Origin: Bdellovibrio sp. ZAP7
GTDB taxonomy: Bacteria > Bdellovibrionota > UBA1018 > CAIMNF01
DNA: 64,000 bases
Assembly (NCBI GenBank): GCA_945874535.1
Contig: CAMCGZ010000011.1
Coordinates: forward strand, 1-64,000
Direction: 5' to 3'
A program made the translations under genes and the position numbers. A model generated the notes under the pieces. It saw nothing but the letters and a program-made list of their open reading frames with translations, searched no databases and had not been told where the DNA came from. Below are positions 1-64,000 of this stretch, one piece after another; the first letter of the stretch is position 1, and each line of letters opens with the position of its first letter.

Positions 1-303
1 GACGATCGATCTTGCGGAGCCTTTCCAGGTGCAGAGCGTCTGGCCCGGAGTGATGCGAGCTCCGTCCTCGAGTGACGATTCAATCTCGAGCGGAGAGCCG
101 AGTTCCTGGCTCAATAAGGAAAGTGCGCGGAGTCCTGTAGCGCCAGCCCAGATGCCGGTGGCTTTCGCGACCAGCTTGGCCTCGGTGGGTTGGTGGTCAG
201 GGCGGAGGGCTGCGAGGGAACGGGCCGTCCAGTCGAATGCGGCACCGTCTTCTTCGAGCCCGGTCAGGAGCCATTTCTTCCAAGAAGGAATAAGGGCACT
301 CAC
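1..303 (-). CDS. nadC: Quinolinate phosphoribosyltransferase (nicotinate-nucleotide pyrophosphorylase), 5' part only
   Basis: The N-terminal 101 residues are present; the gene runs off the left edge. NadC joins quinolinate to PRPP to make nicotinate mononucleotide in de novo NAD synthesis in the cytosol. The segment AKLVAKATGIWAGATGLR, followed by a 'LEDGARITPGQ' stretch and a 'GSARSI' end, matches the family pattern in which 'GV(L/W)AG' precedes the 'dG..v..G' beta-barrel part and the 'G.araiL' helix. The GTG start overlaps the rph stop (GTGA), so the two should be translationally coupled. The catalytic half is outside the window, so activity cannot be judged. Confidence 0.82.
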   Translation of the reverse strand, partial: MSALIPSWKKWLLTGLEEDGAAFDWTARSLAALRPDHQPTEAKLVAKATGIWAGATGLRALSLLSQELGSPLEIESSLEDGARITPGQTLCTWKGSARSIV

Positions 304-1022
304 GGAAGAATTCCGAAAGGCTTCAGGGTTTCGTTCTGGATTTCTTTCAATCGATCCAGGCCCCGCTTCGCCCCGTCCATCATGAGTTTCAGGTCCTCTT
401 CCGAGAACGCACGTTTTTCTGCCGTGCCCTGGATTTCTACAAAAAGACCCGAGCCTGTCCGGACGAAGTTCATGTCGACATCGCCAGAAGAATCCTCTTC
501 GTAATCGAGGTCAACATGGACTATGCCTCCGTGCATTCCGACACTCACCGCTTGAACGGTGTCGAGGAAAACGGCGCGGTCGCATTTGTTTTCGCGGACG
601 AGCTTGGAGAGGGCCACGCCCACCGCCACACAGGCGCCCGTGATGGCTGCAGTCCGGGTGCCTCCGTCGGCCTGAAGGACGTCACAATCCACGATGATCT
701 GACGTTCACCGAGTTTGGAAAGATCCACCATGGCCCGGAGGGCCCGACCGATGAGTCGCTGAATCTCCTGGGTGCGGCCCGAGACTTTTTCACGATCCCG
801 CTTCGAACGGGTGTGGGTGGCTCGGGGGAGCATGGCATATTCGGCTGTGATCCAGCCTTGGCCTTTCCCTTTGAGCCAGGAGGGAACATTCTCTTCGATG
901 CTGGCCGTGCAAAAAACCCGGGTGAGACCGGTTTCAATGATGCAGGAGCCTTCTGCGTAACGGGATACCCCCACTTCGATTTTGCACGGGCGGGAGTCGA
1001 GGGTGGAGCGGTCGGTTCTCAT
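300..1022 (-). CDS. rph: Ribonuclease PH
   Basis: This is a 240-residue phosphorolytic 3'-5' exoribonuclease that trims the 3' ends of tRNA precursors in the cytosol. The N-terminus MRTDRSTLDSRP and the internal motifs GWITAEYAMLPRAT, RTQEIQRLIGRALRA and DVLQADGGTRTAAITGA are family hallmarks and include the arginines that bind phosphate. Length is typical (about 240). The ATG overlaps the stop of the upstream response-regulator gene (ATGA) and the stop overlaps the nadC start (GTGA), so the three genes look like one transcript. Confidence 0.97.
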   Translation of the reverse strand: MRTDRSTLDSRPCKIEVGVSRYAEGSCIIETGLTRVFCTASIEENVPSWLKGKGQGWITAEYAMLPRATHTRSKRDREKVSGRTQEIQRLIGRALRAMVDLSKLGERQIIVDCDVLQADGGTRTAAITGACVAVGVALSKLVRENKCDRAVFLDTVQAVSVGMHGGIVHVDLDYEEDSSGDVDMNFVRTGSGLFVEIQGTAEKRAFSEEDLKLMMDGAKRGLDRLKEIQNETLKPFGILP

Positions 1023-1948
1023 AGAGGGGGGTTCGACAGGAGCTTGTGGATCTCTTCTTTGATGATCTTCTCAGCGAGGTGGGGCATGAATTCCTCGGTG
1101 AATTGTTTCATCTCATGGTTGATTCGGTCCTGGACTTGAAAGTGCATTTCTTCGAGAACCCGGGCGACTTCGGCCTTCACCATGGACTCGACTTCCGAGG
1201 CCGAAAACATCGGTTCGTTCGAGGGACGGAGTGGAGAGGCTCCCGGGGCCGGGGGGAGATCCATGAAGTCCATCGAGGTGACCTCGCGCTGACCTGGGGT
1301 CGGAGGCGGTGCGAGGGGAGACGGTGAATTGAGGTCGATCGCCTCGACGCGGCCCGGCTCTACCATGCCCCAGTCTTGTTGATCGAGACCGCTCATCTCA
1401 AAAGTGTTCCGCGCGAGGGTCTGGATATCGTCCAGTCCGCCCTGCAGATCGGACCCGAGGGGCGGGAATTCATCAAAAGAAATGGCTGACTTGGGAGGTT
1501 CGAAGCGAAAGGGGTTTTCGGGGATCGGATCGAGGATCGGGTCAATCACCGCTGCCGTGATGGGATCCGGTTTTGGCGGCTGGGTGCTGACAGCCAGAAG
1601 GGTGGAACGCAAATGGGATGGATCGAATGGCTTCACCAGATGTCCGGAGAACCCGAGTCGGAGCATGCGCTCCTCGTCGACTTTTTCGAAGGTTGAAGAC
1701 ATCAGAACCACGGGAATGTGCTTCAAGTCAGGCTTTTCGAGGAACTTTTCGCGAAGTTGATACGCGTCAAGCTGGGGCAGTGAGACATCGATGATGCAAA
1801 TGTCGGGACGGAACAGGGAGGCCTGCTCGAGCGCTTCTTTTCCGTCAGAAACAGTCTGGATTTCATAGCCGTCTCCGGAGAGAGCGAGCCGGATCACCTT
1901 CTGAATGGTAAGACTGTCGTCTGCAACGAGGATTTTTTTGCCTGCCAT
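1019..1948 (-). CDS. Response regulator with N-terminal receiver domain and helical C-terminus
   Basis: This is a 309-residue protein. Residues 5-120 form a CheY-like receiver: acidic pair D10/D11, phospho-acceptor D54 in CIIDVSLPQ, S84/S85 in VLMSSTFEK and K106 in HLVKPF. A Pro-rich, low-complexity linker (about 125-245) follows, then a charged amphipathic helix region (about 250-305, EVARVLEEMHFQVQDRINHE) with no DNA-binding or enzymatic domain that I recognise. It probably acts by protein contacts downstream of a histidine kinase not in the window. It heads the rph-nadC unit and is followed upstream by the 6S RNA region. Confidence 0.85.
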   Translation of the reverse strand: MAGKKILVADDSLTIQKVIRLALSGDGYEIQTVSDGKEALEQASLFRPDICIIDVSLPQLDAYQLREKFLEKPDLKHIPVVLMSSTFEKVDEERMLRLGFSGHLVKPFDPSHLRSTLLAVSTQPPKPDPITAAVIDPILDPIPENPFRFEPPKSAISFDEFPPLGSDLQGGLDDIQTLARNTFEMSGLDQQDWGMVEPGRVEAIDLNSPSPLAPPPTPGQREVTSMDFMDLPPAPGASPLRPSNEPMFSASEVESMVKAEVARVLEEMHFQVQDRINHEMKQFTEEFMPHLAEKIIKEEIHKLLSNPPL

Positions 1949-2044
1949 GCGTAAAGCAATGTTGTCAGTAATTTAACGCTCTGTAAATTAAAAATATTTT
2001 TACATTCCGCACATAGAAAATGCGCTTTTCTCGAGCAGCGGGAA

Positions 2045-2062
2045 TTGCTATACTGATCTCAG
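2045..2062 (+). promoter_or_regulatory. Promoter -10 of 6S RNA
   Basis: TATACT at 2049-2054 is preceded by TTGC and lies 7 bases before the first base of the closing stem of the 6S RNA. No convincing -35 box is visible at the expected distance. Confidence 0.55.
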
Positions 2063-2227
2063 CTTGGGGGACCAGTACTATAAACATCTGGACCCGACAG
2101 TCATTGACCCAGGGGGCTGTGCCTGACTCATGGTGAGCATGCCTACCTCGAGTAGGAAGCCTAAAGTGAGCATACGGCGCCCACGTGAACTTCTGGGGCT
2201 CCAATGTCTTGCTGGCCTCCCCCAAGC
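2062..2227 (+). ncRNA. ssrS: 6S RNA
   Basis: This is a 166-nt segment that folds into the long hairpin of 6S RNA, the regulator that binds sigma70-RNA polymerase by mimicking an open promoter. GCTTGGGGG (2062-2070) pairs perfectly with CCCCCAAGC (2219-2227). The stretch GGTGAGCATGCC (2132-2143) followed by GGAAGCCTAAA (2155-2165) matches the conserved core of the E. coli RNA (GGTGAGCATGC...GAAGCCTTAAA). A T-rich tract follows the 3' end. The ORF on the opposite strand across this region is not supported. This RNA accounts for most of the 330-bp gap between the response regulator and the next gene. Confidence 0.88.
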
Positions 2228-2238
2228 CCTTCATTTTC

Positions 2239-2268
2239 TTGACATCCCACGAAAAGGCTTCCTAAACT
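2239..2268 (+). promoter_or_regulatory. Sigma70-like promoter placed for a near-leaderless transcript
   Basis: TTGACA (2239-2244), an 18-bp spacer and TAAACT (2263-2268) precede the ATG at 2279. Initiation 6-8 bases after the -10 box would leave at most about four untranslated bases, and no Shine-Dalgarno sequence is present. Confidence 0.65.
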
Positions 2269-2278
2269 ATCCGAAGCT

Positions 2279-2854
2279 ATGAATATTTCCCACCACGGAT
2301 GGATCCACGAAATTGCCAAAGTCGAGACCTCTCCGGAGGCTGAAGCGCTCTACAACATGACCCAGGGCGCCGGGCCCGAGCAGGCGATCGAGGAAAGCAC
2401 GGTGGATTTCCTGACCGAACTCCGTGCTGATTTTCAGGAATATGTGCGGATCTTCAATTCACTCTCGGAAGGCGGAAAAAAGTTCGCCGAGATCAAAATC
2501 TTCAACCTGACCCAGGGTGCTGCTGATTTCATGCTGTATCGGAATGGAATCAAGCTGATTGTTTCCAATACCACTCACGGAGTGATCCAGGTTTCGTACG
2601 ATCGCCATGGAGCTCCGGGAACCCAGGGGTTGAGCGTGCCTCAGCCGGACGAACTGCTGGCAAAGACCGGACCTTTCGGCACCGTGTGCTGGACTTACCG
2701 CTCTGAAAAAATCGAATGTGAGCAGGTTTCGAAGCACTTTTTCACCGAATTCAGCCGCCTCACCCGGGAGCAGAAGAAGGTGCGTCCGAATCAGAAGGTT
2801 TTGCTAGAGCAGATCAAGGCTTTGCTCCAGGAGCAAGGCCTCAGTCTTGAGTAG
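2279..2854 (+). CDS. Conserved-looking protein of unknown function
   Basis: This is a 191-residue, probably cytosolic protein with no signal peptide or membrane segment. I do not recognise a family. It has an acidic helical N-terminal part (about 1-70), a beta-rich centre (AADFMLYRNGIKLIVSN, HGVIQVSYDRHG; about 80-150) and a charged helical C-terminus. The gene is preceded directly by 6S RNA and by a promoter that predicts a leaderless message. Its last 51 bp overlap the convergent SDR gene. GC-rich codon use like its neighbours supports it being real. Confidence 0.75.
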   Translation: MNISHHGWIHEIAKVETSPEAEALYNMTQGAGPEQAIEESTVDFLTELRADFQEYVRIFNSLSEGGKKFAEIKIFNLTQGAADFMLYRNGIKLIVSNTTHGVIQVSYDRHGAPGTQGLSVPQPDELLAKTGPFGTVCWTYRSEKIECEQVSKHFFTEFSRLTREQKKVRPNQKVLLEQIKALLQEQGLSLE

Positions 2855-3673
2855 TTTCAGGGTCTGGGTGAAATTCAGCGAGTAGTCCTGATACTGGTAT
2901 TCGAGGACAGAATCGAAGGGTGCCACTCGATCCGAACCCAATTCGAAATGCTCCAGGAACCTCACTGCCAGGTCATACTCGGAGATGCGAGTGAGTCCGC
3001 CCAGGTGGAGGATCTTGTTCCGGACATCGTATTGAAGCACGCGGTCGATTGCCGTCGCCAATTCCCGGATGTGAACGGGGTTGTGGATCTGCTTTCTGGA
3101 TAGAGTGATTTTTTTCGGAGAGGGCATCGGGTCGCGCAGTCGATCGAGCCAAGAGGGGTGGTCCAGGGTCCCCCGGCCCAGCAAGGGGGCGCATCGGATC
3201 ACCACATGATTGAGCGATCGGCTCCTGATGAAGTTCTCGGCGGAGAGTTTGGCTTTGCCGAGGGCATTGTAGGGAATGGTCGTGTCGGTCTCGCGGTAGT
3301 TGCCTTCGATTCCGGCAAACACGTAATCCGAGGAGATGAAGATGGTTTTCGCCTTCACATAATCGGCCGCAATCAGCATGTGATTGGCTCCGTTGGTGTG
3401 GGTGAGCATCATGGTGGCGGGGTCTTTCTCCGCACGGACCGGATCGGAGACTCCGGCTGCATAAATCACGACGGAGGGGTTGATCTGTTGAGCCAGGGCC
3501 ACGCAGGCGTCTTTGTCGTGGAGCCCGGAGAATTGAACGGAGCTGACCCGGGGGTGGGGGGTTAGGGTCCGGTGCCAAGTCAGGGTCACGGGATAATCTC
3601 TCGAGAGGAAAGAGGCCAGATTCCATCCGATAAACCCGCTACCACCGACGATCAGGATTCTTTTGTCACTCAT
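2804..3673 (-). CDS. RmlD-like extended SDR (sugar-nucleotide reductase family) with altered active site
   Basis: This 289-residue protein has a Rossmann NAD(P) motif VGGSGFIG (9-16), ISSDYVF (113-119) and the RmlD-type segment PYNALGKAKLSAEN (134-147). In dTDP-4-dehydrorhamnose reductases this segment reads 'P.N.YGKxKL.GE'. Here the aligned catalytic Tyr is Leu138 while Lys142 is kept; Tyr135 lies three residues upstream. It may be a non-catalytic homologue (compare the MAT2B type) or use a shifted Tyr. It lies directly downstream of the flagellin cluster in the same orientation, separated by a strong terminator hairpin, so a link to flagellin glycan is speculative. Confidence 0.8.
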   Translation of the reverse strand: MSDKRILIVGGSGFIGWNLASFLSRDYPVTLTWHRTLTPHPRVSSVQFSGLHDKDACVALAQQINPSVVIYAAGVSDPVRAEKDPATMMLTHTNGANHMLIAADYVKAKTIFISSDYVFAGIEGNYRETDTTIPYNALGKAKLSAENFIRSRSLNHVVIRCAPLLGRGTLDHPSWLDRLRDPMPSPKKITLSRKQIHNPVHIRELATAIDRVLQYDVRNKILHLGGLTRISEYDLAVRFLEHFELGSDRVAPFDSVLEYQYQDYSLNFTQTLKLLKTEALLLEQSLDLL

Positions 3674-3696
3674 TTTGTGTCTCCAGGAAAACGGCG

Positions 3697-3739
3697 AAAG
3701 GCGGGATCGAGCCTTTGGTCGTAGGTCGATCCCGCCTTT
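3697..3739 (-). terminator. Terminator-type hairpin after flagellin 1
   Basis: AAAGGCGGGATCGA (3697-3710) and TCGATCCCGCCTTT (3726-3739) form a perfect 14-bp stem with a 15-nt loop, 9 bp past the flagellin stop. On the minus strand only a short T-rich segment follows (CGCCGTTTTCC). Confidence 0.7.
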
Positions 3740-3747
3740 CAGTTGAT

Positions 3748-4581
3748 CTAGCTCAGGAGTTTCAGTGCAGCCTGTGAGGACTGGTTTGCTTGACCCAGGA
3801 CGGAAATTCCGGCCTGCATCAGAATGTTGTTCTTGGTCATCTCGGACACCTCTTGGGCGAGATCCGCATCCCGGATCCGACTGTTGGCGGCCGAGAGGTT
3901 TTCGTCGCTGATCGCCAGTGAGTTGATCGTCGACTGAAGGCGGTTCTGGACAGCTCCAAGGTCGGCGCGGACCGAGTTGACCCGCATGAGAGCATCGTCC
4001 AGGACCGAGAGCGTGGTCTGCGCCCCGATCTTTGTGGAAACACTCTCTCCCACCATGCCGAGCGACTCGAGTGAGACGTTCGCATTTTCGGCATTGTATA
4101 CAATCCGATCCGAAACCGGATTGTTGTGGATCCCTACCTGGAGTTCGAAAACTCCTGCTCTTCCGTTCAACAGGGGGTTCCCGTTGAAGTTCGTCGAATC
4201 AGCAACTCGCTGGATCTCGGACTTCAGCGCTTGGAATTCACGGTCGGTGAAAGACCGTTCCTTGTCGCCGATCGTGTCCGATGCCGCCTGGATCGCCAGT
4301 TCCCGGAGCCGGACAATCATGTTCGAGATCTCGTTCAGGCCGCCTTCGGTGACCTGGATCAGGGAGACCCCGTCCTGGGCATTCCGTTTGGCCTGCCTGA
4401 GTCCGCGGACTTGCGCCCGCAGGTTCTCGGAGATTGCCAGTCCGGCCGCGTCGTCTCCGGCGCGGTTGATCCGGTTGCCACTGGCCAATCGCTCCAGCGA
4501 TCCGTCCAAGGCATGTTTCGTATTCGACAAGGTCCTCATCGACGCCAGCGCCGAGAGATTCGTATTGATTCTTAAACCCAT
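3748..4581 (-). CDS. Flagellin
   Basis: This is a 277-residue flagellin, the filament subunit exported by the flagellar type III system. The N-terminal D0/D1 (MGLRINTNLSALAS, RINRAGDDAAGLAISENLRA, RNAQDGVSLIQ) and the C-terminal D0/D1 (ANSRIRDADLAQEVSEM, ILMQAGISVLGQANQ, ending LKLLS) are intact. The central variable domain is very short, as in minimal flagellins. The ATG is preceded by GGAGG with a 5-base gap. It is the third of three tandem copies, about 125 bp downstream of the second. No chaperone or assembly gene is adjacent. Confidence 0.97.
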   Translation of the reverse strand: MGLRINTNLSALASMRTLSNTKHALDGSLERLASGNRINRAGDDAAGLAISENLRAQVRGLRQAKRNAQDGVSLIQVTEGGLNEISNMIVRLRELAIQAASDTIGDKERSFTDREFQALKSEIQRVADSTNFNGNPLLNGRAGVFELQVGIHNNPVSDRIVYNAENANVSLESLGMVGESVSTKIGAQTTLSVLDDALMRVNSVRADLGAVQNRLQSTINSLAISDENLSAANSRIRDADLAQEVSEMTKNNILMQAGISVLGQANQSSQAALKLLS

Positions 4582-4667
4582 ATCAGCCTCCGTTCATATT
4601 CTTCTTCTCCCTAAGATCCGCACACGTTCCTTGATGTGCAGACAGCATCCTTGCCGTTTTGGTTTAG

Positions 4668-4695
4668 TCCCCGGGGGGCAGTGCCACCCCGGGGA
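4668..4695 (-). terminator. GC-rich hairpin after flagellin 2
   Basis: TCCCCGGGG (4668-4676) pairs with CCCCGGGGA (4687-4695) 13 bp beyond the stop codon. No T-run follows on the minus strand, so it may protect the 3' end of the message rather than terminate. Confidence 0.5.
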
Positions 4696-4707
4696 GATTC
4701 CTGTTCA

Positions 4708-5541
4708 TCAACCGAGGAGCTTCAGTACGGACTGGGCTGCGCTGTTCGCCTGACCCAGGACCGAGATCCCCGCTTGCATGAGAATGTTGTTCTTCGTCAT
4801 TTCCGAGACTTCTTCGGCAAGATCTGCGTCCCGGATCCGGCTGTTGGCAGCCGTCATGTTTTCCTCGTTTACGGCGAGGTTGTTGATCGTGGATTGGAGC
4901 CGATTTTGCATCGCACCGAGGTCGGAGCGAACCTTACTGACCTGGGAGATCGCATCGTCGATCACCGACAGAGTGAGTTGGGACCCCTGTTTGGTGGCCA
5001 CACTCTCACCGGTCATCCGCAACGCCTCGAGAGAGATGTCTGCGTTCTGACCGTCGTATACGATTCTGTCCGTCAGTGGGTTGTTTCCGGTGCCGACCTG
5101 GATCTCGAAGATCCCCGCCCGTCCGTTCAGGAGAGGCGTTCCGTTGAAGTTGGTGCTCATCGCGATCCGGTCCACCTCGGCCTTCAAGGCCTGGAATTCC
5201 CGATCGGTAAAGCTCCGCTCCCGGTCGCCCACCGTGTCCGAGGCCGATTGGATGGCCAATTCACGGAGGCGGATCAGGATGTTTGTCACTTCATTGAGTC
5301 CCCCTTCGGAGACTTGGATCAAGGAGACCCCGTCTTGGGCGTTCCGCTTGGCCTGCTTGAGGCCGCGGACCTGGGCCCGGAGGTTTTCCGAGATAGCCAG
5401 TCCTGCGGCATCGTCGCCGGCTGTGTTGATCCGGCTTCCCGAGGCGAGCCTCTCCATGTTCTTACTGAGCGAGGCCCGGGTTCCATTCAAGCTCCGCTGG
5501 GCTACCAGCGAAGAAATATTCGTGTTTACTCTGAGTCCCAT
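4708..5541 (-). CDS. Flagellin
   Basis: This is a 277-residue flagellin, very like the other two in D0/D1: MGLRVNTNISSLVAQ, RINTAGDDAAGLAISENLRA, SRIRDADLAEEVSEM and a QSVLKLLG end. The start is chosen by analogy with its paralogues. GGAGGA lies 21 bases upstream of this ATG and 12 bases upstream of an in-frame ATG at 5550 (which would give MDS before MGLR), so the true start could be 5550. A 260-bp gap to the upstream flagellin contains facing C7 and G7 tracts, so it may have its own promoter. Confidence 0.95.
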   Translation of the reverse strand: MGLRVNTNISSLVAQRSLNGTRASLSKNMERLASGSRINTAGDDAAGLAISENLRAQVRGLKQAKRNAQDGVSLIQVSEGGLNEVTNILIRLRELAIQSASDTVGDRERSFTDREFQALKAEVDRIAMSTNFNGTPLLNGRAGIFEIQVGTGNNPLTDRIVYDGQNADISLEALRMTGESVATKQGSQLTLSVIDDAISQVSKVRSDLGAMQNRLQSTINNLAVNEENMTAANSRIRDADLAEEVSEMTKNNILMQAGISVLGQANSAAQSVLKLLG

Positions 5542-5801
5542 ACTATCCATCCATAAAAAGCGTCCTCCATGATCACCCGCAGACGACCAAATCCGCGGCC
5601 GGCAATCCATGCCGATTTTCTGGTGTGTCCCACCCGGTTCTCACAAACCGGACAGTTCACGGTTAAAACTTGTTTTTCGAACCTTTCCTTTCGATCCCCC
5701 CCCGGCCACCTCCGAGTTCCTCTCATCAGGGTCGGGGGGGTGGATCGATCCAGGAAACAGACGAGGCAACGCCACCGTCTAGATTAAACTTTCAGATCCT
5801 C

Positions 5802-6647
5802 CTATGACTGTCCTCCCAGGAGCCCGAGAACACTCTTGATGGAAGAGTTCGCTTGGGCGAGGACCGACACGCCGGCTTGGTTCAGGATCTGGGCTTTGGT
5901 CATCTCGGAAGTTTCTTCCGCGAGGTCCGCATCCCGGATCCGGCTGTTGGCCGCCATCATGTTCTCTTTGTTCACAGTTAAGTTGTTGATCACCGACTGG
6001 AGCCGGTTCTGCATGGAGCCGAAGCCCGCCCGGATCGAGGTCACGGTGTTCAGGGCCTGATCGATGCTGGCAAGACTGTTCTGGGCGCTCGTTTTGTCGG
6101 CGACCGAGGACAGATTGATCCCGAGGGAGACCAAGTTCACATTCGAAGCGTAGGGGTCGAAGAGCTTGATCCGGTCGACGAGGGGATTGTTTTTGGTCCC
6201 GATTTGAACTTCGAAGGCGCTCCCGTTCCCGTTCAGGAGAGGATTGCCGTTGAATTCGATCGAGTTCGCAATCCGGTCGATTTCCTCGGAAAGTTGCTGG
6301 AATTCGTTATTGAGGAAGCCGCGTTCGCGGGTTCCGACGGTGTCGGAAGAAGCCTGGACACCGAGCTCTCGCATCCGGATCAGGATGTTCGAGACTTCGA
6401 CCAGTCCGCCTTCGGCCACTTGGACGAGCGAGATGCCGTCTTGGGCGTTCCGTTCCGCTTGGGAGATTCCGCGGATCTGAGCCCGAAGGGTTTCAGAAAT
6501 TGCGAGTCCCGCAGCATCGTCACCGGCGTGATTGATTCTCGAGCCTGAACTCAGACGTTCGAGAGTGCGGTCGAGCAATTGCCGATTACCGCGGAGGTTG
6601 CGTTGAGCAACCAGAGAGGGCACGTTTGTATTGATTCGTAATCCCAT
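5802..6647 (-). CDS. Flagellin
   Basis: This is a 281-residue flagellin and the first of the tandem three. It is the most divergent copy: SIEFNGNPLLNG, a central insertion around LFDPYASNVNLVS, the end KSVLGLLGGQS, and ILNQAGVSVLAQAN where the others have ILMQAGISVLGQAN. GGAGGAAGG sits 1-4 bases before the ATG at 6647, which fixes this start over the upstream in-frame ATG. The 5' leader (to about 6790) contains a 7-bp hairpin with a TCGG loop and A/T-rich DNA. I could not recognise a sigma28 or sigma54 promoter with confidence. Confidence 0.96.
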   Translation of the reverse strand: MGLRINTNVPSLVAQRNLRGNRQLLDRTLERLSSGSRINHAGDDAAGLAISETLRAQIRGISQAERNAQDGISLVQVAEGGLVEVSNILIRMRELGVQASSDTVGTRERGFLNNEFQQLSEEIDRIANSIEFNGNPLLNGNGSAFEVQIGTKNNPLVDRIKLFDPYASNVNLVSLGINLSSVADKTSAQNSLASIDQALNTVTSIRAGFGSMQNRLQSVINNLTVNKENMMAANSRIRDADLAEETSEMTKAQILNQAGVSVLAQANSSIKSVLGLLGGQS

Positions 6648-6734
6648 ACCTTCCTCCATGAAGGTCAAACTCACTTTTCACATCAGAGCACCCGAGTTTG
6701 AGGGTCAATCCATGACCCGATTAAGGCACTCACT

Positions 6735-6752
6735 ACACACTTCGGAGTGTGT
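6735..6752 (-). promoter_or_regulatory. Small perfect hairpin in the flagellin leader region
   Basis: ACACACT (6735-6741), loop TCGG and AGTGTGT (6746-6752) form a 7-bp stem closed by a stable TCGG-type loop, about 90 bp upstream of the flagellin start codon. It could be a leader hairpin or an operator between the divergent flagellin and AKKK-peptide genes. Confidence 0.45.
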
Positions 6753-6798
6753 CGCTCATGACTTAAGAAAAAATTTCAAAAAAAATTTCATTATCCGC

Positions 6799-6826
6799 TT
6801 GAAGTAATCAGGAAGCGTTGTAACAT
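6799..6826 (+). promoter_or_regulatory. Candidate promoter of the AKKK-peptide gene
   Basis: TTGAAG (6799-6804), a 16-bp spacer and TAACAT (6821-6826) lie about 55 bp upstream of the small gene at 6881. Confidence 0.45.
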
Positions 6827-6841
6827 CGGATTTAAGAAGTA

Positions 6842-6855
6842 ATTGCCTAGGCAAT
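6842..6855. promoter_or_regulatory. Perfect 14-bp palindrome in the 5' leader
   Basis: ATTGCCTAGGCAAT is a perfect palindrome just downstream of the predicted transcription start and 12 bp before the Shine-Dalgarno of the AKKK-peptide gene. It is well placed to be a repressor operator or, in RNA, a short stem. Confidence 0.45.
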
Positions 6856-6880
6856 AAATTCACAATGGAGGAAAACTAAA

Positions 6881-6952
6881 ATGGCTAAGAAAAAAGTAGC
6901 GAAGAAGAAGACTGCTAAGAAAAAAGTTGCTAAGAAAAAAGCTAAGAAATAA
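6881..6952 (+). CDS. 23-residue lysine-rich AKKK-repeat peptide (histone H1-like tail)
   Basis: ATG to TAA encodes 23 residues made almost only of Ala, Lys, Val and Thr in repeats of (V/T)AKKK; about two thirds of residues are Lys. It resembles the repetitive tails of bacterial H1/HU-like nucleoid proteins, so nucleic-acid binding is likely, but no folded domain is present. Support for a real gene: GGAGGA (6868-6873) 7 bases before the ATG, a candidate promoter with a palindrome upstream, and a strong terminator directly behind it. Automatic gene callers with a length cut-off would miss it. Confidence 0.8.
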   Translation: MAKKKVAKKKTAKKKVAKKKAKK

Positions 6953-6978
6953 CTTTTTCTAAGCGAAAAGTAAAAGAG

Positions 6979-7010
6979 CCCCGGACGAGAGTCCGGGGTT
7001 TTTTTTTCTT
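6979..7010 (+). terminator. Rho-independent terminator, probably bidirectional
   Basis: CCCCGGAC (6979-6986), GAGA loop and GTCCGGGG (6991-6998) are followed by nine T residues on the plus strand. On the minus strand the same stem is followed by CTCTTTTACTTTT, so it can also end pyrD transcripts. Confidence 0.92.
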
Positions 7011-7019
7011 TTTCTGGGT

Positions 7020-7982
7020 TCAGGCCTGTTTGCGGATCGCTTTCAGGATGTTCCGAACCAAAAAGGGCCCGCCATAGACGAAGCCAGTATAAAGCTGGAT
7101 CTCGCTTGCTCCAGCCCGGAATCTTTCGAGGGCTTCTTCGGGTGTCATGATTCCACCCACCGAGATCAGGGGTAGGCGGGTGTAACTCCGGGCCTCGATC
7201 AATCGCTGACGGGAGTGGGTGGTCAAATTTTGCCCACTCCAGCCTCCGGTGAGTTCTTTCCCCTCATCTATATAGACTCCGCCTTGGGTGTTGGTGAGGA
7301 TGAAGCCGGAAGCCCCCCCCCGATCCAGTGCCTCGATGAGGGTTTGGAGTTCGGTTCCGGTCAGTTCGGGGGCCAGTTTGACCCAAACCGGGATGGATCG
7401 ACCGGTGCTTTCAATCTCGGAACGGACGCGGTTTAGGATGGGGATCAGGGCTTCGGGGGTTTGAAGGGCCCGGAGTCCTGGTGTGTTCGGCGAGCTGACG
7501 TTGATGACGAAGTAATCTGCGAGATCGAGAAAGGATCGAGCGGCTGCCGCGTAGTCTTCGGCTGCAGACTCATCGGGGGTGTCCTTGTTCTTACCGAGGT
7601 TGATCCCGACCTTGAAACCCTCCGGGAGTTTTGGACGGATCCGTCGGACCCGACCGGAGACGATTCCTGCCCCGAGATTGTTGAAGCCCATCCGGTTGAA
7701 CAGGGTTTTATTCTCGGCGTTTCGAAACAGGCGCGGTCGGGGGTTTCCTCCTTGCGGTCTCGGGGTCACGGTCCCGATCTCGACATGGCCGAAACCGAAT
7801 TTCGGCAGCACGTCGAGCAGCTCGGCGTTCTTATCGAAGCCGGCCGCCAATCCGATCGGGTTGTTTTGTATCTTTCGTGGGGCGGGAATGAACCTGGCAA
7901 GCATGCGCATCAGCACCTTGCCCACACCGTGAGCTTCTTCAGCAGGAATCATAAAAAGGAGCGCTCTAGCCAGTGACCACAT
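7020..7982 (-). CDS. pyrD: Dihydroorotate dehydrogenase (quinone), class 2
   Basis: This is a 320-residue FMN enzyme that oxidises dihydroorotate to orotate with quinone in pyrimidine synthesis. NPIGLAAGFDKNAEL, GTVTPRPQGGNPRPRLFR, NRMGFNNLG, VINVSSPNTPGLRALQ (catalytic Ser region), WVKLAPELT, the FMN-phosphate loop around SVGGI and QLYTGFVYGGP are all present. The short N-terminal helical extension (MWSLARALLF) is the class 2 membrane-association element. Length is typical, slightly short. An AGAAGG motif precedes the ATG. It is transcribed divergently from rnr. Confidence 0.96.
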   Translation of the reverse strand: MWSLARALLFMIPAEEAHGVGKVLMRMLARFIPAPRKIQNNPIGLAAGFDKNAELLDVLPKFGFGHVEIGTVTPRPQGGNPRPRLFRNAENKTLFNRMGFNNLGAGIVSGRVRRIRPKLPEGFKVGINLGKNKDTPDESAAEDYAAAARSFLDLADYFVINVSSPNTPGLRALQTPEALIPILNRVRSEIESTGRSIPVWVKLAPELTGTELQTLIEALDRGGASGFILTNTQGGVYIDEGKELTGGWSGQNLTTHSRQRLIEARSYTRLPLISVGGIMTPEEALERFRAGASEIQLYTGFVYGGPFLVRNILKAIRKQA

Positions 7983-8042
7983 GGGGAGCCTTCTACCATG
8001 AAATCCTTAGCTTCATGATGAAAAGATGGCTAAGATGGTTCT

Positions 8043-10316
8043 ATGTCAAAAGTTTTCTACGATCGCTCCGGGAAGGCTCATGTTGTCGGTGATTCAGCGA
8101 AGAAGGGCGGAGGTCAGAAGGCGGCAGACTCCAAGCCGAGAGATCAAAAGACCCGGATCGAGCCCAAGAAGGAGTCTCCCTGGGGTTCCAAGCCGACGGG
8201 TCAGTCGGCAGGTAAACGGGGGGGGAAACCCGGAGGCAAGCCCGGAGGAAAACCCGGTCGTGGGCCCCATCGGGAGTGGGGACGCAAGGAACGTAATGAG
8301 TTGAAGAAGAAGGGGCGCGGTCCGGCCCGCCCGGAGCCCGATCCCTCTTGGATGCGTCTCAAGGGAGTTGTGGATAAGAATAAGCGTGGATCGGCATTCT
8401 TGGTCTTCGACCGGGCCGATCTCGAGGATCTGTTCATCCCCCGGTACTATGTTGATCAGCTCTTTCACGGGGATCGGGTCGAAGTTTTTGTCAGCGAACA
8501 CGGCGAAATCGAGGACCTGAAAGTTCTCGAGCACCGGTTCAAGGAGATTTTCGGAAAGGTCGCCCTCGGAGACGGTCACGTGTTCGGGAAAGAGTTCAAG
8601 AAGACCAAGCAGAAGGCCCGGACCGGCCACTTGGTTTACGAGCGGAAGAAGGCAAAAGAGGAGGTCTACCTCCCCTCCGTTCCGGGTGAAGTCCAAGAAG
8701 GGGATTGGGTCCGCGCCGAGATGGTGTTCGGGGACAATGGCATGACGACCGCCAAGATCCTCGAGCGGATCGGTCCGACCTTGCCAGCCAGCTACGATAT
8801 TCAAATGGTGGCCGGTGAGTTCAATCTGAAAGAGCACCACACCTTCGATGCGGTGAAAGAAGCCGAGAGCTTCCGACTCGAGATCCCCGGGAAAGACGAA
8901 ATCGGTCGTACGGATCTCCGGAATATCCCTTTTTTTACGATCGACGGGGAGAGGGCCCGCGACTTTGACGATGCGGTTTACGTGGAGCGCCTCGAGCATC
9001 ATGGCTACCGCTTGTGGGTGGCGATTGCCGATGTCTCCCACTATGTGAAAGAGGGAACCGCTCTCGATGCCGAGGCCTTTGCACGAGCCACTTCGGTCTA
9101 TTTCCCCGAGCGGGCCTTTCACATGCTTCCCCGGGCCTTGTCGGAAGAGCTGTGTTCACTGAAGCCCCATGTGCCCCGACTTTCGATGGCCTGTTCGATC
9201 GACTACACCAAAGAGGGCAAAAAGGGGGAGATCCGCCTCTATGATGCCATCATAGAATCGCGCCGTCGCGCCACCTATACCGAAATTGAAGCCGAGAAGG
9301 CCGACCCCCGGCACAAAGACCTGTTCGAGCTCTACCGGATCTTGAAGAAGGCCCGCCATGAGCGGGGATCGATCGACTTCGACTTCCCGGAGAGTGAGAT
9401 CATCCTGGATGAAAAATCCGGAGAACCGAGCGATATCGTCGTCAGGGAAAGAAATGACGCCCACCGGCTGATCGAAGAGTTCATGATCGCAGCCAATGAG
9501 TCCGTGACCGAGTGGATGATGGAGCGGAAGCTGCCTTTCGTTTACCGGATCCACGAAGAGCCCTCGATGGAGGCGATCGAGAAGTTCAGGAAGCTTTCCC
9601 GGAATATGGGGGTCGCGCTTTCCGGGCGTGACCAGGGGATCCCCAGACCCCCAACCCTGGCTGCTTTCATCCGGGGGCTCCGGGAGCATCCGGCCGAGCC
9701 GGTTCTCGCCACAGCGCTTTTACGGTCCATGCGCCAAGCGATTTACAGCGCTTCCCACGGTGAGCACTACGGATTGGCCTCCGAGGGTTACACCCACTTC
9801 ACCTCACCGATCCGCCGATATCCGGATTTGATCGTTCATCGACTGCTCCGGGCAACCCTGCACCGGGAAAATCAGAAACAGCGGCATCCTACGGGTAAGG
9901 ATGCCGAAGCTTCGCAGAACCGCCTCGAGGAGATGGCCGAGCACTGCAGTTATCGTGAACGGATTGCGAGTGATGCCGAGCGTGAATCGATCCGATTCAA
10001 GCAGTTGAGAATGATGGCCAAGAATCTCGGAGGAGAGTTCGAGGGCAAGGTGAACGGGCTGACCGATAAGGGGATGTTCATCCAGCTCTGGCACCCCTAT
10101 TGCGAAGGGATGGTTCCCGTCGACAGCATGAAAGACGATTGGTACGAATTCAACGAGGAGCGGATGATTCTCGCCGGTCGCAAGAAGAAGCGGACCTTCA
10201 CCATCGGAATGAAAGTGACCATCCGGGTGGTTTCAGTCGATTTGGACCAGCGGAGGGTGGAGTTCGCTCTTCTGGATGGCCCCGAGGATTCGACAAAGAC
10301 CCCCAAGCGGGGTTAA
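8043..10316 (+). CDS. rnr: Ribonuclease R (RNB-family 3'-5' exoribonuclease)
   Basis: This is a 757-residue hydrolytic exoribonuclease that degrades structured RNA. The N-terminal about 100 residues are a basic Gly/Lys tract with GGKP repeats unlike the usual HTH. OB/cold-shock-type domains follow, then the RNB catalytic domain with ARDFDDAVYVE near residue 306, VAIADVSHYV, SPIRRYPDLIVHRLL, and a C-terminal S1 domain (GKVNGLTDKGMFIQLW). Catalytic Asp residues are present. No Shine-Dalgarno is seen; TAAGAT at 8031-8036 lies 6 bases before the ATG, so the message may be leaderless. ubiB follows after 9 bp. Confidence 0.95.
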   Translation: MSKVFYDRSGKAHVVGDSAKKGGGQKAADSKPRDQKTRIEPKKESPWGSKPTGQSAGKRGGKPGGKPGGKPGRGPHREWGRKERNELKKKGRGPARPEPDPSWMRLKGVVDKNKRGSAFLVFDRADLEDLFIPRYYVDQLFHGDRVEVFVSEHGEIEDLKVLEHRFKEIFGKVALGDGHVFGKEFKKTKQKARTGHLVYERKKAKEEVYLPSVPGEVQEGDWVRAEMVFGDNGMTTAKILERIGPTLPASYDIQMVAGEFNLKEHHTFDAVKEAESFRLEIPGKDEIGRTDLRNIPFFTIDGERARDFDDAVYVERLEHHGYRLWVAIADVSHYVKEGTALDAEAFARATSVYFPERAFHMLPRALSEELCSLKPHVPRLSMACSIDYTKEGKKGEIRLYDAIIESRRRATYTEIEAEKADPRHKDLFELYRILKKARHERGSIDFDFPESEIILDEKSGEPSDIVVRERNDAHRLIEEFMIAANESVTEWMMERKLPFVYRIHEEPSMEAIEKFRKLSRNMGVALSGRDQGIPRPPTLAAFIRGLREHPAEPVLATALLRSMRQAIYSASHGEHYGLASEGYTHFTSPIRRYPDLIVHRLLRATLHRENQKQRHPTGKDAEASQNRLEEMAEHCSYRERIASDAERESIRFKQLRMMAKNLGGEFEGKVNGLTDKGMFIQLWHPYCEGMVPVDSMKDDWYEFNEERMILAGRKKKRTFTIGMKVTIRVVSVDLDQRRVEFALLDGPEDSTKTPKRG

Positions 10317-10325
10317 GCTCTCACC

Positions 10326-11996
10326 ATGGGCTTGGTCAGACGCAGCATTCAGTTCTCCCGTGCCATGAAAGGTGCCGGAAGGCTCCGGCAGATTGTCTCC
10401 GTACTCTCGAAGCACGGCTTCGGAGATGTGATCCAGCGCCTGGGTTTGGGAAGCATGCTCCCGAGCGGGTTGGCCAAGTGGGTTGATGCAGAAGAGACAA
10501 AAGGTGTCGGGGAACGGATGCGCCTCGCATTCCAGGAGCTCGGCCCCACGTTTGTCAAACTCGGTCAGGTCCTTTCGATGCGCCCCGACCTCGTGCCGGA
10601 GCAGGTGGTCGAGGAGTTGGTGAAGTTGCAGGATCAGGTTTCTCCCTTGCCCTTCAGTACCATTCAAGAAGTTCTGAATCGGGAACTCGGCTTCAAATTA
10701 CAGGCCCGCTTCCAGGAGATCAGCCCTTCTCCTCTGGGGTCTGCCAGCATCGGGCAGGTGCACGAAGCCATATTGGCCACCGGAGAAAAGGTCGTCATTA
10801 AGGTACTCCGTCCTGATATCCGGAAATCGATCGAAACCGACATCTCGCTCCTGACATTGCTTGCGGAGATGTTCGAGAAATACTTTCCGGAATTGAGTGT
10901 CTTGAATCCACGGGTTTTCGTGGAGGAGTTTTTCAAGTCGCTCCAGTACGAGCTCGATTTCAAGATCGAAGCGAACAACATTGAAAAAATCGCCAAGAAC
11001 TCGACCGATTTTCCCGATCTGATTTTCCCGAAGGTGTACCACGAGCTCTCTACCCACGAGGTTTTGGTGCTCGAGCGATTCGAGGGGATCCGACTCAATG
11101 ACCGGGAGGCGGTGCTCGGGGCACCCATCGATCGGAACAAGATTGCCACACTGGGGGCCCGCGCTTTTCTGGTCTCGGTCCTGAAGCACGGTTTATTCCA
11201 CGGGGATCTTCACGGAGGCAATCTGTTCATCCTGCCGGGTGACCGGCTCGGTGTGATCGACTTCGGAATCGTGGGGAGACTTTCTCAGAAATCACGGGAT
11301 CAGCTCGTCACCATGGTCTGGGCCTTGATCCAGGAAGATTATGAAACCCTGTGTTACACCTACGCAGAGCTCGGTTCGGCCGATACTTCGATCGATTTCG
11401 ATTCTTTCCAGCGTGAGGTGAGGAATGTCCTTTCTCCTTATCTCGGGCTCAGTCTGAATGATGTCAATTCCGGTCGTGTCCTGATCGAGGCGACCAAAAT
11501 CGCCGCCAAGTACAATATCCGCGTTCCGGGTGACTGGATGCTCGTGTTCCGGGCCATTCTGACCATGGAGGGGATGGGGCGCTTGCTCGATCCGAAGTTC
11601 GATCTCATTGCGATGGGTGAGACCCTCATCGTCGACCTGGTCAAGATCCAGCTGGCTCCGGCCCGTTTGAAGGGTGAGGCCTGGAAAATTTCAAAAGAGC
11701 TGATCTCACTGCTCGAGGTCCTTCCTCGGAATCTCCGCTGGGCCATCCGGCGTTTTGCCAAGAACGATTATGCGCTCGAAATCCGTTCACCCGAAGTGCT
11801 GAAGCTGTCCCAACAGGTGGATCGGGGTTCTAGACGGATGGCGCGCGCTCTGTCGGGTACCGGATTGCTGATCACCGGTGCGATGCTCTTCCAGTCGGAG
11901 AAAGCCTACCAATGGGAGGATTATCCGGTGATGGGGCTCGCATTCCTGGCGGCCGGGCTGTTCTTCATTTTGCGCTCAACAAGCGGAAAGCCCTGA
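10326..11996 (+). CDS. ubiB: UbiB/ABC1/AarF-family protein kinase-like protein
   Basis: This 556-residue atypical kinase family member supports quinone biosynthesis in the inner membrane. Family marks: FVKLGQVLSMRPDLVP (KxGQ), GSASIGQVHEA near residue 137, HGDLHGGNLF near 292 (catalytic loop), VIDFGIVG near 312 (metal-binding DFG). Two C-terminal transmembrane helices are visible (about 510-552: LLITGAMLF, GLAFLAAGLFFILR). It lies 9 bp after rnr, so the two probably share a transcript. Its last 21 bp overlap the convergent GNAT gene. The exact ubiquinone or menaquinone role cannot be read from the sequence. Confidence 0.92.
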   Translation: MGLVRRSIQFSRAMKGAGRLRQIVSVLSKHGFGDVIQRLGLGSMLPSGLAKWVDAEETKGVGERMRLAFQELGPTFVKLGQVLSMRPDLVPEQVVEELVKLQDQVSPLPFSTIQEVLNRELGFKLQARFQEISPSPLGSASIGQVHEAILATGEKVVIKVLRPDIRKSIETDISLLTLLAEMFEKYFPELSVLNPRVFVEEFFKSLQYELDFKIEANNIEKIAKNSTDFPDLIFPKVYHELSTHEVLVLERFEGIRLNDREAVLGAPIDRNKIATLGARAFLVSVLKHGLFHGDLHGGNLFILPGDRLGVIDFGIVGRLSQKSRDQLVTMVWALIQEDYETLCYTYAELGSADTSIDFDSFQREVRNVLSPYLGLSLNDVNSGRVLIEATKIAAKYNIRVPGDWMLVFRAILTMEGMGRLLDPKFDLIAMGETLIVDLVKIQLAPARLKGEAWKISKELISLLEVLPRNLRWAIRRFAKNDYALEIRSPEVLKLSQQVDRGSRRMARALSGTGLLITGAMLFQSEKAYQWEDYPVMGLAFLAAGLFFILRSTSGKP

Positions 11997-12824
11997 TACC
12001 CAGAACTCGGGATTCCACGGGCTTCCTTTTTTCAGCGGACGGGCCAGACAAAGGTTTTCGCGATAGCCGTCTGCAGTCTTGAACCCCATTCGCTCGAGAT
12101 CGCTCTGCGTACCGATGATCTGTGCGATCGGACACTCGAGATAGAGGTAATAGAGGAGCTTTTGAATTCCAGCGGGGTCTCCTCCGGTTTCGTGGACGAT
12201 GTGTTTCAGGTCCATGCCCCGCTCATAAGCCACGTAGCAGAATGGATTTGAAAAGGAGAGCCACCGGACCGAGCGGTGGGCAAAGACCCAGTCGCGGTCA
12301 CCGGCAAGAAACCGGATGCCGGACTTCCGTGCCAACAAGTCGGACCAGATTTTTTCGTTGAGACCTTCGAGCGGAGGATTGGACTGAAGTCCGCTCACGG
12401 GAATCGATAAATCCGAAATCAGGAAGCGCCACTGGGTTCCCTCCAGTCGGAAGCCCTGCTTTCCGTAAAATTCGTGTTCGGATCCCCACAGAAGAGACCA
12501 AGTACATCCGCTTGCGTCGATTCTGCGCATGGCTTCCTGAAGCAAAAAGGAGCTGAAACCGCGCCCGCGGTGCTTCTCGTCCGTGGCAACGGCTCCGATC
12601 AGTGCGACACGCTCGATACCTCTCGAGGTTTGCATGTCGCCAGTCCTTATCCCCACGTGGCTGATCAGTTTCCCCTGATCGATCAACCCGAGACGGGTCA
12701 CTCCGCCCGAGCCCCATACGGGGAAGTCCTCGAAGAAGCGCCTCCCCGAGGGATAACCGAACGACCGGGTGACCAGTTCATCGACCAGTCCCGCGCGCGA
12801 GGTTTCGATCAGTTCCGGAGTCAC
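11976..12824 (-). CDS. GNAT-family N-acetyltransferase
   Basis: This 282-residue protein has a GNAT fold in its first half. [25 protein letters not shown] carries the acetyl-CoA pyrophosphate-binding R/Q-x-x-G-x-G/A loop (RGRGF), followed by [15 protein letters not shown], the usual beta5-alpha4 segment. The C-terminal half (about 150-282) is an extra domain as in Eis-like enzymes. The substrate is unknown. It starts with GTG overlapping the transketolase stop (GTGA), so it is co-transcribed with tkt. The end overlaps the ubiB end by 21 bp in antisense orientation. Confidence 0.88.
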
Positions 12825-14827
12825 GCCCCTGGGCTCACCATCCGGTCCGCAATGAGAGAAGCGGTCAGACCGAACTTTTCATAAATTTTAGCGGCCGGAG
12901 CGGAGGCTCCGTAATCGTCGACGCCGAACTGAAGGCCCTCGCGACCCGTGATCTGCGCCCACCCCAGCGTAATCCCTGCTTCGATCGAGGCGACTTTCGA
13001 GCAAGCGGCGGGAATCACCTGTTCCCGATAGGCGCGATCCTGCTTCAAGAAGAGTTCGAGCGAGGGCATGGAAACCACTCTTGATGAAACTCCGCGTTTC
13101 TTCAGTTCGTCGCGGGTTTCGAGAGCCAGACCGACTTCCGAACCGGTGGCGACGAGGATCCAATTAAATGCCGGAGTGTCCGAGAGCACATAGGCACCCC
13201 GCTGAAGGCCTTTCTCGGAGCCGAACACGGTCCGATCGAGAGTCTTCAGTTTCTGCCGACTCAATACGAGTGCGGTCGGACCCCCTTTGTTCTTCATGGC
13301 GAAGGCCCAGGCTTCTTTGGCCTCATTCGCGTCGGCCGGACGGAGTGTGGTCAGATTCGGGATCCCCCGGAGGCTCATCAGGTGTTCGACCGGTTGATGG
13401 GTGGGGCCGTCTTCTCCGAGCCCGATCGAGTCGTGGGTGAACACGAATACCACCGGCAAACGATTCATGGCGGCCAGGCGGATGGCCGGCTTCATGTAGT
13501 CGGCGAAGCAGAAGAAGGTTGCGGTGAAAGTGCGTAGCCCGCCATGGTAGGCAATGCCGTTCGCAATCGCGCCCATGGCATGCTCACGAACGCCATAGTG
13601 GATGTTCCGGCCCGTGCCGTTGACACCCTCGAAGGATCCGCCCTCGCGAATGAGGGTGTTGGTCGAGCAGGACAGATCCGCATCCCCGCCGAAAAACAGA
13701 GGGTGGCACTGAGCGATCGCATTGAGCACCTTGCCTGCGGATTCACGGGAGGCGAAATCCTCGCCCGGCCTGAAAATCGGAAGGGCTGAGTCGAACCCGT
13801 CGGGGAGCCCCTCCTTCACGGCAAGCTCGTAGAGGGCTGCCTTCTCAGGTGAAGTGTTTTTCAAATTTTGAAGTTTCTGATTCCATTGTTTCTCGATCGA
13901 CGAACCGCGATCCGAGGCGGATTGGAAATGCCGGAGGGCCTCGGCGGGCACAGTGAAGGGCTGGCTTGCTTCCCAGCCAAGAGCCTTCTTGGTGAGGGCC
14001 ACTTCGTCCGGACCGAGAGGGGATCCGTGTGCGGAACTCTTGCCCGCTTTGTTTGGAGATCCGTATCCGATCGTGGTTTTGAAAATGATCAGCGAAGGGC
14101 GAATCAGGTCGGCTTTGGCATCACGGATAGCCAGGTCGATCGCCGTAAGATCGGTGTCGGCATTCGAAACGGTGATCACTTGCCAGCCATAGCTCTCGTA
14201 GCGTTTTGCCACATTTTCGGTGAAGGTCAAAGAGGTGGGGCCGTCGAGCGAAATGTCGTTCGAGTCGTAAAGGTAGATGAGCTTTCCGAGCTTGAGGTGA
14301 CCCGCGAGGGAGGCGGCTTCTGTAGAAACGCCCTCCATCAGATCACCATCTCCCACCAGGCAATAAGTGTGGTGGTCGACCAAATCATGACCCGGAGTGT
14401 TCAGTAACGAGGCCAGTTTTCGCTCGGCAATCGCCATCCCGACTGCGTTCGCAGCGCCTTGACCCAGCGGGCCGGTAGTGGCTTCGATTCCGGGTGTGTG
14501 GTGGAATTCGGGATGCCCGGGTGTCAGGCTTCCGAGTTGTCGGAAGTTTTTGATCTGTTCGAGCGGGAGCGGGTAGCCATAGAGGTGCAACAAACTGTAT
14601 GCGAGCATGCTGCCGTGTCCGGCAGAAAGGACAAATCGGTCGCGATCAAAAAACGCTGGGTTTCCCGGATTGAATTTCAGATGGCGTTGAAACAACACAT
14701 AGGAAAACGGTGCTGCGCCCAGGGGCAGACCCGGATGACCCGAGTTCGCCTTTTGAATCGCATCGATCGAAAGGGTTCTGATCGTGTTGATACACAGCCA
14801 GTCAATTTTTTGAAAATCATTTTCCAT
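12821..14827 (-). CDS. tkt: Transketolase
   Basis: This 668-residue thiamine-diphosphate enzyme of the pentose-phosphate pathway moves two-carbon ketol units between sugar phosphates. Visible features: [21 protein letters not shown] near the N-terminus, the TPP motif GDGDLMEG...N near residue 156, [18 protein letters not shown] with catalytic and substrate residues in the second domain, and an intact C-terminal domain. The ATG at 14827 is preferred over an upstream TTG at 14908, which would put the start inside divergent exbB. The 668-residue length matches the family. Confidence 0.97.
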
Positions 14828-14865
14828 ATGTACGACCACCCTACCATCATCTAGACTGATTTTAT

Positions 14866-15468
14866 ATGGCGAACTGGATTCAGTTGATGGGTTGGGGAGC
14901 GCGGGCAATCATGTTGATTCTGCTCTTCTTGTCGGTTTGGTCTGTGGCGATCATGCTCGATCGGAGAAAGGTGTTCCGGACGGAGTTGGCAGGCACCACG
15001 CTCGACGAACTCAAGATGCGGATCGAGAGCTCTAATGGTTCAACCTTGAAAGAGTGGGCTGAGAAAAACCCTTCATTTCTTGCAGGTGTGGTTCGGGTCG
15101 CTCTTGGCGCCGGATCGGGTAACGAATCGGTGGATCGGGCGGTTCAGGCCTATCTCACCGAGCGCAAACTGATGATGGAGCGGGGCCTGAGTCTTTTGGC
15201 CACATTCGCTGCAAACTCAGCGTTCATCGGACTTCTCGGGACAGTCATGGGGATCATCCAGAGCTTCGGAATCCTCTCTTCGCAACAGGGTTCGGCCATG
15301 AATGCTGTGATGTTCGGGCTGGCAGAGGCACTCGTGACCACTGCGATCGGGATTTTTGTCGCTGTTCCCGCCGCCATCGCATACAACCATTTTTCACAGA
15401 AACTACGCAATGCCACGCAAGAGGCGGGTGCCGTGAGGGATTGGCTGATCTCCAAGGCGGGTCGCTGA
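14866..15468 (+). CDS. exbB: MotA/TolQ/ExbB proton-channel family protein
   Basis: This 200-residue inner-membrane protein has three transmembrane helices: about 12-31, 107-132 ([20 protein letters not shown]) and 150-175 ([22 protein letters not shown]). The TVMGI and [10 protein letters not shown] motifs are conserved in TolQ/ExbB, which couple proton flow to outer-membrane processes. It is followed without a gap (TGAATG) by the TolR/ExbD partner. TolA/TonB and TolB/Pal genes are not nearby, so Tol and Exb roles cannot be told apart. TAGACT 8 bases before the ATG hints at a short leader. Confidence 0.92.
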
Positions 15469-15885
15469 ATGGCCGGTGGAATCCACGGCTCCGGCCAGGA
15501 AGAAATGCCGACCATCTCGGAGATCAACGTCACACCGTTTGTGGATGTGGTGCTCGTGCTCCTGGTGATTTTCATGGTGACTGCTCCGATGCTGGTGCGC
15601 GAGCAAATGAACGTCAACTTGCCGAAAGCCAGTTCGGGTGAGAAATCGGCAGCCAAGTCGGTGTCGATTGTGATCGACAAGGCGGGTACGGTGCTGTTGA
15701 TGGAGAAGCCTGTCCCAATGGAGTTGCTCGGTGAGGAAATCAAGAAGCTCCTGGCCGAAAGCCCCGATGCCCAAGCGGTGATCAGTGCGGATGAGGAGTC
15801 CCGTCATGGAGACGTGGTGAAGGTGATGGACATCCTGAAGGGTGCCGGTCTCAGCCGGTTTGCGATTCAGATCGACAGAAAGTGA
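15469..15885 (+). CDS. exbD: ExbD/TolR biopolymer transport protein
   Basis: This is a 138-residue protein. Cytoplasmic N-terminus MPTISEINVTPFVDVVLVLL contains the conserved 'NVTPFVDV' with the proton-carrying Asp at the start of the single membrane helix (about 24-43), then a periplasmic domain with the ExbD-type fold (SIVIDKAGTVLLMEKPVP, VISADEESRHGDVVKVMD). It starts immediately after the exbB stop, as expected for a 5:2 ExbB:ExbD complex made from one mRNA. The C-terminus is immediately next to a convergent small exported-protein gene. Confidence 0.95.
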   Translation: MAGGIHGSGQEEMPTISEINVTPFVDVVLVLLVIFMVTAPMLVREQMNVNLPKASSGEKSAAKSVSIVIDKAGTVLLMEKPVPMELLGEEIKKLLAESPDAQAVISADEESRHGDVVKVMDILKGAGLSRFAIQIDRK

Positions 15886-16077
15886 TCAGCTTGCCGGCCG
15901 ATCTTCAGATTCGATCACATCGGTGATCGGTGAAAAGCCGGGCGTGCGCTCACCCTGGCGGTAGTCCCGCAACTCGGGTTGGCGGATCAGGTTGCCGTTC
16001 ACCGATTCGCTCTCGGTGACGTTTGCCAGGACGGTGACCGAACCGGTCAGGGTCAGAAAAACAACCAGGAATCTCAT
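15886..16077 (-). CDS. Small exported protein of unknown function
   Basis: This 63-residue protein has a signal peptide (MRFLVVFLTLTGSVTVLA, likely cleaved near residue 18-19) and a short hydrophilic mature part with no recognised domain. The start is chosen because a GAAGGAA motif lies about 9 bases upstream; the longer in-frame start would lack a signal sequence. Its stop is directly adjacent to the exbD stop. Confidence 0.65.
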   Translation of the reverse strand: MRFLVVFLTLTGSVTVLANVTESESVNGNLIRQPELRDYRQGERTPGFSPITDVIESEDRPAS

Positions 16078-16150
16078 ACGTGCCGCGTTCCTTCCCTCGG
16101 AGTACTCCCGAGGTTCTTCGATTTTATCCGGCGCGTCCAAGGGGTGCAAA

Positions 16151-16185
16151 CAAAAAGATCCGGTTGAGCCGAACTCAACCGGATC
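16151..16185 (-). terminator. Rho-independent terminator
   Basis: GATCCGGTTGAG (16157-16168) and CTCAACCGGATC (16174-16185) form a perfect 12-bp stem with a 5-nt loop. On the minus strand it is followed by TTTTTGTTTG. It ends the two-gene unit just upstream (16189-16579). Confidence 0.9.
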
Positions 16186-16188
16186 CAT

Positions 16189-16392
16189 TTATGCTGCCCT
16201 CTTCTTGCGTTGAGGCGGAGCCTTTCCCCCGAGCCAGGACTCGAAAACCTTGGAGGCTTTCTTGGGGTCCCGCTCAATGAGGCGGGCAAGGTCTTTTACG
16301 CATGTGTCAATTTCCTGCCGTGTGGTTGTGGAGGGAGTGGACTTTGCGTTCCCGGTCTTGCCTTCGGGATGGGCTAACTTAAGCTGCTTCAT
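16189..16392 (-). CDS. Small basic protein with a FliF-tail-like motif
   Basis: This is a 67-residue basic protein. A disordered N-terminal half is followed by DLARLIERDPKKASKVFESWLGG (about residues 34-56) and a KKKR-type tail. The pattern 'L..L...(D/N)P.k.a.v...WL' is that of the extreme C-terminus of the flagellar MS-ring protein FliF, the part bound by the N-terminal domain of FliG. No membrane segment or other FliF region is present. The ATG at 16392 overlaps the end of the upstream small gene by 14 bp. The similarity is read by eye only. Confidence 0.65.
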   Translation of the reverse strand: MKQLKLAHPEGKTGNAKSTPSTTTRQEIDTCVKDLARLIERDPKKASKVFESWLGGKAPPQRKKRAA

Positions 16393-16579
16393 GATTTTCA
16401 AAATTACGTGCGGTATTCATTTCTTCGCGGCGGATCGAGTCGAGCTGATCTTCCGAGATTGGGGCCATGAAAACCTCGTCTCCGATGATGGAGAAGGCGA
16501 ACCAACGATCGCCAAGTTTTTGATAGAGAACATCGACATCCATCTCTTGAGCATTCGAATTGTTTGAGTTCCGGTTCAT
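16379..16579 (-). CDS. Small protein of unknown function
   Basis: This 66-residue acidic protein contains DVLYQKLGDRWFAFSIIGDEVFMAPI, a beta-hairpin-like segment, then a charged helix. No family is recognised. It has a clear Shine-Dalgarno (AGGAGG, 5-6 bases before the ATG) and is translationally coupled to the FliF-tail-like gene. It is transcribed divergently from the PilZ gene at 16731. Confidence 0.7.
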   Translation of the reverse strand: MNRNSNNSNAQEMDVDVLYQKLGDRWFAFSIIGDEVFMAPISEDQLDSIRREEMNTARNFENHEAA

Positions 16580-16730
16580 GTAATCCTCCTGGTCAGACAG
16601 TTCGGTTGGTGGCGGCTTCCGGACCGCACATCACACTCTTCGGAAGGGGTCCGCAAACCTGAATGGTGAACTTTTGCCCATTCAAGAAAAAACGGTGAGT
16701 GTCCGAAAGAGTCTCAAGAGGAGACGATCC

Positions 16731-17186
16731 ATGAAGGACAACAACGACATCATCAGCCTGAACCAGTTCCGTAACCGTAAGCAGGAAGAAAAGAAGAGGA
16801 AGACCGAGCGCATCTTCTTTCATAACCTGGTCGGGGTTTACGGAGTCACCCAACCAGGAAAGATGGTACCCGTAGAGATCGCTGATGTGAGCGACGAGGG
16901 TCTCGGGATCCTGGTTCCTTACGATTCGGCTTCTGTGTGGCCTACGGCGACCGAGAATCTTCCTATCCGTCTTTACTTCAGTGCGGACAGTTTCATGGAG
17001 GTCTCGGTGGACGTGAAAAACTCACGACCGATGATCGAGGGTGGTTTTCGCTACACGCGATTCGGGTGTGAGGTTCGCGAAGATCAGCGGACCTATGGTG
17101 CGTGGAGAAGTTTTGTGAATTTCTTGCGCGCTTTTTCCGAAGTTTCCGAAAAAGACAACGGAAACATCAGTGTGGGTTCAATCTGA
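16731..17186 (+). CDS. PilZ-domain protein
   Basis: This is a 151-residue cytosolic protein. A charged N-terminus (about 1-30) leads into KKRKTERIFFHNLVGVYGV and IADVSDEGLGILVP, which match the PilZ pattern of an R-rich entry loop and the (D/N)xSxxG motif that bind cyclic di-GMP. The double-arginine RxxxR is imperfect here (KRKTER), so ligand binding is uncertain. The ATG at 16731 has GAGGAG 7 bases upstream. It converges on, and overlaps by 20 bp, a second PilZ gene. Confidence 0.78.
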   Translation: MKDNNDIISLNQFRNRKQEEKKRKTERIFFHNLVGVYGVTQPGKMVPVEIADVSDEGLGILVPYDSASVWPTATENLPIRLYFSADSFMEVSVDVKNSRPMIEGGFRYTRFGCEVREDQRTYGAWRSFVNFLRAFSEVSEKDNGNISVGSI

Positions 17187-17553
17187 CCCCGTCAGACTCG
17201 CTCAGCTGATCGATCAATTTAACAAAAGTCGTCCAGGCTTCACTGCCCGCATGGGGGCCGGTGAACTCGGCTCCGACCGTTTGTTCCTCTTCTGAATCCC
17301 GCTCGCGCACCACCCGGATCGTGGCCGGAAGGTAGAGAGATGGGTTCATGTAGAAGTGCAATTCGCATTCTTCGCCTGTCTTGAGCTTGAACTCACCGAG
17401 GGTGTCGATCGTGAAGCCGATTCCGGCCTCGCTGACATCCTGCACGCGATGCCTTGCAATTCCCAGTTTGGGGATGCAGACAAAGAAGGAGAATCGGTCC
17501 AGGATTTCACGCCTCTTTGCTCGGCGCTTTTCGGTCCAGTTCGGTGTTTCCAA
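17167..17553 (-). CDS. PilZ-domain protein (TTG start)
   Basis: This 128-residue protein begins KRRAKRREILDRFSFFVCIP and has VQDVSEAGIGFTID, i.e. the PilZ R-rich loop plus DxSxxG, then the beta-barrel to about residue 115. It starts with TTG directly after the TGA of the upstream GYF-domain gene, with AGGGAGG about 9 bases before it, so the pair should be co-translated. A cyclic-di-GMP receptor role is inferred from the motifs. Confidence 0.82.
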   Translation of the reverse strand: METPNWTEKRRAKRREILDRFSFFVCIPKLGIARHRVQDVSEAGIGFTIDTLGEFKLKTGEECELHFYMNPSLYLPATIRVVRERDSEEEQTVGAEFTGPHAGSEAWTTFVKLIDQLSESDGVRLNPH

Positions 17554-18984
17554 TCAGAGGCCCTCCCTGTTCGGAAGGCCGCTCTGATTTTTCGGGCTTT
17601 TTGCAGCCACATCCACTTTTTGCTTCATCAGTTCGAGTGCTTGTCGGGTGTCACTCAGCATCTTTCCGTGCTGGATCTCGAAAGCGGCTGGATCGCCCGG
17701 TTTTTCGAGTTGGTCGGATTCGAGCTGGATCAGGCCTTTGAGTGATTGAAAGGATGCCTTCACGAGCTCGAATACTTTTCCGTAAAAAAACTCGTTCTTG
17801 AGAGTTTCCGGACTCCACGTCTGAATGCTTTGATCGAGTTGTGTGCTGATCTGGGTCCAGAGCCCCAGGTTCTTCTTCCAGGAGTTCCGCATTGCCGCAG
17901 TGGCTTTTTTGGCGGTGAGGAGTCGCTGGAAGTCCGTAGTGAGGGTGTTGAATTGGGCATCGAGAGTTTGGGAGTACTGCTTCAGCTCTTGAAGCTCCTT
18001 CTCGGAGTTCGCACGGATTTTGTCATGAAAAGCCTTGAGTCGGGTGAGATAGGTTTCATCGCGCTCTCCACCGAGGAACAGACTCTTACTGATCACGAAT
18101 TTAGCGGTCGACGGGATGCTGGGTGGAAGCTTGATTTGGTTCTTGATGGACTCCAGCGGCGCCAGTAGCTCTTTCACAGCGGCATCTTGATCGGAGGCTT
18201 CCACCACATAAGCCATGTAGCGTCCTTTGGGAAGCGGCTGTCCTCCTTCGGCGAGGAAGACCTCCGACTTACCGAAACCCTGGACGGTGGAAAGCGTCCC
18301 TTGGGTGGAGAACTGGAGTCGGTTCAGGAGCGTTTCGGCCTGGCCGACCAGATGGATTTCGAACTTGGTCCCGTTGGGAAGGTTGGTCGAGACATAGAAA
18401 AAGGGACGGTTCGCATCCTGGGTCGAGAGGGCGAGGGCGACTCGGGCTCCCTCATGGATCGAACCGGTCTTGGCGGCCTGAAGTTCGAAAAACTCATCTT
18501 CTTTGACGTCCGGGAGGGTCGGGATGAGCTGAAACAGGCTTCCGAGCGCGGGTGCGGACTGAACCAATCGGCTGAGAAGGGGGCGAATCGATGCGTGAAG
18601 CTCTTCGTTCGAAGAGCGACTGATTCCGATCAATGCAGCCAGGCTGCCGGTGATCACAATCAAAAAGGATGCTGCGAGAACCAAGGGGAGTTTTTTATTT
18701 TTCTTCTGGACTGACTTCGGAGCAGGCGCGGTAGCAACGCTCTCTTTCCTGGCCGCTGGGGCGGCAGCGGCGGGCCGGGACACCTCTTTGAACTCGCGGA
18801 GTCCCTGGTCGAGCTCGTTGACCTGGGAAAGCATCAGCCAATCGGCCATTCCTTCACACCAGACATAGCTGTCGGCGGTGATGTCACCGGAATCCTGACG
18901 GGCGGCCATCTCGGGAATGCTGAAGGGACCCTCGTGATGATCTCCGACGTAAACAAACCACTTTTTTTCCATTTCCATGTTCAT
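17554..18984 (-). CDS. GYF-domain single-pass membrane protein
   Basis: This is a 476-residue protein. Residues about 6-55 form a GYF_2-type domain (WFVYVGDHHEGPFSIPEM ... YVWCEGMADWLML), a peptide-binding fold common in Myxococcota and Bdellovibrionota membrane proteins. A linker with Ala/Lys stretches leads to one transmembrane helix (LPLVLAASFLIVITGSLAAL, about 100-120). The rest (about 125-460) is extracytoplasmic and helical, with long coiled-coil-like stretches. The start with MNMEMEKKW is chosen because upstream sequence is not family-like. It is co-transcribed with the PilZ gene directly behind it. Confidence 0.75.
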   Translation of the reverse strand: MNMEMEKKWFVYVGDHHEGPFSIPEMAARQDSGDITADSYVWCEGMADWLMLSQVNELDQGLREFKEVSRPAAAAPAARKESVATAPAPKSVQKKNKKLPLVLAASFLIVITGSLAALIGISRSSNEELHASIRPLLSRLVQSAPALGSLFQLIPTLPDVKEDEFFELQAAKTGSIHEGARVALALSTQDANRPFFYVSTNLPNGTKFEIHLVGQAETLLNRLQFSTQGTLSTVQGFGKSEVFLAEGGQPLPKGRYMAYVVEASDQDAAVKELLAPLESIKNQIKLPPSIPSTAKFVISKSLFLGGERDETYLTRLKAFHDKIRANSEKELQELKQYSQTLDAQFNTLTTDFQRLLTAKKATAAMRNSWKKNLGLWTQISTQLDQSIQTWSPETLKNEFFYGKVFELVKASFQSLKGLIQLESDQLEKPGDPAAFEIQHGKMLSDTRQALELMKQKVDVAAKSPKNQSGLPNREGL

Positions 18985-19015
18985 TTTTAGCTCGTTTCCG
19001 TTCAACCTGAGTCTA

Positions 19016-19894
19016 ATGGAAAAGGAAGCGATAGGCAATTTTTGCAGGGGTCGTTTCGCCTGGGTGGGCTATCCGGACGACCTCGGGATCAAAAACGTCA
19101 AGGGTCGTCCGGGAGCGGCAGAGGGTCCGGCTCGTTTTCTGGAGTTTTTCAAGCGCTTGAAGGGTCAGACCGATCTCCTTGCCTCATGTGTTGTCGAATC
19201 CTGGCTGGATGTGGGTGAGGATCTGGAACAGAACTATGAGTTTGCGGCCGCGACCACGCGTGATGCGCTGGGGCGCTTGGACCTCCAGCGTGATGTGCTA
19301 TTGGCCGTAGGGGGCGGGCACGACTATGCCTATCCGTGGTTCAGGGCATTTCAGCAATCCTTGCCCGAAGGCACCCGGGTGGCCTGCCTCAATCTCGATG
19401 CCCACTTCGACCTGAGGCCATTTGAACCCGTGATGACCAGCGGATCCCCCTTCCGGCGCTTGATCGAAGAAGGGGTGCTCCAACCCGGTTTGTTCGCCGA
19501 GTTCGGAATCCAATCGCACTGCAATTCCGCAGAGCTGTTTCAATACGCTGAGGACCGTGGAATGAGTGTGATTCCGATGGAATCGCTCCGCGCGGGCAAA
19601 GCCGTGGAAGCCTTCCGTGAGACGCTCGCTCTCCTGTCCGACCATGCCGATCATGTCTTGATCTCACTCGATCTCGATGCACTCAGCTTTGCTTTTGCGC
19701 CGGGTGTTTCGGCGCCACAGGCCGAGGGATTCACCGCTTCCGAGGTGTTCCAGATGCTGGAAATCGCGGGGAGTGACAAAAAGGTGGCATCCCTCGGGAT
19801 CTTCGAGTTGTCTCCTCCACTGGATGTGCAGGATCTGACTTCCCGTTTGGCTGCACAGGCGGCGTGGCACTTTCTGAACGCACGGATTCAGTGA
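19016..19894 (+). CDS. Arginase/formimidoylglutamase-family metallohydrolase
   Basis: This 292-residue enzyme is of the ureohydrolase fold. Metal ligands are visible in GGGHDYAYP, LNLDAHFDLRPF (DAHxD) and SLDLDALSFAFAPGVSAP (DxD). The 'APGVSAP' ending is typical of formimidoylglutamase (HutG) rather than arginase or agmatinase. No histidine-degradation genes are nearby, so the substrate is inferred. It converts a guanidino- or formimino-compound by hydrolysis at a dinuclear Mn site in the cytosol. glpK follows 16 bp downstream. No clear Shine-Dalgarno is seen before the ATG. Confidence 0.85.
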   Translation: MEKEAIGNFCRGRFAWVGYPDDLGIKNVKGRPGAAEGPARFLEFFKRLKGQTDLLASCVVESWLDVGEDLEQNYEFAAATTRDALGRLDLQRDVLLAVGGGHDYAYPWFRAFQQSLPEGTRVACLNLDAHFDLRPFEPVMTSGSPFRRLIEEGVLQPGLFAEFGIQSHCNSAELFQYAEDRGMSVIPMESLRAGKAVEAFRETLALLSDHADHVLISLDLDALSFAFAPGVSAPQAEGFTASEVFQMLEIAGSDKKVASLGIFELSPPLDVQDLTSRLAAQAAWHFLNARIQ

Positions 19895-19909
19895 TATCCT
19901 GCGGTCATC

Positions 19910-21394
19910 ATGAATCCACTTTTGCTTGCCATCGACCAGGGAACCACCGGGACCAAGGTCCTCATCATGGACTCGGCTCTGAATGTGATCGCCGAGAAGT
20001 CCACACCGTTTCCACAGCATTTCCCGGCACCGGGGGAGGTGGAGCACGATCTCGAAGAGATCTGGGAGAGCGTGCAGGCCGGAATCGATGCGGTAGTCGG
20101 ACGGGTCGATCCCGCGCACATCCGTGCGATCGGAATCACCAATCAGCGTGAGACGCTTTGTTTTTGGGATCGCGAGAGTGTCCGCCCGCTCCGCCGGGCA
20201 TTGGTGTGGCAAGACCGTCGGACCAGCGCACGCTGTGCGGAATTGAAAGCACTCGGCCTCGAGAATAAGGTGCAGGAGAAGACGGGACTTTTGCTCGACC
20301 CCTATTTTTCTGCGACGAAGCTTGAGTGGGCGCTGAAGAATGATCCGGCAGTGGCTGCGGCGGCGAAAGCAGGAACTCTTGCCGTTGGAACAATCGATTC
20401 GTTTTTGTTGGCCAGGCTGACGTCCGGGGTTTCTCACGCAACCGAGAGTTCGAACGCTTCCCGGACACTGTTGTATTCGCTCGACAAAGGGGATTGGGAT
20501 CCCGAGCTCCTTCAGCTCTTCGGCGTCGATGCGAGGATTTTACCCGAGGTGCGGAACACCTTCGGTGAGTTCGGAAAAACCAAGGGGGTGAAGAGCCTTC
20601 CCGACGGGATCCCGATCACGGGGATGATCGGCGACCAGCAATCCGCTTTGCTCGGGCAAGCTTGTTTCAATCCGGGCAATGCCAAGTGCACCTACGGTAC
20701 CGGGGCTTTTTTGCTGATGAACACGGGGTCGGAGAGAAAACGGAGCACCTCGCGCCTGTTGACCACGGTGGCCTGGCGGGATCGTACGGGAAAAACCTGT
20801 TTCGCTCTAGAGGGCAGTGCCTTCATGGCGGGTGCCACCATTCAGTGGCTTCGCGACGGTCTCGGCATCATTCAGAGTGCCTCGGAGGTCGAGGCCTTGG
20901 CAGCCTCGGTCGGCTCGAGTGAGGGTGTGATGCTGGTTCCGGCATTCACCGGTCTCGGAGCGCCCCATTGGGATCCTTCGGCCCGCGCGGTGATTTCGGG
21001 CCTGACCCGGGGATCCACCAAGGCGCACATCGCACGTGCTGCGCTCGAGGGTGTTGCATTCCAGAATGTGGATATTCTGAATGCCATGGAAAAGGATCTC
21101 GGAAGTGAAATCCGGGATGTGTCGGTCGACGGCGGAGCCTGTCGTAACAATCTACTCATGCAGATCCAGGCGGACTTGTTGGGACGGCGTTTGCTCCGCC
21201 CGGAGCTGACCGAAACGACTGCGATTGGAGCCGTGTTTTCAGCCGGTTTGGGAGCCGGAATCTGGAATGGCTTCGAAGAGCTCGAAAAGGTCTGGCGTTT
21301 GGATCGGGAGTTCTCACCCGTGATCACGCTCGAAGAGCGGTCCCGGCGATTGCTGGATTGGAACAAGGCGGTATCGCGCGCACGGTTGGTGTGA
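19910..21394 (+). CDS. glpK: Glycerol kinase
   Basis: This is a 494-residue FGGY-family kinase. The N-terminal ATP-binding loop LLAIDQGTTGTKVL, the ITNQRET motif, VWQDRRT (glycerol-binding region), GDQQSALLGQACF, KCTYGTGAFLLMN and GGACRNNLLMQIQADLLG are all typical. It phosphorylates glycerol to sn-glycerol 3-phosphate. No facilitator (glpF) or glpD is adjacent. TATCCT lies 9 bases before the ATG and no strong Shine-Dalgarno is visible. It converges on radA with a 3-bp gap. Confidence 0.97.
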   Translation: MNPLLLAIDQGTTGTKVLIMDSALNVIAEKSTPFPQHFPAPGEVEHDLEEIWESVQAGIDAVVGRVDPAHIRAIGITNQRETLCFWDRESVRPLRRALVWQDRRTSARCAELKALGLENKVQEKTGLLLDPYFSATKLEWALKNDPAVAAAAKAGTLAVGTIDSFLLARLTSGVSHATESSNASRTLLYSLDKGDWDPELLQLFGVDARILPEVRNTFGEFGKTKGVKSLPDGIPITGMIGDQQSALLGQACFNPGNAKCTYGTGAFLLMNTGSERKRSTSRLLTTVAWRDRTGKTCFALEGSAFMAGATIQWLRDGLGIIQSASEVEALAASVGSSEGVMLVPAFTGLGAPHWDPSARAVISGLTRGSTKAHIARAALEGVAFQNVDILNAMEKDLGSEIRDVSVDGGACRNNLLMQIQADLLGRRLLRPELTETTAIGAVFSAGLGAGIWNGFEELEKVWRLDREFSPVITLEERSRRLLDWNKAVSRARLV

Positions 21395-21397
21395 GTC

Positions 21398-22792
21398 TCA
21401 GGCAAGGTCCTTCAGCGCCTGCACATGGGTCACCGGAATCAGTTCGATCCCGCGGATCTTTTTGACCCGATCCATTTGCGATGCGGGCATCACGACTTCC
21501 TTGAAGCCGAGTTTTTTGGCTTCTTCCACGCGGATCTCGATCTGCGACACTTTCCGCACTTCTCCAGTCAGCCCCACTTCTCCAAGGAATACACGCGAGG
21601 CAGGAACGGGGCGCTCCCGGATGGCCGCATGAATGGCAGCCATGGAGGCGAGGTCGCAAGCCGGTTCGGTGAGCCGGAGTCCACCCGCCACATTGAAGAA
21701 GAGATCCTGGTTCATGAGCGGTGCCCCTACATGTTTTTCGAGCACGGCGGTCAGAATGGCGAGCTTTTGTGAGTCGAGCCCGACCGCGGTCCGCCTGGGG
21801 GTCGCGAAGGGGGAGGGGACACAAAGGGCCTGGAGTTCGACCAGCAGGGGGCGGGAACCTTCCATGGTGGCGACGATCGCCGTTCCCATGGCTTCCTCGC
21901 TCCGCTCGGAAAGAAAGAGCGAGGATGGATTGGCAACATCGACGAGTCCGTCGGAGGTCATTTCGAACACTCCGAGTTCATTTGTATTGCCGAAGCGGTT
22001 CTTCACCGTCCGGAGCAGGCGCATGGTTTGTCCGGAATCTCCTTCGAAGTAGAGAACGGTGTCGACCAGGTGTTCGACGATCTTCGGGCCGGCGATCGCG
22101 CCATCTTTGGTGACATGACCGACAAGCCAGACGGCAATGCCGGCGGATTTGGCCAAGTTCATGAGTCGAGAGGTGACTTCCCGAACCTGACTCACGGTTC
22201 CCGGAGCGGATTCCACATACCCGGTGGAAAAGGTCTGGAGGGAGTCCATGATCAGGAGATCTGGTTTCAGCTCTTTCACAATTCCGAGGGCTTTTTCGAA
22301 TTGGGTCTCAGCCGCGAGAAAGATGCGTTCTGTGTTTCCGATTTTCAAGCGTTTGGCGCGGGCCTGGATTTGTTCGATCGATTCCTCTCCGCTGACATAG
22401 AGCACCCGGGCCCCAGATTCGACTTTGAGGAGTCCGTCTGCGACCTGGAGCAAGAGTGTGCTCTTTCCGATACCGGGATCTCCTCCGATCAGAACGAAAC
22501 CGTCACGGACCATACCGCCACCGAGAACCCGATCGAGTTCAGCGGATCCCGAACTTCTTCGGTGTTTTCCGGCTCCGGATCCTGCGGGTTCCTCGCCCAG
22601 CTTCACCCAGGGCGATCCGCCCGGCTGTGAGGGCTGGAAGCTTTCTCGCACCGCCGAAATCGAGGATTCCTTGGAGGCGGTGATTTTCTCTTCGACGTAG
22701 GAGTTCCACGCCCCGCATTCCGGGCAGCGCCCCAGCCATTTCGGGTTCATGTGTCCGCAACTTTGACAGGTGTACTGGGTTTTTGTTTTCAT
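21398..22792 (-). CDS. radA: DNA repair protein RadA
   Basis: This 464-residue RecA-like ATPase promotes branch migration of recombination intermediates. An N-terminal C4 zinc finger (CQSCGHMNPKWLGRCPECG), Walker A GGDPGIGKSTLLLQ, Walker B DLLIMDSLQ, the RadA-specific KNRFG motif (VKNRFGNTNELGVFEM) and a Lon-like C-terminal domain (ASRVFLGEVGLTGEVR) are all present. The ATG at 22792 follows an AGAGGG site; the longer upstream reading lacks family similarity. It is divergent from the small gene at 22807. Confidence 0.97.
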   Translation of the reverse strand: MKTKTQYTCQSCGHMNPKWLGRCPECGAWNSYVEEKITASKESSISAVRESFQPSQPGGSPWVKLGEEPAGSGAGKHRRSSGSAELDRVLGGGMVRDGFVLIGGDPGIGKSTLLLQVADGLLKVESGARVLYVSGEESIEQIQARAKRLKIGNTERIFLAAETQFEKALGIVKELKPDLLIMDSLQTFSTGYVESAPGTVSQVREVTSRLMNLAKSAGIAVWLVGHVTKDGAIAGPKIVEHLVDTVLYFEGDSGQTMRLLRTVKNRFGNTNELGVFEMTSDGLVDVANPSSLFLSERSEEAMGTAIVATMEGSRPLLVELQALCVPSPFATPRRTAVGLDSQKLAILTAVLEKHVGAPLMNQDLFFNVAGGLRLTEPACDLASMAAIHAAIRERPVPASRVFLGEVGLTGEVRKVSQIEIRVEEAKKLGFKEVVMPASQMDRVKKIRGIELIPVTHVQALKDLA

Positions 22793-22806
22793 GTACCCTC
22801 TCAGGT

Positions 22807-23169
22807 ATGGCAAATGACGATCAAAGACGCAAAAACTTTTGGGACGAAGAAGAAGATGAGATCCCTGCGGGCAGATCGGGCCAGGCTGCGCCGGCATCGG
22901 GAGGGGATTCGGGCGAGATCGATCGCAAAATCCATGAAGCCCGGACCCTGATGGAGCAGACCCACCAACTTTACCTCCAGTTTTTCAATGGAGTCGAGAA
23001 ACGGACCCCCATCGAGAAAGTGAAGATACTCGAGGCCAAGATCCAGGAACTCCAGAGAATGGGGAGCAACCTCACCTCGGCCAAGTTCCGGATCAGCCAG
23101 TTTCTTTCGCAATACGGTCAGATGAAGGAGCTTTGGGACCGGAAGTTGCGCGAGCGTGAGCGGAAGTAA
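22807..23169 (+). CDS. Coiled-coil-type protein of unknown function
   Basis: This is a 120-residue hydrophilic protein. An acidic, disordered N-terminus (NFWDEEEDE) is followed by a helical region from about 35 to 118 (IDRKIHEARTLMEQTHQLY, VKILEAKIQELQRM) that should form coiled coil. No signal peptide and no recognised family. It lies between divergent radA and convergent ligA. The leader to the ATG is short and no strong Shine-Dalgarno is visible. Confidence 0.75.
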   Translation: MANDDQRRKNFWDEEEDEIPAGRSGQAAPASGGDSGEIDRKIHEARTLMEQTHQLYLQFFNGVEKRTPIEKVKILEAKIQELQRMGSNLTSAKFRISQFLSQYGQMKELWDRKLRERERK

Positions 23170-23175
23170 GCCCAC

Positions 23176-25200
<2,025 letters not shown>

Positions 25201-26721
25201 TCAGAAATAATACATGAGGGAAGGGGAGAGGGAGAAGCTTTTTTGGGACAGACTCTGTCCTGCCGTGAAATCCATGCTTTGCGACGCAATGTTGAGCATG
25301 ACGCGGAAGAAAAAGTGCGTATCCACCCGGTAAATTCCCGACAGTCTGAAGTTCAGATCGCTCGAGGCGCTGGCATCTCCGAAACCGAGGTCGGCAGCAT
25401 CGGCGGTCCTGAAGATTCCGAGGTCGAGATCGAGTTGGGCCAGGAGTCGGGGAGTGACCGGGAAGCTGCCCCCCACACCGACAAAAATGCTATCGAGGGA
25501 GCTCTTCGAGGTCAGGTCCGCAGTGCTCGGAAGGGTGTGAGTGGTGGATTTGTAGCCGGCATGGATCCAGGCAACCGGATCGAACAGGCTTTTCATCGGC
25601 AAGAGCGAGGCGCCGAGAGCCGCACGAAGTCTCGAATGAGTACCGCTCACGCTGGTGCCGATCGCGGACCCTGTCGAAAGATCGGTGGGGGAATAGTTGA
25701 AGAGTGAAGTCTCGTAGGATCCCTGGACCAGGTAGCGCGAATTGAGCCAGATCTGGGTGTCGAGCTCGAAAACGCCAAGGATGCCGGAGCCGCCACGCGT
25801 TTTTCCTCCGGCTCCATCCGAGGTTTCACGTGCATAAAGCCCGGCGCCAGCATTCCCTGCGATCCAACCCGAGCGGGCGATGAAGACTTCTTCCTTTTCG
25901 AGAACGTTTTGTACCGGGGGCGCGGAGACGATCTCCCGGACCTTGTGGTTCCGGATCACATTCTGATTGCTCTCGGTCTCGATGACTTTAGCAAAGCACA
26001 AAGACTCTTCAACCTGTTCGACCCGCGCGCGGCCGATGGATTGCCATCGCCACTCTTCGATGGTCCCGAGAACCGGATGGCGTCTCACGCTTTGCAGGGT
26101 CGAGATCACGAGCAGGTCGCCCGGTTTGATTCCGGCGTTCCGCCCCAGGCTGGCGGTGATGGTCTCTCCTTCGACTCCGGTGATTTGACCGAGAAAGGGA
26201 AGTTTGGAGACAAGGGTGCCGATCGCCTGTTCGAATTGGCGGGGAAGGCTGCCTCCGGCCAAACCGGTTTCTTTGTGCTCGTCTGCGTAGCGGAACTCGT
26301 GTTGAGTGATCACTTCGGCGCGGGGTCCGTAGATCCACTCGATCAGGAACCGGTAGGTCTCTCCTTCTTTGAAGACTTGGGTGCGGATCAGGCTCTCCAC
26401 CTCGAACTTCCGCGAGATTTTTTTGAGAATCTCGGGCTGGCGAATGAGCTCGCGGTAGCGGGCGCTCGATTTGCCCAGGATCTCTGAAACCCCTTTCAGG
26501 GGCTTGGGGGAGAAGCGGGTTTGAGCGGAGAAGTAGCGCTGAAACTGTTCGTCGACGAATTCGGAAAACACACCGTCCATGTTGTCGCTCGATCCGAGCC
26601 ACGCGACCGTCTCGAGCTGGTAAACACGATCGTTTTCAGGACTTGCCCACGAGACCATCGGTGCGGAAACCAGAGTGAGGATGAAGAACAGCTGCTTCAC
26701 TTGATTGATAATTGTGCCCAT
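25201..26721 (-). CDS. Exported envelope protein with C-terminal beta-barrel
   Basis: This is a 506-residue protein. The signal peptide is about residues 1-26 (FFILTLVSAPMVSWA). The N-terminal half resembles periplasmic assembly proteins in layout: a Lpo/FlgT-like alpha/beta region (about 30-150) and a segment EGETITASLGRNAGIKPGDLL that looks like an SH3-like FlgT/CsgG-type module. The C-terminal half (about 245-506) has alternating amphipathic strands and ends in SPSLMYYF, an aromatic end typical of BamA substrates. The start at 26721 has GAGGAAA just before it. It overlaps the HTH gene upstream by 25 bp. Function unknown. Confidence 0.75.
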   Translation of the reverse strand: MGTIINQVKQLFFILTLVSAPMVSWASPENDRVYQLETVAWLGSSDNMDGVFSEFVDEQFQRYFSAQTRFSPKPLKGVSEILGKSSARYRELIRQPEILKKISRKFEVESLIRTQVFKEGETYRFLIEWIYGPRAEVITQHEFRYADEHKETGLAGGSLPRQFEQAIGTLVSKLPFLGQITGVEGETITASLGRNAGIKPGDLLVISTLQSVRRHPVLGTIEEWRWQSIGRARVEQVEESLCFAKVIETESNQNVIRNHKVREIVSAPPVQNVLEKEEVFIARSGWIAGNAGAGLYARETSDGAGGKTRGGSGILGVFELDTQIWLNSRYLVQGSYETSLFNYSPTDLSTGSAIGTSVSGTHSRLRAALGASLLPMKSLFDPVAWIHAGYKSTTHTLPSTADLTSKSSLDSIFVGVGGSFPVTPRLLAQLDLDLGIFRTADAADLGFGDASASSDLNFRLSGIYRVDTHFFFRVMLNIASQSMDFTAGQSLSQKSFSLSPSLMYYF

Positions 26722-27041
26722 TTTTCCTCGTAAAACGCCAAAAGGGTTTTCAGCTCCGCGATCTCCTCGTGTGCGGCATGGAGAGCTGTCTGGAGTTCGC
26801 GGACCCTGCTTTCCTGATCTCCTGGTGCGATCTCTAGGGGCGTCGGAGCGGGTGACCTCAACTCCTGATTGCGGGGTGCGGTGAAGGTCCCGTCGTCCAT
26901 GACCAGGTAGCGGCCTTCGAGAAGCTTCCAGGGAATTTTGTTGGACTTGATGTAGCGACGAAGAGTGGAGAGACTGATGCCCTTCTGGACGGAGAACTCC
27001 ACCAGGGGAACCCACTTCTCGCTGTCCAAATCACTCGTCAT
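26697..27041 (-). CDS. MerR/excisionase-type HTH protein with coiled coil
   Basis: This is a 114-residue protein. EFSVQKGISLSTLRRYIKSNKI (about 14-35) is a winged-helix DNA-binding motif of the HTH_17/MerR kind, followed by KLLEGRYLVMDD, the wing. Residues about 70-110 form a coiled coil for dimerisation. It overlaps the barrel gene by 25 bp and is transcribed divergently from the patatin gene, so it could control either. Target and ligand are unknown. Confidence 0.75.
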   Translation of the reverse strand: MTSDLDSEKWVPLVEFSVQKGISLSTLRRYIKSNKIPWKLLEGRYLVMDDGTFTAPRNQELRSPAPTPLEIAPGDQESRVRELQTALHAAHEEIAELKTLLAFYEEKWAQLSIK

Positions 27042-27102
27042 TTCATCATTCTATTTCCCTAAGTGGAAAATTCAAGTATTCTCGGGACGGAGAGACCGAA
27101 TT

Positions 27103-28335
27103 ATGGTTGCGACACCGAAAAAAAGGATTTCGAGGAAGAAGAAGCTCGCCCTCGTGCTGTCGGGTGGCGGAACCAAGGCGGCGGCATTCCATATCGGCGT
27201 GGCCTATGCGCTCCGTGAGTGCGGATTCGAGTTCCAATGCGGACTCAAAACCGATCAGGCCGAGCCCGCGCCCCACTCCAGAATGATCCAGACCTATGTC
27301 GGCTCGAGCGGCGGTGCGTTCATTACGACCGTTCTTGCTGCGGGGTATTCACTTGAGAATATTTCAGCCTCCTTTCTGAACCAGGTTTCCACCGAGGGCT
27401 CCCAGTTTTTTCCCCGCCCACTGCCCCGACTCCAGTATTCGAAAATGTTCAAGATCCGTCCGGAAATCGCCAAGGAGCAGGTCACCCAGTTCGCTGCGGT
27501 CCGTGACATCATGGGCTCACTCATGGATGGGCGCTTTCCCTCACTTTTGCAGTTCAAGTGGTTGAAAATGACCGGACTCTTTAGCACGTCGGGTTTGGAG
27601 CAGTTCATCCGCGAGGAGGTGATCCCCTCGAACCGGTTCTCCGATTACAAGCCGGAGTTGTTCATTGTCAGCACCAAGCTGAACGACTCCCAGAAGGTGG
27701 TCTTCGGGAAAAGCTCTTATTTGCCACCGCCCCATGATCCCCGGTGCGAATACCAGACCCACGCGCGCATCTCCGATGCGGTAGCGGCCAGTGCCTCGCT
27801 TCCGGTGGTGTACGCCCCCTACCACATTCCAGATGAGCACGGGCGCTCGCATTATTACATCGATGGAGAGATCCGGGAAACGCTGTCGACCCACATCGCA
27901 GTCGATTCAGGTGCCGACCTGGTGTTCACCAGCTACACGCACCAGCCTTACCGGTTCGTGAAAGAAGTCGGCTCCCTAACGTCGCTCGGACTGCCGGCTA
28001 TCGTGGTTCAGGCGATTTACATTCTCATCGAGCAGAAGATCAACAGCACTTATGAATCGTATCGCTCCAAAAAGTCGGCGATGAACGAAGTGTACCGGTA
28101 CTGTAAGGATTCGGGATTGGGTGATGAGCAGGCCGAGAAAATTCTGCAAATCCTCGAAAAAGAACTGAATCAGAGCCGGGATCTCGACATCATTCCGATT
28201 CATCCGGATCCGTCCGACACCCGTACGATCATGGCCGAGCATTTCACCTTGAGTCCGAGGAAGCTCACCGAGATCGTGAAAGCAGGATACAAGGCCGGAA
28301 TGAGGAATCTCTCGAAGTACGAATTCGAGGATTGA
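27103..28335 (+). CDS. Patatin-like phospholipase
   Basis: This is a 410-residue lipid acyl hydrolase. The oxyanion loop VLSGGGTKAAAFHIG (about 19-33), nucleophile elbow VGSSGGAF (GxSxG, about 66-73) and the catalytic Asp in YYIDGEIRE (about 256-264) make the Ser-Asp dyad. The basic N-terminus KKRISRKKK has no signal peptide, so it acts inside the cell or is exported by another route. A weak Shine-Dalgarno (GGAGAG) precedes the ATG at 27103. It stands between a divergent HTH gene and a convergent LysR gene. Confidence 0.9.
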   Translation: MVATPKKRISRKKKLALVLSGGGTKAAAFHIGVAYALRECGFEFQCGLKTDQAEPAPHSRMIQTYVGSSGGAFITTVLAAGYSLENISASFLNQVSTEGSQFFPRPLPRLQYSKMFKIRPEIAKEQVTQFAAVRDIMGSLMDGRFPSLLQFKWLKMTGLFSTSGLEQFIREEVIPSNRFSDYKPELFIVSTKLNDSQKVVFGKSSYLPPPHDPRCEYQTHARISDAVAASASLPVVYAPYHIPDEHGRSHYYIDGEIRETLSTHIAVDSGADLVFTSYTHQPYRFVKEVGSLTSLGLPAIVVQAIYILIEQKINSTYESYRSKKSAMNEVYRYCKDSGLGDEQAEKILQILEKELNQSRDLDIIPIHPDPSDTRTIMAEHFTLSPRKLTEIVKAGYKAGMRNLSKYEFED

Positions 28336-28341
28336 TTCCTC

Positions 28342-29250
28342 TCAGCGTTTGAGTTGGCTTCTCAGATGGCTCAGTACCGCTTTTCCGGCCGTAGTGAGGG
28401 TTTTATCTTCGAGGTGGGCGATGCTGATGGTGTTCAGCAGCGGTGAGGATCCGCCCTTCAAAATCAGGAGATCTTCTCCGCGATTCAGGAGTTTCTGGGC
28501 CAAGTGGCCCGGAAGGATGCCTGCTCCGACCTGGTTCAGGATCAGCTTCGAGACGGCCTGTGCGTCAGTGATGTAAACGCGCACGTCGAGCTCCGGATTC
28601 CGGATTTGGAAATGGTGCTTCATCCACAGACTCAGAACCGACTGGTCCTCTTGGTAATCGACGTAAGAGAGTTTCTCGTAGAAAGCGTAGTCGGCGTGGG
28701 GCTTTTGCGGGAGCTGTGCCTTTTTGGAGACGCAAAGTTCGAGGAACTCGTCGTAAACCGGCTCGGTCTTGATTCCTTTATCGAGCGAGAACGAGTCCAC
28801 AAAGGCGAAATCGAGCTCACCACTCATCAGCAGGTGATTCATCTCGAAGGCGAAACCTTGACGGATCTTGAAACGGACCTTCTGGTTCTTTTTCTGGAAC
28901 TCGGCGAGCATCGGGATGATCACGTTGTTCCCGAATTCGATGGGTACGCCGATCGAAACCAGGCCGGCCAGGTCTTTGTCGGTGTTTTTGAGACGATTCA
29001 GGGTCGTCTCGATGTATTCAAAACTTTTGGAAGTGTGTTGGTAGAGCTCCCTTGCGGCCGGGGTCGCGACTAACTTCTGTTTGATCCGGTCGAAAAGCTT
29101 GAGCTCGAGCACTTCTTCCAGGGCTTTGATGTGCTGGCTAACGCCCGATTGGGTGAGGTGCAGCTCTTTTGCGGCCCGTGTCATGCTTTTGGTGCGGTAC
29201 ACCGACTCGAAAACCCGAAGCTGGTTGAGATTGATCTGGTCGATGAGCAT
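28342..29250 (-). CDS. LysR-family transcriptional regulator
   Basis: This is a 302-residue regulator. The N-terminal winged HTH reads LNQLRVFESVYRTKSMTRAAKELHLTQ, split over about residues 8-33, with SGVSQHIKALEEVL as recognition helix. The rest is a periplasmic-binding-protein-like effector domain. The start at 29250 is preferred to an ATG at 29262 because a TTGATT-N18-TATGCT promoter places the transcription start on it. It is divergent from sdhCAB with about 100 bp between, so it may control that operon, but the promoters alone do not prove this. Confidence 0.9.
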   Translation of the reverse strand: MLIDQINLNQLRVFESVYRTKSMTRAAKELHLTQSGVSQHIKALEEVLELKLFDRIKQKLVATPAARELYQHTSKSFEYIETTLNRLKNTDKDLAGLVSIGVPIEFGNNVIIPMLAEFQKKNQKVRFKIRQGFAFEMNHLLMSGELDFAFVDSFSLDKGIKTEPVYDEFLELCVSKKAQLPQKPHADYAFYEKLSYVDYQEDQSVLSLWMKHHFQIRNPELDVRVYITDAQAVSKLILNQVGAGILPGHLAQKLLNRGEDLLILKGGSSPLLNTISIAHLEDKTLTTAGKAVLSHLRSQLKR

Positions 29251-29257
29251 CGGGGTC

Positions 29258-29287
29258 AGCATACGGGGCGCATCCCGTTGAAATCAA
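29258..29287 (-). promoter_or_regulatory. Promoter of the LysR gene, leaderless geometry
   Basis: On the minus strand TTGATT, an 18-bp spacer and TATGCT end 7 bases before the ATG at 29250. The upstream ATG at 29262 lies inside the -10 box. Confidence 0.6.
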
Positions 29288-29354
29288 GTGGAGAAGGGAG
29301 CATTTTTGCGATAAAACAGGAAGACATCAAACCCAAAAAGGAGCGTTCCGAGCA

Positions 29355-30062
29355 ATGGTACCTTTATCGCGGCTTTTTTCATCGACCTTGGGAAGAAAAT
29401 ATCTCATGGGAGCCTCAGGAATGGCGTTGGTCTTGTTCCTGGTGGTGCACCTTCTCGGCAACTTGACCCTGTATGCAGGAAGTGGTGAGGCCATGAACAC
29501 CTATGCGGCAAGGTTGCATGCACTCGGGCCTGCGCTGGTCGCATTGGAGGTCGGACTCGCACTCACCATCCTGCTTCACATCGTCACAGCCTTTCAGGTG
29601 ACTTATTCTGCCAAAGCGGCCCGACCTGTGGATTACGAGAATGCCAAGACCAAGGGCGGACCCTCGAAAAGCACGACCGGATCACGCAACATGATCTGGA
29701 CCGGAGTGGTCCTCGGAGTGTTTCTGATCGTACACGTCGCCCAGTTCCGTTTCGGGCCGACCATGGAAGACGGTTACACCGCCTCAGTGAGCGGTGTGAT
29801 GGTTCATGACATTTACAGGGTTGTTGTGGAGGCATTCACCCAGCTCAAGTGGGTGGCGTTCTATGTCGCTTCCATGCTCTTCCTCGGATTCCATTTGCGC
29901 CACGGTTACTGGAGCGCATTCCAGTCGCTCGGGATCATCAACCCCAGATGGTCGAAGCCCATTTACGCGATGGGGATGGCGATCGCCCTCCTGCTCGCAT
30001 TCGGTTTCCTGTTCATCCCGATCTATATTTACGCAACCCAGTCCGGCGGAGGTAACGCATGA
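29355..30062 (+). CDS. sdhC: Succinate dehydrogenase/fumarate reductase cytochrome b subunit
   Basis: This is a 235-residue inner-membrane protein with five predicted transmembrane helices and several membrane His residues ([43 protein letters not shown]). This is the one-subunit di-heme cytochrome b558 type seen in epsilon/delta-proteobacteria and Bacteroidota, not the two-subunit SdhCD. Its stop overlaps the sdhA start (ATGA). A GGAG motif lies 12 bases before the ATG. It links SdhAB to the quinone pool. Confidence 0.94.
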
Positions 30063-31993
30063 GTATCGAATTGAATCCCGGAATTCCTGAAGGACCGCTT
30101 TCCCAGAAGTGGGACCACTACAAAGCGAACATGAAACTGGTGAACCCGGCCAATAAGCGGAAGTACTCCGTGATTGTGGTAGGGACCGGACTTGCTGGAG
30201 CCTCGGCAGCGGCCTCTTTGGCGGAACTCGGTTACCAGGTGAAATCCTTCTGTACCCACGATTCGGCGCGCAGAGCTCACTCGATCGCCGCGCAGGGCGG
30301 GATCAACGCCGCGAAGAGCTATCCGAACGATGGCGACTCGGTTTGGCGCCTGTTCTACGATACCATCAAAGGAGGCGACTACCGCGCCCGCGAGGCGAAC
30401 GTGTACCGCCTGGCACAGAATTCGACCTCGATCATCGATCAGTGTGTTTCACAAGGCGTTCCCTTTGCCCGTGAATACAGTGGGGAACTTGCGAACCGCT
30501 CTTTCGGTGGCGCCCAGGTTTCGCGGACCTTTTATGCCCGCGGCCAGACGGGGCAGCAACTGTTGCTGGGTGCTTACAGCCAACTCATGAAGGAAGTCGA
30601 TAAGGGCAAGGTCACGTTGTTCCCGTATCGCGAGATGCTGGATGTGGTGATGGTCGACGGAAAAGCCCGTGGAATCATCACCCGCAATGTCACAACCGGT
30701 GAGATCGAACGACATGCGGCGGACGCGGTCGTACTGGCGACCGGCGGATACGGGCGTGTTTACTTCCTCTCGACCAATGCCATGAACTCGAATGTGACCG
30801 CCATCTGGCGCGCACACCGTCGAGGCGCACTCTTCGGTAATCCTTGCTATGTCCAGATCCATCCGACCTGCATTCCTGTTTCCGGAAGCTATCAGGCCAA
30901 GCTCACGCTGATGTCCGAGAGCCTGCGGAACGACGGCCGGGTTTGGGTGCCGAAGAAAAAAGAGGACTGTAAAAAGGATCCGAGCACGATTCCGGACGAA
31001 GACCGTGATTATTACCTCGAGCGTAAGTACCCGAGCTTCGGGAATCTCGCTCCACGGGATATCGCTTCCCGCGCAGCGAAAGAGGTTTGCGACGAGGGCA
31101 GGGGTGTCGGCGAGAGCGGACTTGCCGTGTACCTCGATTTCCGTGATGCGATCAAGCGCGATAGCGAAGCGGTGATCCGCGAGCGCTATGGCAACCTCTT
31201 CGACATGTATCACGAGATCACGAACGAGAATCCCTACCGGGCGCCCATGCGGATTTATCCGGCCGTTCACTACACCATGGGCGGACTCTGGGTGGATTAC
31301 TCGCTCCAGACCACACTCCCCGGTTTGTTCGCCGCGGGTGAGGCCAACTTCTCGGATCACGGAGCGAATCGCCTCGGCGCCTCAGCGCTCATGCAGGGGC
31401 TTTCAGACGGGTATTTCGTACTGCCTTACACCGTGACCAACTACCTCGGCACCCATGCCCAGGAGTTGCTGAAGAAGGTGGATGTGTCTCATGCCGCATT
31501 CGATTCAGCCGAAAATGAAGTGCGTGCGGAGATCGATCGCATGCTCGAGAACGGAAAAAAGGGTAAGCGTACCGTGACCGAGATCTACCGCGATCTCGGC
31601 AAAGTCGTTTGGGAAAAAATCGGAATGGCCCGTTCGGAACAGGGCCTCAAGGAAGCGCTCGCAGAAATCGAGAAGCTTCAGAAGGATTTCGACACGGATC
31701 TGCTCCTGACCGGGGATTCCAAGCTCAACAAGAATCTTGAGATGGCAGGACGTCTTCGCGATTTACTCGAGCTCGGTGCGCTCATGGCTCGCGATGCGCT
31801 CGAGCGCAAGGAGTCTTGTGGCGGGCACTTCCGGGTGGAAAGCCAGACCCCGGATGGGGAAGCCCAGCGGGATGACGAGAATTTCGCCCATGTGGCAGCC
31901 TGGGAATACAAAGGCAAGGGACAAGTGCCCGCACGTCACCAGGAAAAGCTCGTGTACGAGAATGTGAAACTTTCTGTGAGGAGCTACAAATGA
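30059..31993 (+). CDS. sdhA: Succinate dehydrogenase/fumarate reductase flavoprotein subunit
   Basis: This 644-residue subunit carries covalent FAD and oxidises succinate (or reduces fumarate). [19 protein letters not shown] is the dinucleotide-binding loop, [17 protein letters not shown] contains the His that binds FAD covalently, then HPTCIPVSG, the active-site Arg region, and [21 protein letters not shown]. Length and insertions match the di-heme class. ATGA overlaps on both sides (sdhC, sdhB) indicate one tightly coupled operon. Confidence 0.97.
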
Positions 31994-32799
31994 TGAGCAC
32001 TTCCAAGTCAAAAACCATCCATATCCGTTTGCGTGTCTGGAGACAGGAGTCCCGCGATGCCCAGGGATTCTTCGAAGAGCATGAGCTCAAGAACGTGCTG
32101 GTCGATATGTCATTCCTCGAGATGCTCGATGTGTTAAACGAGCAGATCATCAAGAGTGGAAAGCGTCCTCTGGAGTACGAGAGCGACTGTCGCGAGGGGA
32201 TCTGCGGGACCTGTTCCTTGATGGTCCAGGGTCAGGCGCATGGTCCGATCCGTGGCGCCACCACTTGTCAGCTCTACATGCGTTCGTTCGTGGATGGCGA
32301 GACCATCACGATCGAGCCTTGGCGTGCGAAGGCCTTCCCGGTGGTCCGCGATCTGGTCACCGACCGTCGTGCCTTCGATCGGATTCAAATGGCAGGCGGT
32401 TACACGGGTGCGAAAACGGGCCCGCATGCTGATGCCAACGCAATCCTGATTCCGAAGGATCTTGCCGATCGCGCGATGGATGCTGCAGCCTGTATCGGAT
32501 GCGGTGCCTGTGTTGCGGCATGCCCGAATGCCTCGGCCTCGCTCTTCACTTCGGCCAAGGTCACTCAGCTCGCACTCCTTCCACAAGGCCAGGCTGACCG
32601 GAAACGCCGTGTGATCCGGATGGTTGATCAGATGGATAAAGAAGGATTCGGCAGCTGTTCTAATCTTCAAGAGTGTGAAGCGGCTTGCCCGAAGAAGATC
32701 TCCATCCAGAATATCGCGATTCTGAAGCAAGAGTACCTGAAGGCTGCTTTGGCTGCGGACTTCCGTGCCGGTATGGGCAGCGCCGACGGCGGAGCTTAA
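31990..32799 (+). CDS. sdhB: Succinate dehydrogenase/fumarate reductase iron-sulfur subunit
   Basis: This 269-residue protein relays electrons from FAD to the cytochrome. The plant-type [2Fe-2S] domain has [17 protein letters not shown]; the C-terminal part has [15 protein letters not shown] and [13 protein letters not shown] for the 4Fe and 3Fe clusters. A start at 31990 or the next ATG (31993) is equally possible. It ends three bases from the convergent PPTase stop. Confidence 0.97.
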
Positions 32800-33366
32800 T
32801 CACGCCCGAATCGGTTTTTTATAAAATGCGAGTACCGCCCTCTTTCCCAAGGGAAGCAGGGCGGGTTCCTCGAACTCGATTTCTGCGAGTCGATCGAGCT
32901 CCAGAGGCAGGCTGTACACGAGGCCTTTGCGGGTGAGCTTGGCGACGGACTCTTTTTTGAGCCAGAGATCGAGAAACGCTCCTGTTTGGAGGATTCCGGG
33001 AAGACGCTTGAGCGCCGCGCTCTCGGTCGGATGAAAAAACCTTTCTGCCAGTTCGGTTACGGCGTGACCGGTTTGTCGATCAACGGGTTCGAGATCGACC
33101 CCGACCGGGCAAGCGTCCAAGGTCCATACGAGTAAGACCGAGTCCTGATCGTGCGCATAGGATAAACCGATCTCCCGGTTGCCGAGCCATTCCGGGCCCG
33201 AGTGATCGACTTTGAGTCTTCCACCCGGATCAGACAAATCAGCTCTCAGGATGGATTCGATCCGGAGTCGCGTCGCATCCCGGTCGGACTCGAGAGGAAA
33301 CCATGCCCCTGAGTAGCGTGCTGTCCGGAACCGTCTTATCTGCGCGGAGGTGTCTTGGGGAAGCAC
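32800..33366 (-). CDS. 4'-phosphopantetheinyl transferase (Sfp/AcpS superfamily)
   Basis: This is a 188-residue enzyme. CPVGVDLEPVDRQ contains the Mg-binding 'GxDxE' motif, and FLDLWLKKESVAKLTRKGL is the conserved W-(S/T)-x-K-E-A-x-x-K motif with a Lys replacing the usual Ser/Thr. It moves phosphopantetheine from CoA to a carrier protein. Size suggests the stand-alone type; no polyketide or NRPS genes are near. It begins with GTG inside the upstream exported-protein gene (31-bp overlap). Confidence 0.85.
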   Translation of the reverse strand: MLPQDTSAQIRRFRTARYSGAWFPLESDRDATRLRIESILRADLSDPGGRLKVDHSGPEWLGNREIGLSYAHDQDSVLLVWTLDACPVGVDLEPVDRQTGHAVTELAERFFHPTESAALKRLPGILQTGAFLDLWLKKESVAKLTRKGLVYSLPLELDRLAEIEFEEPALLPLGKRAVLAFYKKPIRA

Positions 33367-33764
33367 TTGAAACTGGCGACCGTTTTTTCGCCATGTGGAT
33401 CGGTTTGTTCGTAAGTCCAGCGGGACTGATTGGCTTCTTCGCGAACTAAAGAAAAGCGGGAAACCACTCCGCGTGGGTCACCGGTGTGTCCGATGATGGC
33501 GCTATCAAACGAGAGGATGTCGAACAGGATGTTGCCCGAGATGAACTTCCGGTTTCCACCGCTGGTGAAGACGTAGTTGCCGAGAACGCCGGAAACCCTC
33601 CCGTTCAAATCGAGAGAAAATTCGATCTCGGTCCAGAATCGATCATTCCGGAGTTTGCACTGCAATTGAAGAGGATCGATCGGGCGCAAATTCAAAGGGT
33701 ACTGCGCCGATGAAGCCAGGGGCGAACTGAGGAGGAGTGCGAGGGTGAGGGCCTTCAGGTTCAT
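33336..33764 (-). CDS. Exported protein of unknown function
   Basis: This 142-residue protein has a signal peptide (MNLKALTLALLLSSPLASSA, cleavage near 20) and a beta-rich mature domain (TEIEFSLDLNGRVSG, NYVFTSGGNRKFISGNILF). No family recognised. No Shine-Dalgarno is visible, but TATAAG lies 8 bases before the ATG with a weak -35 17 bp upstream, suggesting a short-leader or leaderless transcript. It overlaps the PPTase start by 31 bp. Confidence 0.7.
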   Translation of the reverse strand: MNLKALTLALLLSSPLASSAQYPLNLRPIDPLQLQCKLRNDRFWTEIEFSLDLNGRVSGVLGNYVFTSGGNRKFISGNILFDILSFDSAIIGHTGDPRGVVSRFSLVREEANQSRWTYEQTDPHGEKTVASFKCFPKTPPRR

Positions 33765-33772
33765 TTGTGACG

Positions 33773-33801
33773 CTTATAGCCAGAATCACCGGCTTTGGGA
33801 A
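33773..33801 (-). promoter_or_regulatory. Promoter of the exported-protein gene at 33764
   Basis: On the minus strand TTCCCA, 17 bp and TATAAG, with the -10 box ending 8 bases before the ATG. The -35 box is poor. Confidence 0.4.
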
Positions 33802-35051
33802 GTGTTTTCTTTCGAGAAATCCTTCTTGGAGTCCAGCTCCAAGTATCTGAGATCTTTACCAAATCCATCTTCCATTCTGAGGGCTCCCCAAAGGGCGGCT
33901 CCGAAGCACGCCGCTCCGACCGTCACACTTGCTCCCACCCAGCCCAAGCTTGGAATCAGGGCCCGGAATCCGAGAGTCAGCGGGATCACCGAGGCCCGAA
34001 TCAGATTGGCGATCACGCTCGTGGCGGTCACCCGGAGGTTGGTACCAAAGCTCTCGGAAACCCACGCAACCAGGGTGGCAAAATATCCGTTTCCGAAACC
34101 GACCCATCCTTGAATTCCGTAAAACAACCAAGGGTCGGCTCCCGTCAGGAACCAAGGGTGTCCGAGTGCGAGTGCTCCGCCGAGAATCATGAAGGCAAGC
34201 ACCGCACGTTTCCGGCTCTTCCACCGTTGGCTCAGGAGTCCGCAAGCGATGTCGCCCGCCATCGCTCCGACATACCCGCAAAAAATAGTCGTTCCGGCAG
34301 AAATATCGCCTTTCACCCCCAGGGCTTTCCCGAACTCCGGAGCGAAGTAGGACAAAATACCGCCCACATACCAGATCGGAACTCCGGCCAAAAGCGCCGG
34401 AAGGAGGCGTGCCAGTCTGGCTCGTGATCCGAACAGGAGTCGCAGAGAGCCCCAGCTCGCACCACTCGCTCCCTTTTTGGCTTGCAGGAACAGATCCGGA
34501 TCCAGAATCCGGATACGGGCCACGAGGAGCATGAATCCGAGGAGGCCCCCGACCCCATAGGCTGTGCGCCAAGGGAGTTTCGAAGAGATCATGCTCGAGC
34601 ATGCGGCTCCGAAAAAACCGATCGAGGCGATCCAAGCGCTTCCCATGCCCCGGATGTGGGTCGGGAGCACTTCATTGGCCAGGGTGACCGCAACGCCGAG
34701 TTCGCCGGCAAGTCCGCAACCCGCCAAGAAACGGAGTGCGGCGTAGGTCGGCAAGTCGTCGACCCAGGCATTCAGCAAAGTGGCGGTCGAATAAATGAAA
34801 ATCGACCCGAAGAGGGTCGACTTCCTCCCGATGCGGTCGCCGAGAGCTCCGAACAGGAATCCCCCGAACACCATCCCGGCCATCTGGTAGTTTAAGAGAC
34901 TCGCCCCCACGTGAAAGGCGGCATCTCCGGTGATGCCGATTCCGCGTAAGCTCTCCATCCGCACCGCTCCGTACAGCACCAGGTCATAGAGATCGACAAA
35001 ATACCCGAGGGCGGCGACCCAGATCGCTTTTTGTGCAAAGATCGCTCTCAT
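33786..35051 (-). CDS. Major facilitator superfamily transporter
   Basis: This 421-residue protein has about 12 transmembrane helices. YFVDLYDLVLYG in helix 1 and the loop FGALGDRIGRKSTLFG (helix 2-3) resemble the metabolite:H+ symporter (sugar-porter-like) group of carboxylate and shikimate carriers; ELGVAVTLANEVLPTHIRG matches their helix 4-5 motif. Substrate unknown. The start at 35051 is the first Met before family-like sequence, and its ATG lies in the same CATG as the start of the divergent gene. Confidence 0.88.
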   Translation of the reverse strand: MRAIFAQKAIWVAALGYFVDLYDLVLYGAVRMESLRGIGITGDAAFHVGASLLNYQMAGMVFGGFLFGALGDRIGRKSTLFGSIFIYSTATLLNAWVDDLPTYAALRFLAGCGLAGELGVAVTLANEVLPTHIRGMGSAWIASIGFFGAACSSMISSKLPWRTAYGVGGLLGFMLLVARIRILDPDLFLQAKKGASGASWGSLRLLFGSRARLARLLPALLAGVPIWYVGGILSYFAPEFGKALGVKGDISAGTTIFCGYVGAMAGDIACGLLSQRWKSRKRAVLAFMILGGALALGHPWFLTGADPWLFYGIQGWVGFGNGYFATLVAWVSESFGTNLRVTATSVIANLIRASVIPLTLGFRALIPSLGWVGASVTVGAACFGAALWGALRMEDGFGKDLRYLELDSKKDFSKENTSQSR

Positions 35052-35772
35052 GTCCCCCGACCTTAACCCCCCGCCACGAGCGAAGCAACCCTCGAGCCCG
35101 ATCCGGTTGGTACTCGGAAAATTCGATCCGGACCGGATCGAGCAGTGGAATTCGCCATTCGATTGCTTCGAACTCGATACCGGGCTCTGGTTCGGCCTGT
35201 CGGCGACGAAGCGTGCACGGTACCGCAAGCGATTCCGGGAGCGTGGAATTTCGGTGTTGGCGAGAACCGTGCTCCGGCCCATCCGGGACCCCGAGATCCT
35301 GCCCGAGAGGCTCCGCCTGATGGAGGAGGAACTCGAAGGCGTGGTTCAACTCCAGATTCTGGCGAGCGGTCGGCGGATCTTCGATCCGGAACCCGATGAG
35401 CTCTGGGTTCCAGCGATTCAAGAATCACAAAGAGGCTGCTGCACGAATCTGGTTCTGGAGTGGGGCGAGCAGGATACTGTTGCCAGCCTGCGCCGTTGGG
35501 ACGGGATCGTGCCGGGAGCGGGATGGTTCATCGATCCGGATCGGCATCGAGTCCAGAAAAAACAGATTCCGGCCATCCTTCACCATAAGTTGCATGGATG
35601 GCATCCTGCCCGATGGGTGCGGCGATATGGCTCACAGCAGGCGCTCGATTTGACGGGAAAAATAAAAAAACTGAGTCGGTCAGTCGAAGGCGGTTTTCTC
35701 GTTCTTTCTCATTCCGGGCGGATCGAGGAGTTCGATATTTTTTCGAAAGCCATCGCAACCCGGGAAGAGTAA
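35050..35772 (+). CDS. Protein of unknown function upstream of copA
   Basis: This 240-residue basic protein has no signal peptide or membrane segment. No family recognised; there is a region of alternating strands (LWFGLSATKRARYRKRF, RTVLRPIRDPEILPERL) and many Arg and Trp. It ends 9 bp before copA on the same strand, so the pair should be co-transcribed. The ATG at 35050 has no Shine-Dalgarno and overlaps the start codon of the divergent MFS gene; the true start may be an internal TTG near 35112. Real coding is likely from length and codon use. Confidence 0.65.
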   Translation: MSPDLNPPPRAKQPSSPIRLVLGKFDPDRIEQWNSPFDCFELDTGLWFGLSATKRARYRKRFRERGISVLARTVLRPIRDPEILPERLRLMEEELEGVVQLQILASGRRIFDPEPDELWVPAIQESQRGCCTNLVLEWGEQDTVASLRRWDGIVPGAGWFIDPDRHRVQKKQIPAILHHKLHGWHPARWVRRYGSQQALDLTGKIKKLSRSVEGGFLVLSHSGRIEEFDIFSKAIATREE

Positions 35773-35781
35773 GATCGGAGC

Positions 35782-37869
35782 ATGAGCCCGTCCGAAATGA
35801 AGTTTCATATCCGGGGGATGACCTGTGCCGCGTGTGTTTCCAAACTCGAGGCCGCTCTCCAAAAAATTCCCGGAGCGGAAGGGGTCTCGGTGAATCTGGC
35901 AACCGGAAGGGGCCGGATCCGGTTGAATGAGACGGAAGAGACGGCGCGAAGCCTGGTGCAGGGTGCGGTCGCAAGAGCCGGTTACGAAGCGGTCTTCACA
36001 GGAGCCCTCGACCCCGAGCGGGAAGCGAGGATCGAATTTACGGAATGGATCCGGGCTGCGATCCTGTCGATCCCTTTGGTGTTGATGTTTCCGATACCCT
36101 TTTGGATCCAGGCTGCAGTCGCGTCAGTGATCCAATTCGGTTCCGGCCGGAAGTTCTATGTCGGTGCTTGGAAGTCGATCCGGAGCGGAAGTGCCAATAT
36201 GGATGTCCTCGTGGTTCTGGGCACCACAGCCGCCTACGGACTCAGCTTTTTTTCACACCATCCTTGGTTTGAAAGTTCGGCCATGATTCTGGTTCTCGTG
36301 CGGCTCGGAAAGTGGCTCGAGCTCCGTGCCCGCATCCGAACCACCCGCGCACTTCGCTCGCTTGAGACGCTCCAACCCGTTTCGGCCCGGGTGTGTTTCG
36401 GGGATCAAACCTTCGAGATGCCGATATCCGGAGTGAAGCGGGGGGACCGCATTCTGGTGCTGCCCGGGGAACGGATCCCTGCCGATGGCCGGTTGGTTGA
36501 GGGAGAGAGTGACCTCGATGAATCCTTCTTGACCGGAGAAAGTCGTCTGCTTGCTAAAATTGCGGGTGATACCGTCCGGGGTGGGGCACTCAATATCACG
36601 GGCCCGATCCGGATCGAGCTGACCGCGCTCGGAGCGGAAACCATCTTATCGAGAATCATCGCATTGATCGAAAACGCCCAAGATAAAAAACCACCCATCC
36701 AGCGCGCGGTCGATCGGGTCTCTGCGGTATTTGTTCCTGCGGTCCTGCTTCTTGCTTTAGGCGTTCTGTTCTGGATCGGAATCCAATCGGGATTCGGTGA
36801 GACTGCGCTATTGCGGGCGGTGACCGTCCTGGTGATTGCTTGTCCCTGTGCTCTCGGACTGGCGACCCCGACTGCGCTTATGGTGGGAACCGGTCGCGCC
36901 GCAAAAGAGGGGATTTTCATCCGCGATATGGATGCGCTCGAAATGGCAAACTGGATTACGGTGCTCGCTCTCGATAAAACCGGGACCCTCACCACCGGAA
37001 AGCCCGTTCTCAGTCGGATCGAATCCATCGAATCGGAGCGCGCTCTCGAGATCGCAAGGGCGTTGCAGGTCGGGAGTGAGCATCCATTGGCTAGGGCCAT
37101 CCTTCGAGCCGCCCCATCCGGACAGAAAGCAACGGGCATCCGGATTCTTCCAGGCAGGGGAATCGAGGGTCGGGTGGATGGAAAGCTCTATCAGATGGGA
37201 AGCGACCGGTTGCTCGAATCCAATGGTCTTCCTGTTCCCATCGAAAGTGGATCGGGATCTTGCTCTTACCTGATCGAGTCGGCGGAATCTCCCCGTTGTC
37301 TGGCTGTATTTTGGTTCGAGGACGAGCTGAAACCCGGGGCTATCGAATTTGTGCGCCGGCTCCGTCAGATGAAGATCCGGCCCGTCTTGCTCACCGGAGA
37401 CCGCCAGGAGGAGGCGTCCAGAATCGCTGGGATCCTCGGAATCGATGACGTTCATGCCCGGATGTTACCCGAGGAAAAGGCCGGTGTGATGGAATCACTG
37501 AGGAATCGGGGTGAGTGTGTTGCGATGCTCGGAGACGGGGTCAACGATGCCCCGGCCTTGGCGCTCGCCGATGTCGGAATCGCCCTTTCTACCGGTACCG
37601 ATGCAGCCATGCAAACCGCCGGGATCACCTTGCTGGGTGGGGATCCGCTCAAGTCCCTCGAGGCGATCCGGATCTCCCGGGCCACCTACTGGAAGATCCG
37701 GCAAAACCTGGCTTGGGCCTTTGTTTACAACCTGATCGGGATCCCGCTTGCCATGACCGGAGTGCTGTCCCCTGTTCATGCCGGGGCCGCTATGGCATTG
37801 AGTAGTGTGAGTGTCGTCCTCAGTTCGTTATTGTTAGGGAGAATCCGTCATGCTGAAGTCCACCGCTGA
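35782..37869 (+). CDS. copA: Copper-translocating P1B-type ATPase
   Basis: This 695-residue Cu(I) exporter of the inner membrane has a single N-terminal HMA domain with RGMTCAACVSKLE (about 11-23), actuator LTGES, the ion-binding CPC in ACPCALGLATP, phosphorylation loop LDKTGTLTTGKP, SEHPLARAI (HP motif) and GDGVNDAPALALADVGIAL. The length is slightly shorter than the family average but complete. Its last 20 bp overlap the next gene. The start could also be the ATG at 35797. Confidence 0.94.
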   Translation: MSPSEMKFHIRGMTCAACVSKLEAALQKIPGAEGVSVNLATGRGRIRLNETEETARSLVQGAVARAGYEAVFTGALDPEREARIEFTEWIRAAILSIPLVLMFPIPFWIQAAVASVIQFGSGRKFYVGAWKSIRSGSANMDVLVVLGTTAAYGLSFFSHHPWFESSAMILVLVRLGKWLELRARIRTTRALRSLETLQPVSARVCFGDQTFEMPISGVKRGDRILVLPGERIPADGRLVEGESDLDESFLTGESRLLAKIAGDTVRGGALNITGPIRIELTALGAETILSRIIALIENAQDKKPPIQRAVDRVSAVFVPAVLLLALGVLFWIGIQSGFGETALLRAVTVLVIACPCALGLATPTALMVGTGRAAKEGIFIRDMDALEMANWITVLALDKTGTLTTGKPVLSRIESIESERALEIARALQVGSEHPLARAILRAAPSGQKATGIRILPGRGIEGRVDGKLYQMGSDRLLESNGLPVPIESGSGSCSYLIESAESPRCLAVFWFEDELKPGAIEFVRRLRQMKIRPVLLTGDRQEEASRIAGILGIDDVHARMLPEEKAGVMESLRNRGECVAMLGDGVNDAPALALADVGIALSTGTDAAMQTAGITLLGGDPLKSLEAIRISRATYWKIRQNLAWAFVYNLIGIPLAMTGVLSPVHAGAAMALSSVSVVLSSLLLGRIRHAEVHR

Positions 37870-38971
37870 GAAACTCTGTTGCCCGGCCAGAATCCAGGGA
37901 AAACCCTGTCAGGGTCAGTTCCGGTTGGAGGGCCAGGGCACCCGGGATGAAGTGGTCTACGGAGCGCTCGAGTGTGAGCGCTGCGGGGAGCGCTATCCCA
38001 TACTCGAGGGGGTGGCCATCGTGGTTCCCGAGCCGGGCGAGTACTTGTTGGCACACGTGAAAGGCATCTCGAAGTTTGTTCCCGATTCCCAGATCCCGTC
38101 CGAATATCGCGATGAATTTACCGAGCAGCGCGAGGCCCTCGAGGCCGAAGCCGGCGAACACATCGAGGAGGACCTCGAGTCGGGTCGGGTCAATGCTTTG
38201 TACTTGATGAACCACTACCTGGGTTGCGAGGGAAACCCCGAGACCTGGTGGAAGAGTGTTCCGGCATCCGAGAGTCCGGAGATCACCGAATGGATCCGTC
38301 GCTACTGGGACCGTGGGCCCTTTGAAACGGTATCCGCTTGGATCGAACCGGGGCAGACCGTACTGGAGCTCGGTTGCGGTGTCGGAGGATTGTGCAGAAG
38401 GATCCGCGGAAAAGCCAAGAGCTACCTCGGGGTCGACAGTTCCTTTCATTCCATCTTGCTGGCCCGGCATCTCAATCTCGGAGCTCCTTATCGGGGTGAG
38501 CTCCGGTTTCCGGGAGATTTGCTTTTCGGTAACCTCGCCCGTGAGTTCACCTTGCCGATCGAACGAGGAGGAATCCATGCCGACGGTGTTCCGTATTCTG
38601 ATTTCGTGGTGGGGGAGATCGACGCACTTCCTCTTCCGTCAGGGAAGTTCGAAGTGACGGTCTCGATGAATGCCATCGACATGCTCAATGAGCCGAAGAT
38701 CCTGCCTGAAGAACAGTTCCGGTTGGTTTCGCCGGGCGGGGTGGCCATCCAGACCGGCCCTTACATCTGGCACGATCGGATTGCAAAAGGGCTGCGTGGA
38801 CGGATGCCGAAAGGGATCTCGGACTCTGCAGCCGTTGTCGAATGGCTATACCGGATTTGCGGATTCCGGGTCGAGAAGTCAGAGCCTCATGTCCCTTGGC
38901 TGTTTTTCAAGCATCTGAGGCAGATCGAGTTGTATTCGGTTCATGCCCTGTACGCAAAGAAGCCGGACTAA
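37850..38971 (+). CDS. SAM-dependent methyltransferase with Trm112-like zinc module
   Basis: This is a 373-residue protein. The N-terminal about 60 residues are a Trm112/UPF0434-like module with Cys residues (KLCCP ... CERCGERYPILEGVAIVVP). The C-terminal half has a class I methyltransferase core (TVLELGCGVGGLCRRIRG, motif I; YLGVDSSFHSI). An extra helical region (about 90-160) lies between them. The substrate is unknown. It overlaps copA by 20 bp and the convergent flavoprotein by 4 bp. Confidence 0.85.
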   Translation: MLKSTAEKLCCPARIQGKPCQGQFRLEGQGTRDEVVYGALECERCGERYPILEGVAIVVPEPGEYLLAHVKGISKFVPDSQIPSEYRDEFTEQREALEAEAGEHIEEDLESGRVNALYLMNHYLGCEGNPETWWKSVPASESPEITEWIRRYWDRGPFETVSAWIEPGQTVLELGCGVGGLCRRIRGKAKSYLGVDSSFHSILLARHLNLGAPYRGELRFPGDLLFGNLAREFTLPIERGGIHADGVPYSDFVVGEIDALPLPSGKFEVTVSMNAIDMLNEPKILPEEQFRLVSPGGVAIQTGPYIWHDRIAKGLRGRMPKGISDSAAVVEWLYRICGFRVEKSEPHVPWLFFKHLRQIELYSVHALYAKKPD

Positions 38972-40161
38972 ACCACGTCGCCCGCCGCTGCGCCCGAAGC
39001 CCAAGCCCACTGAAAGTTGTATCCGCCGAGCCAGCCTGTGACGTCCACCACTTCGCCGATAAAATGGAGTCCGGCAACTTTCTTGGTCTCCAGGGTTTTC
39101 GATGACAATTCATCTGTAGAAACTCCCCCCCGGGTGACCTCTGCCTTGGAGTACCCGACGGTGGCTTTCGGAACAAAGGTCCATTCTTTCAGTAAGCTAC
39201 AAAAGGCCCGGAGGTCTTTTTCAGACACATCCGGAAGCGGCTTCAAGTCCGGAAAATACAGTTCGCAAAGGCGCTCGGACAATCGTGAAGCCAGGAGTTC
39301 AGAAAGGAGGTTCTTGACGAGAGAGCGGTTCCCAGCCTTCTTTTTTTCGAGAAACCAGCTCATCGGATCCATTCCCGGGAGAAAATCGATCGTGACCGGA
39401 TCGCCACTGTACCAGTGAAGCGAGGCCTGGAGAGTGGCAGGTCCCGAGAGTCCTGCATGCGTGAACAGGATTGCCTCATGGAAGCGGATGCCGTTGCAGG
39501 TGATATTGGAGTCGAAAGAGACTCCTGCGAGTCCAGAAAATCGATGTGCTTCTTCGTCGGCGAATACGAATCCATCAAGCGCGGCAGCCCGCTCGACCAA
39601 ATCCAGACCGAAGTTCTTGGCGATTTCGTATCCGATCCCGGTGGCACCGATCTTGGGTAATGAAAGTCCTCCGGTGGCGACGACCACCGAAGAGCACTCG
39701 ATCGATCCCCGGTCCGTACGCACCCGGAATCGATCCGGGTTGTCCGAGAGTTTCTCGACCTTCTCGATCTTGCAGGACAGCTCAAAGCGCGCGCCAGCCG
39801 CCAAGCACTCCTTTTCGAGCATTTCGACAATCGCCTGAGCGCTGCCATCGCAGAATTGCTGACCGAGCTTTTTCTCATGATAAGCAATGCCATGCTGATT
39901 CACCAATTCGATGAAGTCCCAAGGCGAGTAACGGGCCAAAGCCGACTTCATGAAATGAGGATTCTTCGAGACATAATTTCCCGGTCCTGCGCCAAGATTG
40001 GTGAAGTTACAACGACCGCCCCCTGAGATCAGGATTTTGCCCCCGATCTTCTTCGCATGGTCCAGGAGGATCACCGAACGCCCCCGGCGCCCCGCCCGGA
40101 TCGCACACATCATCCCGGCTCCACCGGCCCCTAAAATGACGACATCGGCTTCGTTTTGCAT
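38968..40161 (-). CDS. HI0933-family NAD(P)/FAD-dependent oxidoreductase
   Basis: This 397-residue flavoprotein starts DVVILGAGGAGMMCAIRAGRRGRSVILLDHAKKIG with the FAD Rossmann loop, and has KILISGGGRCNFTN, the hallmark of the HI0933/BaiN family. VVVATGGLSLPKIGATGIGYEIA and a C-terminal 'GEVVDVTGWLGGYNFQWAWASG' complete it. Members are often annotated as aminoacetone or bile-acid reductases, but the reaction of most is unknown. The start at 40161 has no Shine-Dalgarno; a TTGATG-N17-TATGGT promoter places initiation on this ATG. Confidence 0.9.
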   Translation of the reverse strand: MQNEADVVILGAGGAGMMCAIRAGRRGRSVILLDHAKKIGGKILISGGGRCNFTNLGAGPGNYVSKNPHFMKSALARYSPWDFIELVNQHGIAYHEKKLGQQFCDGSAQAIVEMLEKECLAAGARFELSCKIEKVEKLSDNPDRFRVRTDRGSIECSSVVVATGGLSLPKIGATGIGYEIAKNFGLDLVERAAALDGFVFADEEAHRFSGLAGVSFDSNITCNGIRFHEAILFTHAGLSGPATLQASLHWYSGDPVTIDFLPGMDPMSWFLEKKKAGNRSLVKNLLSELLASRLSERLCELYFPDLKPLPDVSEKDLRAFCSLLKEWTFVPKATVGYSKAEVTRGGVSTDELSSKTLETKKVAGLHFIGEVVDVTGWLGGYNFQWAWASGAAAGDVV

Positions 40162-40167
40162 GGGGGC

Positions 40168-40196
40168 ACCATACTCTCTCCCCCACGAGGCATCAA
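40168..40196 (-). promoter_or_regulatory. Promoter with leaderless geometry for the flavoprotein gene
   Basis: On the minus strand TTGATG (40191-40196), 17 bp and TATGGT (40168-40173), then 6 bases (GCCCCC) to the ATG. Confidence 0.65.
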
Positions 40197-40413
40197 TCGG
40201 GATCTTCCGGCCCCACCCCGATTCACATTGTCCCACCCCGGGGGCCGTTTTCGATTTACCGCAGGTGCGGCGCTGGTCCGACCTTTGCAAATCGGACGAC
40301 GCGGTGGCCGGTTTTAAGAGGCCCGGTCGGAGGCGTTACATCCCATCCCATCCCTACGCCTACGCCCGGGTTTCTTGAAGCCGGTCCACCCTTGATCATC
40401 GAAGGGGTTCCAC

Positions 40414-40638
40414 ATGCTCGGTCGTATCTTCATCCTGACGTTCTTCATTTGCGGTTCACCGGCCTCGGCCGACTCCGTTTCGCGGTACTGGAACCCCGTC
40501 CGCCCGAAGGACCCGGAGGCACCCGTTCAACGCTGGATCCGGACCGTCCACCAACTCGTCGACCGGCCCCTGTTTGAAACCCGCGATCTCCGGGTAGGCA
40601 TCCTTCCTTTCGGTGCCATCGAAATCCGGTTCAAGTGA
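40414..40638 (+). CDS. Small exported protein of unknown function
   Basis: This 74-residue protein has a signal peptide (MLGRIFILTFFICGSPASA, cleavage near 19) and a basic mature part ending GILPFGAIEIRF. No family recognised. A GGGG motif 6-9 bases before the ATG gives weak support for initiation. The 250 bp between it and the flavoprotein gene hold only the divergent promoter and a 6-bp inverted repeat (GTCCGA/TCGGAC at 40276-40297); I see no other gene there. Confidence 0.6.
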   Translation: MLGRIFILTFFICGSPASADSVSRYWNPVRPKDPEAPVQRWIRTVHQLVDRPLFETRDLRVGILPFGAIEIRFK

Positions 40639-40641
40639 TCG

Positions 40642-40962
40642 TCAGTGTTTGATTTCGGGCGCTGCCTCTGTCGAAGAAGAGGTGTGGATTTTTCGACGTT
40701 TGCTCACCAGATTGTAAACAGCCAATCCTGTGATGGCAAAGGCGGCCATTGCCACAAAAGGCTCCTTCTTCACGCTTTCTGAAACCCGTCCGAGCAGAGA
40801 GTCGATTTTCGACGACGCCGATTCGACAGCGTCAATCACCAAGGACTCCACCTCTTTCAGCATGGTCCCGCCATACTCACCCAGGGTGGTTTTCTCGTGT
40901 TGCATGAATTCCCGGGTACGACTTCTTAGAGACTCAATCTTCTCATTCACATTTTGGTCCAT
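40642..40962 (-). CDS. DUF883/YqjD-like membrane-associated protein
   Basis: This 106-residue protein has a helical, charged N-terminal two thirds (NEKIESLRSRTREFMQHEKT, SLVIDAVESASSKIDSLLGR) and a single C-terminal transmembrane helix (PFVAMAAFAITGLAVYNLV, about 71-89) with a basic tail. This is the layout of the DUF883 (ElaB/YqjD) family, tail-anchored inner-membrane proteins that can bind ribosomes. Family assignment is tentative. GAGG 7-8 bases before the ATG at 40962 supports the start. Confidence 0.65.
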   Translation of the reverse strand: MDQNVNEKIESLRSRTREFMQHEKTTLGEYGGTMLKEVESLVIDAVESASSKIDSLLGRVSESVKKEPFVAMAAFAITGLAVYNLVSKRRKIHTSSSTEAAPEIKH

Positions 40963-41017
40963 GATGGAACCTCGCTTTCCGCATATCAAGGGAGCAAGCG
41001 GCGTGCCCGCGGGGCGA

Positions 41018-41809
41018 TCACTTCACCGCGACGAGGTACGCCAAATACGACTCGGGGAGTTCTGCGCTCTCGGTCGGAAGCAATTCTCCAGTGCCACGGC
41101 CCTTCGAGTCCACCTGTTCCCAGAGAACCACGCTCTTCCTGAATCCGGCATCGGCGAGAGCATCGCGAAGCTCGGGAATCCCCCAGATCCGCCAGTGGTA
41201 CTGAAAGGCGTCCTGAAGCCAAGTGCCATCCGGCAAACCGAAGTGGATGGAGTAATCATTGATGCCGGTGATGGGATCGTACTGATGCTGTTCCCAGATT
41301 TGCTTCACTCCTCCGACTCCAGGAACCGAGAAGCTCCGTTGATCGTGTCGGGTCTCGATGAATCCCGGTCCCCCTGCCACTTCCAGGAACAGAGTTCCCG
41401 GTTTTTGAAGGGATTCATGTACAGCCCGGAAGTAACGAACCAGATCTGCGCGGGTCAGGAAGGTGAAGCACGAGAAATTGAATGCCCCGATCATGTCGAA
41501 AGTCTCGGAGGTGCGTTTCCGCACATCCTGGCGCTTCAATCGGATTCGAGATTTCTCTTCGCTCGAGAGCTGCGAAAGATTCCGTTCGCGAGCAATCCGG
41601 AGCGGCTCAGGATCGAGGTCGAGTCCGAGGGCCTGGTGACGGGACGATTGCTTCACCCACTCGCATGCGATTCTTGCGGTTCCGCAAAAATCCTCACGGA
41701 ACACATACGGATTTTTCCGGGTCAGCCACCTGTGAAATTGGGGGAGGTAGTCCGTCTGCCAGCGGGGGCTCTGGACCCCGTATTCATAGAGCAGGTATTT
41801 TTTGTTCAA
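41018..41809 (-). CDS. SAM-dependent methyltransferase
   Basis: This 263-residue class I methyltransferase has YVFREDFCGTARIACEWV (modified motif I), ALGLDLDPEPLRIARER (motif II region) and MIGAFNFSCFTFLTRADLVRYF. Substrate unknown. I place the start at TTG 41809, whose TTGA overlaps the stop of the upstream gene. An in-frame ATG at 41848 would add 13 residues inside that gene and lacks a well-spaced ribosome site. Confidence 0.8.
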   Translation of the reverse strand: MNKKYLLYEYGVQSPRWQTDYLPQFHRWLTRKNPYVFREDFCGTARIACEWVKQSSRHQALGLDLDPEPLRIARERNLSQLSSEEKSRIRLKRQDVRKRTSETFDMIGAFNFSCFTFLTRADLVRYFRAVHESLQKPGTLFLEVAGGPGFIETRHDQRSFSVPGVGGVKQIWEQHQYDPITGINDYSIHFGLPDGTWLQDAFQYHWRIWGIPELRDALADAGFRKSVVLWEQVDSKGRGTGELLPTESAELPESYLAYLVAVK

Positions 41810-42066
41810 GGACGGACCTGAATGGGATTGCCCGAGCTGTCCACACATAGCCTGACAGAAGATCCATGATCCTGGAACTGCCCTTCGTTGCAGTTGTGGT
41901 CAGTCGACTTGACGAGATAACGCTTCCCGTAAAATGAAATGAAGGAAGGCGATTCGGGCGAGAGGCTGGCGGGTTTCCGGTTGGGTTCTGCTTTTTTGTT
42001 GGGTTGGGCTCCAGCTGGAGAGCTGATGAACACCGCTAAAAATAAAATGGAAAACAACACTCTCAT
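41806..42066 (-). CDS. Small exported protein of unknown function
   Basis: This 86-residue protein has a signal peptide (MRVLFSILFLAVFISSPAGA, cleavage near 20), a Pro/Lys/Ser-rich linker and a C-terminal domain with two Cys (HNCNEG, RLCVDS) likely to form a disulfide. The layout resembles small hypothetical secreted proteins of Bdellovibrionota. It is coupled by a 4-bp overlap to the methyltransferase gene. A GAGGTAG motif lies just before the ATG. Confidence 0.7.
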   Translation of the reverse strand: MRVLFSILFLAVFISSPAGAQPNKKAEPNRKPASLSPESPSFISFYGKRYLVKSTDHNCNEGQFQDHGSSVRLCVDSSGNPIQVRP

Positions 42067-42179
42067 CCCTACCTCTGAAACAGGTTAACAAATGGAATTT
42101 CATGAAATAATGAGTCGTTTTCGACACAGCTACACTTCAATGGATTTCGTTGAGCCGGAGCCTGTGGTAGCGTTTCGTC

Positions 42180-43421
42180 ATGACAGAAGGATTTTTTCAT
42201 CGATTGGTCCGGATTCTCGGAAGCCGGCGCATGCTTGCCACGCTCGGGTATGGATTTTCTTCGGGAATTCCTCTTGCTCTGACGGGGAGTACCCTCCAGG
42301 CCTGGATGAGTCAGGAAAAAGTGAACCTGACCACGATCGGTGTCTTCTCCTTGGTGGGAATGCCCTACACGCTGAAGTTCCTCTGGTCGCCGTTTCTGGA
42401 TCGTTACCTGCCACCGGTACTCGGAAGACGGCGGGGGTGGATTCTGGTGCTTCAGATCCTTCTTGCGCTGACCATCTGCTGGATGGCCGTCACCTCCCCC
42501 TCGGAGCAGTCTGCGCGAATGGCCCTGATCGCTGTGGTGGCCGCTTTTTTGAGTGCCAGTCAGGACATCGTGGTCGACGCCTGGCGAACCGACACCCTGT
42601 TGCCCGAAGAATACGGTCTCGGATCGGGCGCCTATGTGATGGGATACCGGCTCGCCATGCTGGTGAGCGGAGCTTTGGCGCTGATTCTCGCCGATCGCAT
42701 TCCTTGGAAGCAAGTTTACTTCCTGATGGCACTCTCCATGGGGGTGGGCGTTCTGTGCACCCTCTTTTTGGCTCCTGAGCCCGAGGTCGACTCCGAAGCC
42801 CGACCCCACTCACTCCGGGAGGCGGTGGTTCTGCCGCTGGTGGATTTTTTCAAACGTAAGGGATCGATCGAGGTTCTGTCGTTTATTGTATTGTACAAAC
42901 TCGATGTAGTGGTGGCCTTGGCTCTGACCACGCCCTTCATGTTGGAACTCGGTTTTAGCAAAACCGATATCGGGGCGGTCAACAAGGGGATCGGACTCGT
43001 GGCCACAATTTTCGGTACCCTGGCTGGCGGAGCCCTCATGACCCGTCTGGGAATGAAGCGGTCTTTGTGGATCTTTGGAATCCTCCAGGGTGCGGGGAAT
43101 TTGCTTTTTCTGGCTTTGGCTTACACCGGGCTCAACTACCCGCTGATGGTGGGTGCGATCGCCACGGAGAACCTGCTCTCAGGAATGGGAACCGCGGCGT
43201 ATTCCGCTTTTTTGATGAGCCTCTGTAACAAGAAATTCTCGGCAACCCAGTATGCGCTCCTGACCAGTCTCATGGCATTGACACGGGTGGTGGCCGGGGC
43301 CCCTACGGGATACATGGCCGAGCACCTGGGATGGCCGGCCTACTTCGCTGTGGCGATCAGCTTGATGTTGCCGGGACTCTTGCTCTTGACCCGTTACGAC
43401 CGGTGGACCGTCACGTCTTGA
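42180..43421 (+). CDS. ampG: AmpG-family muropeptide permease
   Basis: This 413-residue MFS protein of the PAT group has 12 predicted helices. LGYGFSSGIPLALTGSTLQ at the first helix, GMPYTLKFLWSPFLDRY and RRRGWILVLQ are AmpG signatures. It imports anhydro-muropeptides from the periplasm for cell-wall recycling. In predatory relatives it could also take up prey wall fragments, which is speculation. alkB follows after 8 bp on the same strand. Confidence 0.92.
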   Translation: MTEGFFHRLVRILGSRRMLATLGYGFSSGIPLALTGSTLQAWMSQEKVNLTTIGVFSLVGMPYTLKFLWSPFLDRYLPPVLGRRRGWILVLQILLALTICWMAVTSPSEQSARMALIAVVAAFLSASQDIVVDAWRTDTLLPEEYGLGSGAYVMGYRLAMLVSGALALILADRIPWKQVYFLMALSMGVGVLCTLFLAPEPEVDSEARPHSLREAVVLPLVDFFKRKGSIEVLSFIVLYKLDVVVALALTTPFMLELGFSKTDIGAVNKGIGLVATIFGTLAGGALMTRLGMKRSLWIFGILQGAGNLLFLALAYTGLNYPLMVGAIATENLLSGMGTAAYSAFLMSLCNKKFSATQYALLTSLMALTRVVAGAPTGYMAEHLGWPAYFAVAISLMLPGLLLLTRYDRWTVTS

Positions 43422-43429
43422 CCCAAGTG

Positions 43430-44020
43430 ATGAACCCCCAGAGACCCTCCTTGCTTCCTGCTCCTGCCCGTGTGGATGTGGTGGACGCATTCATTGAGGC
43501 TGGCGAAACTCAGGGGTACTTTAACAGAGTTCAAACCGAGACCCGTTGGCAGGAGCGGGAGATCGTGATGTTCGGGAAGCGGGTCATGCAACCGAGGCTG
43601 GTGGCGTGGCAGGGGGATCCGGGGAAATCGTATCGTTACTCGGGAGTGACCTGGCAGCCCGATCCCTGGGGTGGGGCGGTGGCGGAGATTCGGGAGCGCC
43701 TTCAGGAGCACCTCGGCATTCGATTCAACAGCGTCCTCCTGAACTTGTACCGGAATGGTAACGACTGCATGGGTTGGCATCGCGACGACGAGCCCGAATT
43801 GGGTTCGGAGCCGTGTATCGCCTCGGTTTCATTGGGCGCAGTCAGGAAATTCCGCTTCAGGAAAATGGGCGATCACCGTCAAAAAGCGGAGCTTGAGCTA
43901 GGATCCGGAAGTCTGCTCGTGATGTCGGGACGGACCCAGGAGCTCTGGCAACACGCCTTGCCGAGAATGTTGAGAGTGACGGAGCCCAGGATCAACCTCA
44001 CCTTCCGGGTCATCCTTTGA
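43430..44020 (+). CDS. alkB: AlkB-like 2-oxoglutarate/Fe(II)-dependent dioxygenase
   Basis: This is a 196-residue protein. The iron triad and 2-oxoglutarate arginines are visible: MGWHRDDEPELG (HxD), ELWQHALPR (distal His) and RINLTFRVIL (Arg pair). NLYRNGNDCMGWHRDD is typical of the ALKBH2/3-like bacterial group that reverses N-alkyl damage in DNA or RNA. The start is the first Met after ampG; no strong ribosome site is seen, so translation may be coupled to ampG. Confidence 0.92.
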   Translation: MNPQRPSLLPAPARVDVVDAFIEAGETQGYFNRVQTETRWQEREIVMFGKRVMQPRLVAWQGDPGKSYRYSGVTWQPDPWGGAVAEIRERLQEHLGIRFNSVLLNLYRNGNDCMGWHRDDEPELGSEPCIASVSLGAVRKFRFRKMGDHRQKAELELGSGSLLVMSGRTQELWQHALPRMLRVTEPRINLTFRVIL

Positions 44021-44032
44021 TACTCTAGGAGG

Positions 44033-45082
44033 GTGATCAAGTCCCTGTCTCCCGCTCTTTGGGTCTGCCTCATGTTTTTTTCTTTGTCTCTCACTTGGGT
44101 TGCGATTTCGAGAGAGTCGATCTCTTTAGATCAGATTCTTTCCGGAGGCTTTCCTTTTATCGAGCTACTCGGAGTGCTCATTGGCGGAGTTTTGATCAGG
44201 GCCACACGAGGGCGCCCCCGGATTCTGGTACTGGCTCTGGTCTGGCTCATTCCGGGTTATGCGGGGTGGAGCCTGTCGAGTGGTGAAAGCCTCATGCCGC
44301 TCAGAGACTGGATACCCGATCCTGCGATCGATTTTTTGTCGAGCTACCGCTTGATCTTGAGCGTACTCTCGATCCTCCCGCTCTTTTGGTTGGGTCAAGT
44401 GAGGGTGGTCGGCTCGCTTCTTGCCGAAGTCCTGCCCTGCTTTTTGATGGTGCTCGCGTATCCGTTTGTTCCACTCATGATTCGCACGTCGGGGCGGGCG
44501 GATTTCGACACAGCCCTCCTCCGGATGGATCAGTGGATCTTTGGTGGAGTCAATCCTCACTTCTGGATCTCGGCACGCATGCAGCCTTGGCTGACGGAAT
44601 GGTTTGCATTCTGTTACTCGCTCTACGGGGCCTTGATTCTTGCAGTGTTCGGACTTCTGATTCTCTCGGATCGAAAGGAAGGGCTCCGTCAGTTTGTCTT
44701 CCGGTTCACACTCGTTCTGGCGATCGGCTACACGTGCTACGCACTCGTCCCGGTTCAGGGTCCGGTTTTCACGCTCGCCTTTCCAGAGTCCATGGATCTT
44801 CGCTACCTGCATGGAGTGAAAGAGGCCTTGATGGATCGGGCCCGTATCGAGCGGGATTGTTTTCCGAGCCTCCACACCGCGCTGACGGGGTTGGCCTGGG
44901 GAACGCTCCTGAGTCATTCCAGAAGGTTGGCCTGGGCTTTGTCGCCCTTCGCATTCACAGTCCCTGTGGCATGCATCGCGCTTCGCTACCATTACGTGGT
45001 GGATGTGCTCGCGGGTGGTGTTTTGGTGTTGGGTGTGTTCGGAATCAATAAAAAAAGGCGCCAGGGGGAATCTCCCGCCTGA
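44033..45082 (+). CDS. PAP2-superfamily membrane phosphatase/transferase
   Basis: This 349-residue inner-membrane protein has about 8 helices. RIERDCFPSLHTAL (PSLHT) and CIALRYHYVVDVLAGG (RxHYxxDVxAG) are the second and third PAP2 phosphatase motifs, with catalytic His residues. The arrangement resembles inositol-phosphoceramide-synthase-like PAP2_3 proteins, so a lipid phosphate or phospho-head-group transfer role is likely. The annotated GTG at 44033 directly abuts AGGAGG with no spacer; a later start (for example ATG 44072) is possible. Confidence 0.85.
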   Translation: MIKSLSPALWVCLMFFSLSLTWVAISRESISLDQILSGGFPFIELLGVLIGGVLIRATRGRPRILVLALVWLIPGYAGWSLSSGESLMPLRDWIPDPAIDFLSSYRLILSVLSILPLFWLGQVRVVGSLLAEVLPCFLMVLAYPFVPLMIRTSGRADFDTALLRMDQWIFGGVNPHFWISARMQPWLTEWFAFCYSLYGALILAVFGLLILSDRKEGLRQFVFRFTLVLAIGYTCYALVPVQGPVFTLAFPESMDLRYLHGVKEALMDRARIERDCFPSLHTALTGLAWGTLLSHSRRLAWALSPFAFTVPVACIALRYHYVVDVLAGGVLVLGVFGINKKRRQGESPA

Positions 45083-45096
45083 CGCCTTCGATTTTT
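45055..45096 (+). terminator. Bidirectional rho-independent terminator
   Basis: AAGGCG (45055-45060) pairs with CGCCTT (45083-45088), with inner pairing of CAGG.GGGA and TCCC.CCTG; T6 follows on the plus strand and T7 on the minus strand. It overlaps the last codons of the PAP2 gene and lies 20 bp from the protease stop, serving both convergent genes. Confidence 0.85.
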
Positions 45097-45101
45097 TCAG
45101 A

Positions 45102-46514
45102 TCAGTAAGCGCGTGAGCTCATTTGCGACGCGTTCTTGAGCATGTTGTACATGTTCCCGCGACCACCGCTCACCATGTACTGGGAGAAGGAGCTGATCTT
45201 GGTCACGCTGTCGATCGCGAGCTGTTTCAGTTCGGCACCGGTCAGATTCGGGTACTGGCTCAGCACTTCAGCCATCATGCCCACTGCAGTCGGAGTGGCC
45301 ATCGAGGTTCCGGACATGCCCGCGTAGCGGTTGCCGGGAACGGTCGAATAGATGTCCGAGCCGGGAGCGGCCAAATCAACGGAGCGTTTTCCTACGTTTG
45401 AGAAGTAGGAAAGTCCGCCGTTCTGAGCCGTGGATGCAATGACCATCAGGCCATCCGCATTGAAGGACGCAGGGTACTTGGGGCGGACATCGATGTCCCA
45501 CTTTCCACCGAAGCTCGAGTCATTTCCGGCTGCGGCCACGACGAGGGTCCCGAAGTTCTTGAAGATGTGGTCGATGGTCTCTTTCACGGCCATGCCGCCT
45601 TCATTGTGAGTCTTGCCGAAGGAGCAGTTGATGAGACGTGCTCCGTTCTTGGCAGCATAAAGGAAGGATTCGACGATGTTGACATCGGTTTCATCGGCAT
45701 CATCCGGCACTGTCCGGATGGCCATGATTTTCACGTTCGAAGCAATCCCTGCGATGCCGATGCGATTGTTCTGCTTGGCTGCGATGGTGCCGGACACGTG
45801 GGTGCCGTGAGCGTGGCTCGCCATGGGGTCTCCGGTGGCGCGACCTTGAGAATCGCGGTCCAGAGTGTCGATTCCGTAAACATCGTCGACGTATCCGTTG
45901 CGATCGTCGTCGATTCCGTTACCCAGAACTTCACCCTTGTTGACCCACATCACTTCTTTCAGGTCTTCGTGGTTGTAGTCCACGCCGGTGTCCACCACCG
46001 CTACGATCACTTCTTTTTTGGAAGAGGTGGCCGCGAGGGTGTAGGCCTTGTTCACGGAGATTCCGTTTCCGCTGTCGTCCGCAAAAGACCAGATCTTCCC
46101 GACCAAAGGGTCGTTGAAGGAGGCTGCATCAGTGGTGTTTTCGACAGCTTGATGCTCGACAGGTTCAGGGAGAGCTTGTTTGCCGTGATAGGTGTTCCGT
46201 TCGGTGTATTCGATCAGACCTTTTTCTGCGAGCTCCTGGCGAAGAGCATCTGCATTTCCGGTTTGGACCACAAACAGGCGCCCGAAGAGGCGGGTGGCGG
46301 AGATCACGTGCTCGGAGCGAGGAAAGCGCTTGCCCTTTTTCAGTTTCACAAAAATCCGATGACGGTCCACACGAACGAGTTCGTGGTTGGACGAAACGGT
46401 CAGTTCCGAATCCGCATCGATCTCGAGGGCGTGCGAAAGTGTGGGAAGGGAGGCGAAGAGGGCCGCCAAGAAGGTGGCGGCGAGCCATTTGCGGGATTGG
46501 AACGGATGGGTCAT
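45102..46514 (-). CDS. Secreted subtilisin-like serine protease (S8 family)
   Basis: This 470-residue protein has a signal peptide (about 1-29, LAATFLAALFASLPTLSHA), an I9-type propeptide (about 30-110) and the catalytic domain with Asp in AVVDTGVDYNHEDL (about 175), His in SHAHGTHVSGTIAA (about 238) and Ser in MSGTSMATPTAVG (about 403). It should be secreted and self-activated. An AAGGAG site 6 bases before the ATG at 46514 sets the start. No C-terminal sorting domain is visible. Confidence 0.96.
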   Translation of the reverse strand: MTHPFQSRKWLAATFLAALFASLPTLSHALEIDADSELTVSSNHELVRVDRHRIFVKLKKGKRFPRSEHVISATRLFGRLFVVQTGNADALRQELAEKGLIEYTERNTYHGKQALPEPVEHQAVENTTDAASFNDPLVGKIWSFADDSGNGISVNKAYTLAATSSKKEVIVAVVDTGVDYNHEDLKEVMWVNKGEVLGNGIDDDRNGYVDDVYGIDTLDRDSQGRATGDPMASHAHGTHVSGTIAAKQNNRIGIAGIASNVKIMAIRTVPDDADETDVNIVESFLYAAKNGARLINCSFGKTHNEGGMAVKETIDHIFKNFGTLVVAAAGNDSSFGGKWDIDVRPKYPASFNADGLMVIASTAQNGGLSYFSNVGKRSVDLAAPGSDIYSTVPGNRYAGMSGTSMATPTAVGMMAEVLSQYPNLTGAELKQLAIDSVTKISSFSQYMVSGGRGNMYNMLKNASQMSSRAY

Positions 46515-46543
46515 GGGTTCTCCTTGTGTGAAAGTGCCGGCGC

Positions 46544-46573
46544 AGTCTAACTGAATGGCCGACCACCAATCAA
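46544..46573 (-). promoter_or_regulatory. Promoter of the subtilase gene
   Basis: On the minus strand TTGATT (46568-46573), 17-18 bp and TTAGACT (46544-46550), about 30 bp before the ATG with a normal ribosome site between. Confidence 0.5.
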
Positions 46574-46675
46574 GGAAATTTGACACCTCCAGCCGGAATC
46601 AATGGTCCTCATAGCGCTTCGAGCTTGAGTTGAGCCCGAAATTGCGGGATACTTAACAATGGAGGGTCTCATAAA

Positions 46676-47011
46676 ATGACCATTTTGAATCTGGTGGCAT
46701 GGTTGGGTAGCTGGGGATTGGGAATGGCAAATGCGGACATCCTCCTCCCTCCGGTAATGAAAGAGTGCCACTACCTTTCTCAGAATACCGTACAGGTCAA
46801 ATCTTGCGGCTCCAGGCAGGTTTGCTTCGCCCAGATGCAGTGCGGACTCAAGGTCACGCCGGTTTCTTGCCTGGCCAAGAACGGACGTTGTCCGGAAAAA
46901 CCCCGTGATTGCGCCGAAGACCCCCAGGTGGAGTTCGTCAAAGCCGAGGGAAATGTCCCTCCGGTCATCATGAATTCAAATGGAGTGCAGAATGGCGGGA
47001 AGGGCAACTGA
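46676..47011 (+). CDS. Small Cys-rich exported protein
   Basis: This 111-residue protein has a short signal peptide (about 1-20, ending MANA) and a mature part with eight Cys (CHYLSQ, KSCGS, VCFAQMQCG, SCLAKNGRCP, DCAED), enough for four disulfides. No family recognised. GGAGG is placed 9 bases before the ATG. It opens a run of six same-strand genes. Confidence 0.7.
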   Translation: MTILNLVAWLGSWGLGMANADILLPPVMKECHYLSQNTVQVKSCGSRQVCFAQMQCGLKVTPVSCLAKNGRCPEKPRDCAEDPQVEFVKAEGNVPPVIMNSNGVQNGGKGN

Positions 47012-47027
47012 GGGCTTGAGTCGGGCC

Positions 47028-47288
47028 ATGCGGGTCCGATTCAGTCTGTTTCTATGGGTCATGGCATTGCCGCTACTCGCCTCTCCGGCTCGTGCGGGTA
47101 TGGGGCCGGTGAGTACGATTCGCGGACAAGTGCTGTCTTTTGATGAGCGCAAAGTCAGGCTACGGGTCGGGAATTCTGCCATCTTTGTCGCCCGGGACAC
47201 CATCGACGAGCGCTCCCTGAAAGTGGGGGCTTCAGTGGATTCGGTTTCTCCGAGTTCCGAGCTGTTTCCTGATCGAAAAAACCGATGA
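47028..47288 (+). CDS. Small exported protein of unknown function
   Basis: This 86-residue protein has a signal peptide (MRVRFSLFLWVMALPLLASPARA, cleavage near 23) and a beta-rich mature part (STIRGQVLSFDERKVRLRVG, SAIFVARDTIDE) that could be a small OB-like barrel. The start at 47028 is chosen for the signal peptide; the ORF extends upstream over the previous gene. Its stop overlaps the next start (ATGA). Confidence 0.7.
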   Translation: MRVRFSLFLWVMALPLLASPARAGMGPVSTIRGQVLSFDERKVRLRVGNSAIFVARDTIDERSLKVGASVDSVSPSSELFPDRKNR

Positions 47289-48241
47289 TTCCGAGTGCGG
47301 CGCTCCTGGACTCCTGGAGAGGTGGAATTCTCAGGCGGACCCTTCGCCTGGGCCTTGCCAGAAGGATTTTTGTAGACCGGGCGCTCCGGACTCCGCTCTG
47401 GTTCTCGGTTTCTCTGGGGCTGAATGTCTTGCTGGTCTGGCAGTTCCCGGAATTCTCGTTCTATGCCGTTCCGCTGATTTTGGGCGTGCCACACCTGTTG
47501 GCGAGCTTCCGTTACGGTTGGGGTGAGTCGCGAGCATGGAGCCTCTATGCGGGGATCACTCTCGTGTTCGGGTGTGTGTTGGCAATGGGTGCGCCTGCGG
47601 CTTGGGCCCTGGTTGCGATAGCGGTCACGCTGCTGGGCATGCTCCGCCGGGGAATGAAGTTGCGGTGGATTTCGGCGAGCGGGGTCTTAGGGATGATCGG
47701 CTACGGATTTCATGCCGATCCGTACAAAACCGCGCTGTCTCTGGCTGTTCTACATAATTTCGTGGCCTTCTTTTTTTGGTTCCGATCCATTCGATCATCC
47801 AGCGAGCGTCGAGGGGCGATGTTTGCCCTCGGAATGACCGGGGTGGCTTGTGCGATGATTCCATTCTTACCAAACACCGCCTTGCTCGGTGAGATCTCCT
47901 GGAACCTGGCCGGTCTTCAGGCAGACCGGTTCGGGGTCGCTTTTGTCCGGATTTTTCTTTTGACCCAGTCCCTGCACTACTTCATTTGGTTGAAGGCGAT
48001 TCCCGATCAGCACGCCCCGACCCAAGTCCCGAAAAGTTTCAGGTCAGGCTTTCGTGAGGATCGTTTGTGGTTCGGACCCTTCGTGCATGCCATGGTCCTG
48101 ATTCTGGTGGTCGGGTTCCTCGTGTGGGCTCTTGGCGTGGACCGCGAAAGCGCGCGTCGAGCCTATGTCTATTTGGCGGCCTATCACGGATTCGCAGAAC
48201 TCGCTTTTTTGGCCGGTATTCCGGGTCGGAGCAGGGGGTGA
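47285..48241 (+). CDS. Multi-pass membrane protein, possibly Brp/Blh-like
   Basis: This 318-residue inner-membrane protein has about 8-9 helices. Intramembrane His residues occur in PLILGVPHLLASFRYGWG, AVLHNFVAFFFW, TQSLHYFIWLKAIPDQHAP and LAAYHGFAELAFL. This pattern, especially 'LG(V/I)PH' near the N-terminus, recalls the Brp/Blh beta-carotene dioxygenases ('GxPHGxxD'), but the Asp of that motif is absent here. I regard it as an unknown family with that possible kinship. ATGA overlaps link it to both neighbours' translation. Confidence 0.65.
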   Translation: MIPSAALLDSWRGGILRRTLRLGLARRIFVDRALRTPLWFSVSLGLNVLLVWQFPEFSFYAVPLILGVPHLLASFRYGWGESRAWSLYAGITLVFGCVLAMGAPAAWALVAIAVTLLGMLRRGMKLRWISASGVLGMIGYGFHADPYKTALSLAVLHNFVAFFFWFRSIRSSSERRGAMFALGMTGVACAMIPFLPNTALLGEISWNLAGLQADRFGVAFVRIFLLTQSLHYFIWLKAIPDQHAPTQVPKSFRSGFREDRLWFGPFVHAMVLILVVGFLVWALGVDRESARRAYVYLAAYHGFAELAFLAGIPGRSRG

Positions 48242-48654
48242 GTTGTGATCACTCCTATTCGGTCTTTCTGTATTTCTGGCAAGGCGATTGTGCCGAGATC
48301 TTTGCCCGTGCGCCTCTGAATCCCGAGATCGGATTCGCAGCCTACTTGTTTTTCTTTGCGATGACCTGCCTGTTTGAATGGCCGTGGTACCGGACGCCGG
48401 GACGAGTGGTGGTTCTGAATCTGCTCACGCACCCCTTGGTGGTGTGGGCTTGGCCGGCGCTGACCCGGAGTCTTGGCGGGGGCTACGGGAGCTATGTTCT
48501 GGCAGCAGAGGTTTTTGCCCCGGCACTGGAGGCTTGGGCGCTTCATCGGATCTGGAGGGTGCCAGCCCGCAGGGCGTTTTGGATAGCCCTCGGAGCCAAT
48601 CTTTTCTCCTGGTTGGTCGGGGGTGAGATCGTGAACCGCTGGCTGCGGGCATGA
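48238..48654 (+). CDS. Membrane protein of unknown function
   Basis: This 138-residue protein has four predicted helices, with NLLTHPLVVWAWPALT, AAEVFAPALEAWALHRIW and GANLFSWLVGG. The GTG at 48238 overlaps the upstream stop (GTGA) and is preferred to the ORF's long upstream extension, which has no membrane character. Its stop overlaps the next start (ATGA). No family recognised with confidence. Confidence 0.7.
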   Translation: MSCDHSYSVFLYFWQGDCAEIFARAPLNPEIGFAAYLFFFAMTCLFEWPWYRTPGRVVVLNLLTHPLVVWAWPALTRSLGGGYGSYVLAAEVFAPALEAWALHRIWRVPARRAFWIALGANLFSWLVGGEIVNRWLRA

Positions 48655-48869
48655 ACCCTGCACCTCCTGGTGGGGAGAGGTGCCTCATGTTTCTGACCTC
48701 AGGTTTCTTTCTGGTCTTGTCGTTGGCGATTTTTCTGTTCAATGCACGGCTGGGTGAGCGGGTTTCCTTCTCGCTCGGCGGTGTGGCATCCATCCTTCTT
48801 GCGCTTGCCATTGTGCTATTTATTTCAGCTTGGGCTCGAAAAAGCATCCGTGGCGTGAAAAGATCCTGA
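48651..48869 (+). CDS. Small two-helix membrane protein
   Basis: This 72-residue protein has two transmembrane helices (about 12-28 and 41-60: FLTSGFFLVLSLAIFLF, VASILLALAIVLFISAW) and a basic C-terminus. It is translated in overlap (ATGA) with the upstream gene and ends 4 bp before yceI. The start could be Met13. Confidence 0.65.
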   Translation: MNPAPPGGERCLMFLTSGFFLVLSLAIFLFNARLGERVSFSLGGVASILLALAIVLFISAWARKSIRGVKRS

Positions 48870-48873
48870 TGAC

Positions 48874-49422
48874 ATGAGTCCAGAAACCGCATTCATCGAT
48901 TACCGTGTTGTGCCGGAGCGTTCCCTCGTGAGCTTCTCGGTCAAGCACCTGATGATCTCGAAAGTGAAGGGGCATTTTGAGCGGTTCAGCGGGTTGCTTC
49001 GTCTCAATCCGGCTGATTGGGCCAGGAGTGAATTCAGCGGAGGGGTCGAGGTCGCTTCGATCACCACCTCGGACCGCTCCCGGGACGAATACCTTCGGAC
49101 GAACGAGTTCTTCGACCCGAAGCGATTTCCAGAAATGACGTTCAAATCAACGGTGATCCGTCTCGGGAGCCGGGATGGGATCAAAATCTCAGGGATCCTT
49201 CGAATCAAAGACGCCCAGGGGCCTGTGGAGCTCGAGGTCGAGGGGTTGGGAGCGGTCCTGGTGGAGGCGGCGAAGCTTCCGGATCATTTTGAGATTCACG
49301 CCCGGGCCAAGATGGATCGGCGTGAGTTCGGCCTCGTGTGGCCCCCGGCGATCGAGGCGGGGGGAGTGCTGGTAGGGAATGAGGTCGAAATTGATCTGAA
49401 GTTCTATTGGGTTAAGGCTTAA
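48874..49422 (+). CDS. YceI-family lipid-binding protein
   Basis: This 182-residue protein has the YceI lipocalin-like fold: DYRVVPERSLVSFSVKHLMISKVKGHF, DEYLRTNEFFDPKRFPEMTFKST and the C-terminal 'AKMDRREFGL' strand. Known members bind polyisoprenoids or fatty acid amides. There is no signal peptide, so it is cytosolic here, unlike many YceI proteins. It closes the operon starting at 46676. No ribosome site is clear in the 4-bp gap, consistent with coupling. Confidence 0.9.
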   Translation: MSPETAFIDYRVVPERSLVSFSVKHLMISKVKGHFERFSGLLRLNPADWARSEFSGGVEVASITTSDRSRDEYLRTNEFFDPKRFPEMTFKSTVIRLGSRDGIKISGILRIKDAQGPVELEVEGLGAVLVEAAKLPDHFEIHARAKMDRREFGLVWPPAIEAGGVLVGNEVEIDLKFYWVKA

Positions 49423-49445
49423 TTCCTTCCTGGGGCATTTAGGGC

Positions 49446-49473
49446 TTTACATTAATAATGCGCTGCGTTAAAA
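49446..49473 (+). promoter_or_regulatory. Candidate promoter of the exported-protein gene at 49530
   Basis: TTTACA (49446-49451), 16 bp and TTAAAA (49468-49473), with room for a normal leader and ribosome site (AAAGGA). Confidence 0.4.
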
Positions 49474-49529
49474 GTCGGCAGTCATTTTCAACCCTAGCCC
49501 CCTCTCTGAATGAGAAAGGAATTCCCCCA

Positions 49530-50675
49530 ATGAAGTCCCTCTTTTCCCTTTTGATCCTCCTTCAGGCCGCGAGTGCCTACGCAGAATCCAAAATCGTGGT
49601 GACCCCGATCAGCCAAAAGATTCAACTGAAGGCCACCCGGACGAATGCCAATGGCCCGATCGAAGCGCAGGAAGACTATATTTTGAGCGCCCAGCGCAGT
49701 TTGGTGACCACCGAGATCATCACTTCGGTTGAGTATTCTTGCGAAGATGTCGACACCAATTCAGACGGTCGCCAAGGCAACTGGCACGGATTCTACGAGG
49801 CTCCGCAGGCCAAGAAGGCGGATTCTCTTGCGAAAGCCATTCAAGGTGTGGGCGACCGGACCGCACCGCACCTGGTTGCATACTTCATGAAAGGTAAGCC
49901 CCGGTCCTGGAGTGCCTTCACCAAACTCATCAAGACTGCTGCGAAAGACATGACTGCAAAGGGCATTCCTTCCGGTTGGGCGAGCCAGGTGATTTACACC
50001 CACAAAGAAGAGAACATCCGCAATCTGGGATACCTTTCGAATGCTGTCGATTGCCGGGCAGACGTGAAAACCTACAAGATTGAAAACTCCGAGAAGCTGG
50101 GCGAAGTGAATGCTCTCGTGAAACTGAAGGCGCGAAACATTTCTTTGCTTCCGGGCGAGTCGGAAAATTTTGAAATTCAGTATGACGGGAAGCGTGTCTC
50201 TGTGACGGCGAGCGAAGGTTACAACCAGGTCGCCTCACGCGTCGCTTATTCGGACTACGGAAACCGTTATGACACTTCTGCAAGCGTGGAGTTGATCGGA
50301 ATGTCCCGTAAGGCGGTGACCCCGGGCAACCTGATTGAGTCTAATCGGTCTCGCATCGCCGCGGACGGAACCCTGGTGATCTCTCATCAGGGACTGAGTG
50401 CACTCGCGGTGAATCGCGAGTTCGCAGCCAAGTGTAAAGCGATCGTCAGCGCGAGCGTGATCGGTACCGAGGGATCCTTCTGGAATTCCAAGGATCGCAC
50501 CCTCATGAGCCGCGAGATCCAGCTCGATCTTTCTGCGGGCCAAACTGTTGCCTCTTTTGGCAATACCGGCAAGTCGACAAAAGAGGACCTTTCAGTGAGC
50601 TACGATCTCCGCTTCGCACCCGGCTGCCCGTTCTACAACAGCAAGCCGACTTTGAAGTCCCTGATCGGAGATTGA
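49530..50675 (+). CDS. Exported protein of unknown function
   Basis: This 381-residue protein has a signal peptide (MKSLFSLLILLQAASAYA, cleavage near 18). The mature part is beta-rich with several Cys (EYSCEDVD, AVDCRADV, AAKCKAIV, APGCPFYN) and no family that I recognise. The ATG at 49530 follows AAAGGA. It ends 4 bp before another exported-protein gene, so the two likely act together in the envelope. Confidence 0.75.
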   Translation: MKSLFSLLILLQAASAYAESKIVVTPISQKIQLKATRTNANGPIEAQEDYILSAQRSLVTTEIITSVEYSCEDVDTNSDGRQGNWHGFYEAPQAKKADSLAKAIQGVGDRTAPHLVAYFMKGKPRSWSAFTKLIKTAAKDMTAKGIPSGWASQVIYTHKEENIRNLGYLSNAVDCRADVKTYKIENSEKLGEVNALVKLKARNISLLPGESENFEIQYDGKRVSVTASEGYNQVASRVAYSDYGNRYDTSASVELIGMSRKAVTPGNLIESNRSRIAADGTLVISHQGLSALAVNREFAAKCKAIVSASVIGTEGSFWNSKDRTLMSREIQLDLSAGQTVASFGNTGKSTKEDLSVSYDLRFAPGCPFYNSKPTLKSLIGD

Positions 50676-50679
50676 AATC

Positions 50680-51711
50680 ATGAAACGCCTGGCTCAAATC
50701 TTCAGCACGGCGATTTTGTTCCTGAGTTTGGGTGGCACCTCGTACTCCGCGGAGTCCGGGGTGCTTCCCTCGCTCGGGGATCTAACCAGAGCCCTGAACC
50801 AGTATTGTTCCGAGCCGGGGACCGAGAATTCGGCCGATTGCCTCAAGGCTTATCTCTCGTATCGTTGTACGGTGAATTTCACTTTCAGCGATCCGTTTTA
50901 CATCTATTCTTGCATAGATGCCTCGTTGGATCTCGTCGATGTGCTGGATCTCACGCAAGTGAAGGTCGATCCCACCCGGGACGCGGGGGTGAACGGGCTC
51001 AAGCTCCACCAGGTGGCCTTTACTTCCCGACTCAAAAAAGCATTCTCAGCGGATCCGTCGATATTTTCGGGCTGGATGCAGACCTTCCAGTCGGAGTTCG
51101 AGGACTCCTACCGCAACGGGGCTGTCCATTCTCTTTGGACGGTTGCCGTCCGGATCACGGGCTCCCGCGAGCGTGCGATTGGATTCATGACCACGGTCTT
51201 CCAGGATTTCGCCAGCAAAGGGTATTTCGATCTCGTCGACTCGGCCTTGGGTCGGAAGGCTCGCTCGAATCTGATGAGCTTGAATGGATTTTATGATCTC
51301 CTGGTTTCCAATCGGGTTGAGGCGAACCAGAATCCCTCGTATTCGCTTTATCCGTACATCGAGGGAGCAAAGGACCTCCATCCCCTGGCACACCATTTCT
51401 ACACTCCGGCTTACCTTTCCATGCGCTTGAAGCAGCTCGGGCACGAGGATCGTGTCGCAGCCTATGTGAGTTTGTTGTTCAATACTTCTTACGAGTTTTT
51501 GAAGCTAGACCGGAAGATGCAAACCGGTCGCTGGCCACTCCGGGATCCTGCACCTTTCGACGGCAAAAAGTACTCGCTTCAGGTACAGAAGATCTACACC
51601 GGTTACCGTGGAGCGCTTTACGGGATCGGAAAGAATTCGGCGTTGGACTACATCACCTTTGCCAAGAAGCTCGTTGCCGACCCATCAGGCTTCATTTCAT
51701 CGCTTCATTGA
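50680..51711 (+). CDS. Exported protein of unknown function
   Basis: This 343-residue protein has a signal peptide (MKRLAQIFSTAILFLSLGGTSYS) and a helical mature part with four Cys early on (YCSEPG, ADCLKAY, YRCTVN, YSCIDA), then HSLWTVAVRITGSRERAIGFM and a long helical C-terminus. No family recognised. It overlaps the convergent clostripain-like gene by 7 bp. Co-transcribed with the preceding gene. Confidence 0.75.
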   Translation: MKRLAQIFSTAILFLSLGGTSYSAESGVLPSLGDLTRALNQYCSEPGTENSADCLKAYLSYRCTVNFTFSDPFYIYSCIDASLDLVDVLDLTQVKVDPTRDAGVNGLKLHQVAFTSRLKKAFSADPSIFSGWMQTFQSEFEDSYRNGAVHSLWTVAVRITGSRERAIGFMTTVFQDFASKGYFDLVDSALGRKARSNLMSLNGFYDLLVSNRVEANQNPSYSLYPYIEGAKDLHPLAHHFYTPAYLSMRLKQLGHEDRVAAYVSLLFNTSYEFLKLDRKMQTGRWPLRDPAPFDGKKYSLQVQKIYTGYRGALYGIGKNSALDYITFAKKLVADPSGFISSLH

Positions 51712-52937
51712 GGACGCAGTCCGAGCAATGAACTACAGGCAATTGCCCATGCAGGATGCCTTCTGCCAAATGGCGAACTCGCGTATGCGGTGGTCTCCGG
51801 ACTGCAGCTGAGTGAAACTCCCCGGGCTGGGCTTGAGCCGCTGGTGGCACTGGCTGCGACAATCGAGGAGTCCTCAGGGTAGTGATCCTGTTGCAGAGCA
51901 CCCGTGGAGTCGATGCGGACCCTTCCCGGGCTCCATCTTCTCAGTGCTTCGCCAAGGGACACTTCTGTTACCGGCCGGATACGAGTGAGGACTTCAACCA
52001 AGTGTCCGAAATCCACCGCCGTGTCCCGGTATTCGTTCCGGGTCAGAATCAGATTCTTTTTAAGCAAGACACGTTCTTCTTCAGAGAGTGTCAGGATCTG
52101 GTGAGAGACCGCATCCAGGTCCTGATCCAAAAGTTCAATTTTTTCAGCCTCCAAAGAGAGAAGGGAGGCTGAAAAATCCGCTTGCCCTGCGTCCGCATGA
52201 GGATAGTGGCGCACATAGTTCTCACCCAGTTCCCGGACGCTCATCGCCGGGTTAGATTGCAGCATTGCCAGTGGCGAGACATGGTCGAATCCATTCACAT
52301 CGAACTGAGAACCGAGCAGGTATCGGGCTTGCCCGCGGAGGGCATGGGCCACCTCGCCGAAGGCCATGCGACAAGCATCAAAGATCATCAGATCAAGAGG
52401 CGCGCCCCGCTGATTTGAAAATTGCCGCAGGACCGACCGAACACCCGAAAGCGACATCACCTCTTCACGGTTGCCGTCTTCGATCACTCCACGCCAGTTC
52501 ATCCCGTGACTCCCGATCACCAGGGCGTAGCGATCTGCCGGGAAGTGTTTCATTCCCCATTTCAAGAAGCGCGAAAGGGTCCGGGGTTGCGCGGAGCGGG
52601 TCTCGTCGGAGTGGGTTTCGAGAACGAACGAGTGAGGGAGGTCCTGATCCATCCGGCCGGGGGTGCCGTCGTCTTTCAGGATGAGTGTGCGTTCACTTTT
52701 CCGGGTTCCCGGATAATCCGTCTCGACGACCAGATTCAGGTTGGAGTCGGACCCGACTTTCTCAAATTGCCTCAGATAAGGGATGCTGAACTCATAGAGG
52801 TCGTTATCGACCGCCCAATAAACGAGGACCGTCCAGGTCTCAGCTCGCGCGTGGAGTGCTGGAGTGATGAGCCCCGCTAAAAATAAAGTCATCAGCCACG
52901 GTTTCAAGTTCCGAATCCTCTTCGGACACTCTGCCAT
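51705..52937 (-). CDS. Clostripain-like (C11 family) cysteine peptidase, exported
   Basis: This 410-residue protein has a signal peptide after a basic n-region (KPWLMTLFLAGLITPALHARA). WTVLVYWAVDNDLYEFS begins the C11 domain; His lies in VIGSHGMNWRGV (about 143) and Cys in MIFDACRMAFGEVAHAL (about 188), followed by YLLGSQFDVNGFD. C11 enzymes cut after basic residues. GGGAGG directly abuts the ATG at 52937, so a start at the later ATG near 52892 is possible. Divergent from the OMP gene. Confidence 0.88.
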   Translation of the reverse strand: MAECPKRIRNLKPWLMTLFLAGLITPALHARAETWTVLVYWAVDNDLYEFSIPYLRQFEKVGSDSNLNLVVETDYPGTRKSERTLILKDDGTPGRMDQDLPHSFVLETHSDETRSAQPRTLSRFLKWGMKHFPADRYALVIGSHGMNWRGVIEDGNREEVMSLSGVRSVLRQFSNQRGAPLDLMIFDACRMAFGEVAHALRGQARYLLGSQFDVNGFDHVSPLAMLQSNPAMSVRELGENYVRHYPHADAGQADFSASLLSLEAEKIELLDQDLDAVSHQILTLSEEERVLLKKNLILTRNEYRDTAVDFGHLVEVLTRIRPVTEVSLGEALRRWSPGRVRIDSTGALQQDHYPEDSSIVAASATSGSSPARGVSLSCSPETTAYASSPFGRRHPAWAIACSSLLGLRPQ

Positions 52938-52980
52938 CCTCCCGGTGATTCTGGCAATGCGCTGCGCGGAGTTTTCAGGG

Positions 52981-53010
52981 TTGACAGAGAGCGGGCACCC
53001 CGCCAATCTT
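52981..53010 (+). promoter_or_regulatory. Promoter of the OMP barrel gene
   Basis: TTGACA (52981-52986), 18 bp and AATCTT (53005-53010). The -10 box is poor, but a good ribosome site (AAGGAG) follows. Confidence 0.45.
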
Positions 53011-53033
53011 TTAGCATCAAAAGGAGATTTCTC

Positions 53034-53570
53034 ATGAAACTGTCCACCCGCATTTCCGTGCTGTGTATCGCCCTGGTCGCTTTGCTTGCCCCTGTTGCCC
53101 ACGCCATCCCCGGTGTGAGTTTCGGAATCATGGGTGGACCGAACCTGACTCTGCCGACGACCTCGTCTGCTCTTCCTGCCGGAACTGAGCTGACCGGGAC
53201 AATCGGTTATTCGGTCGGACCCTCGGTTGGCATCGGGCCTTTGGAGCTCTCAGCCCTTTATTCCAGCTATGGATCGAAGCTCACCTTCCTCGGAATCAGC
53301 CAAACATCAAGTAGCAATTATCTCGATTTCCCTGCGCTTTACCGCATCGGTGCAGGCCCACTCAGTGTGGGACTCGGTGGCTTCTACTCCATCTGTCTTG
53401 AGAATGGCTGTACTTCTGACAACAACAAGTACGGCGCGACTGCGAGCGTCCGTGCCACCGTTCCTGTCGTCGGATTTTTTGTCGATGGCCGTTTCAACCT
53501 CGATCTGAAAGACAATGCTGGCAGCAAGTCCTCTGCGCTGGCCGTTCTTCTCGGTTACGACTTCATCTGA
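53034..53570 (+). CDS. Outer-membrane beta-barrel protein
   Basis: This 178-residue protein has a signal peptide (about 1-24, LCIALVALLAPVAHA) and alternating amphipathic strands throughout (GYSVGPSVGIGPLELSALY, PLSVGLGGFYSICL, GATASVRATVPVVGFFVD), ending LGYDFI. It fits a small 8-strand barrel of the OmpW/OMP_b-brl kind. A single Cys pair lies in a loop (CLENGC). AAGGAG 8 bases before the ATG and the following terminator make it a single-gene unit, probably well expressed. Confidence 0.85.
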   Translation: MKLSTRISVLCIALVALLAPVAHAIPGVSFGIMGGPNLTLPTTSSALPAGTELTGTIGYSVGPSVGIGPLELSALYSSYGSKLTFLGISQTSSSNYLDFPALYRIGAGPLSVGLGGFYSICLENGCTSDNNKYGATASVRATVPVVGFFVDGRFNLDLKDNAGSKSSALAVLLGYDFI

Positions 53571-53590
53571 TCTTAGGATTCCATCTTCAA

Positions 53591-53623
53591 GGGGGGTCGG
53601 CTGAGCCGGCTCCCTTTTTTTTT
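53591..53623 (+). terminator. Rho-independent terminator
   Basis: GGGGGTCGGC (from 53591) pairs with GCCGGCTCCC, allowing two G.T pairs, followed by nine T residues. It ends the OMP transcript. Confidence 0.85.
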
Positions 53624-53636
53624 GAGGTCTGCTGGA

Positions 53637-54089
53637 ATGTGGATTCTGCTTCGTATTTCACTCGTGGTGTTCGCACTCTTTTATCGTCTGATCGGTTCTC
53701 GGTGGAGCGGGTTCGGCTTTCGCACCGAGCGGATGGGCTCGTTTGAAGCCAGGATCCGTGATTCGAAAACCAAAAAGATTAGCTCCACCGAGTACAGGAT
53801 ACTGACGAAATGTAAACTCTACTTTCGCCTCCGGGGTGAGTCGAAATGGACCCGTTTCTGCAAGCGCATCGGGCTCGGGATTGAATTCCAAGTGGGCGAT
53901 CCTGAGTTCGATGAGGCCTTTTACGTGGCCTCGGATCATCCGGCCTTTTTGTTCACCCTGAAAGACGACATGGTCCTCCGGGGTCTGCTGCTCGAGCTCA
54001 AGCAATTTGGATTCAACGAAATCCTCTCGGTCGGAACAGGCGAGCTCCGGTTCACCCGCCTGAGGACTCCCTCGCAAACAGCTGCATAG
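53637..54089 (+). CDS. Membrane-anchored protein of unknown function
   Basis: This 150-residue protein has one N-terminal transmembrane helix (MWILLRISLVVFALFYRLIG) and a soluble domain containing GIEFQVGDPEFDEAFYVASDHP, a motif also found in uncharacterised DUF3137-like membrane proteins. No function known. The ATG at 53637 replaces a TTG at 53622 in the same frame. It is followed 27 bp later by another membrane protein gene, probably in one operon. Confidence 0.6.
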   Translation: MWILLRISLVVFALFYRLIGSRWSGFGFRTERMGSFEARIRDSKTKKISSTEYRILTKCKLYFRLRGESKWTRFCKRIGLGIEFQVGDPEFDEAFYVASDHPAFLFTLKDDMVLRGLLLELKQFGFNEILSVGTGELRFTRLRTPSQTAA

Positions 54090-54116
54090 GTCATCGGTGC
54101 TTATGGTTTCGGATCC

Positions 54117-55097
54117 ATGTTGAACCTGAAAATCGATGATGGTCAAAGCATCATCCGGCCCTGGGAGATCTGGTCATTGGGGGTGACGGTTGCACTGGTG
54201 ATTTTCGGGGTTTGGTTATTCGTGGTGGGAATTCTGCTCCGTCGCTCCTCCAGAGCACCATTGCTCGTGGCTGATCTGTTTTTCTATGTGTTCGTAGGGA
54301 TGGTGTTCGGGGGATTCCAAGGGATTGCGGATTTGAATAGGCTCCTCGACCGTTCGCAACCTGAGTCCACCCGGGCCTTGATCACCAAACGTTATTCGAA
54401 AACAACCGGGAGCGGGAAGAATCGATCCACCTCGTATTACCTTCATCTTGTGTTTGCAAACAATCCGGAGTTCATTCCCGACCAACTCCGGATTTCTTTC
54501 TGGGACTACATCAAGCTTGCCGAAGGGCAAGGGGTGGAGTTCATGGTCCGGCAAGGCGCACTCGGTTTTGCATTTATTGATGAGTTGACCCCGATTCCGA
54601 CCCCGAGGGACATCCAAGATTCCACTCAAGTGTTTCCAGCTCCTTCTCCCGCATTCGTTCGGGAGTTGGTCGAATGGTCAGCCGGGGTTCCGCCGCGGTT
54701 CGGTGAAGGGGTCAGTGCGTGGGCCGAGGTCAAGTATCCCTCGGGAAAGCTTCGCCAGCGTGAGCCCCTGGTGAACGGCCGCAAAGAGGGCAGTGCCCGT
54801 TATTGGCATGAGAATGGTGAACTGTATGCCGAAATTCCGTGGCGTCATGATCAGAAGCACGGGTGTTTCATCCTTCGGCGTCCGGACTCCACGATCGAAC
54901 AGGTGTTGAACTATCGTGACGGACGGCCGCACGGTCTGCTCACCTGGCATGATCCTTCCGGTGTGGCTATCCGGTGGGCAGCATACCGGGACGGAGTTGT
55001 GCTCGATGTATCCGAGTCCGAGCTCAAATTACTGGAGTCGAAGAGGCCGTGTCGTCCTCCAGGTAACGAACCAGCAGCTCGATCAGCTCCTCGATGA
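54117..55097 (+). CDS. Membrane protein with C-terminal YwqK/MORN-like repeats
   Basis: This is a 326-residue protein. Two N-terminal helices (about 18-42 and 52-68) precede a beta-rich domain (about 85-165), then tandem 20-25-residue repeats of the YwqK/MORN type (KYPSGKLRQREPLVNGRKEG, YWHENGELYAEIPWRHDQK, NYRDGRPHGLLTWHDPSG; about 210-305). YwqK is named for an antitoxin-like role but its function is unproved; MORN repeats bind membranes or proteins. The last 74 bp overlap the TetR gene on the other strand, an unusually long overlap. Confidence 0.7.
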   Translation: MLNLKIDDGQSIIRPWEIWSLGVTVALVIFGVWLFVVGILLRRSSRAPLLVADLFFYVFVGMVFGGFQGIADLNRLLDRSQPESTRALITKRYSKTTGSGKNRSTSYYLHLVFANNPEFIPDQLRISFWDYIKLAEGQGVEFMVRQGALGFAFIDELTPIPTPRDIQDSTQVFPAPSPAFVRELVEWSAGVPPRFGEGVSAWAEVKYPSGKLRQREPLVNGRKEGSARYWHENGELYAEIPWRHDQKHGCFILRRPDSTIEQVLNYRDGRPHGLLTWHDPSGVAIRWAAYRDGVVLDVSESELKLLESKRPCRPPGNEPAARSAPR

Positions 55098-55656
55098 TCA
55101 GATCGCGCTCGGTCTCGTCTTTTTGAACAAAAGCCATGAACAGCACCCCCCGAACCGTCTGCGAGCAGATGAAAAATGCGGCCTCGCGGTTTTTAGGGCG
55201 GATTTTGACTTGATCGGAGTCCAGTCGGTTCAGCAGATACCTGATGATGTGTTCGTCGGCCTTCTTGAAGTGATGGACGCTGAGGATCTGCGGAGCAAGC
55301 TCGAACAAAACAGAGGAAAGTTTCCCGAGCTTTTTGACATTCGAGTAGTAACCTCTGACCACGAGCTCCACCACGATTCTGATTCCCCGATCTTTCGTGC
55401 CCGCAGAGAGGGTGGTCTCGAGAGACTTCAAGTTCTCCTCGGTCATGCGCAGGAGAATGGTTTCGAAAATGCTCTCTTTGTTCTTGAAGTATTGGTAAAG
55501 GGACCCAACGCTGACCCCGGCCTTCTCGGCGATCTTGTTGGTGGTGAGACCCACCAGGCCCTCCGCATCCATAATCCGAGTGACTGCCTCGAGGATGGCC
55601 TCCACCGTGGTTTGGCTTCTGGCTTGTTTGGGTTTTTTTGTTCCTAATTTCAGCAT
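55024..55656 (-). CDS. TetR/AcrR-family transcriptional regulator
   Basis: This is a 210-residue regulator. The N-terminal HTH reads GLTTNKIAEKAGVSVGSLYQYFKNKESIFE (split over about 35-64), with the usual YxYFxxKExx recognition helix. The C-terminal ligand domain is helical. The start at 55656 (MLKLGTKKPKQ) is preferred because the family core follows at once. It is divergent from the fatty-acid-hydroxylase gene and may repress it. Confidence 0.9.
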   Translation of the reverse strand: MLKLGTKKPKQARSQTTVEAILEAVTRIMDAEGLVGLTTNKIAEKAGVSVGSLYQYFKNKESIFETILLRMTEENLKSLETTLSAGTKDRGIRIVVELVVRGYYSNVKKLGKLSSVLFELAPQILSVHHFKKADEHIIRYLLNRLDSDQVKIRPKNREAAFFICSQTVRGVLFMAFVQKDETERDLIIEELIELLVRYLEDDTASSTPVI

Positions 55657-55717
55657 GTTGTCCTGAGTTGGGCGTTCGGGCCGTGAATGCGAGTAGTGCC
55701 GCATATCGAATCCATTC

Positions 55718-56491
55718 ATGATCATATCAGGAAGGATGCCCACGACAATGGACTTGATGAGCCGTTATTCGCTCCCGCAAATTCTTTTATTCCAATGGAT
55801 GAATAATATCTTCAGGTACTTTCTGGTGGCGGGACTGGCTTATCTCATTTTATGGAAGTGGGCGTTTCCACTGGTGCAATCACGGTTCTTGTACAAAAGG
55901 CCAGCGAACCGTAAGGATCTGCGGCGCGAAATCGGTTTCTCTGTCCTCTCGACGCTGATCTTCTTGGTTCCGACCTCACTCCGATTCGTTCTGATGCCGC
56001 TCGGAGTGGGTAAGCTCTATTTCTCAATCGCGGATCATGGTTTACTCTGGTACGGACTCAGCTTCTTCGTGGTGTTCTTTTTCCATGACACGTACTTCTA
56101 CTGGACGCATCGATTGATGCACCACCCCCGTGTTTTTCGCTTGGTCCATCGGGTGCATCACTTGTCGATCGAGCCCACGCCACTTGCGGCGTTTGCCTTC
56201 CATCCGCTCGAGGCACTGATTGAATCGATGGTGTTCTTGCTGCTGACCCTGTTCCTTCCGCTCCACTACTCCGTACTCCTGGTGTTCACGGCCTTCTCGC
56301 TGTTCATGAATGTGTACGGACACCTCGGCTTCAGTATTTTCAGGCGGGAACGTTTGGAGCGAGCCCCCTTGCGCTGGTTCAGTCACACCATTCACCACAG
56401 CTGGCACCATCGCTATCAGCGCGGGAATTACGGTTTTTATCTGCTCTTTTGGGATCGGTTGATGGGGACTTACGCCAGGCCGACCGATTGA
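55718..56491 (+). CDS. Fatty acid hydroxylase/sterol desaturase superfamily protein
   Basis: This is a 257-residue (or 247, if it starts at 55748) inner-membrane enzyme with four to five helices. The di-iron His clusters are present: HDTYFYWTHRLMHH, HRVHHLS and HHSWHHRY. It hydroxylates or desaturates a lipid with O2. The start is uncertain: AGGAAGG abuts Met7 and lies 12 bases before Met11. A TetR gene is divergent and an SDR gene converges with a 22-bp overlap, so the three form a likely lipid-modification locus. Confidence 0.88.
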   Translation: MIISGRMPTTMDLMSRYSLPQILLFQWMNNIFRYFLVAGLAYLILWKWAFPLVQSRFLYKRPANRKDLRREIGFSVLSTLIFLVPTSLRFVLMPLGVGKLYFSIADHGLLWYGLSFFVVFFFHDTYFYWTHRLMHHPRVFRLVHRVHHLSIEPTPLAAFAFHPLEALIESMVFLLLTLFLPLHYSVLLVFTAFSLFMNVYGHLGFSIFRRERLERAPLRWFSHTIHHSWHHRYQRGNYGFYLLFWDRLMGTYARPTD

Positions 56492-57423
56492 CGGCTCACG
56501 CGGTCGAGGCGTTCCGCCGCAGCATCATCGTGTGCGTTCGGGTTAGGAGATTGGAGTGGCCATCCCCCTCGTGCGGCTTCTCTCGTGCGATAGATTCCCA
56601 CCTGGCTGAAGTAGCTTCCGCTCAGGGACTCCACTTCCGGAGCTAAGAGAGCATAGAGCGAGGACTGGGCTCCGTCTTTCGGCTCGATCATTCCGGCGAG
56701 TTTTAATAGCGGAAACAGCACGTAATCCTGAGCCCAAACCGGCATGGAGTGTTGGATCAAGTTCGATCGGACCCAACCCGGATGGACGCTCGCAACGGTG
56801 ATCCCGCTTCCGGCTAGTTTTCGCCCGAGATGTCGTGCATGGAGGAGGTTCGCCAATTTCGATTGGGCATACGCTTTCCATCCGTCGTATTTCTTTTTCT
56901 CGAAATTTAAATCTTCAAAATCAATCCTGCCTTCGCGGCCAAAGGCTCTATCATGAAAGCAGCTCGACACGATCACCACCCGGGAAGGTGCTCCAGCTTT
57001 CAAGCTCGGAAGCAGGAGTTCGGTGAGTAGAAAATGCCCGAGGTGATTGGTGCCGAATTGAAGCTCAAAACCGTCGCGAGTTTTTCCAAAGGGGGTGTTC
57101 ATCACGCCCGCGTTGTTGACCAGTCCGTGCAATGCTGGCGTTGATCTCAGAACTTTCTGTGCAAAAGTCCGGACCGACTCGAGGCTTGCCAAGTCCAGTG
57201 TCTCCACTTGAATCTTTCCGCCGGTCACGCCGGCTAGAATTTCTGCACGAGCCCGTTCGCCTTCCTCGGGCCGACGGCAGGCCAGGATCACGCTTGCACC
57301 CTGGGATACCAGTTGTTTCACGGTCTCCTTGCCGATTCCGGAGTTTCCGCCAGTGACCACATAGGTTTTGCCGGTGAGGTTCATCGAGAGCAGCGAGGGC
57401 GGGCAGCGTAAAATTCCAGACAT
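56470..57423 (-). CDS. Short-chain dehydrogenase (retinol-dehydrogenase-like SDR)
   Basis: This 317-residue enzyme has TYVVTGGNSGIGKETV (NAD(P) loop), NNAGVM, and the catalytic YAQSKLANL motif with a Ser in VIVSSCFHD. The WW-domain oxidoreductase/RDH11-14-like pattern suggests a lipid or retinoid-type substrate. The start at 57423 is chosen because TTGGTT-N18-TAAAAT puts initiation there; no Shine-Dalgarno precedes any candidate ATG. Its end overlaps the hydroxylase gene by 22 bp. Confidence 0.87.
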   Translation of the reverse strand: MSGILRCPPSLLSMNLTGKTYVVTGGNSGIGKETVKQLVSQGASVILACRRPEEGERARAEILAGVTGGKIQVETLDLASLESVRTFAQKVLRSTPALHGLVNNAGVMNTPFGKTRDGFELQFGTNHLGHFLLTELLLPSLKAGAPSRVVIVSSCFHDRAFGREGRIDFEDLNFEKKKYDGWKAYAQSKLANLLHARHLGRKLAGSGITVASVHPGWVRSNLIQHSMPVWAQDYVLFPLLKLAGMIEPKDGAQSSLYALLAPEVESLSGSYFSQVGIYRTREAARGGWPLQSPNPNAHDDAAAERLDRVSRQSVGLA

Positions 57424-57430
57424 GGTCACG

Positions 57431-57460
57431 ATTTTAGGCAATGATTGCAAGGAGAACCAA
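57431..57460 (-). promoter_or_regulatory. Promoter with leaderless geometry for the SDR gene
   Basis: On the minus strand TTGGTT (57455-57460), 18 bp and TAAAAT (57431-57436), then 7 bases to the ATG at 57423. Confidence 0.6.
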
Positions 57461-57591
57461 TGTTTTTTTGGATGGTGGTATCCAATGTCTGCTAAAGGTG
57501 TTAAGCTCGCTTTGTAATTTTGCTTCTACCGAGTCTGCGGGCGTGGTGCCCATATCCTCTTTAGCGGCCCCTAGCCTTAAGGAGGTATTCA

Positions 57592-57894
57592 ATGGGTAAG
57601 AAATTATTTGTAGGAAATCTGGCATTTTCTGTGTCGAGCGAAATGCTCCAGCAGTCTTTTTCCCAGTGTGGAACAGTGGATTCGTCGACTGTGATTATGG
57701 ATCGCGACAGCGGTCGCAGCAAAGGTTTCGGCTTCGTGGAAATGTCCACCGAGACTGAAGCTCAAGCCGCCATCACCCGTTTCAACGGAACCGAGTTCGA
57801 AGGTCGCGCTTTGACTGTGAACGTGGCCAAGCCGATGGAGCCACGCAATAATGATCGTCGCGGTGGATACACCGGCGGCGGCCGTCGCTACTGA
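57592..57894 (+). CDS. RRM-type RNA-binding protein
   Basis: This 100-residue protein has one RNA-recognition motif with RNP2 KLFVGNLAF (about 4-12) and RNP1 SKGFGFVEM (about 43-51), then a Gly/Arg-rich tail (DRRGGYTGGGRRY). Such small RRM proteins bind single-stranded RNA and are often cold-induced. It has a near-perfect Shine-Dalgarno (AAGGAGGT), a 140-bp leader without genes and a strong terminator, which suggests high expression. Confidence 0.95.
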   Translation: MGKKLFVGNLAFSVSSEMLQQSFSQCGTVDSSTVIMDRDSGRSKGFGFVEMSTETEAQAAITRFNGTEFEGRALTVNVAKPMEPRNNDRRGGYTGGGRRY

Positions 57895-57913
57895 TCCAAA
57901 CTGATCCGAATTG

Positions 57914-57960
57914 AGAGGTCTGATGGAGTGCTCCGGCACGAAGTCAGGCCTCTTTTGTTT
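57914..57960 (+). terminator. Rho-independent terminator after the RRM gene
   Basis: GAGGTCTGA (57915-57923) pairs with TCAGGCCTC (57944-57952), with an inner GTGC/GCAC stem closed by TCCG, followed by TTTTGTTT. Confidence 0.85.
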
Positions 57961-57979
57961 CAAGCAGAAGGAGTCGACG

Positions 57980-58177
57980 ATGGGTAGACCAGGACCGGCC
58001 AGTCAGGCCAAGCGACAGCGTGAACGGATGAAGGGCGAGCGCCACCAGGAAAAAGAGGAAAGGCGTGAGCAACGTAAAGAGCTGAAGAAGGAGCGGGAGC
58101 GCCTGATCGCAGAGGGGCGGGATCCCGACCTAGATGGCATCGTTCCCGGGCCTCAGATGTCAGATATCGAATCTTGA
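57980..58177 (+). CDS. Small charged conserved protein
   Basis: This 65-residue protein starts MGRPGPASQAKRQRERMKGE and is mostly one long charged helix (Lys/Arg/Glu, about 10-48) with an acidic 'DPDLDGIVPGPQ' end. Similar short proteins ('GRPGP.....RQRE') are frequent in Myxococcota and relatives with unknown role, probably nucleic-acid or ribosome associated. AAGGAG 7 bases before the ATG sets the start. Confidence 0.75.
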   Translation: MGRPGPASQAKRQRERMKGERHQEKEERREQRKELKKERERLIAEGRDPDLDGIVPGPQMSDIES

Positions 58178-58218
58178 ACATTCGTCATTTTTCTGTCGGG
58201 ACACAATCCATTTTATAT

Positions 58219-58247
58219 TTGGGGATCCTCGACACGGTGGCTAAACT
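58219..58247 (+). promoter_or_regulatory. Promoter with leaderless geometry for the papain-like gene
   Basis: TTGGGG (58219-58224), 17 bp and TAAACT (58242-58247), then 6 bases to the GTG start at 58254. Confidence 0.55.
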
Positions 58248-58253
58248 TGAAGA

Positions 58254-59819
58254 GTGATCGTTTTTCGTTGGATTGCCATTCTTGCACTTTCCATCTCTTC
58301 TTCCCGGGCACAAGACCCCGATTTTGGTCAGATCGAAGTTCAGTACCTTTCCGAGGTGGTGATCCACACTTGCGCTAAAGGCAAGGTGCCTTGTTTCTCG
58401 GGGCAAGCCGAATTGGGGTGCGTTCCGGAAGGTCTGGAACACCGGGCATTTGAACGCGCTTGCGAGAAGTACCGGGTCGCTCTCGAGGAATTCAGCTTTG
58501 AATGTTTTGTCACCTTCAACGGACAACGACGATATGCCGGTAAGACTCGTACCCAGGCGGTGTGTACCGGGATGCAGGCGGTCTGGGAACAGGTTTCCAG
58601 TGACCCGTTTTTCAAGGGAAAATCCGATGACTGGCGGATGAATTTCATGCGGAACACCTTGCTGAAGCCAAGAGGGAATTCCAAAAAAGACAATCCCGGA
58701 TTGGCGGGGCAACTGAGCTTCAAAAAAAACGGAAAACTCAGGAAGAGTTCGGATGACGTGGACCGTCTATTGGCCAAGGCGGAAGCCAATTTGAAAGACT
58801 ACCGGGCACAAATCAGTTGCGGTGTCGGGATTATTCCGGGAATCGATCAAGTTCCTGTTCTGAATCAAAGGTCCCAAGGAACCTGCTATGCCCACTCATC
58901 CTCGACCTTGATCGATTATGTCCGGCGGGTCCGCTCCGGCGGGGGCAATCCTGTATACGGTTCTCCGTTGATGGGGGCCATTGATTATCACTTGAACACT
59001 TCTGATTCAGTCGAGTCTTGCAAGGATCCGTTCAAGGGTGGATTCACCTGCAATGCGTTCAATGCGACAGTCGCCAATGGTTTTTGCAGCTCACAAAAGA
59101 TCGAACAAGCAATACAGAGAACTTTCATCACCCAGAACGGGTCCAAGAGGCAGTCCTGGTATCTCGATTGGGCTAAGAATCAAAAAACAACGGTGAGCAC
59201 GGTTGATTTCAAGGTGAAGCCCAATGACCTGGTGGGCGAATACCTTTATTTGATCGGGTCCCTTTATCAGGAAAAAAAATGGGACCGACTGAGAGAACTT
59301 CACCAGTCGCTCAGGGCAAACGGAGCCCCTCCCGGCGAGGTCTGCAAGGCAGAACTGAAAGGCCTTGATTTTGCTTGGGAGTTGCTGAAGTTGAGCCCGG
59401 ACCTCGAAACCTTTTATGCGGCTTATTTCGAAACACTGTGTGAGCGGGAGCCTTTTCCGTATCATGCGGGTTGTACCACTATCAGGTCAGGGATCACGGC
59501 AGAAAAAATGGACGAAGTCCTGACTCGGGGATTTCCTGTCGGGATCAATTATTGTTCGGCCATTCTCACAAACAGCAAGTACAAATCTTCAACCCAACCG
59601 ATCTGGAAGGATGAAAAAGCATGTGGGCCCCATGCTTCGGTGGTGGTCGGTACTGCGTTGGATTCGAAAGGTCGGTGCACCTTCGTTGTTCGCAACTCCT
59701 GGGGCAAGAACTGCGGATATTACGATCGAAACTACGATTGCAAAGATGGCCATGTTTACATTCCGAAATCGACGCTGATTCAGCAGGTATTCGAGATCCA
59801 GGACATTTCTCAGAGGTAG
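58254..59819 (+). CDS. Exported papain-like cysteine protease (C1A fold)
   Basis: This 521-residue protein has a signal peptide (about 1-19, WIAILALSISSSRA) and an N-terminal about 190-residue region rich in Cys. The catalytic domain has VPVLNQRSQGTCYAHSSSTL (oxyanion Gln and nucleophile Cys near 209), CGPHASVVVGT (His near 459) and VVRNSWGKNCGYY (Asn near 480). The gap between Cys and His (250 residues) is much larger than the usual 130, owing to a helical insertion around 270-400. Start is GTG. YciH follows 8 bp downstream. Confidence 0.87.
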   Translation: MIVFRWIAILALSISSSRAQDPDFGQIEVQYLSEVVIHTCAKGKVPCFSGQAELGCVPEGLEHRAFERACEKYRVALEEFSFECFVTFNGQRRYAGKTRTQAVCTGMQAVWEQVSSDPFFKGKSDDWRMNFMRNTLLKPRGNSKKDNPGLAGQLSFKKNGKLRKSSDDVDRLLAKAEANLKDYRAQISCGVGIIPGIDQVPVLNQRSQGTCYAHSSSTLIDYVRRVRSGGGNPVYGSPLMGAIDYHLNTSDSVESCKDPFKGGFTCNAFNATVANGFCSSQKIEQAIQRTFITQNGSKRQSWYLDWAKNQKTTVSTVDFKVKPNDLVGEYLYLIGSLYQEKKWDRLRELHQSLRANGAPPGEVCKAELKGLDFAWELLKLSPDLETFYAAYFETLCEREPFPYHAGCTTIRSGITAEKMDEVLTRGFPVGINYCSAILTNSKYKSSTQPIWKDEKACGPHASVVVGTALDSKGRCTFVVRNSWGKNCGYYDRNYDCKDGHVYIPKSTLIQQVFEIQDISQR

Positions 59820-59827
59820 GTTGAAAC

Positions 59828-60190
59828 ATGAATACCAAAGCCACCCGATTGGTTTACTCGTCTGATCCGGAGTTGAATCGGAAGTGCCTCAAGTGCAAAG
59901 AGGTTGTGTCGGAATGCACCTGTGAGCCCGAAGTCGATCCAAAGAGTTACAAATTCATTGCCATCCTTCGGATCGAAAAAAACGGTCGGGGCGGAAAGAC
60001 CGTCACCGTGATCGACCGGTTGCCCAAGAACGAGGTCTTCTTGAAAGAGCTCACCACCAAGCTCAAAAAGAAATGCGGAACCGGGGGCACATACCTCACC
60101 TCGGGTAAAGAGGGTGTCATTGAGATCCAGGGGGACCATCGGGATGCGATTCAGAGCCTGCTTGAAAAAGAGGGGATCAAGTCTAAGTGA
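59828..60190 (+). CDS. SUI1/YciH-type translation initiation factor
   Basis: This is a 120-residue protein. A Cys-rich N-terminus (CLKCKEVVSECTCEP, possible zinc site) leads to the SUI1 domain (ILRIEKNGRGGKTVTVIDRL, KKKCGTGGTYLTSGKEGVIEIQGDHRD). Bacterial YciH proteins resemble eIF1 and can affect start-codon choice, including leaderless messages, in vitro. Ribosome site AGGTAGGTTG lies before the ATG. Its location behind a secreted protease gene is not explained by function. Confidence 0.92.
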   Translation: MNTKATRLVYSSDPELNRKCLKCKEVVSECTCEPEVDPKSYKFIAILRIEKNGRGGKTVTVIDRLPKNEVFLKELTTKLKKKCGTGGTYLTSGKEGVIEIQGDHRDAIQSLLEKEGIKSK

Positions 60191-60694
60191 TCAGGCAAGT
60201 TCCTTCAGTTTCTGGATTCCATTTTCGAAGTCTCCTGCAACCATCTTTTCACAGTCGATGAAAACCCCGATTAATTTGGTGAAAAAGCCGCCGTCTCCCG
60301 ACATTTCCCAAGAGAATCGTGTTTGATTCCCCTCCGGTGTCAGGGAATATACGATTTTATTGTCAGCTGCTACGGGGCGGGTCATTAGCTGACGGAGTTC
60401 CACTTTTTGACCGGGTGTGAGCGCAGTGATTTCCAGTGATCCAGCCCCTACGTCTGAATTGCCGTCGAACTCCATCATGGATCCGACTGCCCCTTCGGTT
60501 CCCTTGAAGACCCGCTTCATGGCGGGGTCGCGACTCTCATAGGGGCTCCATTCGGCCCCCAATCGGAAGTTGGAGAGATAGGGAAAGATGACAGTCGGGG
60601 GTGCGGAGATGAGTCCGCTTCGGACATAGCGGAATTCGCTGGTTCGGGTAGAGACATATCCGAAGAACGAGGCCACTGCCAGGAGAGCGAGCAA
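60191..60694 (-). CDS. SRPBCC/polyketide-cyclase-like lipid-binding protein
   Basis: This 167-residue protein has an N-terminal hydrophobic segment (about 1-13) and a START/Bet-v1-like domain: VRSGLISAPPTVIFPYLSNF, WSPYESRDPAMKR, NKIVYSLTPEGNQTRFSWEM. The pattern 'I.a....V....D....W..W.P' is typical of SRPBCC. The start is uncertain because no ATG precedes the domain: TTG at 60694 is the first possible start. Its stop is directly next to that of yciH. Confidence 0.75.
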   Translation of the reverse strand: MLALLAVASFFGYVSTRTSEFRYVRSGLISAPPTVIFPYLSNFRLGAEWSPYESRDPAMKRVFKGTEGAVGSMMEFDGNSDVGAGSLEITALTPGQKVELRQLMTRPVAADNKIVYSLTPEGNQTRFSWEMSGDGGFFTKLIGVFIDCEKMVAGDFENGIQKLKELA

Positions 60695-60751
60695 AACGTA
60701 GTTTATCTGAAGAGTGTAGCCAAAGAAGCCGGTTTAAGCAAAGATGGGCTC

Positions 60752-61141
60752 ATGAGCAATCCATCCCTGAGGTCGCAGAATTGGCAGAGCAAACTGGGCG
60801 TGATCCTGACCGGACTGATTTCGGTACCGTTCGTGATGAGTGCCGCAATGAAGTTCAAGGGCGGGCCAGAGATGATGGAGGGTTGGAATCACTTCGGTTG
60901 GCCGGCAGAGAGTCTCCTCATGATTGGCTTTCTGGAGCTTGCCAGTGTGCTCCTTTACATGATTCCCAAGACTTCGGTGCTGGGTGCGATTCTCCTGACC
61001 GGGTATCTCGGTGGAGCCATTGCCACGCACCTTCGCCTGAGTGAGGCGGTGCCCCAGCAGGTGGTGTTCGGAATTCTGATTTGGGGTGCGTTGTTCCTTC
61101 GCGATGAGCGTCTGCGTCAGCTTCTACCGTTCAGGAGGTAA
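60752..61141 (+). CDS. DoxX-like membrane protein
   Basis: This 129-residue protein has four transmembrane helices: LGVILTGLISVPFVMSAAMKF, ESLLMIGFLELASVLLYMI, LGAILLTGYLGGAIATHLRL and VVFGILIWGALFL. The 'GWP......IG.lEl...lLyl.P.t...GAillTgylGGA.atHlr' pattern is that of the DoxX-like family. Function unknown. It ends with FRR before a TAA, followed 12 bp later by the frameshifted gene. Confidence 0.85.
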   Translation: MSNPSLRSQNWQSKLGVILTGLISVPFVMSAAMKFKGGPEMMEGWNHFGWPAESLLMIGFLELASVLLYMIPKTSVLGAILLTGYLGGAIATHLRLSEAVPQQVVFGILIWGALFLRDERLRQLLPFRR

Positions 61142-61153
61142 AGCTTTCGACTT

Positions 61154-61539
61154 TTGGTTCTTGCTTGCCTGTGCTTGAGTGCGATCGATGCCATGGCCGG
61201 ACACGTGGCCAAAAAATGCCTCGATTTTTTTGAGCCAGTCCTGAAGTCGGAGGTGGGGATTTCGTACCCTCTTTGCAGAGTCGGGTTCAAAAGATCTATT
61301 CTGACAATCACCGGATGGTTGTATTGGATCAGAATTTGTCGGTGGTAGCCGGCGAAATCATGAGCGAACATCTGGTTGTCGAGCGCATTTTAGAGCAACA
61401 TGGATCAAAGATTTCACAGCATCAGTTGGCCGACTCTTTAGAGGGGGTCGTGAACGTTGCCCCAAAATCCATTGCGTGGATTGGGGGGCCGAATTCCTCA
61501 GTCCGAGTTGACCGCGCGTTGGAGCTGCTTCGCCGTTGA
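61154..61539 (+). pseudogene. Frameshifted small exported protein gene
   Basis: One frame (from TTG 61154) gives a signal-peptide-like start (MVLACLCLSAIDAMAGHVAKK), the next frame a plausible mature part (SRVQKIYSDNHRMVVLDQN to the stop at 61539). Adding one G to GGGG at 61255-61258 joins them into one reading frame of about 128 residues without an internal stop. Either a true pseudogene, a phase-variable tract or an assembly error. No family recognised. Confidence 0.6.
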
Positions 61540-61560
61540 GGTGGCCCAGGGTGGATGAGT

Positions 61561-62472
61561 TCAGAGCTGCACGGTTCCTGCAAAGACTTGCTTGGCCACT
61601 CGATAAGTATTGGCATAGGCCCGAACGCTGAGCTCAATGGGTTTTGCGTAGCCCCCGCCGAGCGCAAGCGAAACTGGAATCCCTGCCCGGCGGGCGTACG
61701 AGAGCACGAGCTCATCCCGCTTCATGAGGCCATCGAACGTGAGATGGAGTTTGCCCAAGGTATCTTCTTTGAGCGGGTCGACTCCCATCTGATAAAAAAT
61801 ATAATCCGGATCAAAGCGCCTGATCTCAATGAGTCCGTCAGCGAGGTGCTCGAGATATGCCTCATCCTCGGTGCCATCGGGGAGGGCGATGTCGAGGTGG
61901 GAAGGAATTTTCACGAAAGGGTAGTTCTTTTCACCGTGCATGCTGAAGATGAAGACCCCCTCATCCTGCCGAAGGATGCTCGAGTTGCCATTCCCCTGGT
62001 GCACATCGAGATCGATGATTGCAATTCTCTTGGCCAATCCATCGCGCTTCATGAGTCGGGTGGCCACTGCAAGATCGTTGAACACGCAGTACCCTTCGCC
62101 GCGGTCGGCGTGCGAGTGATGGGTGCCGCCCGCAAGGTTTCCCGCGATGCCTTCTTTCAGCGCATCTTTCATGGCTGCCAAGGCGCCTCCCACTGAGGCA
62201 CAGCTTCGATCATAAAGCCCGGTGCTCCAGGGAAAGCCCAAGCGCTTCAGGTTTTGCTCACTGATCGAGCCGGTTCGCATTCCTTCGATGTATCCAGCCG
62301 TGTGGGCAAGGGCTAGGGTTTCGGGTGGGGTGAGCGGGCTTTCTTTCAGTTCCGAGGGGTGGATGAGGTTCTCGGCGAGGAGAAGATCCCGTAGCATCCG
62401 GTATTTTTCGATCGGAAACCGATGACCCGGAGGAAGCGGAAGAGTGTAGTGATCGGAATAATAGACGTTCAT
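61561..62472 (-). CDS. Histone-deacetylase-superfamily (acetoin-utilisation/polyamine deacetylase type) hydrolase
   Basis: This 303-residue zinc hydrolase has GGTHHSHADRGEGYCVFNDLAVA (the His-His pair and GYCVFND), AIIDLDVHQGNGN (zinc Asp and His), FSMHGEKNYPF and LALGGGYAKP. It removes acetyl groups from acetylated amines or protein lysines; the natural substrate is unknown. It is transcribed away from a 290-bp structured non-coding segment and tRNA-Arg. No good Shine-Dalgarno is visible upstream of the ATG. Confidence 0.94.
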   Translation of the reverse strand: MNVYYSDHYTLPLPPGHRFPIEKYRMLRDLLLAENLIHPSELKESPLTPPETLALAHTAGYIEGMRTGSISEQNLKRLGFPWSTGLYDRSCASVGGALAAMKDALKEGIAGNLAGGTHHSHADRGEGYCVFNDLAVATRLMKRDGLAKRIAIIDLDVHQGNGNSSILRQDEGVFIFSMHGEKNYPFVKIPSHLDIALPDGTEDEAYLEHLADGLIEIRRFDPDYIFYQMGVDPLKEDTLGKLHLTFDGLMKRDELVLSYARRAGIPVSLALGGGYAKPIELSVRAYANTYRVAKQVFAGTVQL

Positions 62473-62513
62473 AGGAATAGTGTGGATTTGTCCGTTGCTT
62501 CGGTGAAGTTCAT

Positions 62514-62701
62514 GGTTTCACGGACGGAATCGGTTAGAAAGGCATGAATCAGGTAAGGGTTCGGCCAAGCGCTCGGGCTCACGTCACGTTCGCCCTCCGC
62601 CTGGCCACCTCGTAAACCTCTGACTCGCCTCACGCTCGTCAGCAGGCCGTATGGCCTGACGGTTTACTCGCTTCTCACCCTTTCGAGTCCACCGTGAAAA
62701 C
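62514..62701. other. Highly structured non-coding segment, candidate ncRNA or DNA element
   Basis: No coding signal. An outer stem TTTCACGG/CCGTGAAA (62516-62523 and 62692-62699) encloses two modules. Hairpin A: GGCCA.GCG...GGGC (62563-62578) pairs with GCCC..CGC.TGGCC (62592-62606). Module B is a three-way junction: GTAAACC (62612-62618) with GGTTTAC (62661-62667), inside which CTGAC/GTCAG (62620-62624, 62638-62642) and CAGGCC-GTAT-GGCCTG (62643-62658) sit side by side. The strand is unknown. This segment and the adjacent hairpin fill the 290-bp gap between the deacetylase and tRNA genes. Confidence 0.55.
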
Positions 62702-62753
62702 GTACAAACAGAAAAGGCCACTTTCTATCGAAAGCAGCCTTTTCTGTTTGTAC
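62702..62753 (-). terminator. 17-bp perfect hairpin downstream of tRNA-Arg
   Basis: GTACAAACAGAAAAGGC (62702-62718) and GCCTTTTCTGTTTGTAC (62737-62753) form a perfect 17-bp stem with an inner CTTTC/GAAAG pair. It lies 10 bp past the tRNA 3' end; on the minus strand a short GTTTTC follows, so terminator or processing function is likely. Confidence 0.65.
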
Positions 62754-62762
62754 AAAATTTAA

Positions 62763-62840
62763 TGGCGGACCCGAAAGGGTTCGAACCTATGACCTCTTGA
62801 TCCGTAGTCAAGTGCTCTAATCCAACTGAGCTACGGGTCC
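62763..62840 (-). tRNA. tRNA-Arg (anticodon ACG), CCA encoded
   Basis: This is a 78-nt cloverleaf on the minus strand. Acceptor GGACCCG pairs with CGGGTCC; anticodon arm CTTGA-CTACGGA-TCAAG has anticodon ACG (read as ICG, decoding CGU/CGC/CGA); T-loop TTCGAAC; discriminator G and encoded CCA at the 3' end. One T-T mismatch in the T stem. Its promoter is upstream and a long hairpin lies downstream. Confidence 0.95.
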
Positions 62841-62856
62841 GCACTGAGAGACGCCC

Positions 62857-62885
62857 AATCTAACTGAATCCCTCGATTTTATCAA
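62857..62885 (-). promoter_or_regulatory. tRNA-Arg promoter
   Basis: On the minus strand TTGATA (62880-62885), 17 bp and TAGATT (62857-62862), about 16 bp before the tRNA 5' end. Confidence 0.8.
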
Positions 62886-62886
62886 T

Positions 62887-62915
62887 TTGATTTTCATCGG
62901 GGCATTTGAGAATCT
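62887..62915 (+). promoter_or_regulatory. Promoter of the lipoprotein gene, leaderless geometry, back-to-back with the tRNA promoter
   Basis: TTGATT (62887-62892), 17 bp and GAATCT (62910-62915), then 6 bases to the ATG at 62922. Its -35 box starts 2 bp from that of the tRNA promoter on the other strand. Confidence 0.6.
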
Positions 62916-62921
62916 CAAGCC

Positions 62922-63347
62922 ATGCTCCGCACCCCGAAGCCAAGCCGGATTTTTTTACAAGTGCCTGTAATGGCATTAGTTTTTTTGGCCTCTTGCGGAT
63001 TCAGTCCCACGCCCACTCCTTCAACCACCTGCGCGGCCTCCTCGGCCGAGATCGCGGTTTACGACGGGGGGATGCAGCGCATGTGCGGGTGTGCCGAGGG
63101 GGCAAGTGGGGTGTTCACTTCCGGGCAGGGCTTGGTTTGCACGGTGCCGGCAGGAACCAGTGTGTTTTTCCGTTACCCGGGTATCGTCCAGTCTCATCAG
63201 GTGGTGATTGCCACACAAACCACTTTCCCGGTTCGTTCCGCAGGGTCCGGAGTGACGCAGTCGGACGCCTGGACCTTCAACTCGAGTGGATCGTTTACCT
63301 TTTCAGATTCTTTCACTAGCATAGGGGGCACGATCATCGTGCTATAA
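62922..63347 (+). CDS. Lipoprotein of unknown function
   Basis: This 141-residue protein has a type II signal peptide with lipobox LASC (Cys25) after a basic n-region. The mature domain has a CGC motif (RMCGCAEG) and a beta-rich end (GTSVFFRYPGIVQSHQVV, GSFTFSDSFTSIGGTIIVL) whose shape recalls a cupredoxin, but the expected Cys/His/Met copper ligands are not complete. Membrane-anchored in the envelope. Leaderless start is predicted. Confidence 0.72.
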   Translation: MLRTPKPSRIFLQVPVMALVFLASCGFSPTPTPSTTCAASSAEIAVYDGGMQRMCGCAEGASGVFTSGQGLVCTVPAGTSVFFRYPGIVQSHQVVIATQTTFPVRSAGSGVTQSDAWTFNSSGSFTFSDSFTSIGGTIIVL

Positions 63348-63356
63348 GGAGATCAT

Positions 63357-63563
63357 ATGAAATTGAATGTCGGTAACTTGGAAAGCTTTTTCAGGATTTT
63401 CACAGGCGTAGTCCTGCTTTTTTGCGCTCTCTACGGATTCATCGGACAGTGGGGATTTGTGGGCGCAGCACTGATCGGCACAGGCATGGCTCGTTTTTGC
63501 CCGCTGACAGCCCTGTTGGGTATCAACACTTACCGTTGCGAAGGTCAGAGCGACTCCCACTGA
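63357..63563 (+). CDS. DUF2892 (YgaP-type) small membrane protein
   Basis: This 68-residue protein begins MKLNVGNLESFFRIFTGVVLL and ends with GMARFCPLTALLGINTYRC, matching the DUF2892 pattern 'MK.NVG..DR..R...G' and 'CPlY.llGi.T'. Two transmembrane helices. Such modules occur next to rhodanese domains; here it stands alone. Ribosome site AAGGAG is 6 bases before the ATG, and the gene lies 9 bp after the lipoprotein gene. Confidence 0.85.
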   Translation: MKLNVGNLESFFRIFTGVVLLFCALYGFIGQWGFVGAALIGTGMARFCPLTALLGINTYRCEGQSDSH

Positions 63564-63635
63564 TTTTCAAGGACTGTTTTTTTTGTTGACCCGGTTTCGG
63601 TGTGAAGAGCCCCTTAACCGGGCTACAATAAATGG

Positions 63636-64000
63636 ATGTCCTATCCTCGGTTCTCATTTCAGCAATCCGTGCTCTTCATCGATGACCAAAGCAAATTCGA
63701 GAATCTGGTCCGGAACGGTCTTCTGGGGCTCAATGCCCAGTACGAGTTCTGCCCGAGCCGGGTGGGTGCGGCGATGGAGCGACTCGAGTCTGAGACTCCT
63801 GATTTGATCGTCTCCACTTTGGAATACAAAGAGGGTACCGTGCTCGATTTTGTCGGAAAAAACCGTGAATTCCTGTCTCAGGTCCCGTCGATTTATCTGA
63901 GTGAGCCTCACACGGTGGATCTCGAGGCTGAGCTGGCCAAGCTCGGTGAGTTCAATGTCATGGAGCGGAAGCGTGACCCACTGGACCTCATCCGCAAAAT
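63636..64000 (+). CDS. Receiver-domain-like protein, 5' part only
   Basis: The first 121 residues are in the window, beginning MSYPRFSFQQSVLFIDDQ. VLFIDDQ.. (acidic pair near 16-17), PDLIVSTLEY near 56-65 and a following hydrophobic strand resemble a CheY-like receiver, but the expected phospho-Asp position is Ser/Thr (IVSTLE), so it may be a pseudo-receiver. TACAAT lies 6 bases before the ATG and no Shine-Dalgarno is present. It runs off the right edge. Confidence 0.65.
   Translation, partial: MSYPRFSFQQSVLFIDDQSKFENLVRNGLLGLNAQYEFCPSRVGAAMERLESETPDLIVSTLEYKEGTVLDFVGKNREFLSQVPSIYLSEPHTVDLEAELAKLGEFNVMERKRDPLDLIRK

Follow-up and report, generated by a model that had tools for sequence, protein, structure and literature searches.

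Among described systems, the one closest to the element analysed here is RtT (Rfam RF00391), known from the 178-bp repeats of E. coli tyrTV/rttR and mostly regarded as a curiosity of the E. coli tyrT operon. The T-loops of tRNA genes are, in addition, integrase sites, with one integrase normally serving one tRNA. The RtT units of E. coli tyrTV are built from an inverted GGGGAAGGAT, then GAGAAGC, a core and a direct AATCCTTCCCCCACCACCA. We found RtT in 50 of 274 sampled gammaproteobacterial genomes; 26 of 30 RtT loci were located behind tRNA-Tyr, -Ser, -Gln or tmRNA, and most had arms that track the tRNA. In E. coli, RtT is freed from the transcript of the tRNA, and RtT-family RNAs have been seen by Northern blot in Actinobacillus (PMC4986893). 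The same paper (PMC4986893) cites a stringent-response proposal for RtT, and another connects rtT-like sequences with BIMEs (PMC2965389).

A 64,000-nucleotide stretch of DNA from Bdellovibrio sp. ZAP7 (contig CAMCGZ010000011.1; the window) contains a member of a family of small folded elements, widespread and not catalogued before, whose copies lie directly behind tRNA genes. The copy sits between a deacetylase gene and tRNA-Arg(ACG), both on the minus strand. The original prediction had described nested and branched pairing at 62514-62701, and all of the arms it named are present (TTTCACGG/CCGTGAAA, GGCCA/TGGCC with GGGC/GCCC, GTAAACC/GGTTTAC, CTGAC/GTCAG and CAGGCC/GGCCTG); it was likewise right that no ORF fits, with none listed of at least 60 aa covering the element. 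The complete unit reaches past these coordinates, as far as the tRNA T-loop. As in RtT, the tRNA gene lies on the same strand and 5' of the element, and the 5' arm of the element (62677-62693) is complementary to the tRNA 3' end. The parts of the unit are as follows, where R1 is a covariance model built from nine cores and R2 a broader model.

62763..62840, minus strand: host gene tRNA-Arg(ACG) (ARAGORN; Rfam RF00005, 64.5 bits)
62763-62782, minus strand: last 20 nt of tRNA-Arg(ACG), GAACCCTTTCGGGTCCGCCA, the source sequence for the element arms
62702..62753, minus strand: terminator-like hairpin in the gap between tRNA and element, with 24-nt arms that are 92% complementary (terminator-like scan)
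62677..62693, minus strand: inverted copy of the tRNA-Arg 3' end, forming the 5' arm (minus-strand GGTGGACTCGAAAGGGT; inverted repeat I2); the arms in relatives fit their own tRNA
62561..62676, minus strand: structured core, as matched by R1 and R2; its last two bases, GA, are part of the direct tRNA copy
62612..62667, minus strand: three-way junction, closed by P2 (GTAAACC/GGTTTAC; covarying helix 1)
62643..62658, minus strand: hairpin P3 (CAGGCC/GGCCTG; helix 2)
62620..62642, minus strand: hairpin P4 (CTGAC/GTCAG) with a GA/GA internal loop and a GTGAG pentaloop (helices 3 and 4)
62563..62606, minus strand: long hairpin P5 (GGCCAGGCG/CGCTTGGCC) with upper stem GGGC/GCCC (helices 5 and 6)
62555..62562, minus strand: remnant of the direct copy of the tRNA-Arg 3' end (minus-strand GAACCCTT; direct repeat D2, 8-nt match)
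62514..62523, minus strand: outer stem arm TTTCACGG, in the window copy only and absent in relatives
62692..62699, minus strand: outer stem arm CCGTGAAA, in the window copy only and absent in relatives

Elsewhere in the window, a 6S RNA gene is located at 2057-2233 on the plus strand (RF00013, 66 bits).

The minus strand folds at -86.3 kcal/mol (z = -5.2) and, in the comparison with shuffled sequence that had been proposed as a check, beats 200 of 200 shuffles with none equal, against -71.5 kcal/mol for the plus strand (z = -2.9, with 2 of 200 shuffles equal). The better fold therefore marks the minus strand as the relevant one, and this is also the strand of tRNA-Arg(ACG). The plus-strand RNA read in the original prediction has the weaker fold and the wrong orientation relative to the tRNA, and we have abandoned it. 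The three-way junction and the long hairpin are conserved in relatives. The outer 8-bp stem formed by TTTCACGG and CCGTGAAA is not, as relatives lack it and the inverted and direct copies of the tRNA 3' end pair there instead.

Across 113 distinct copies, compensatory changes occur in 33 of 35 base pairs, 89.4% of cells are paired, and the covariation score is 0.626, against 0.156 for shuffled and at most 0.084 for slid partners (0 of 500 shuffles), in an alignment that was fitted to the covariance model and is thus biased toward the structure. A MAFFT alignment of 9 close copies, not fitted to the model, agrees, with compensatory changes in 15 of 35 pairs (0 of 500 shuffles). The junction-closing helix P2 is paired in 90% of cells and shows double changes in 7/7 pairs; for P3 the values are 97% and 6/6. 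Across the family, P4 and P5 are mostly capped by pentaloops that fit N[GT]GAN. At paired positions G-U is seen 132 times against 52 for A-C, but 69 against 53 once two wobble positions are removed, an excess so weak that G-U counts alone leave RNA versus single-stranded DNA undecided. The structural part of the structured-RNA option raised originally thus holds, since the fold is conserved with strong covariation.

The search route proposed at the outset, BLASTN followed by a covariance model across the genome and its relatives, recovered homologues with compensatory changes. By BLASTN there are two further copies in the genome of the window, behind tRNA-Cys and tRNA-Val, and 13 of the 13 loci found at E <= 0.01 in this genome and its relatives lie directly behind a same-strand tRNA. 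R2 places a fourth copy of this genome behind tRNA-Leu(TAG) (G000:C8:88761-88887, locus L146). More widely, R1 matches 18 of 58 genomes of the class and R2 matches 43 of 369 genomes of the phylum Bdellovibrionota, and the confirmed loci include MAGs of Bdellovibrionales, Bdellovibrionaceae and Oligoflexia. Outside the phylum, matches to a degenerate DNA pattern in Actinobacteria, Chloroflexi, Pseudomonas and others were rejected as chance, since R1 confirmed none of them. Five loci (L062, L063, L064, L075 and L123) match only the three-way junction, and weakly, with no tRNA nearby; several lie shortly after the apparent ends of protein genes, and these matches may be due to chance or to a shared terminator-like fold.

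Directly 3' of a tRNA or tmRNA gene and on the same strand lie 98 of 114 distinct copies, at a median distance of 81.5 nt, and the hosts comprise 34 tRNA types and tmRNA (the latter also by Rfam). The remaining 16 have no tRNA in reach; at least three are near contig ends and one has an Rfam-only tRNA, and contig ends explain only some of them. Read from the tRNA, the shared arrangement runs through a spacer or terminator hairpin, an inverted copy of the T-arm end and the core to a direct copy of the tRNA 3' end, which begins at T-loop position 57/58. The core, of about 110 nt, is thus positioned at a junction in the T-loop of the tRNA or tmRNA gene, and the tRNA remains whole. An inverted arm of at least 8 nt is present in 83 of 98 copies and a direct copy of at least 15 nt in 61 of 98; many relatives have the complete 20-nt direct copy, of which the window copy has 8 nt only. 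Both flanks follow their own tRNA (inverted, 9.7 versus 5.0 nt; direct, 14.5 versus 4.8 nt; 0 of 5000 permutations equal in either case), and because R1 and R2 contain neither flank beyond a few bases, this match is largely independent evidence. With the inverted and direct arms on either side of the core, pairing between the flanks can form a closing stem of host-tRNA origin. Copies are single or tandem, and several tRNAs carry tandem units, one of them an exact repeat of a 145-bp unit (L072). The element is thus a real, conserved, phylum-wide structured element bound to tRNA genes, and the linkage that the original prediction had offered as one of its options extends across the phylum.

Other repeats and insertions also occur behind tRNA genes. 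Long palindromes with recurring loops occur as hairpins behind tRNAs at L133, L146, L069, L005, L006, L009 and L107 (for example CATCTCGCTC...GTACG.CGTAC...CGCTCGATTT and GCCATCCTGGCC...TGCAGTG), and look like a second repeat family. In one relative (G001), insertions behind tRNA-Pro, -Met, -Ser, -Ala and -Arg (L177, L184, L186, L170 and L181) have complete or partial direct tRNA copies and hairpins but cores of other types, an indication that at least two core families share the tRNA-arm anatomy.

The original prediction recognised no RNA family at this locus. This stands with respect to Rfam, where only tRNA scores above threshold and sub-threshold microRNA-type, Thr_leader and plastid 5' UTR hits are chance matches, but the anatomy is of a known kind, that of the E. 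coli RtT repeats. The ends of the copies are tRNA-derived, vary from copy to copy and track the host tRNA, with no fixed terminal inverted repeats common to all, as would be seen in a MITE or REP element; on these grounds an integron attC site and an IS-type MITE were rejected. A CsrB-like sponge was also considered. Many loops in the family are AGGAT or GGGAN, but those of the window copy are GTGAN. GGA therefore does not define the family, and this identification was dropped.

The element is likely mobile. Cores behind different tRNAs within one genome (G042) are up to 99% identical, and in G011 the cores behind Ser-GCT and Arg-ACG are 93% identical while their arms differ, each tracking its own tRNA. 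Within a genus the orthologous tRNA may carry no copy, as at Val-TAC in G009 and Cys in G001. The most fitting interpretation is that the element spreads and that its arms are acquired from each target or adjusted to it. The main alternative is that long-resident copies have been homogenised, which could give a similar picture. No agent of movement emerged from the candidates tried: no phage, plasmid or viral contig matched the element, which dismisses a phage or plasmid vector, and neither reverse transcriptase (RVT_1) nor Y1 transposase (Y1_Tnp) genes are associated with copies across the genomes compared.

Over 135 bp, the window copy and that of G011 have 96% identity in the core, against 67-81% in the flanking stretches, and the tRNA-Arg(ACG) site holds the element or its remnants in several relatives. 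We read the window copy as an older resident of this site, in which the direct copy has decayed to GAACCCTT and the core has been conserved. Behind tRNA-Asp, G001 has only an arm remnant (L171) where G008 has the whole element (L008), a decayed or deleted copy.

Taking these observations together, we consider it probable that the window segment is an RtT-like, tRNA-linked, mobile structured element that acts as a folded single strand, most likely of RNA, on the strand of the tRNA. Spread between tRNA genes would proceed by a trans-acting or host process, with the flanking arms taken from, or adapted to, each target tRNA. The insertion would be tolerated because the tRNA retains a complete 3' half, and often a terminator too. 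By analogy with E. coli RtT, transcription may run into the element from the tRNA, or through its terminator, with tRNA processing then freeing the product.

One way of making the inverted arm, snap-back copying in which synthesis turns at the terminator hairpin, was set aside because the G041 and G042 copies combine a short spacer with an inverted arm of 8-10 nt.

Two other accounts must be weighed, both of which we regard as improbable. The first takes the direct repeats as attL and attR of tyrosine-recombinase islands at the T-loop, with the core either a leftover attP or a cis-mobilisable mini-island moved in trans. The direct repeat of the tRNA 3' end, the break in the T-loop, the restored tRNA and the tandem accretion all fit, as does the established status of T-loops as integrase sites, and to this extent the attachment-type option in the original prediction was well founded: a T-loop junction with a duplicated tRNA 3' end does resemble an att insertion. 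Against it, no integrase gene lies between the repeats, which are about 200 bp apart with no ORF of at least 60 aa. The range of 34 tRNA types and tmRNA is also at odds with the one tRNA that an integrase normally serves, and the inverted arm and the covarying, RNA-like core are left unexplained. We judge att remnants to be unlikely.

In the second account, to which we give a similarly low probability, the element is a regulatory or processing RNA of the host that evolved behind tRNAs, is inherited vertically and has had its cores homogenised by gene conversion. An Arg-ACG copy or remnant common to several relatives, core conservation exceeding that of the flanks, and the release of RtT from the tRNA transcript in E. 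coli (PMC4986893) are all compatible with a non-mobile element. Empty orthologous sites in the same genus, tandem units and the patchy occurrence in 43 of 369 genomes are difficult to reconcile with it. Retrotransposition, in which a reverse transcriptase copies an element RNA whose 3' end is a tRNA half with CCA, and the copy is inserted at tRNA genes, would suit the tRNA-like 3' end, the T-loop boundary and the RVT_1 genes of G000 (the genome of the window), G001 and G011, but is very improbable given that genomes with many copies (G012, G017, G041, G042, G055 and G056, of which G041 and G042 are incomplete) have no RVT_1 match and that some inverted arms extend beyond CCA into the trailer, so that mature tRNA cannot be the sole template.

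On the preferred reading of an RtT-like mobile element, the RtT anatomy extends to a second phylum, where it has a different core and flanks that track the host tRNA and is associated with 34 tRNA types as well as tmRNA. What had been an isolated repeat would then exemplify a strategy by which tRNA genes in general can be parasitised or regulated. More tentatively, and with the balance of probability against it, the element and RtT may together represent a broad class of protein-free mobile elements living on the T-arm common to all tRNAs, in which a folded core is able to enter nearly all tRNA and tmRNA genes at the T-loop and rebuilds its arms from each target by an undescribed copying mechanism. 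Two questions can now be put to the test, namely by what route a core free of protein genes arrives at so many tRNAs with ends that match them, and whether tRNA metabolism is a target of the putative released RNA; the covariance model can also serve to annotate the family.

Compared with known systems, the element resembles REP/BIME sequences in being small, repeated and hairpin-rich, but differs in that its flanks are host tRNA sequence, its site is tRNA-specific and the genome of the window is without Y1 transposase. With tRNA genomic islands and CIMEs, which use the att sites of tyrosine recombinases, it shares the direct repeat of the tRNA 3' end, the break in the T-loop and tandem accretion. 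Unlike them, it is about 200 bp long, lacks an integrase gene, has an extra inverted arm and has no single target tRNA. The closest likeness is to RtT: in both groups the unit lies behind a tRNA or tmRNA gene and on its strand, has as its 5' arm an inverted tRNA 3' end, followed by TTCGAA or TGAGAA, carries on its 3' side the direct tRNA 3' end from T-loop to CCA, and can occur in tandem. The core differs in both structure and sequence, and the models do not cross-match: RF00391, which does match E. coli, has no match at its gathering cut-off of 45 bits in the window or in G000, G001 and G011, while R1 has none on E. coli tyrTV and R2 none in the 274 gammaproteobacterial genomes, RtT carriers included. 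The element thus works like RtT and on the same plan, but, with cores not recognised between the groups, is not filed as RF00391. Whereas sampled RtT lies behind Tyr, Ser, Gln and tmRNA, the Bdellovibrionota element lies behind 34 tRNA types, and is an RtT-kind variant with a much wider host-tRNA range.
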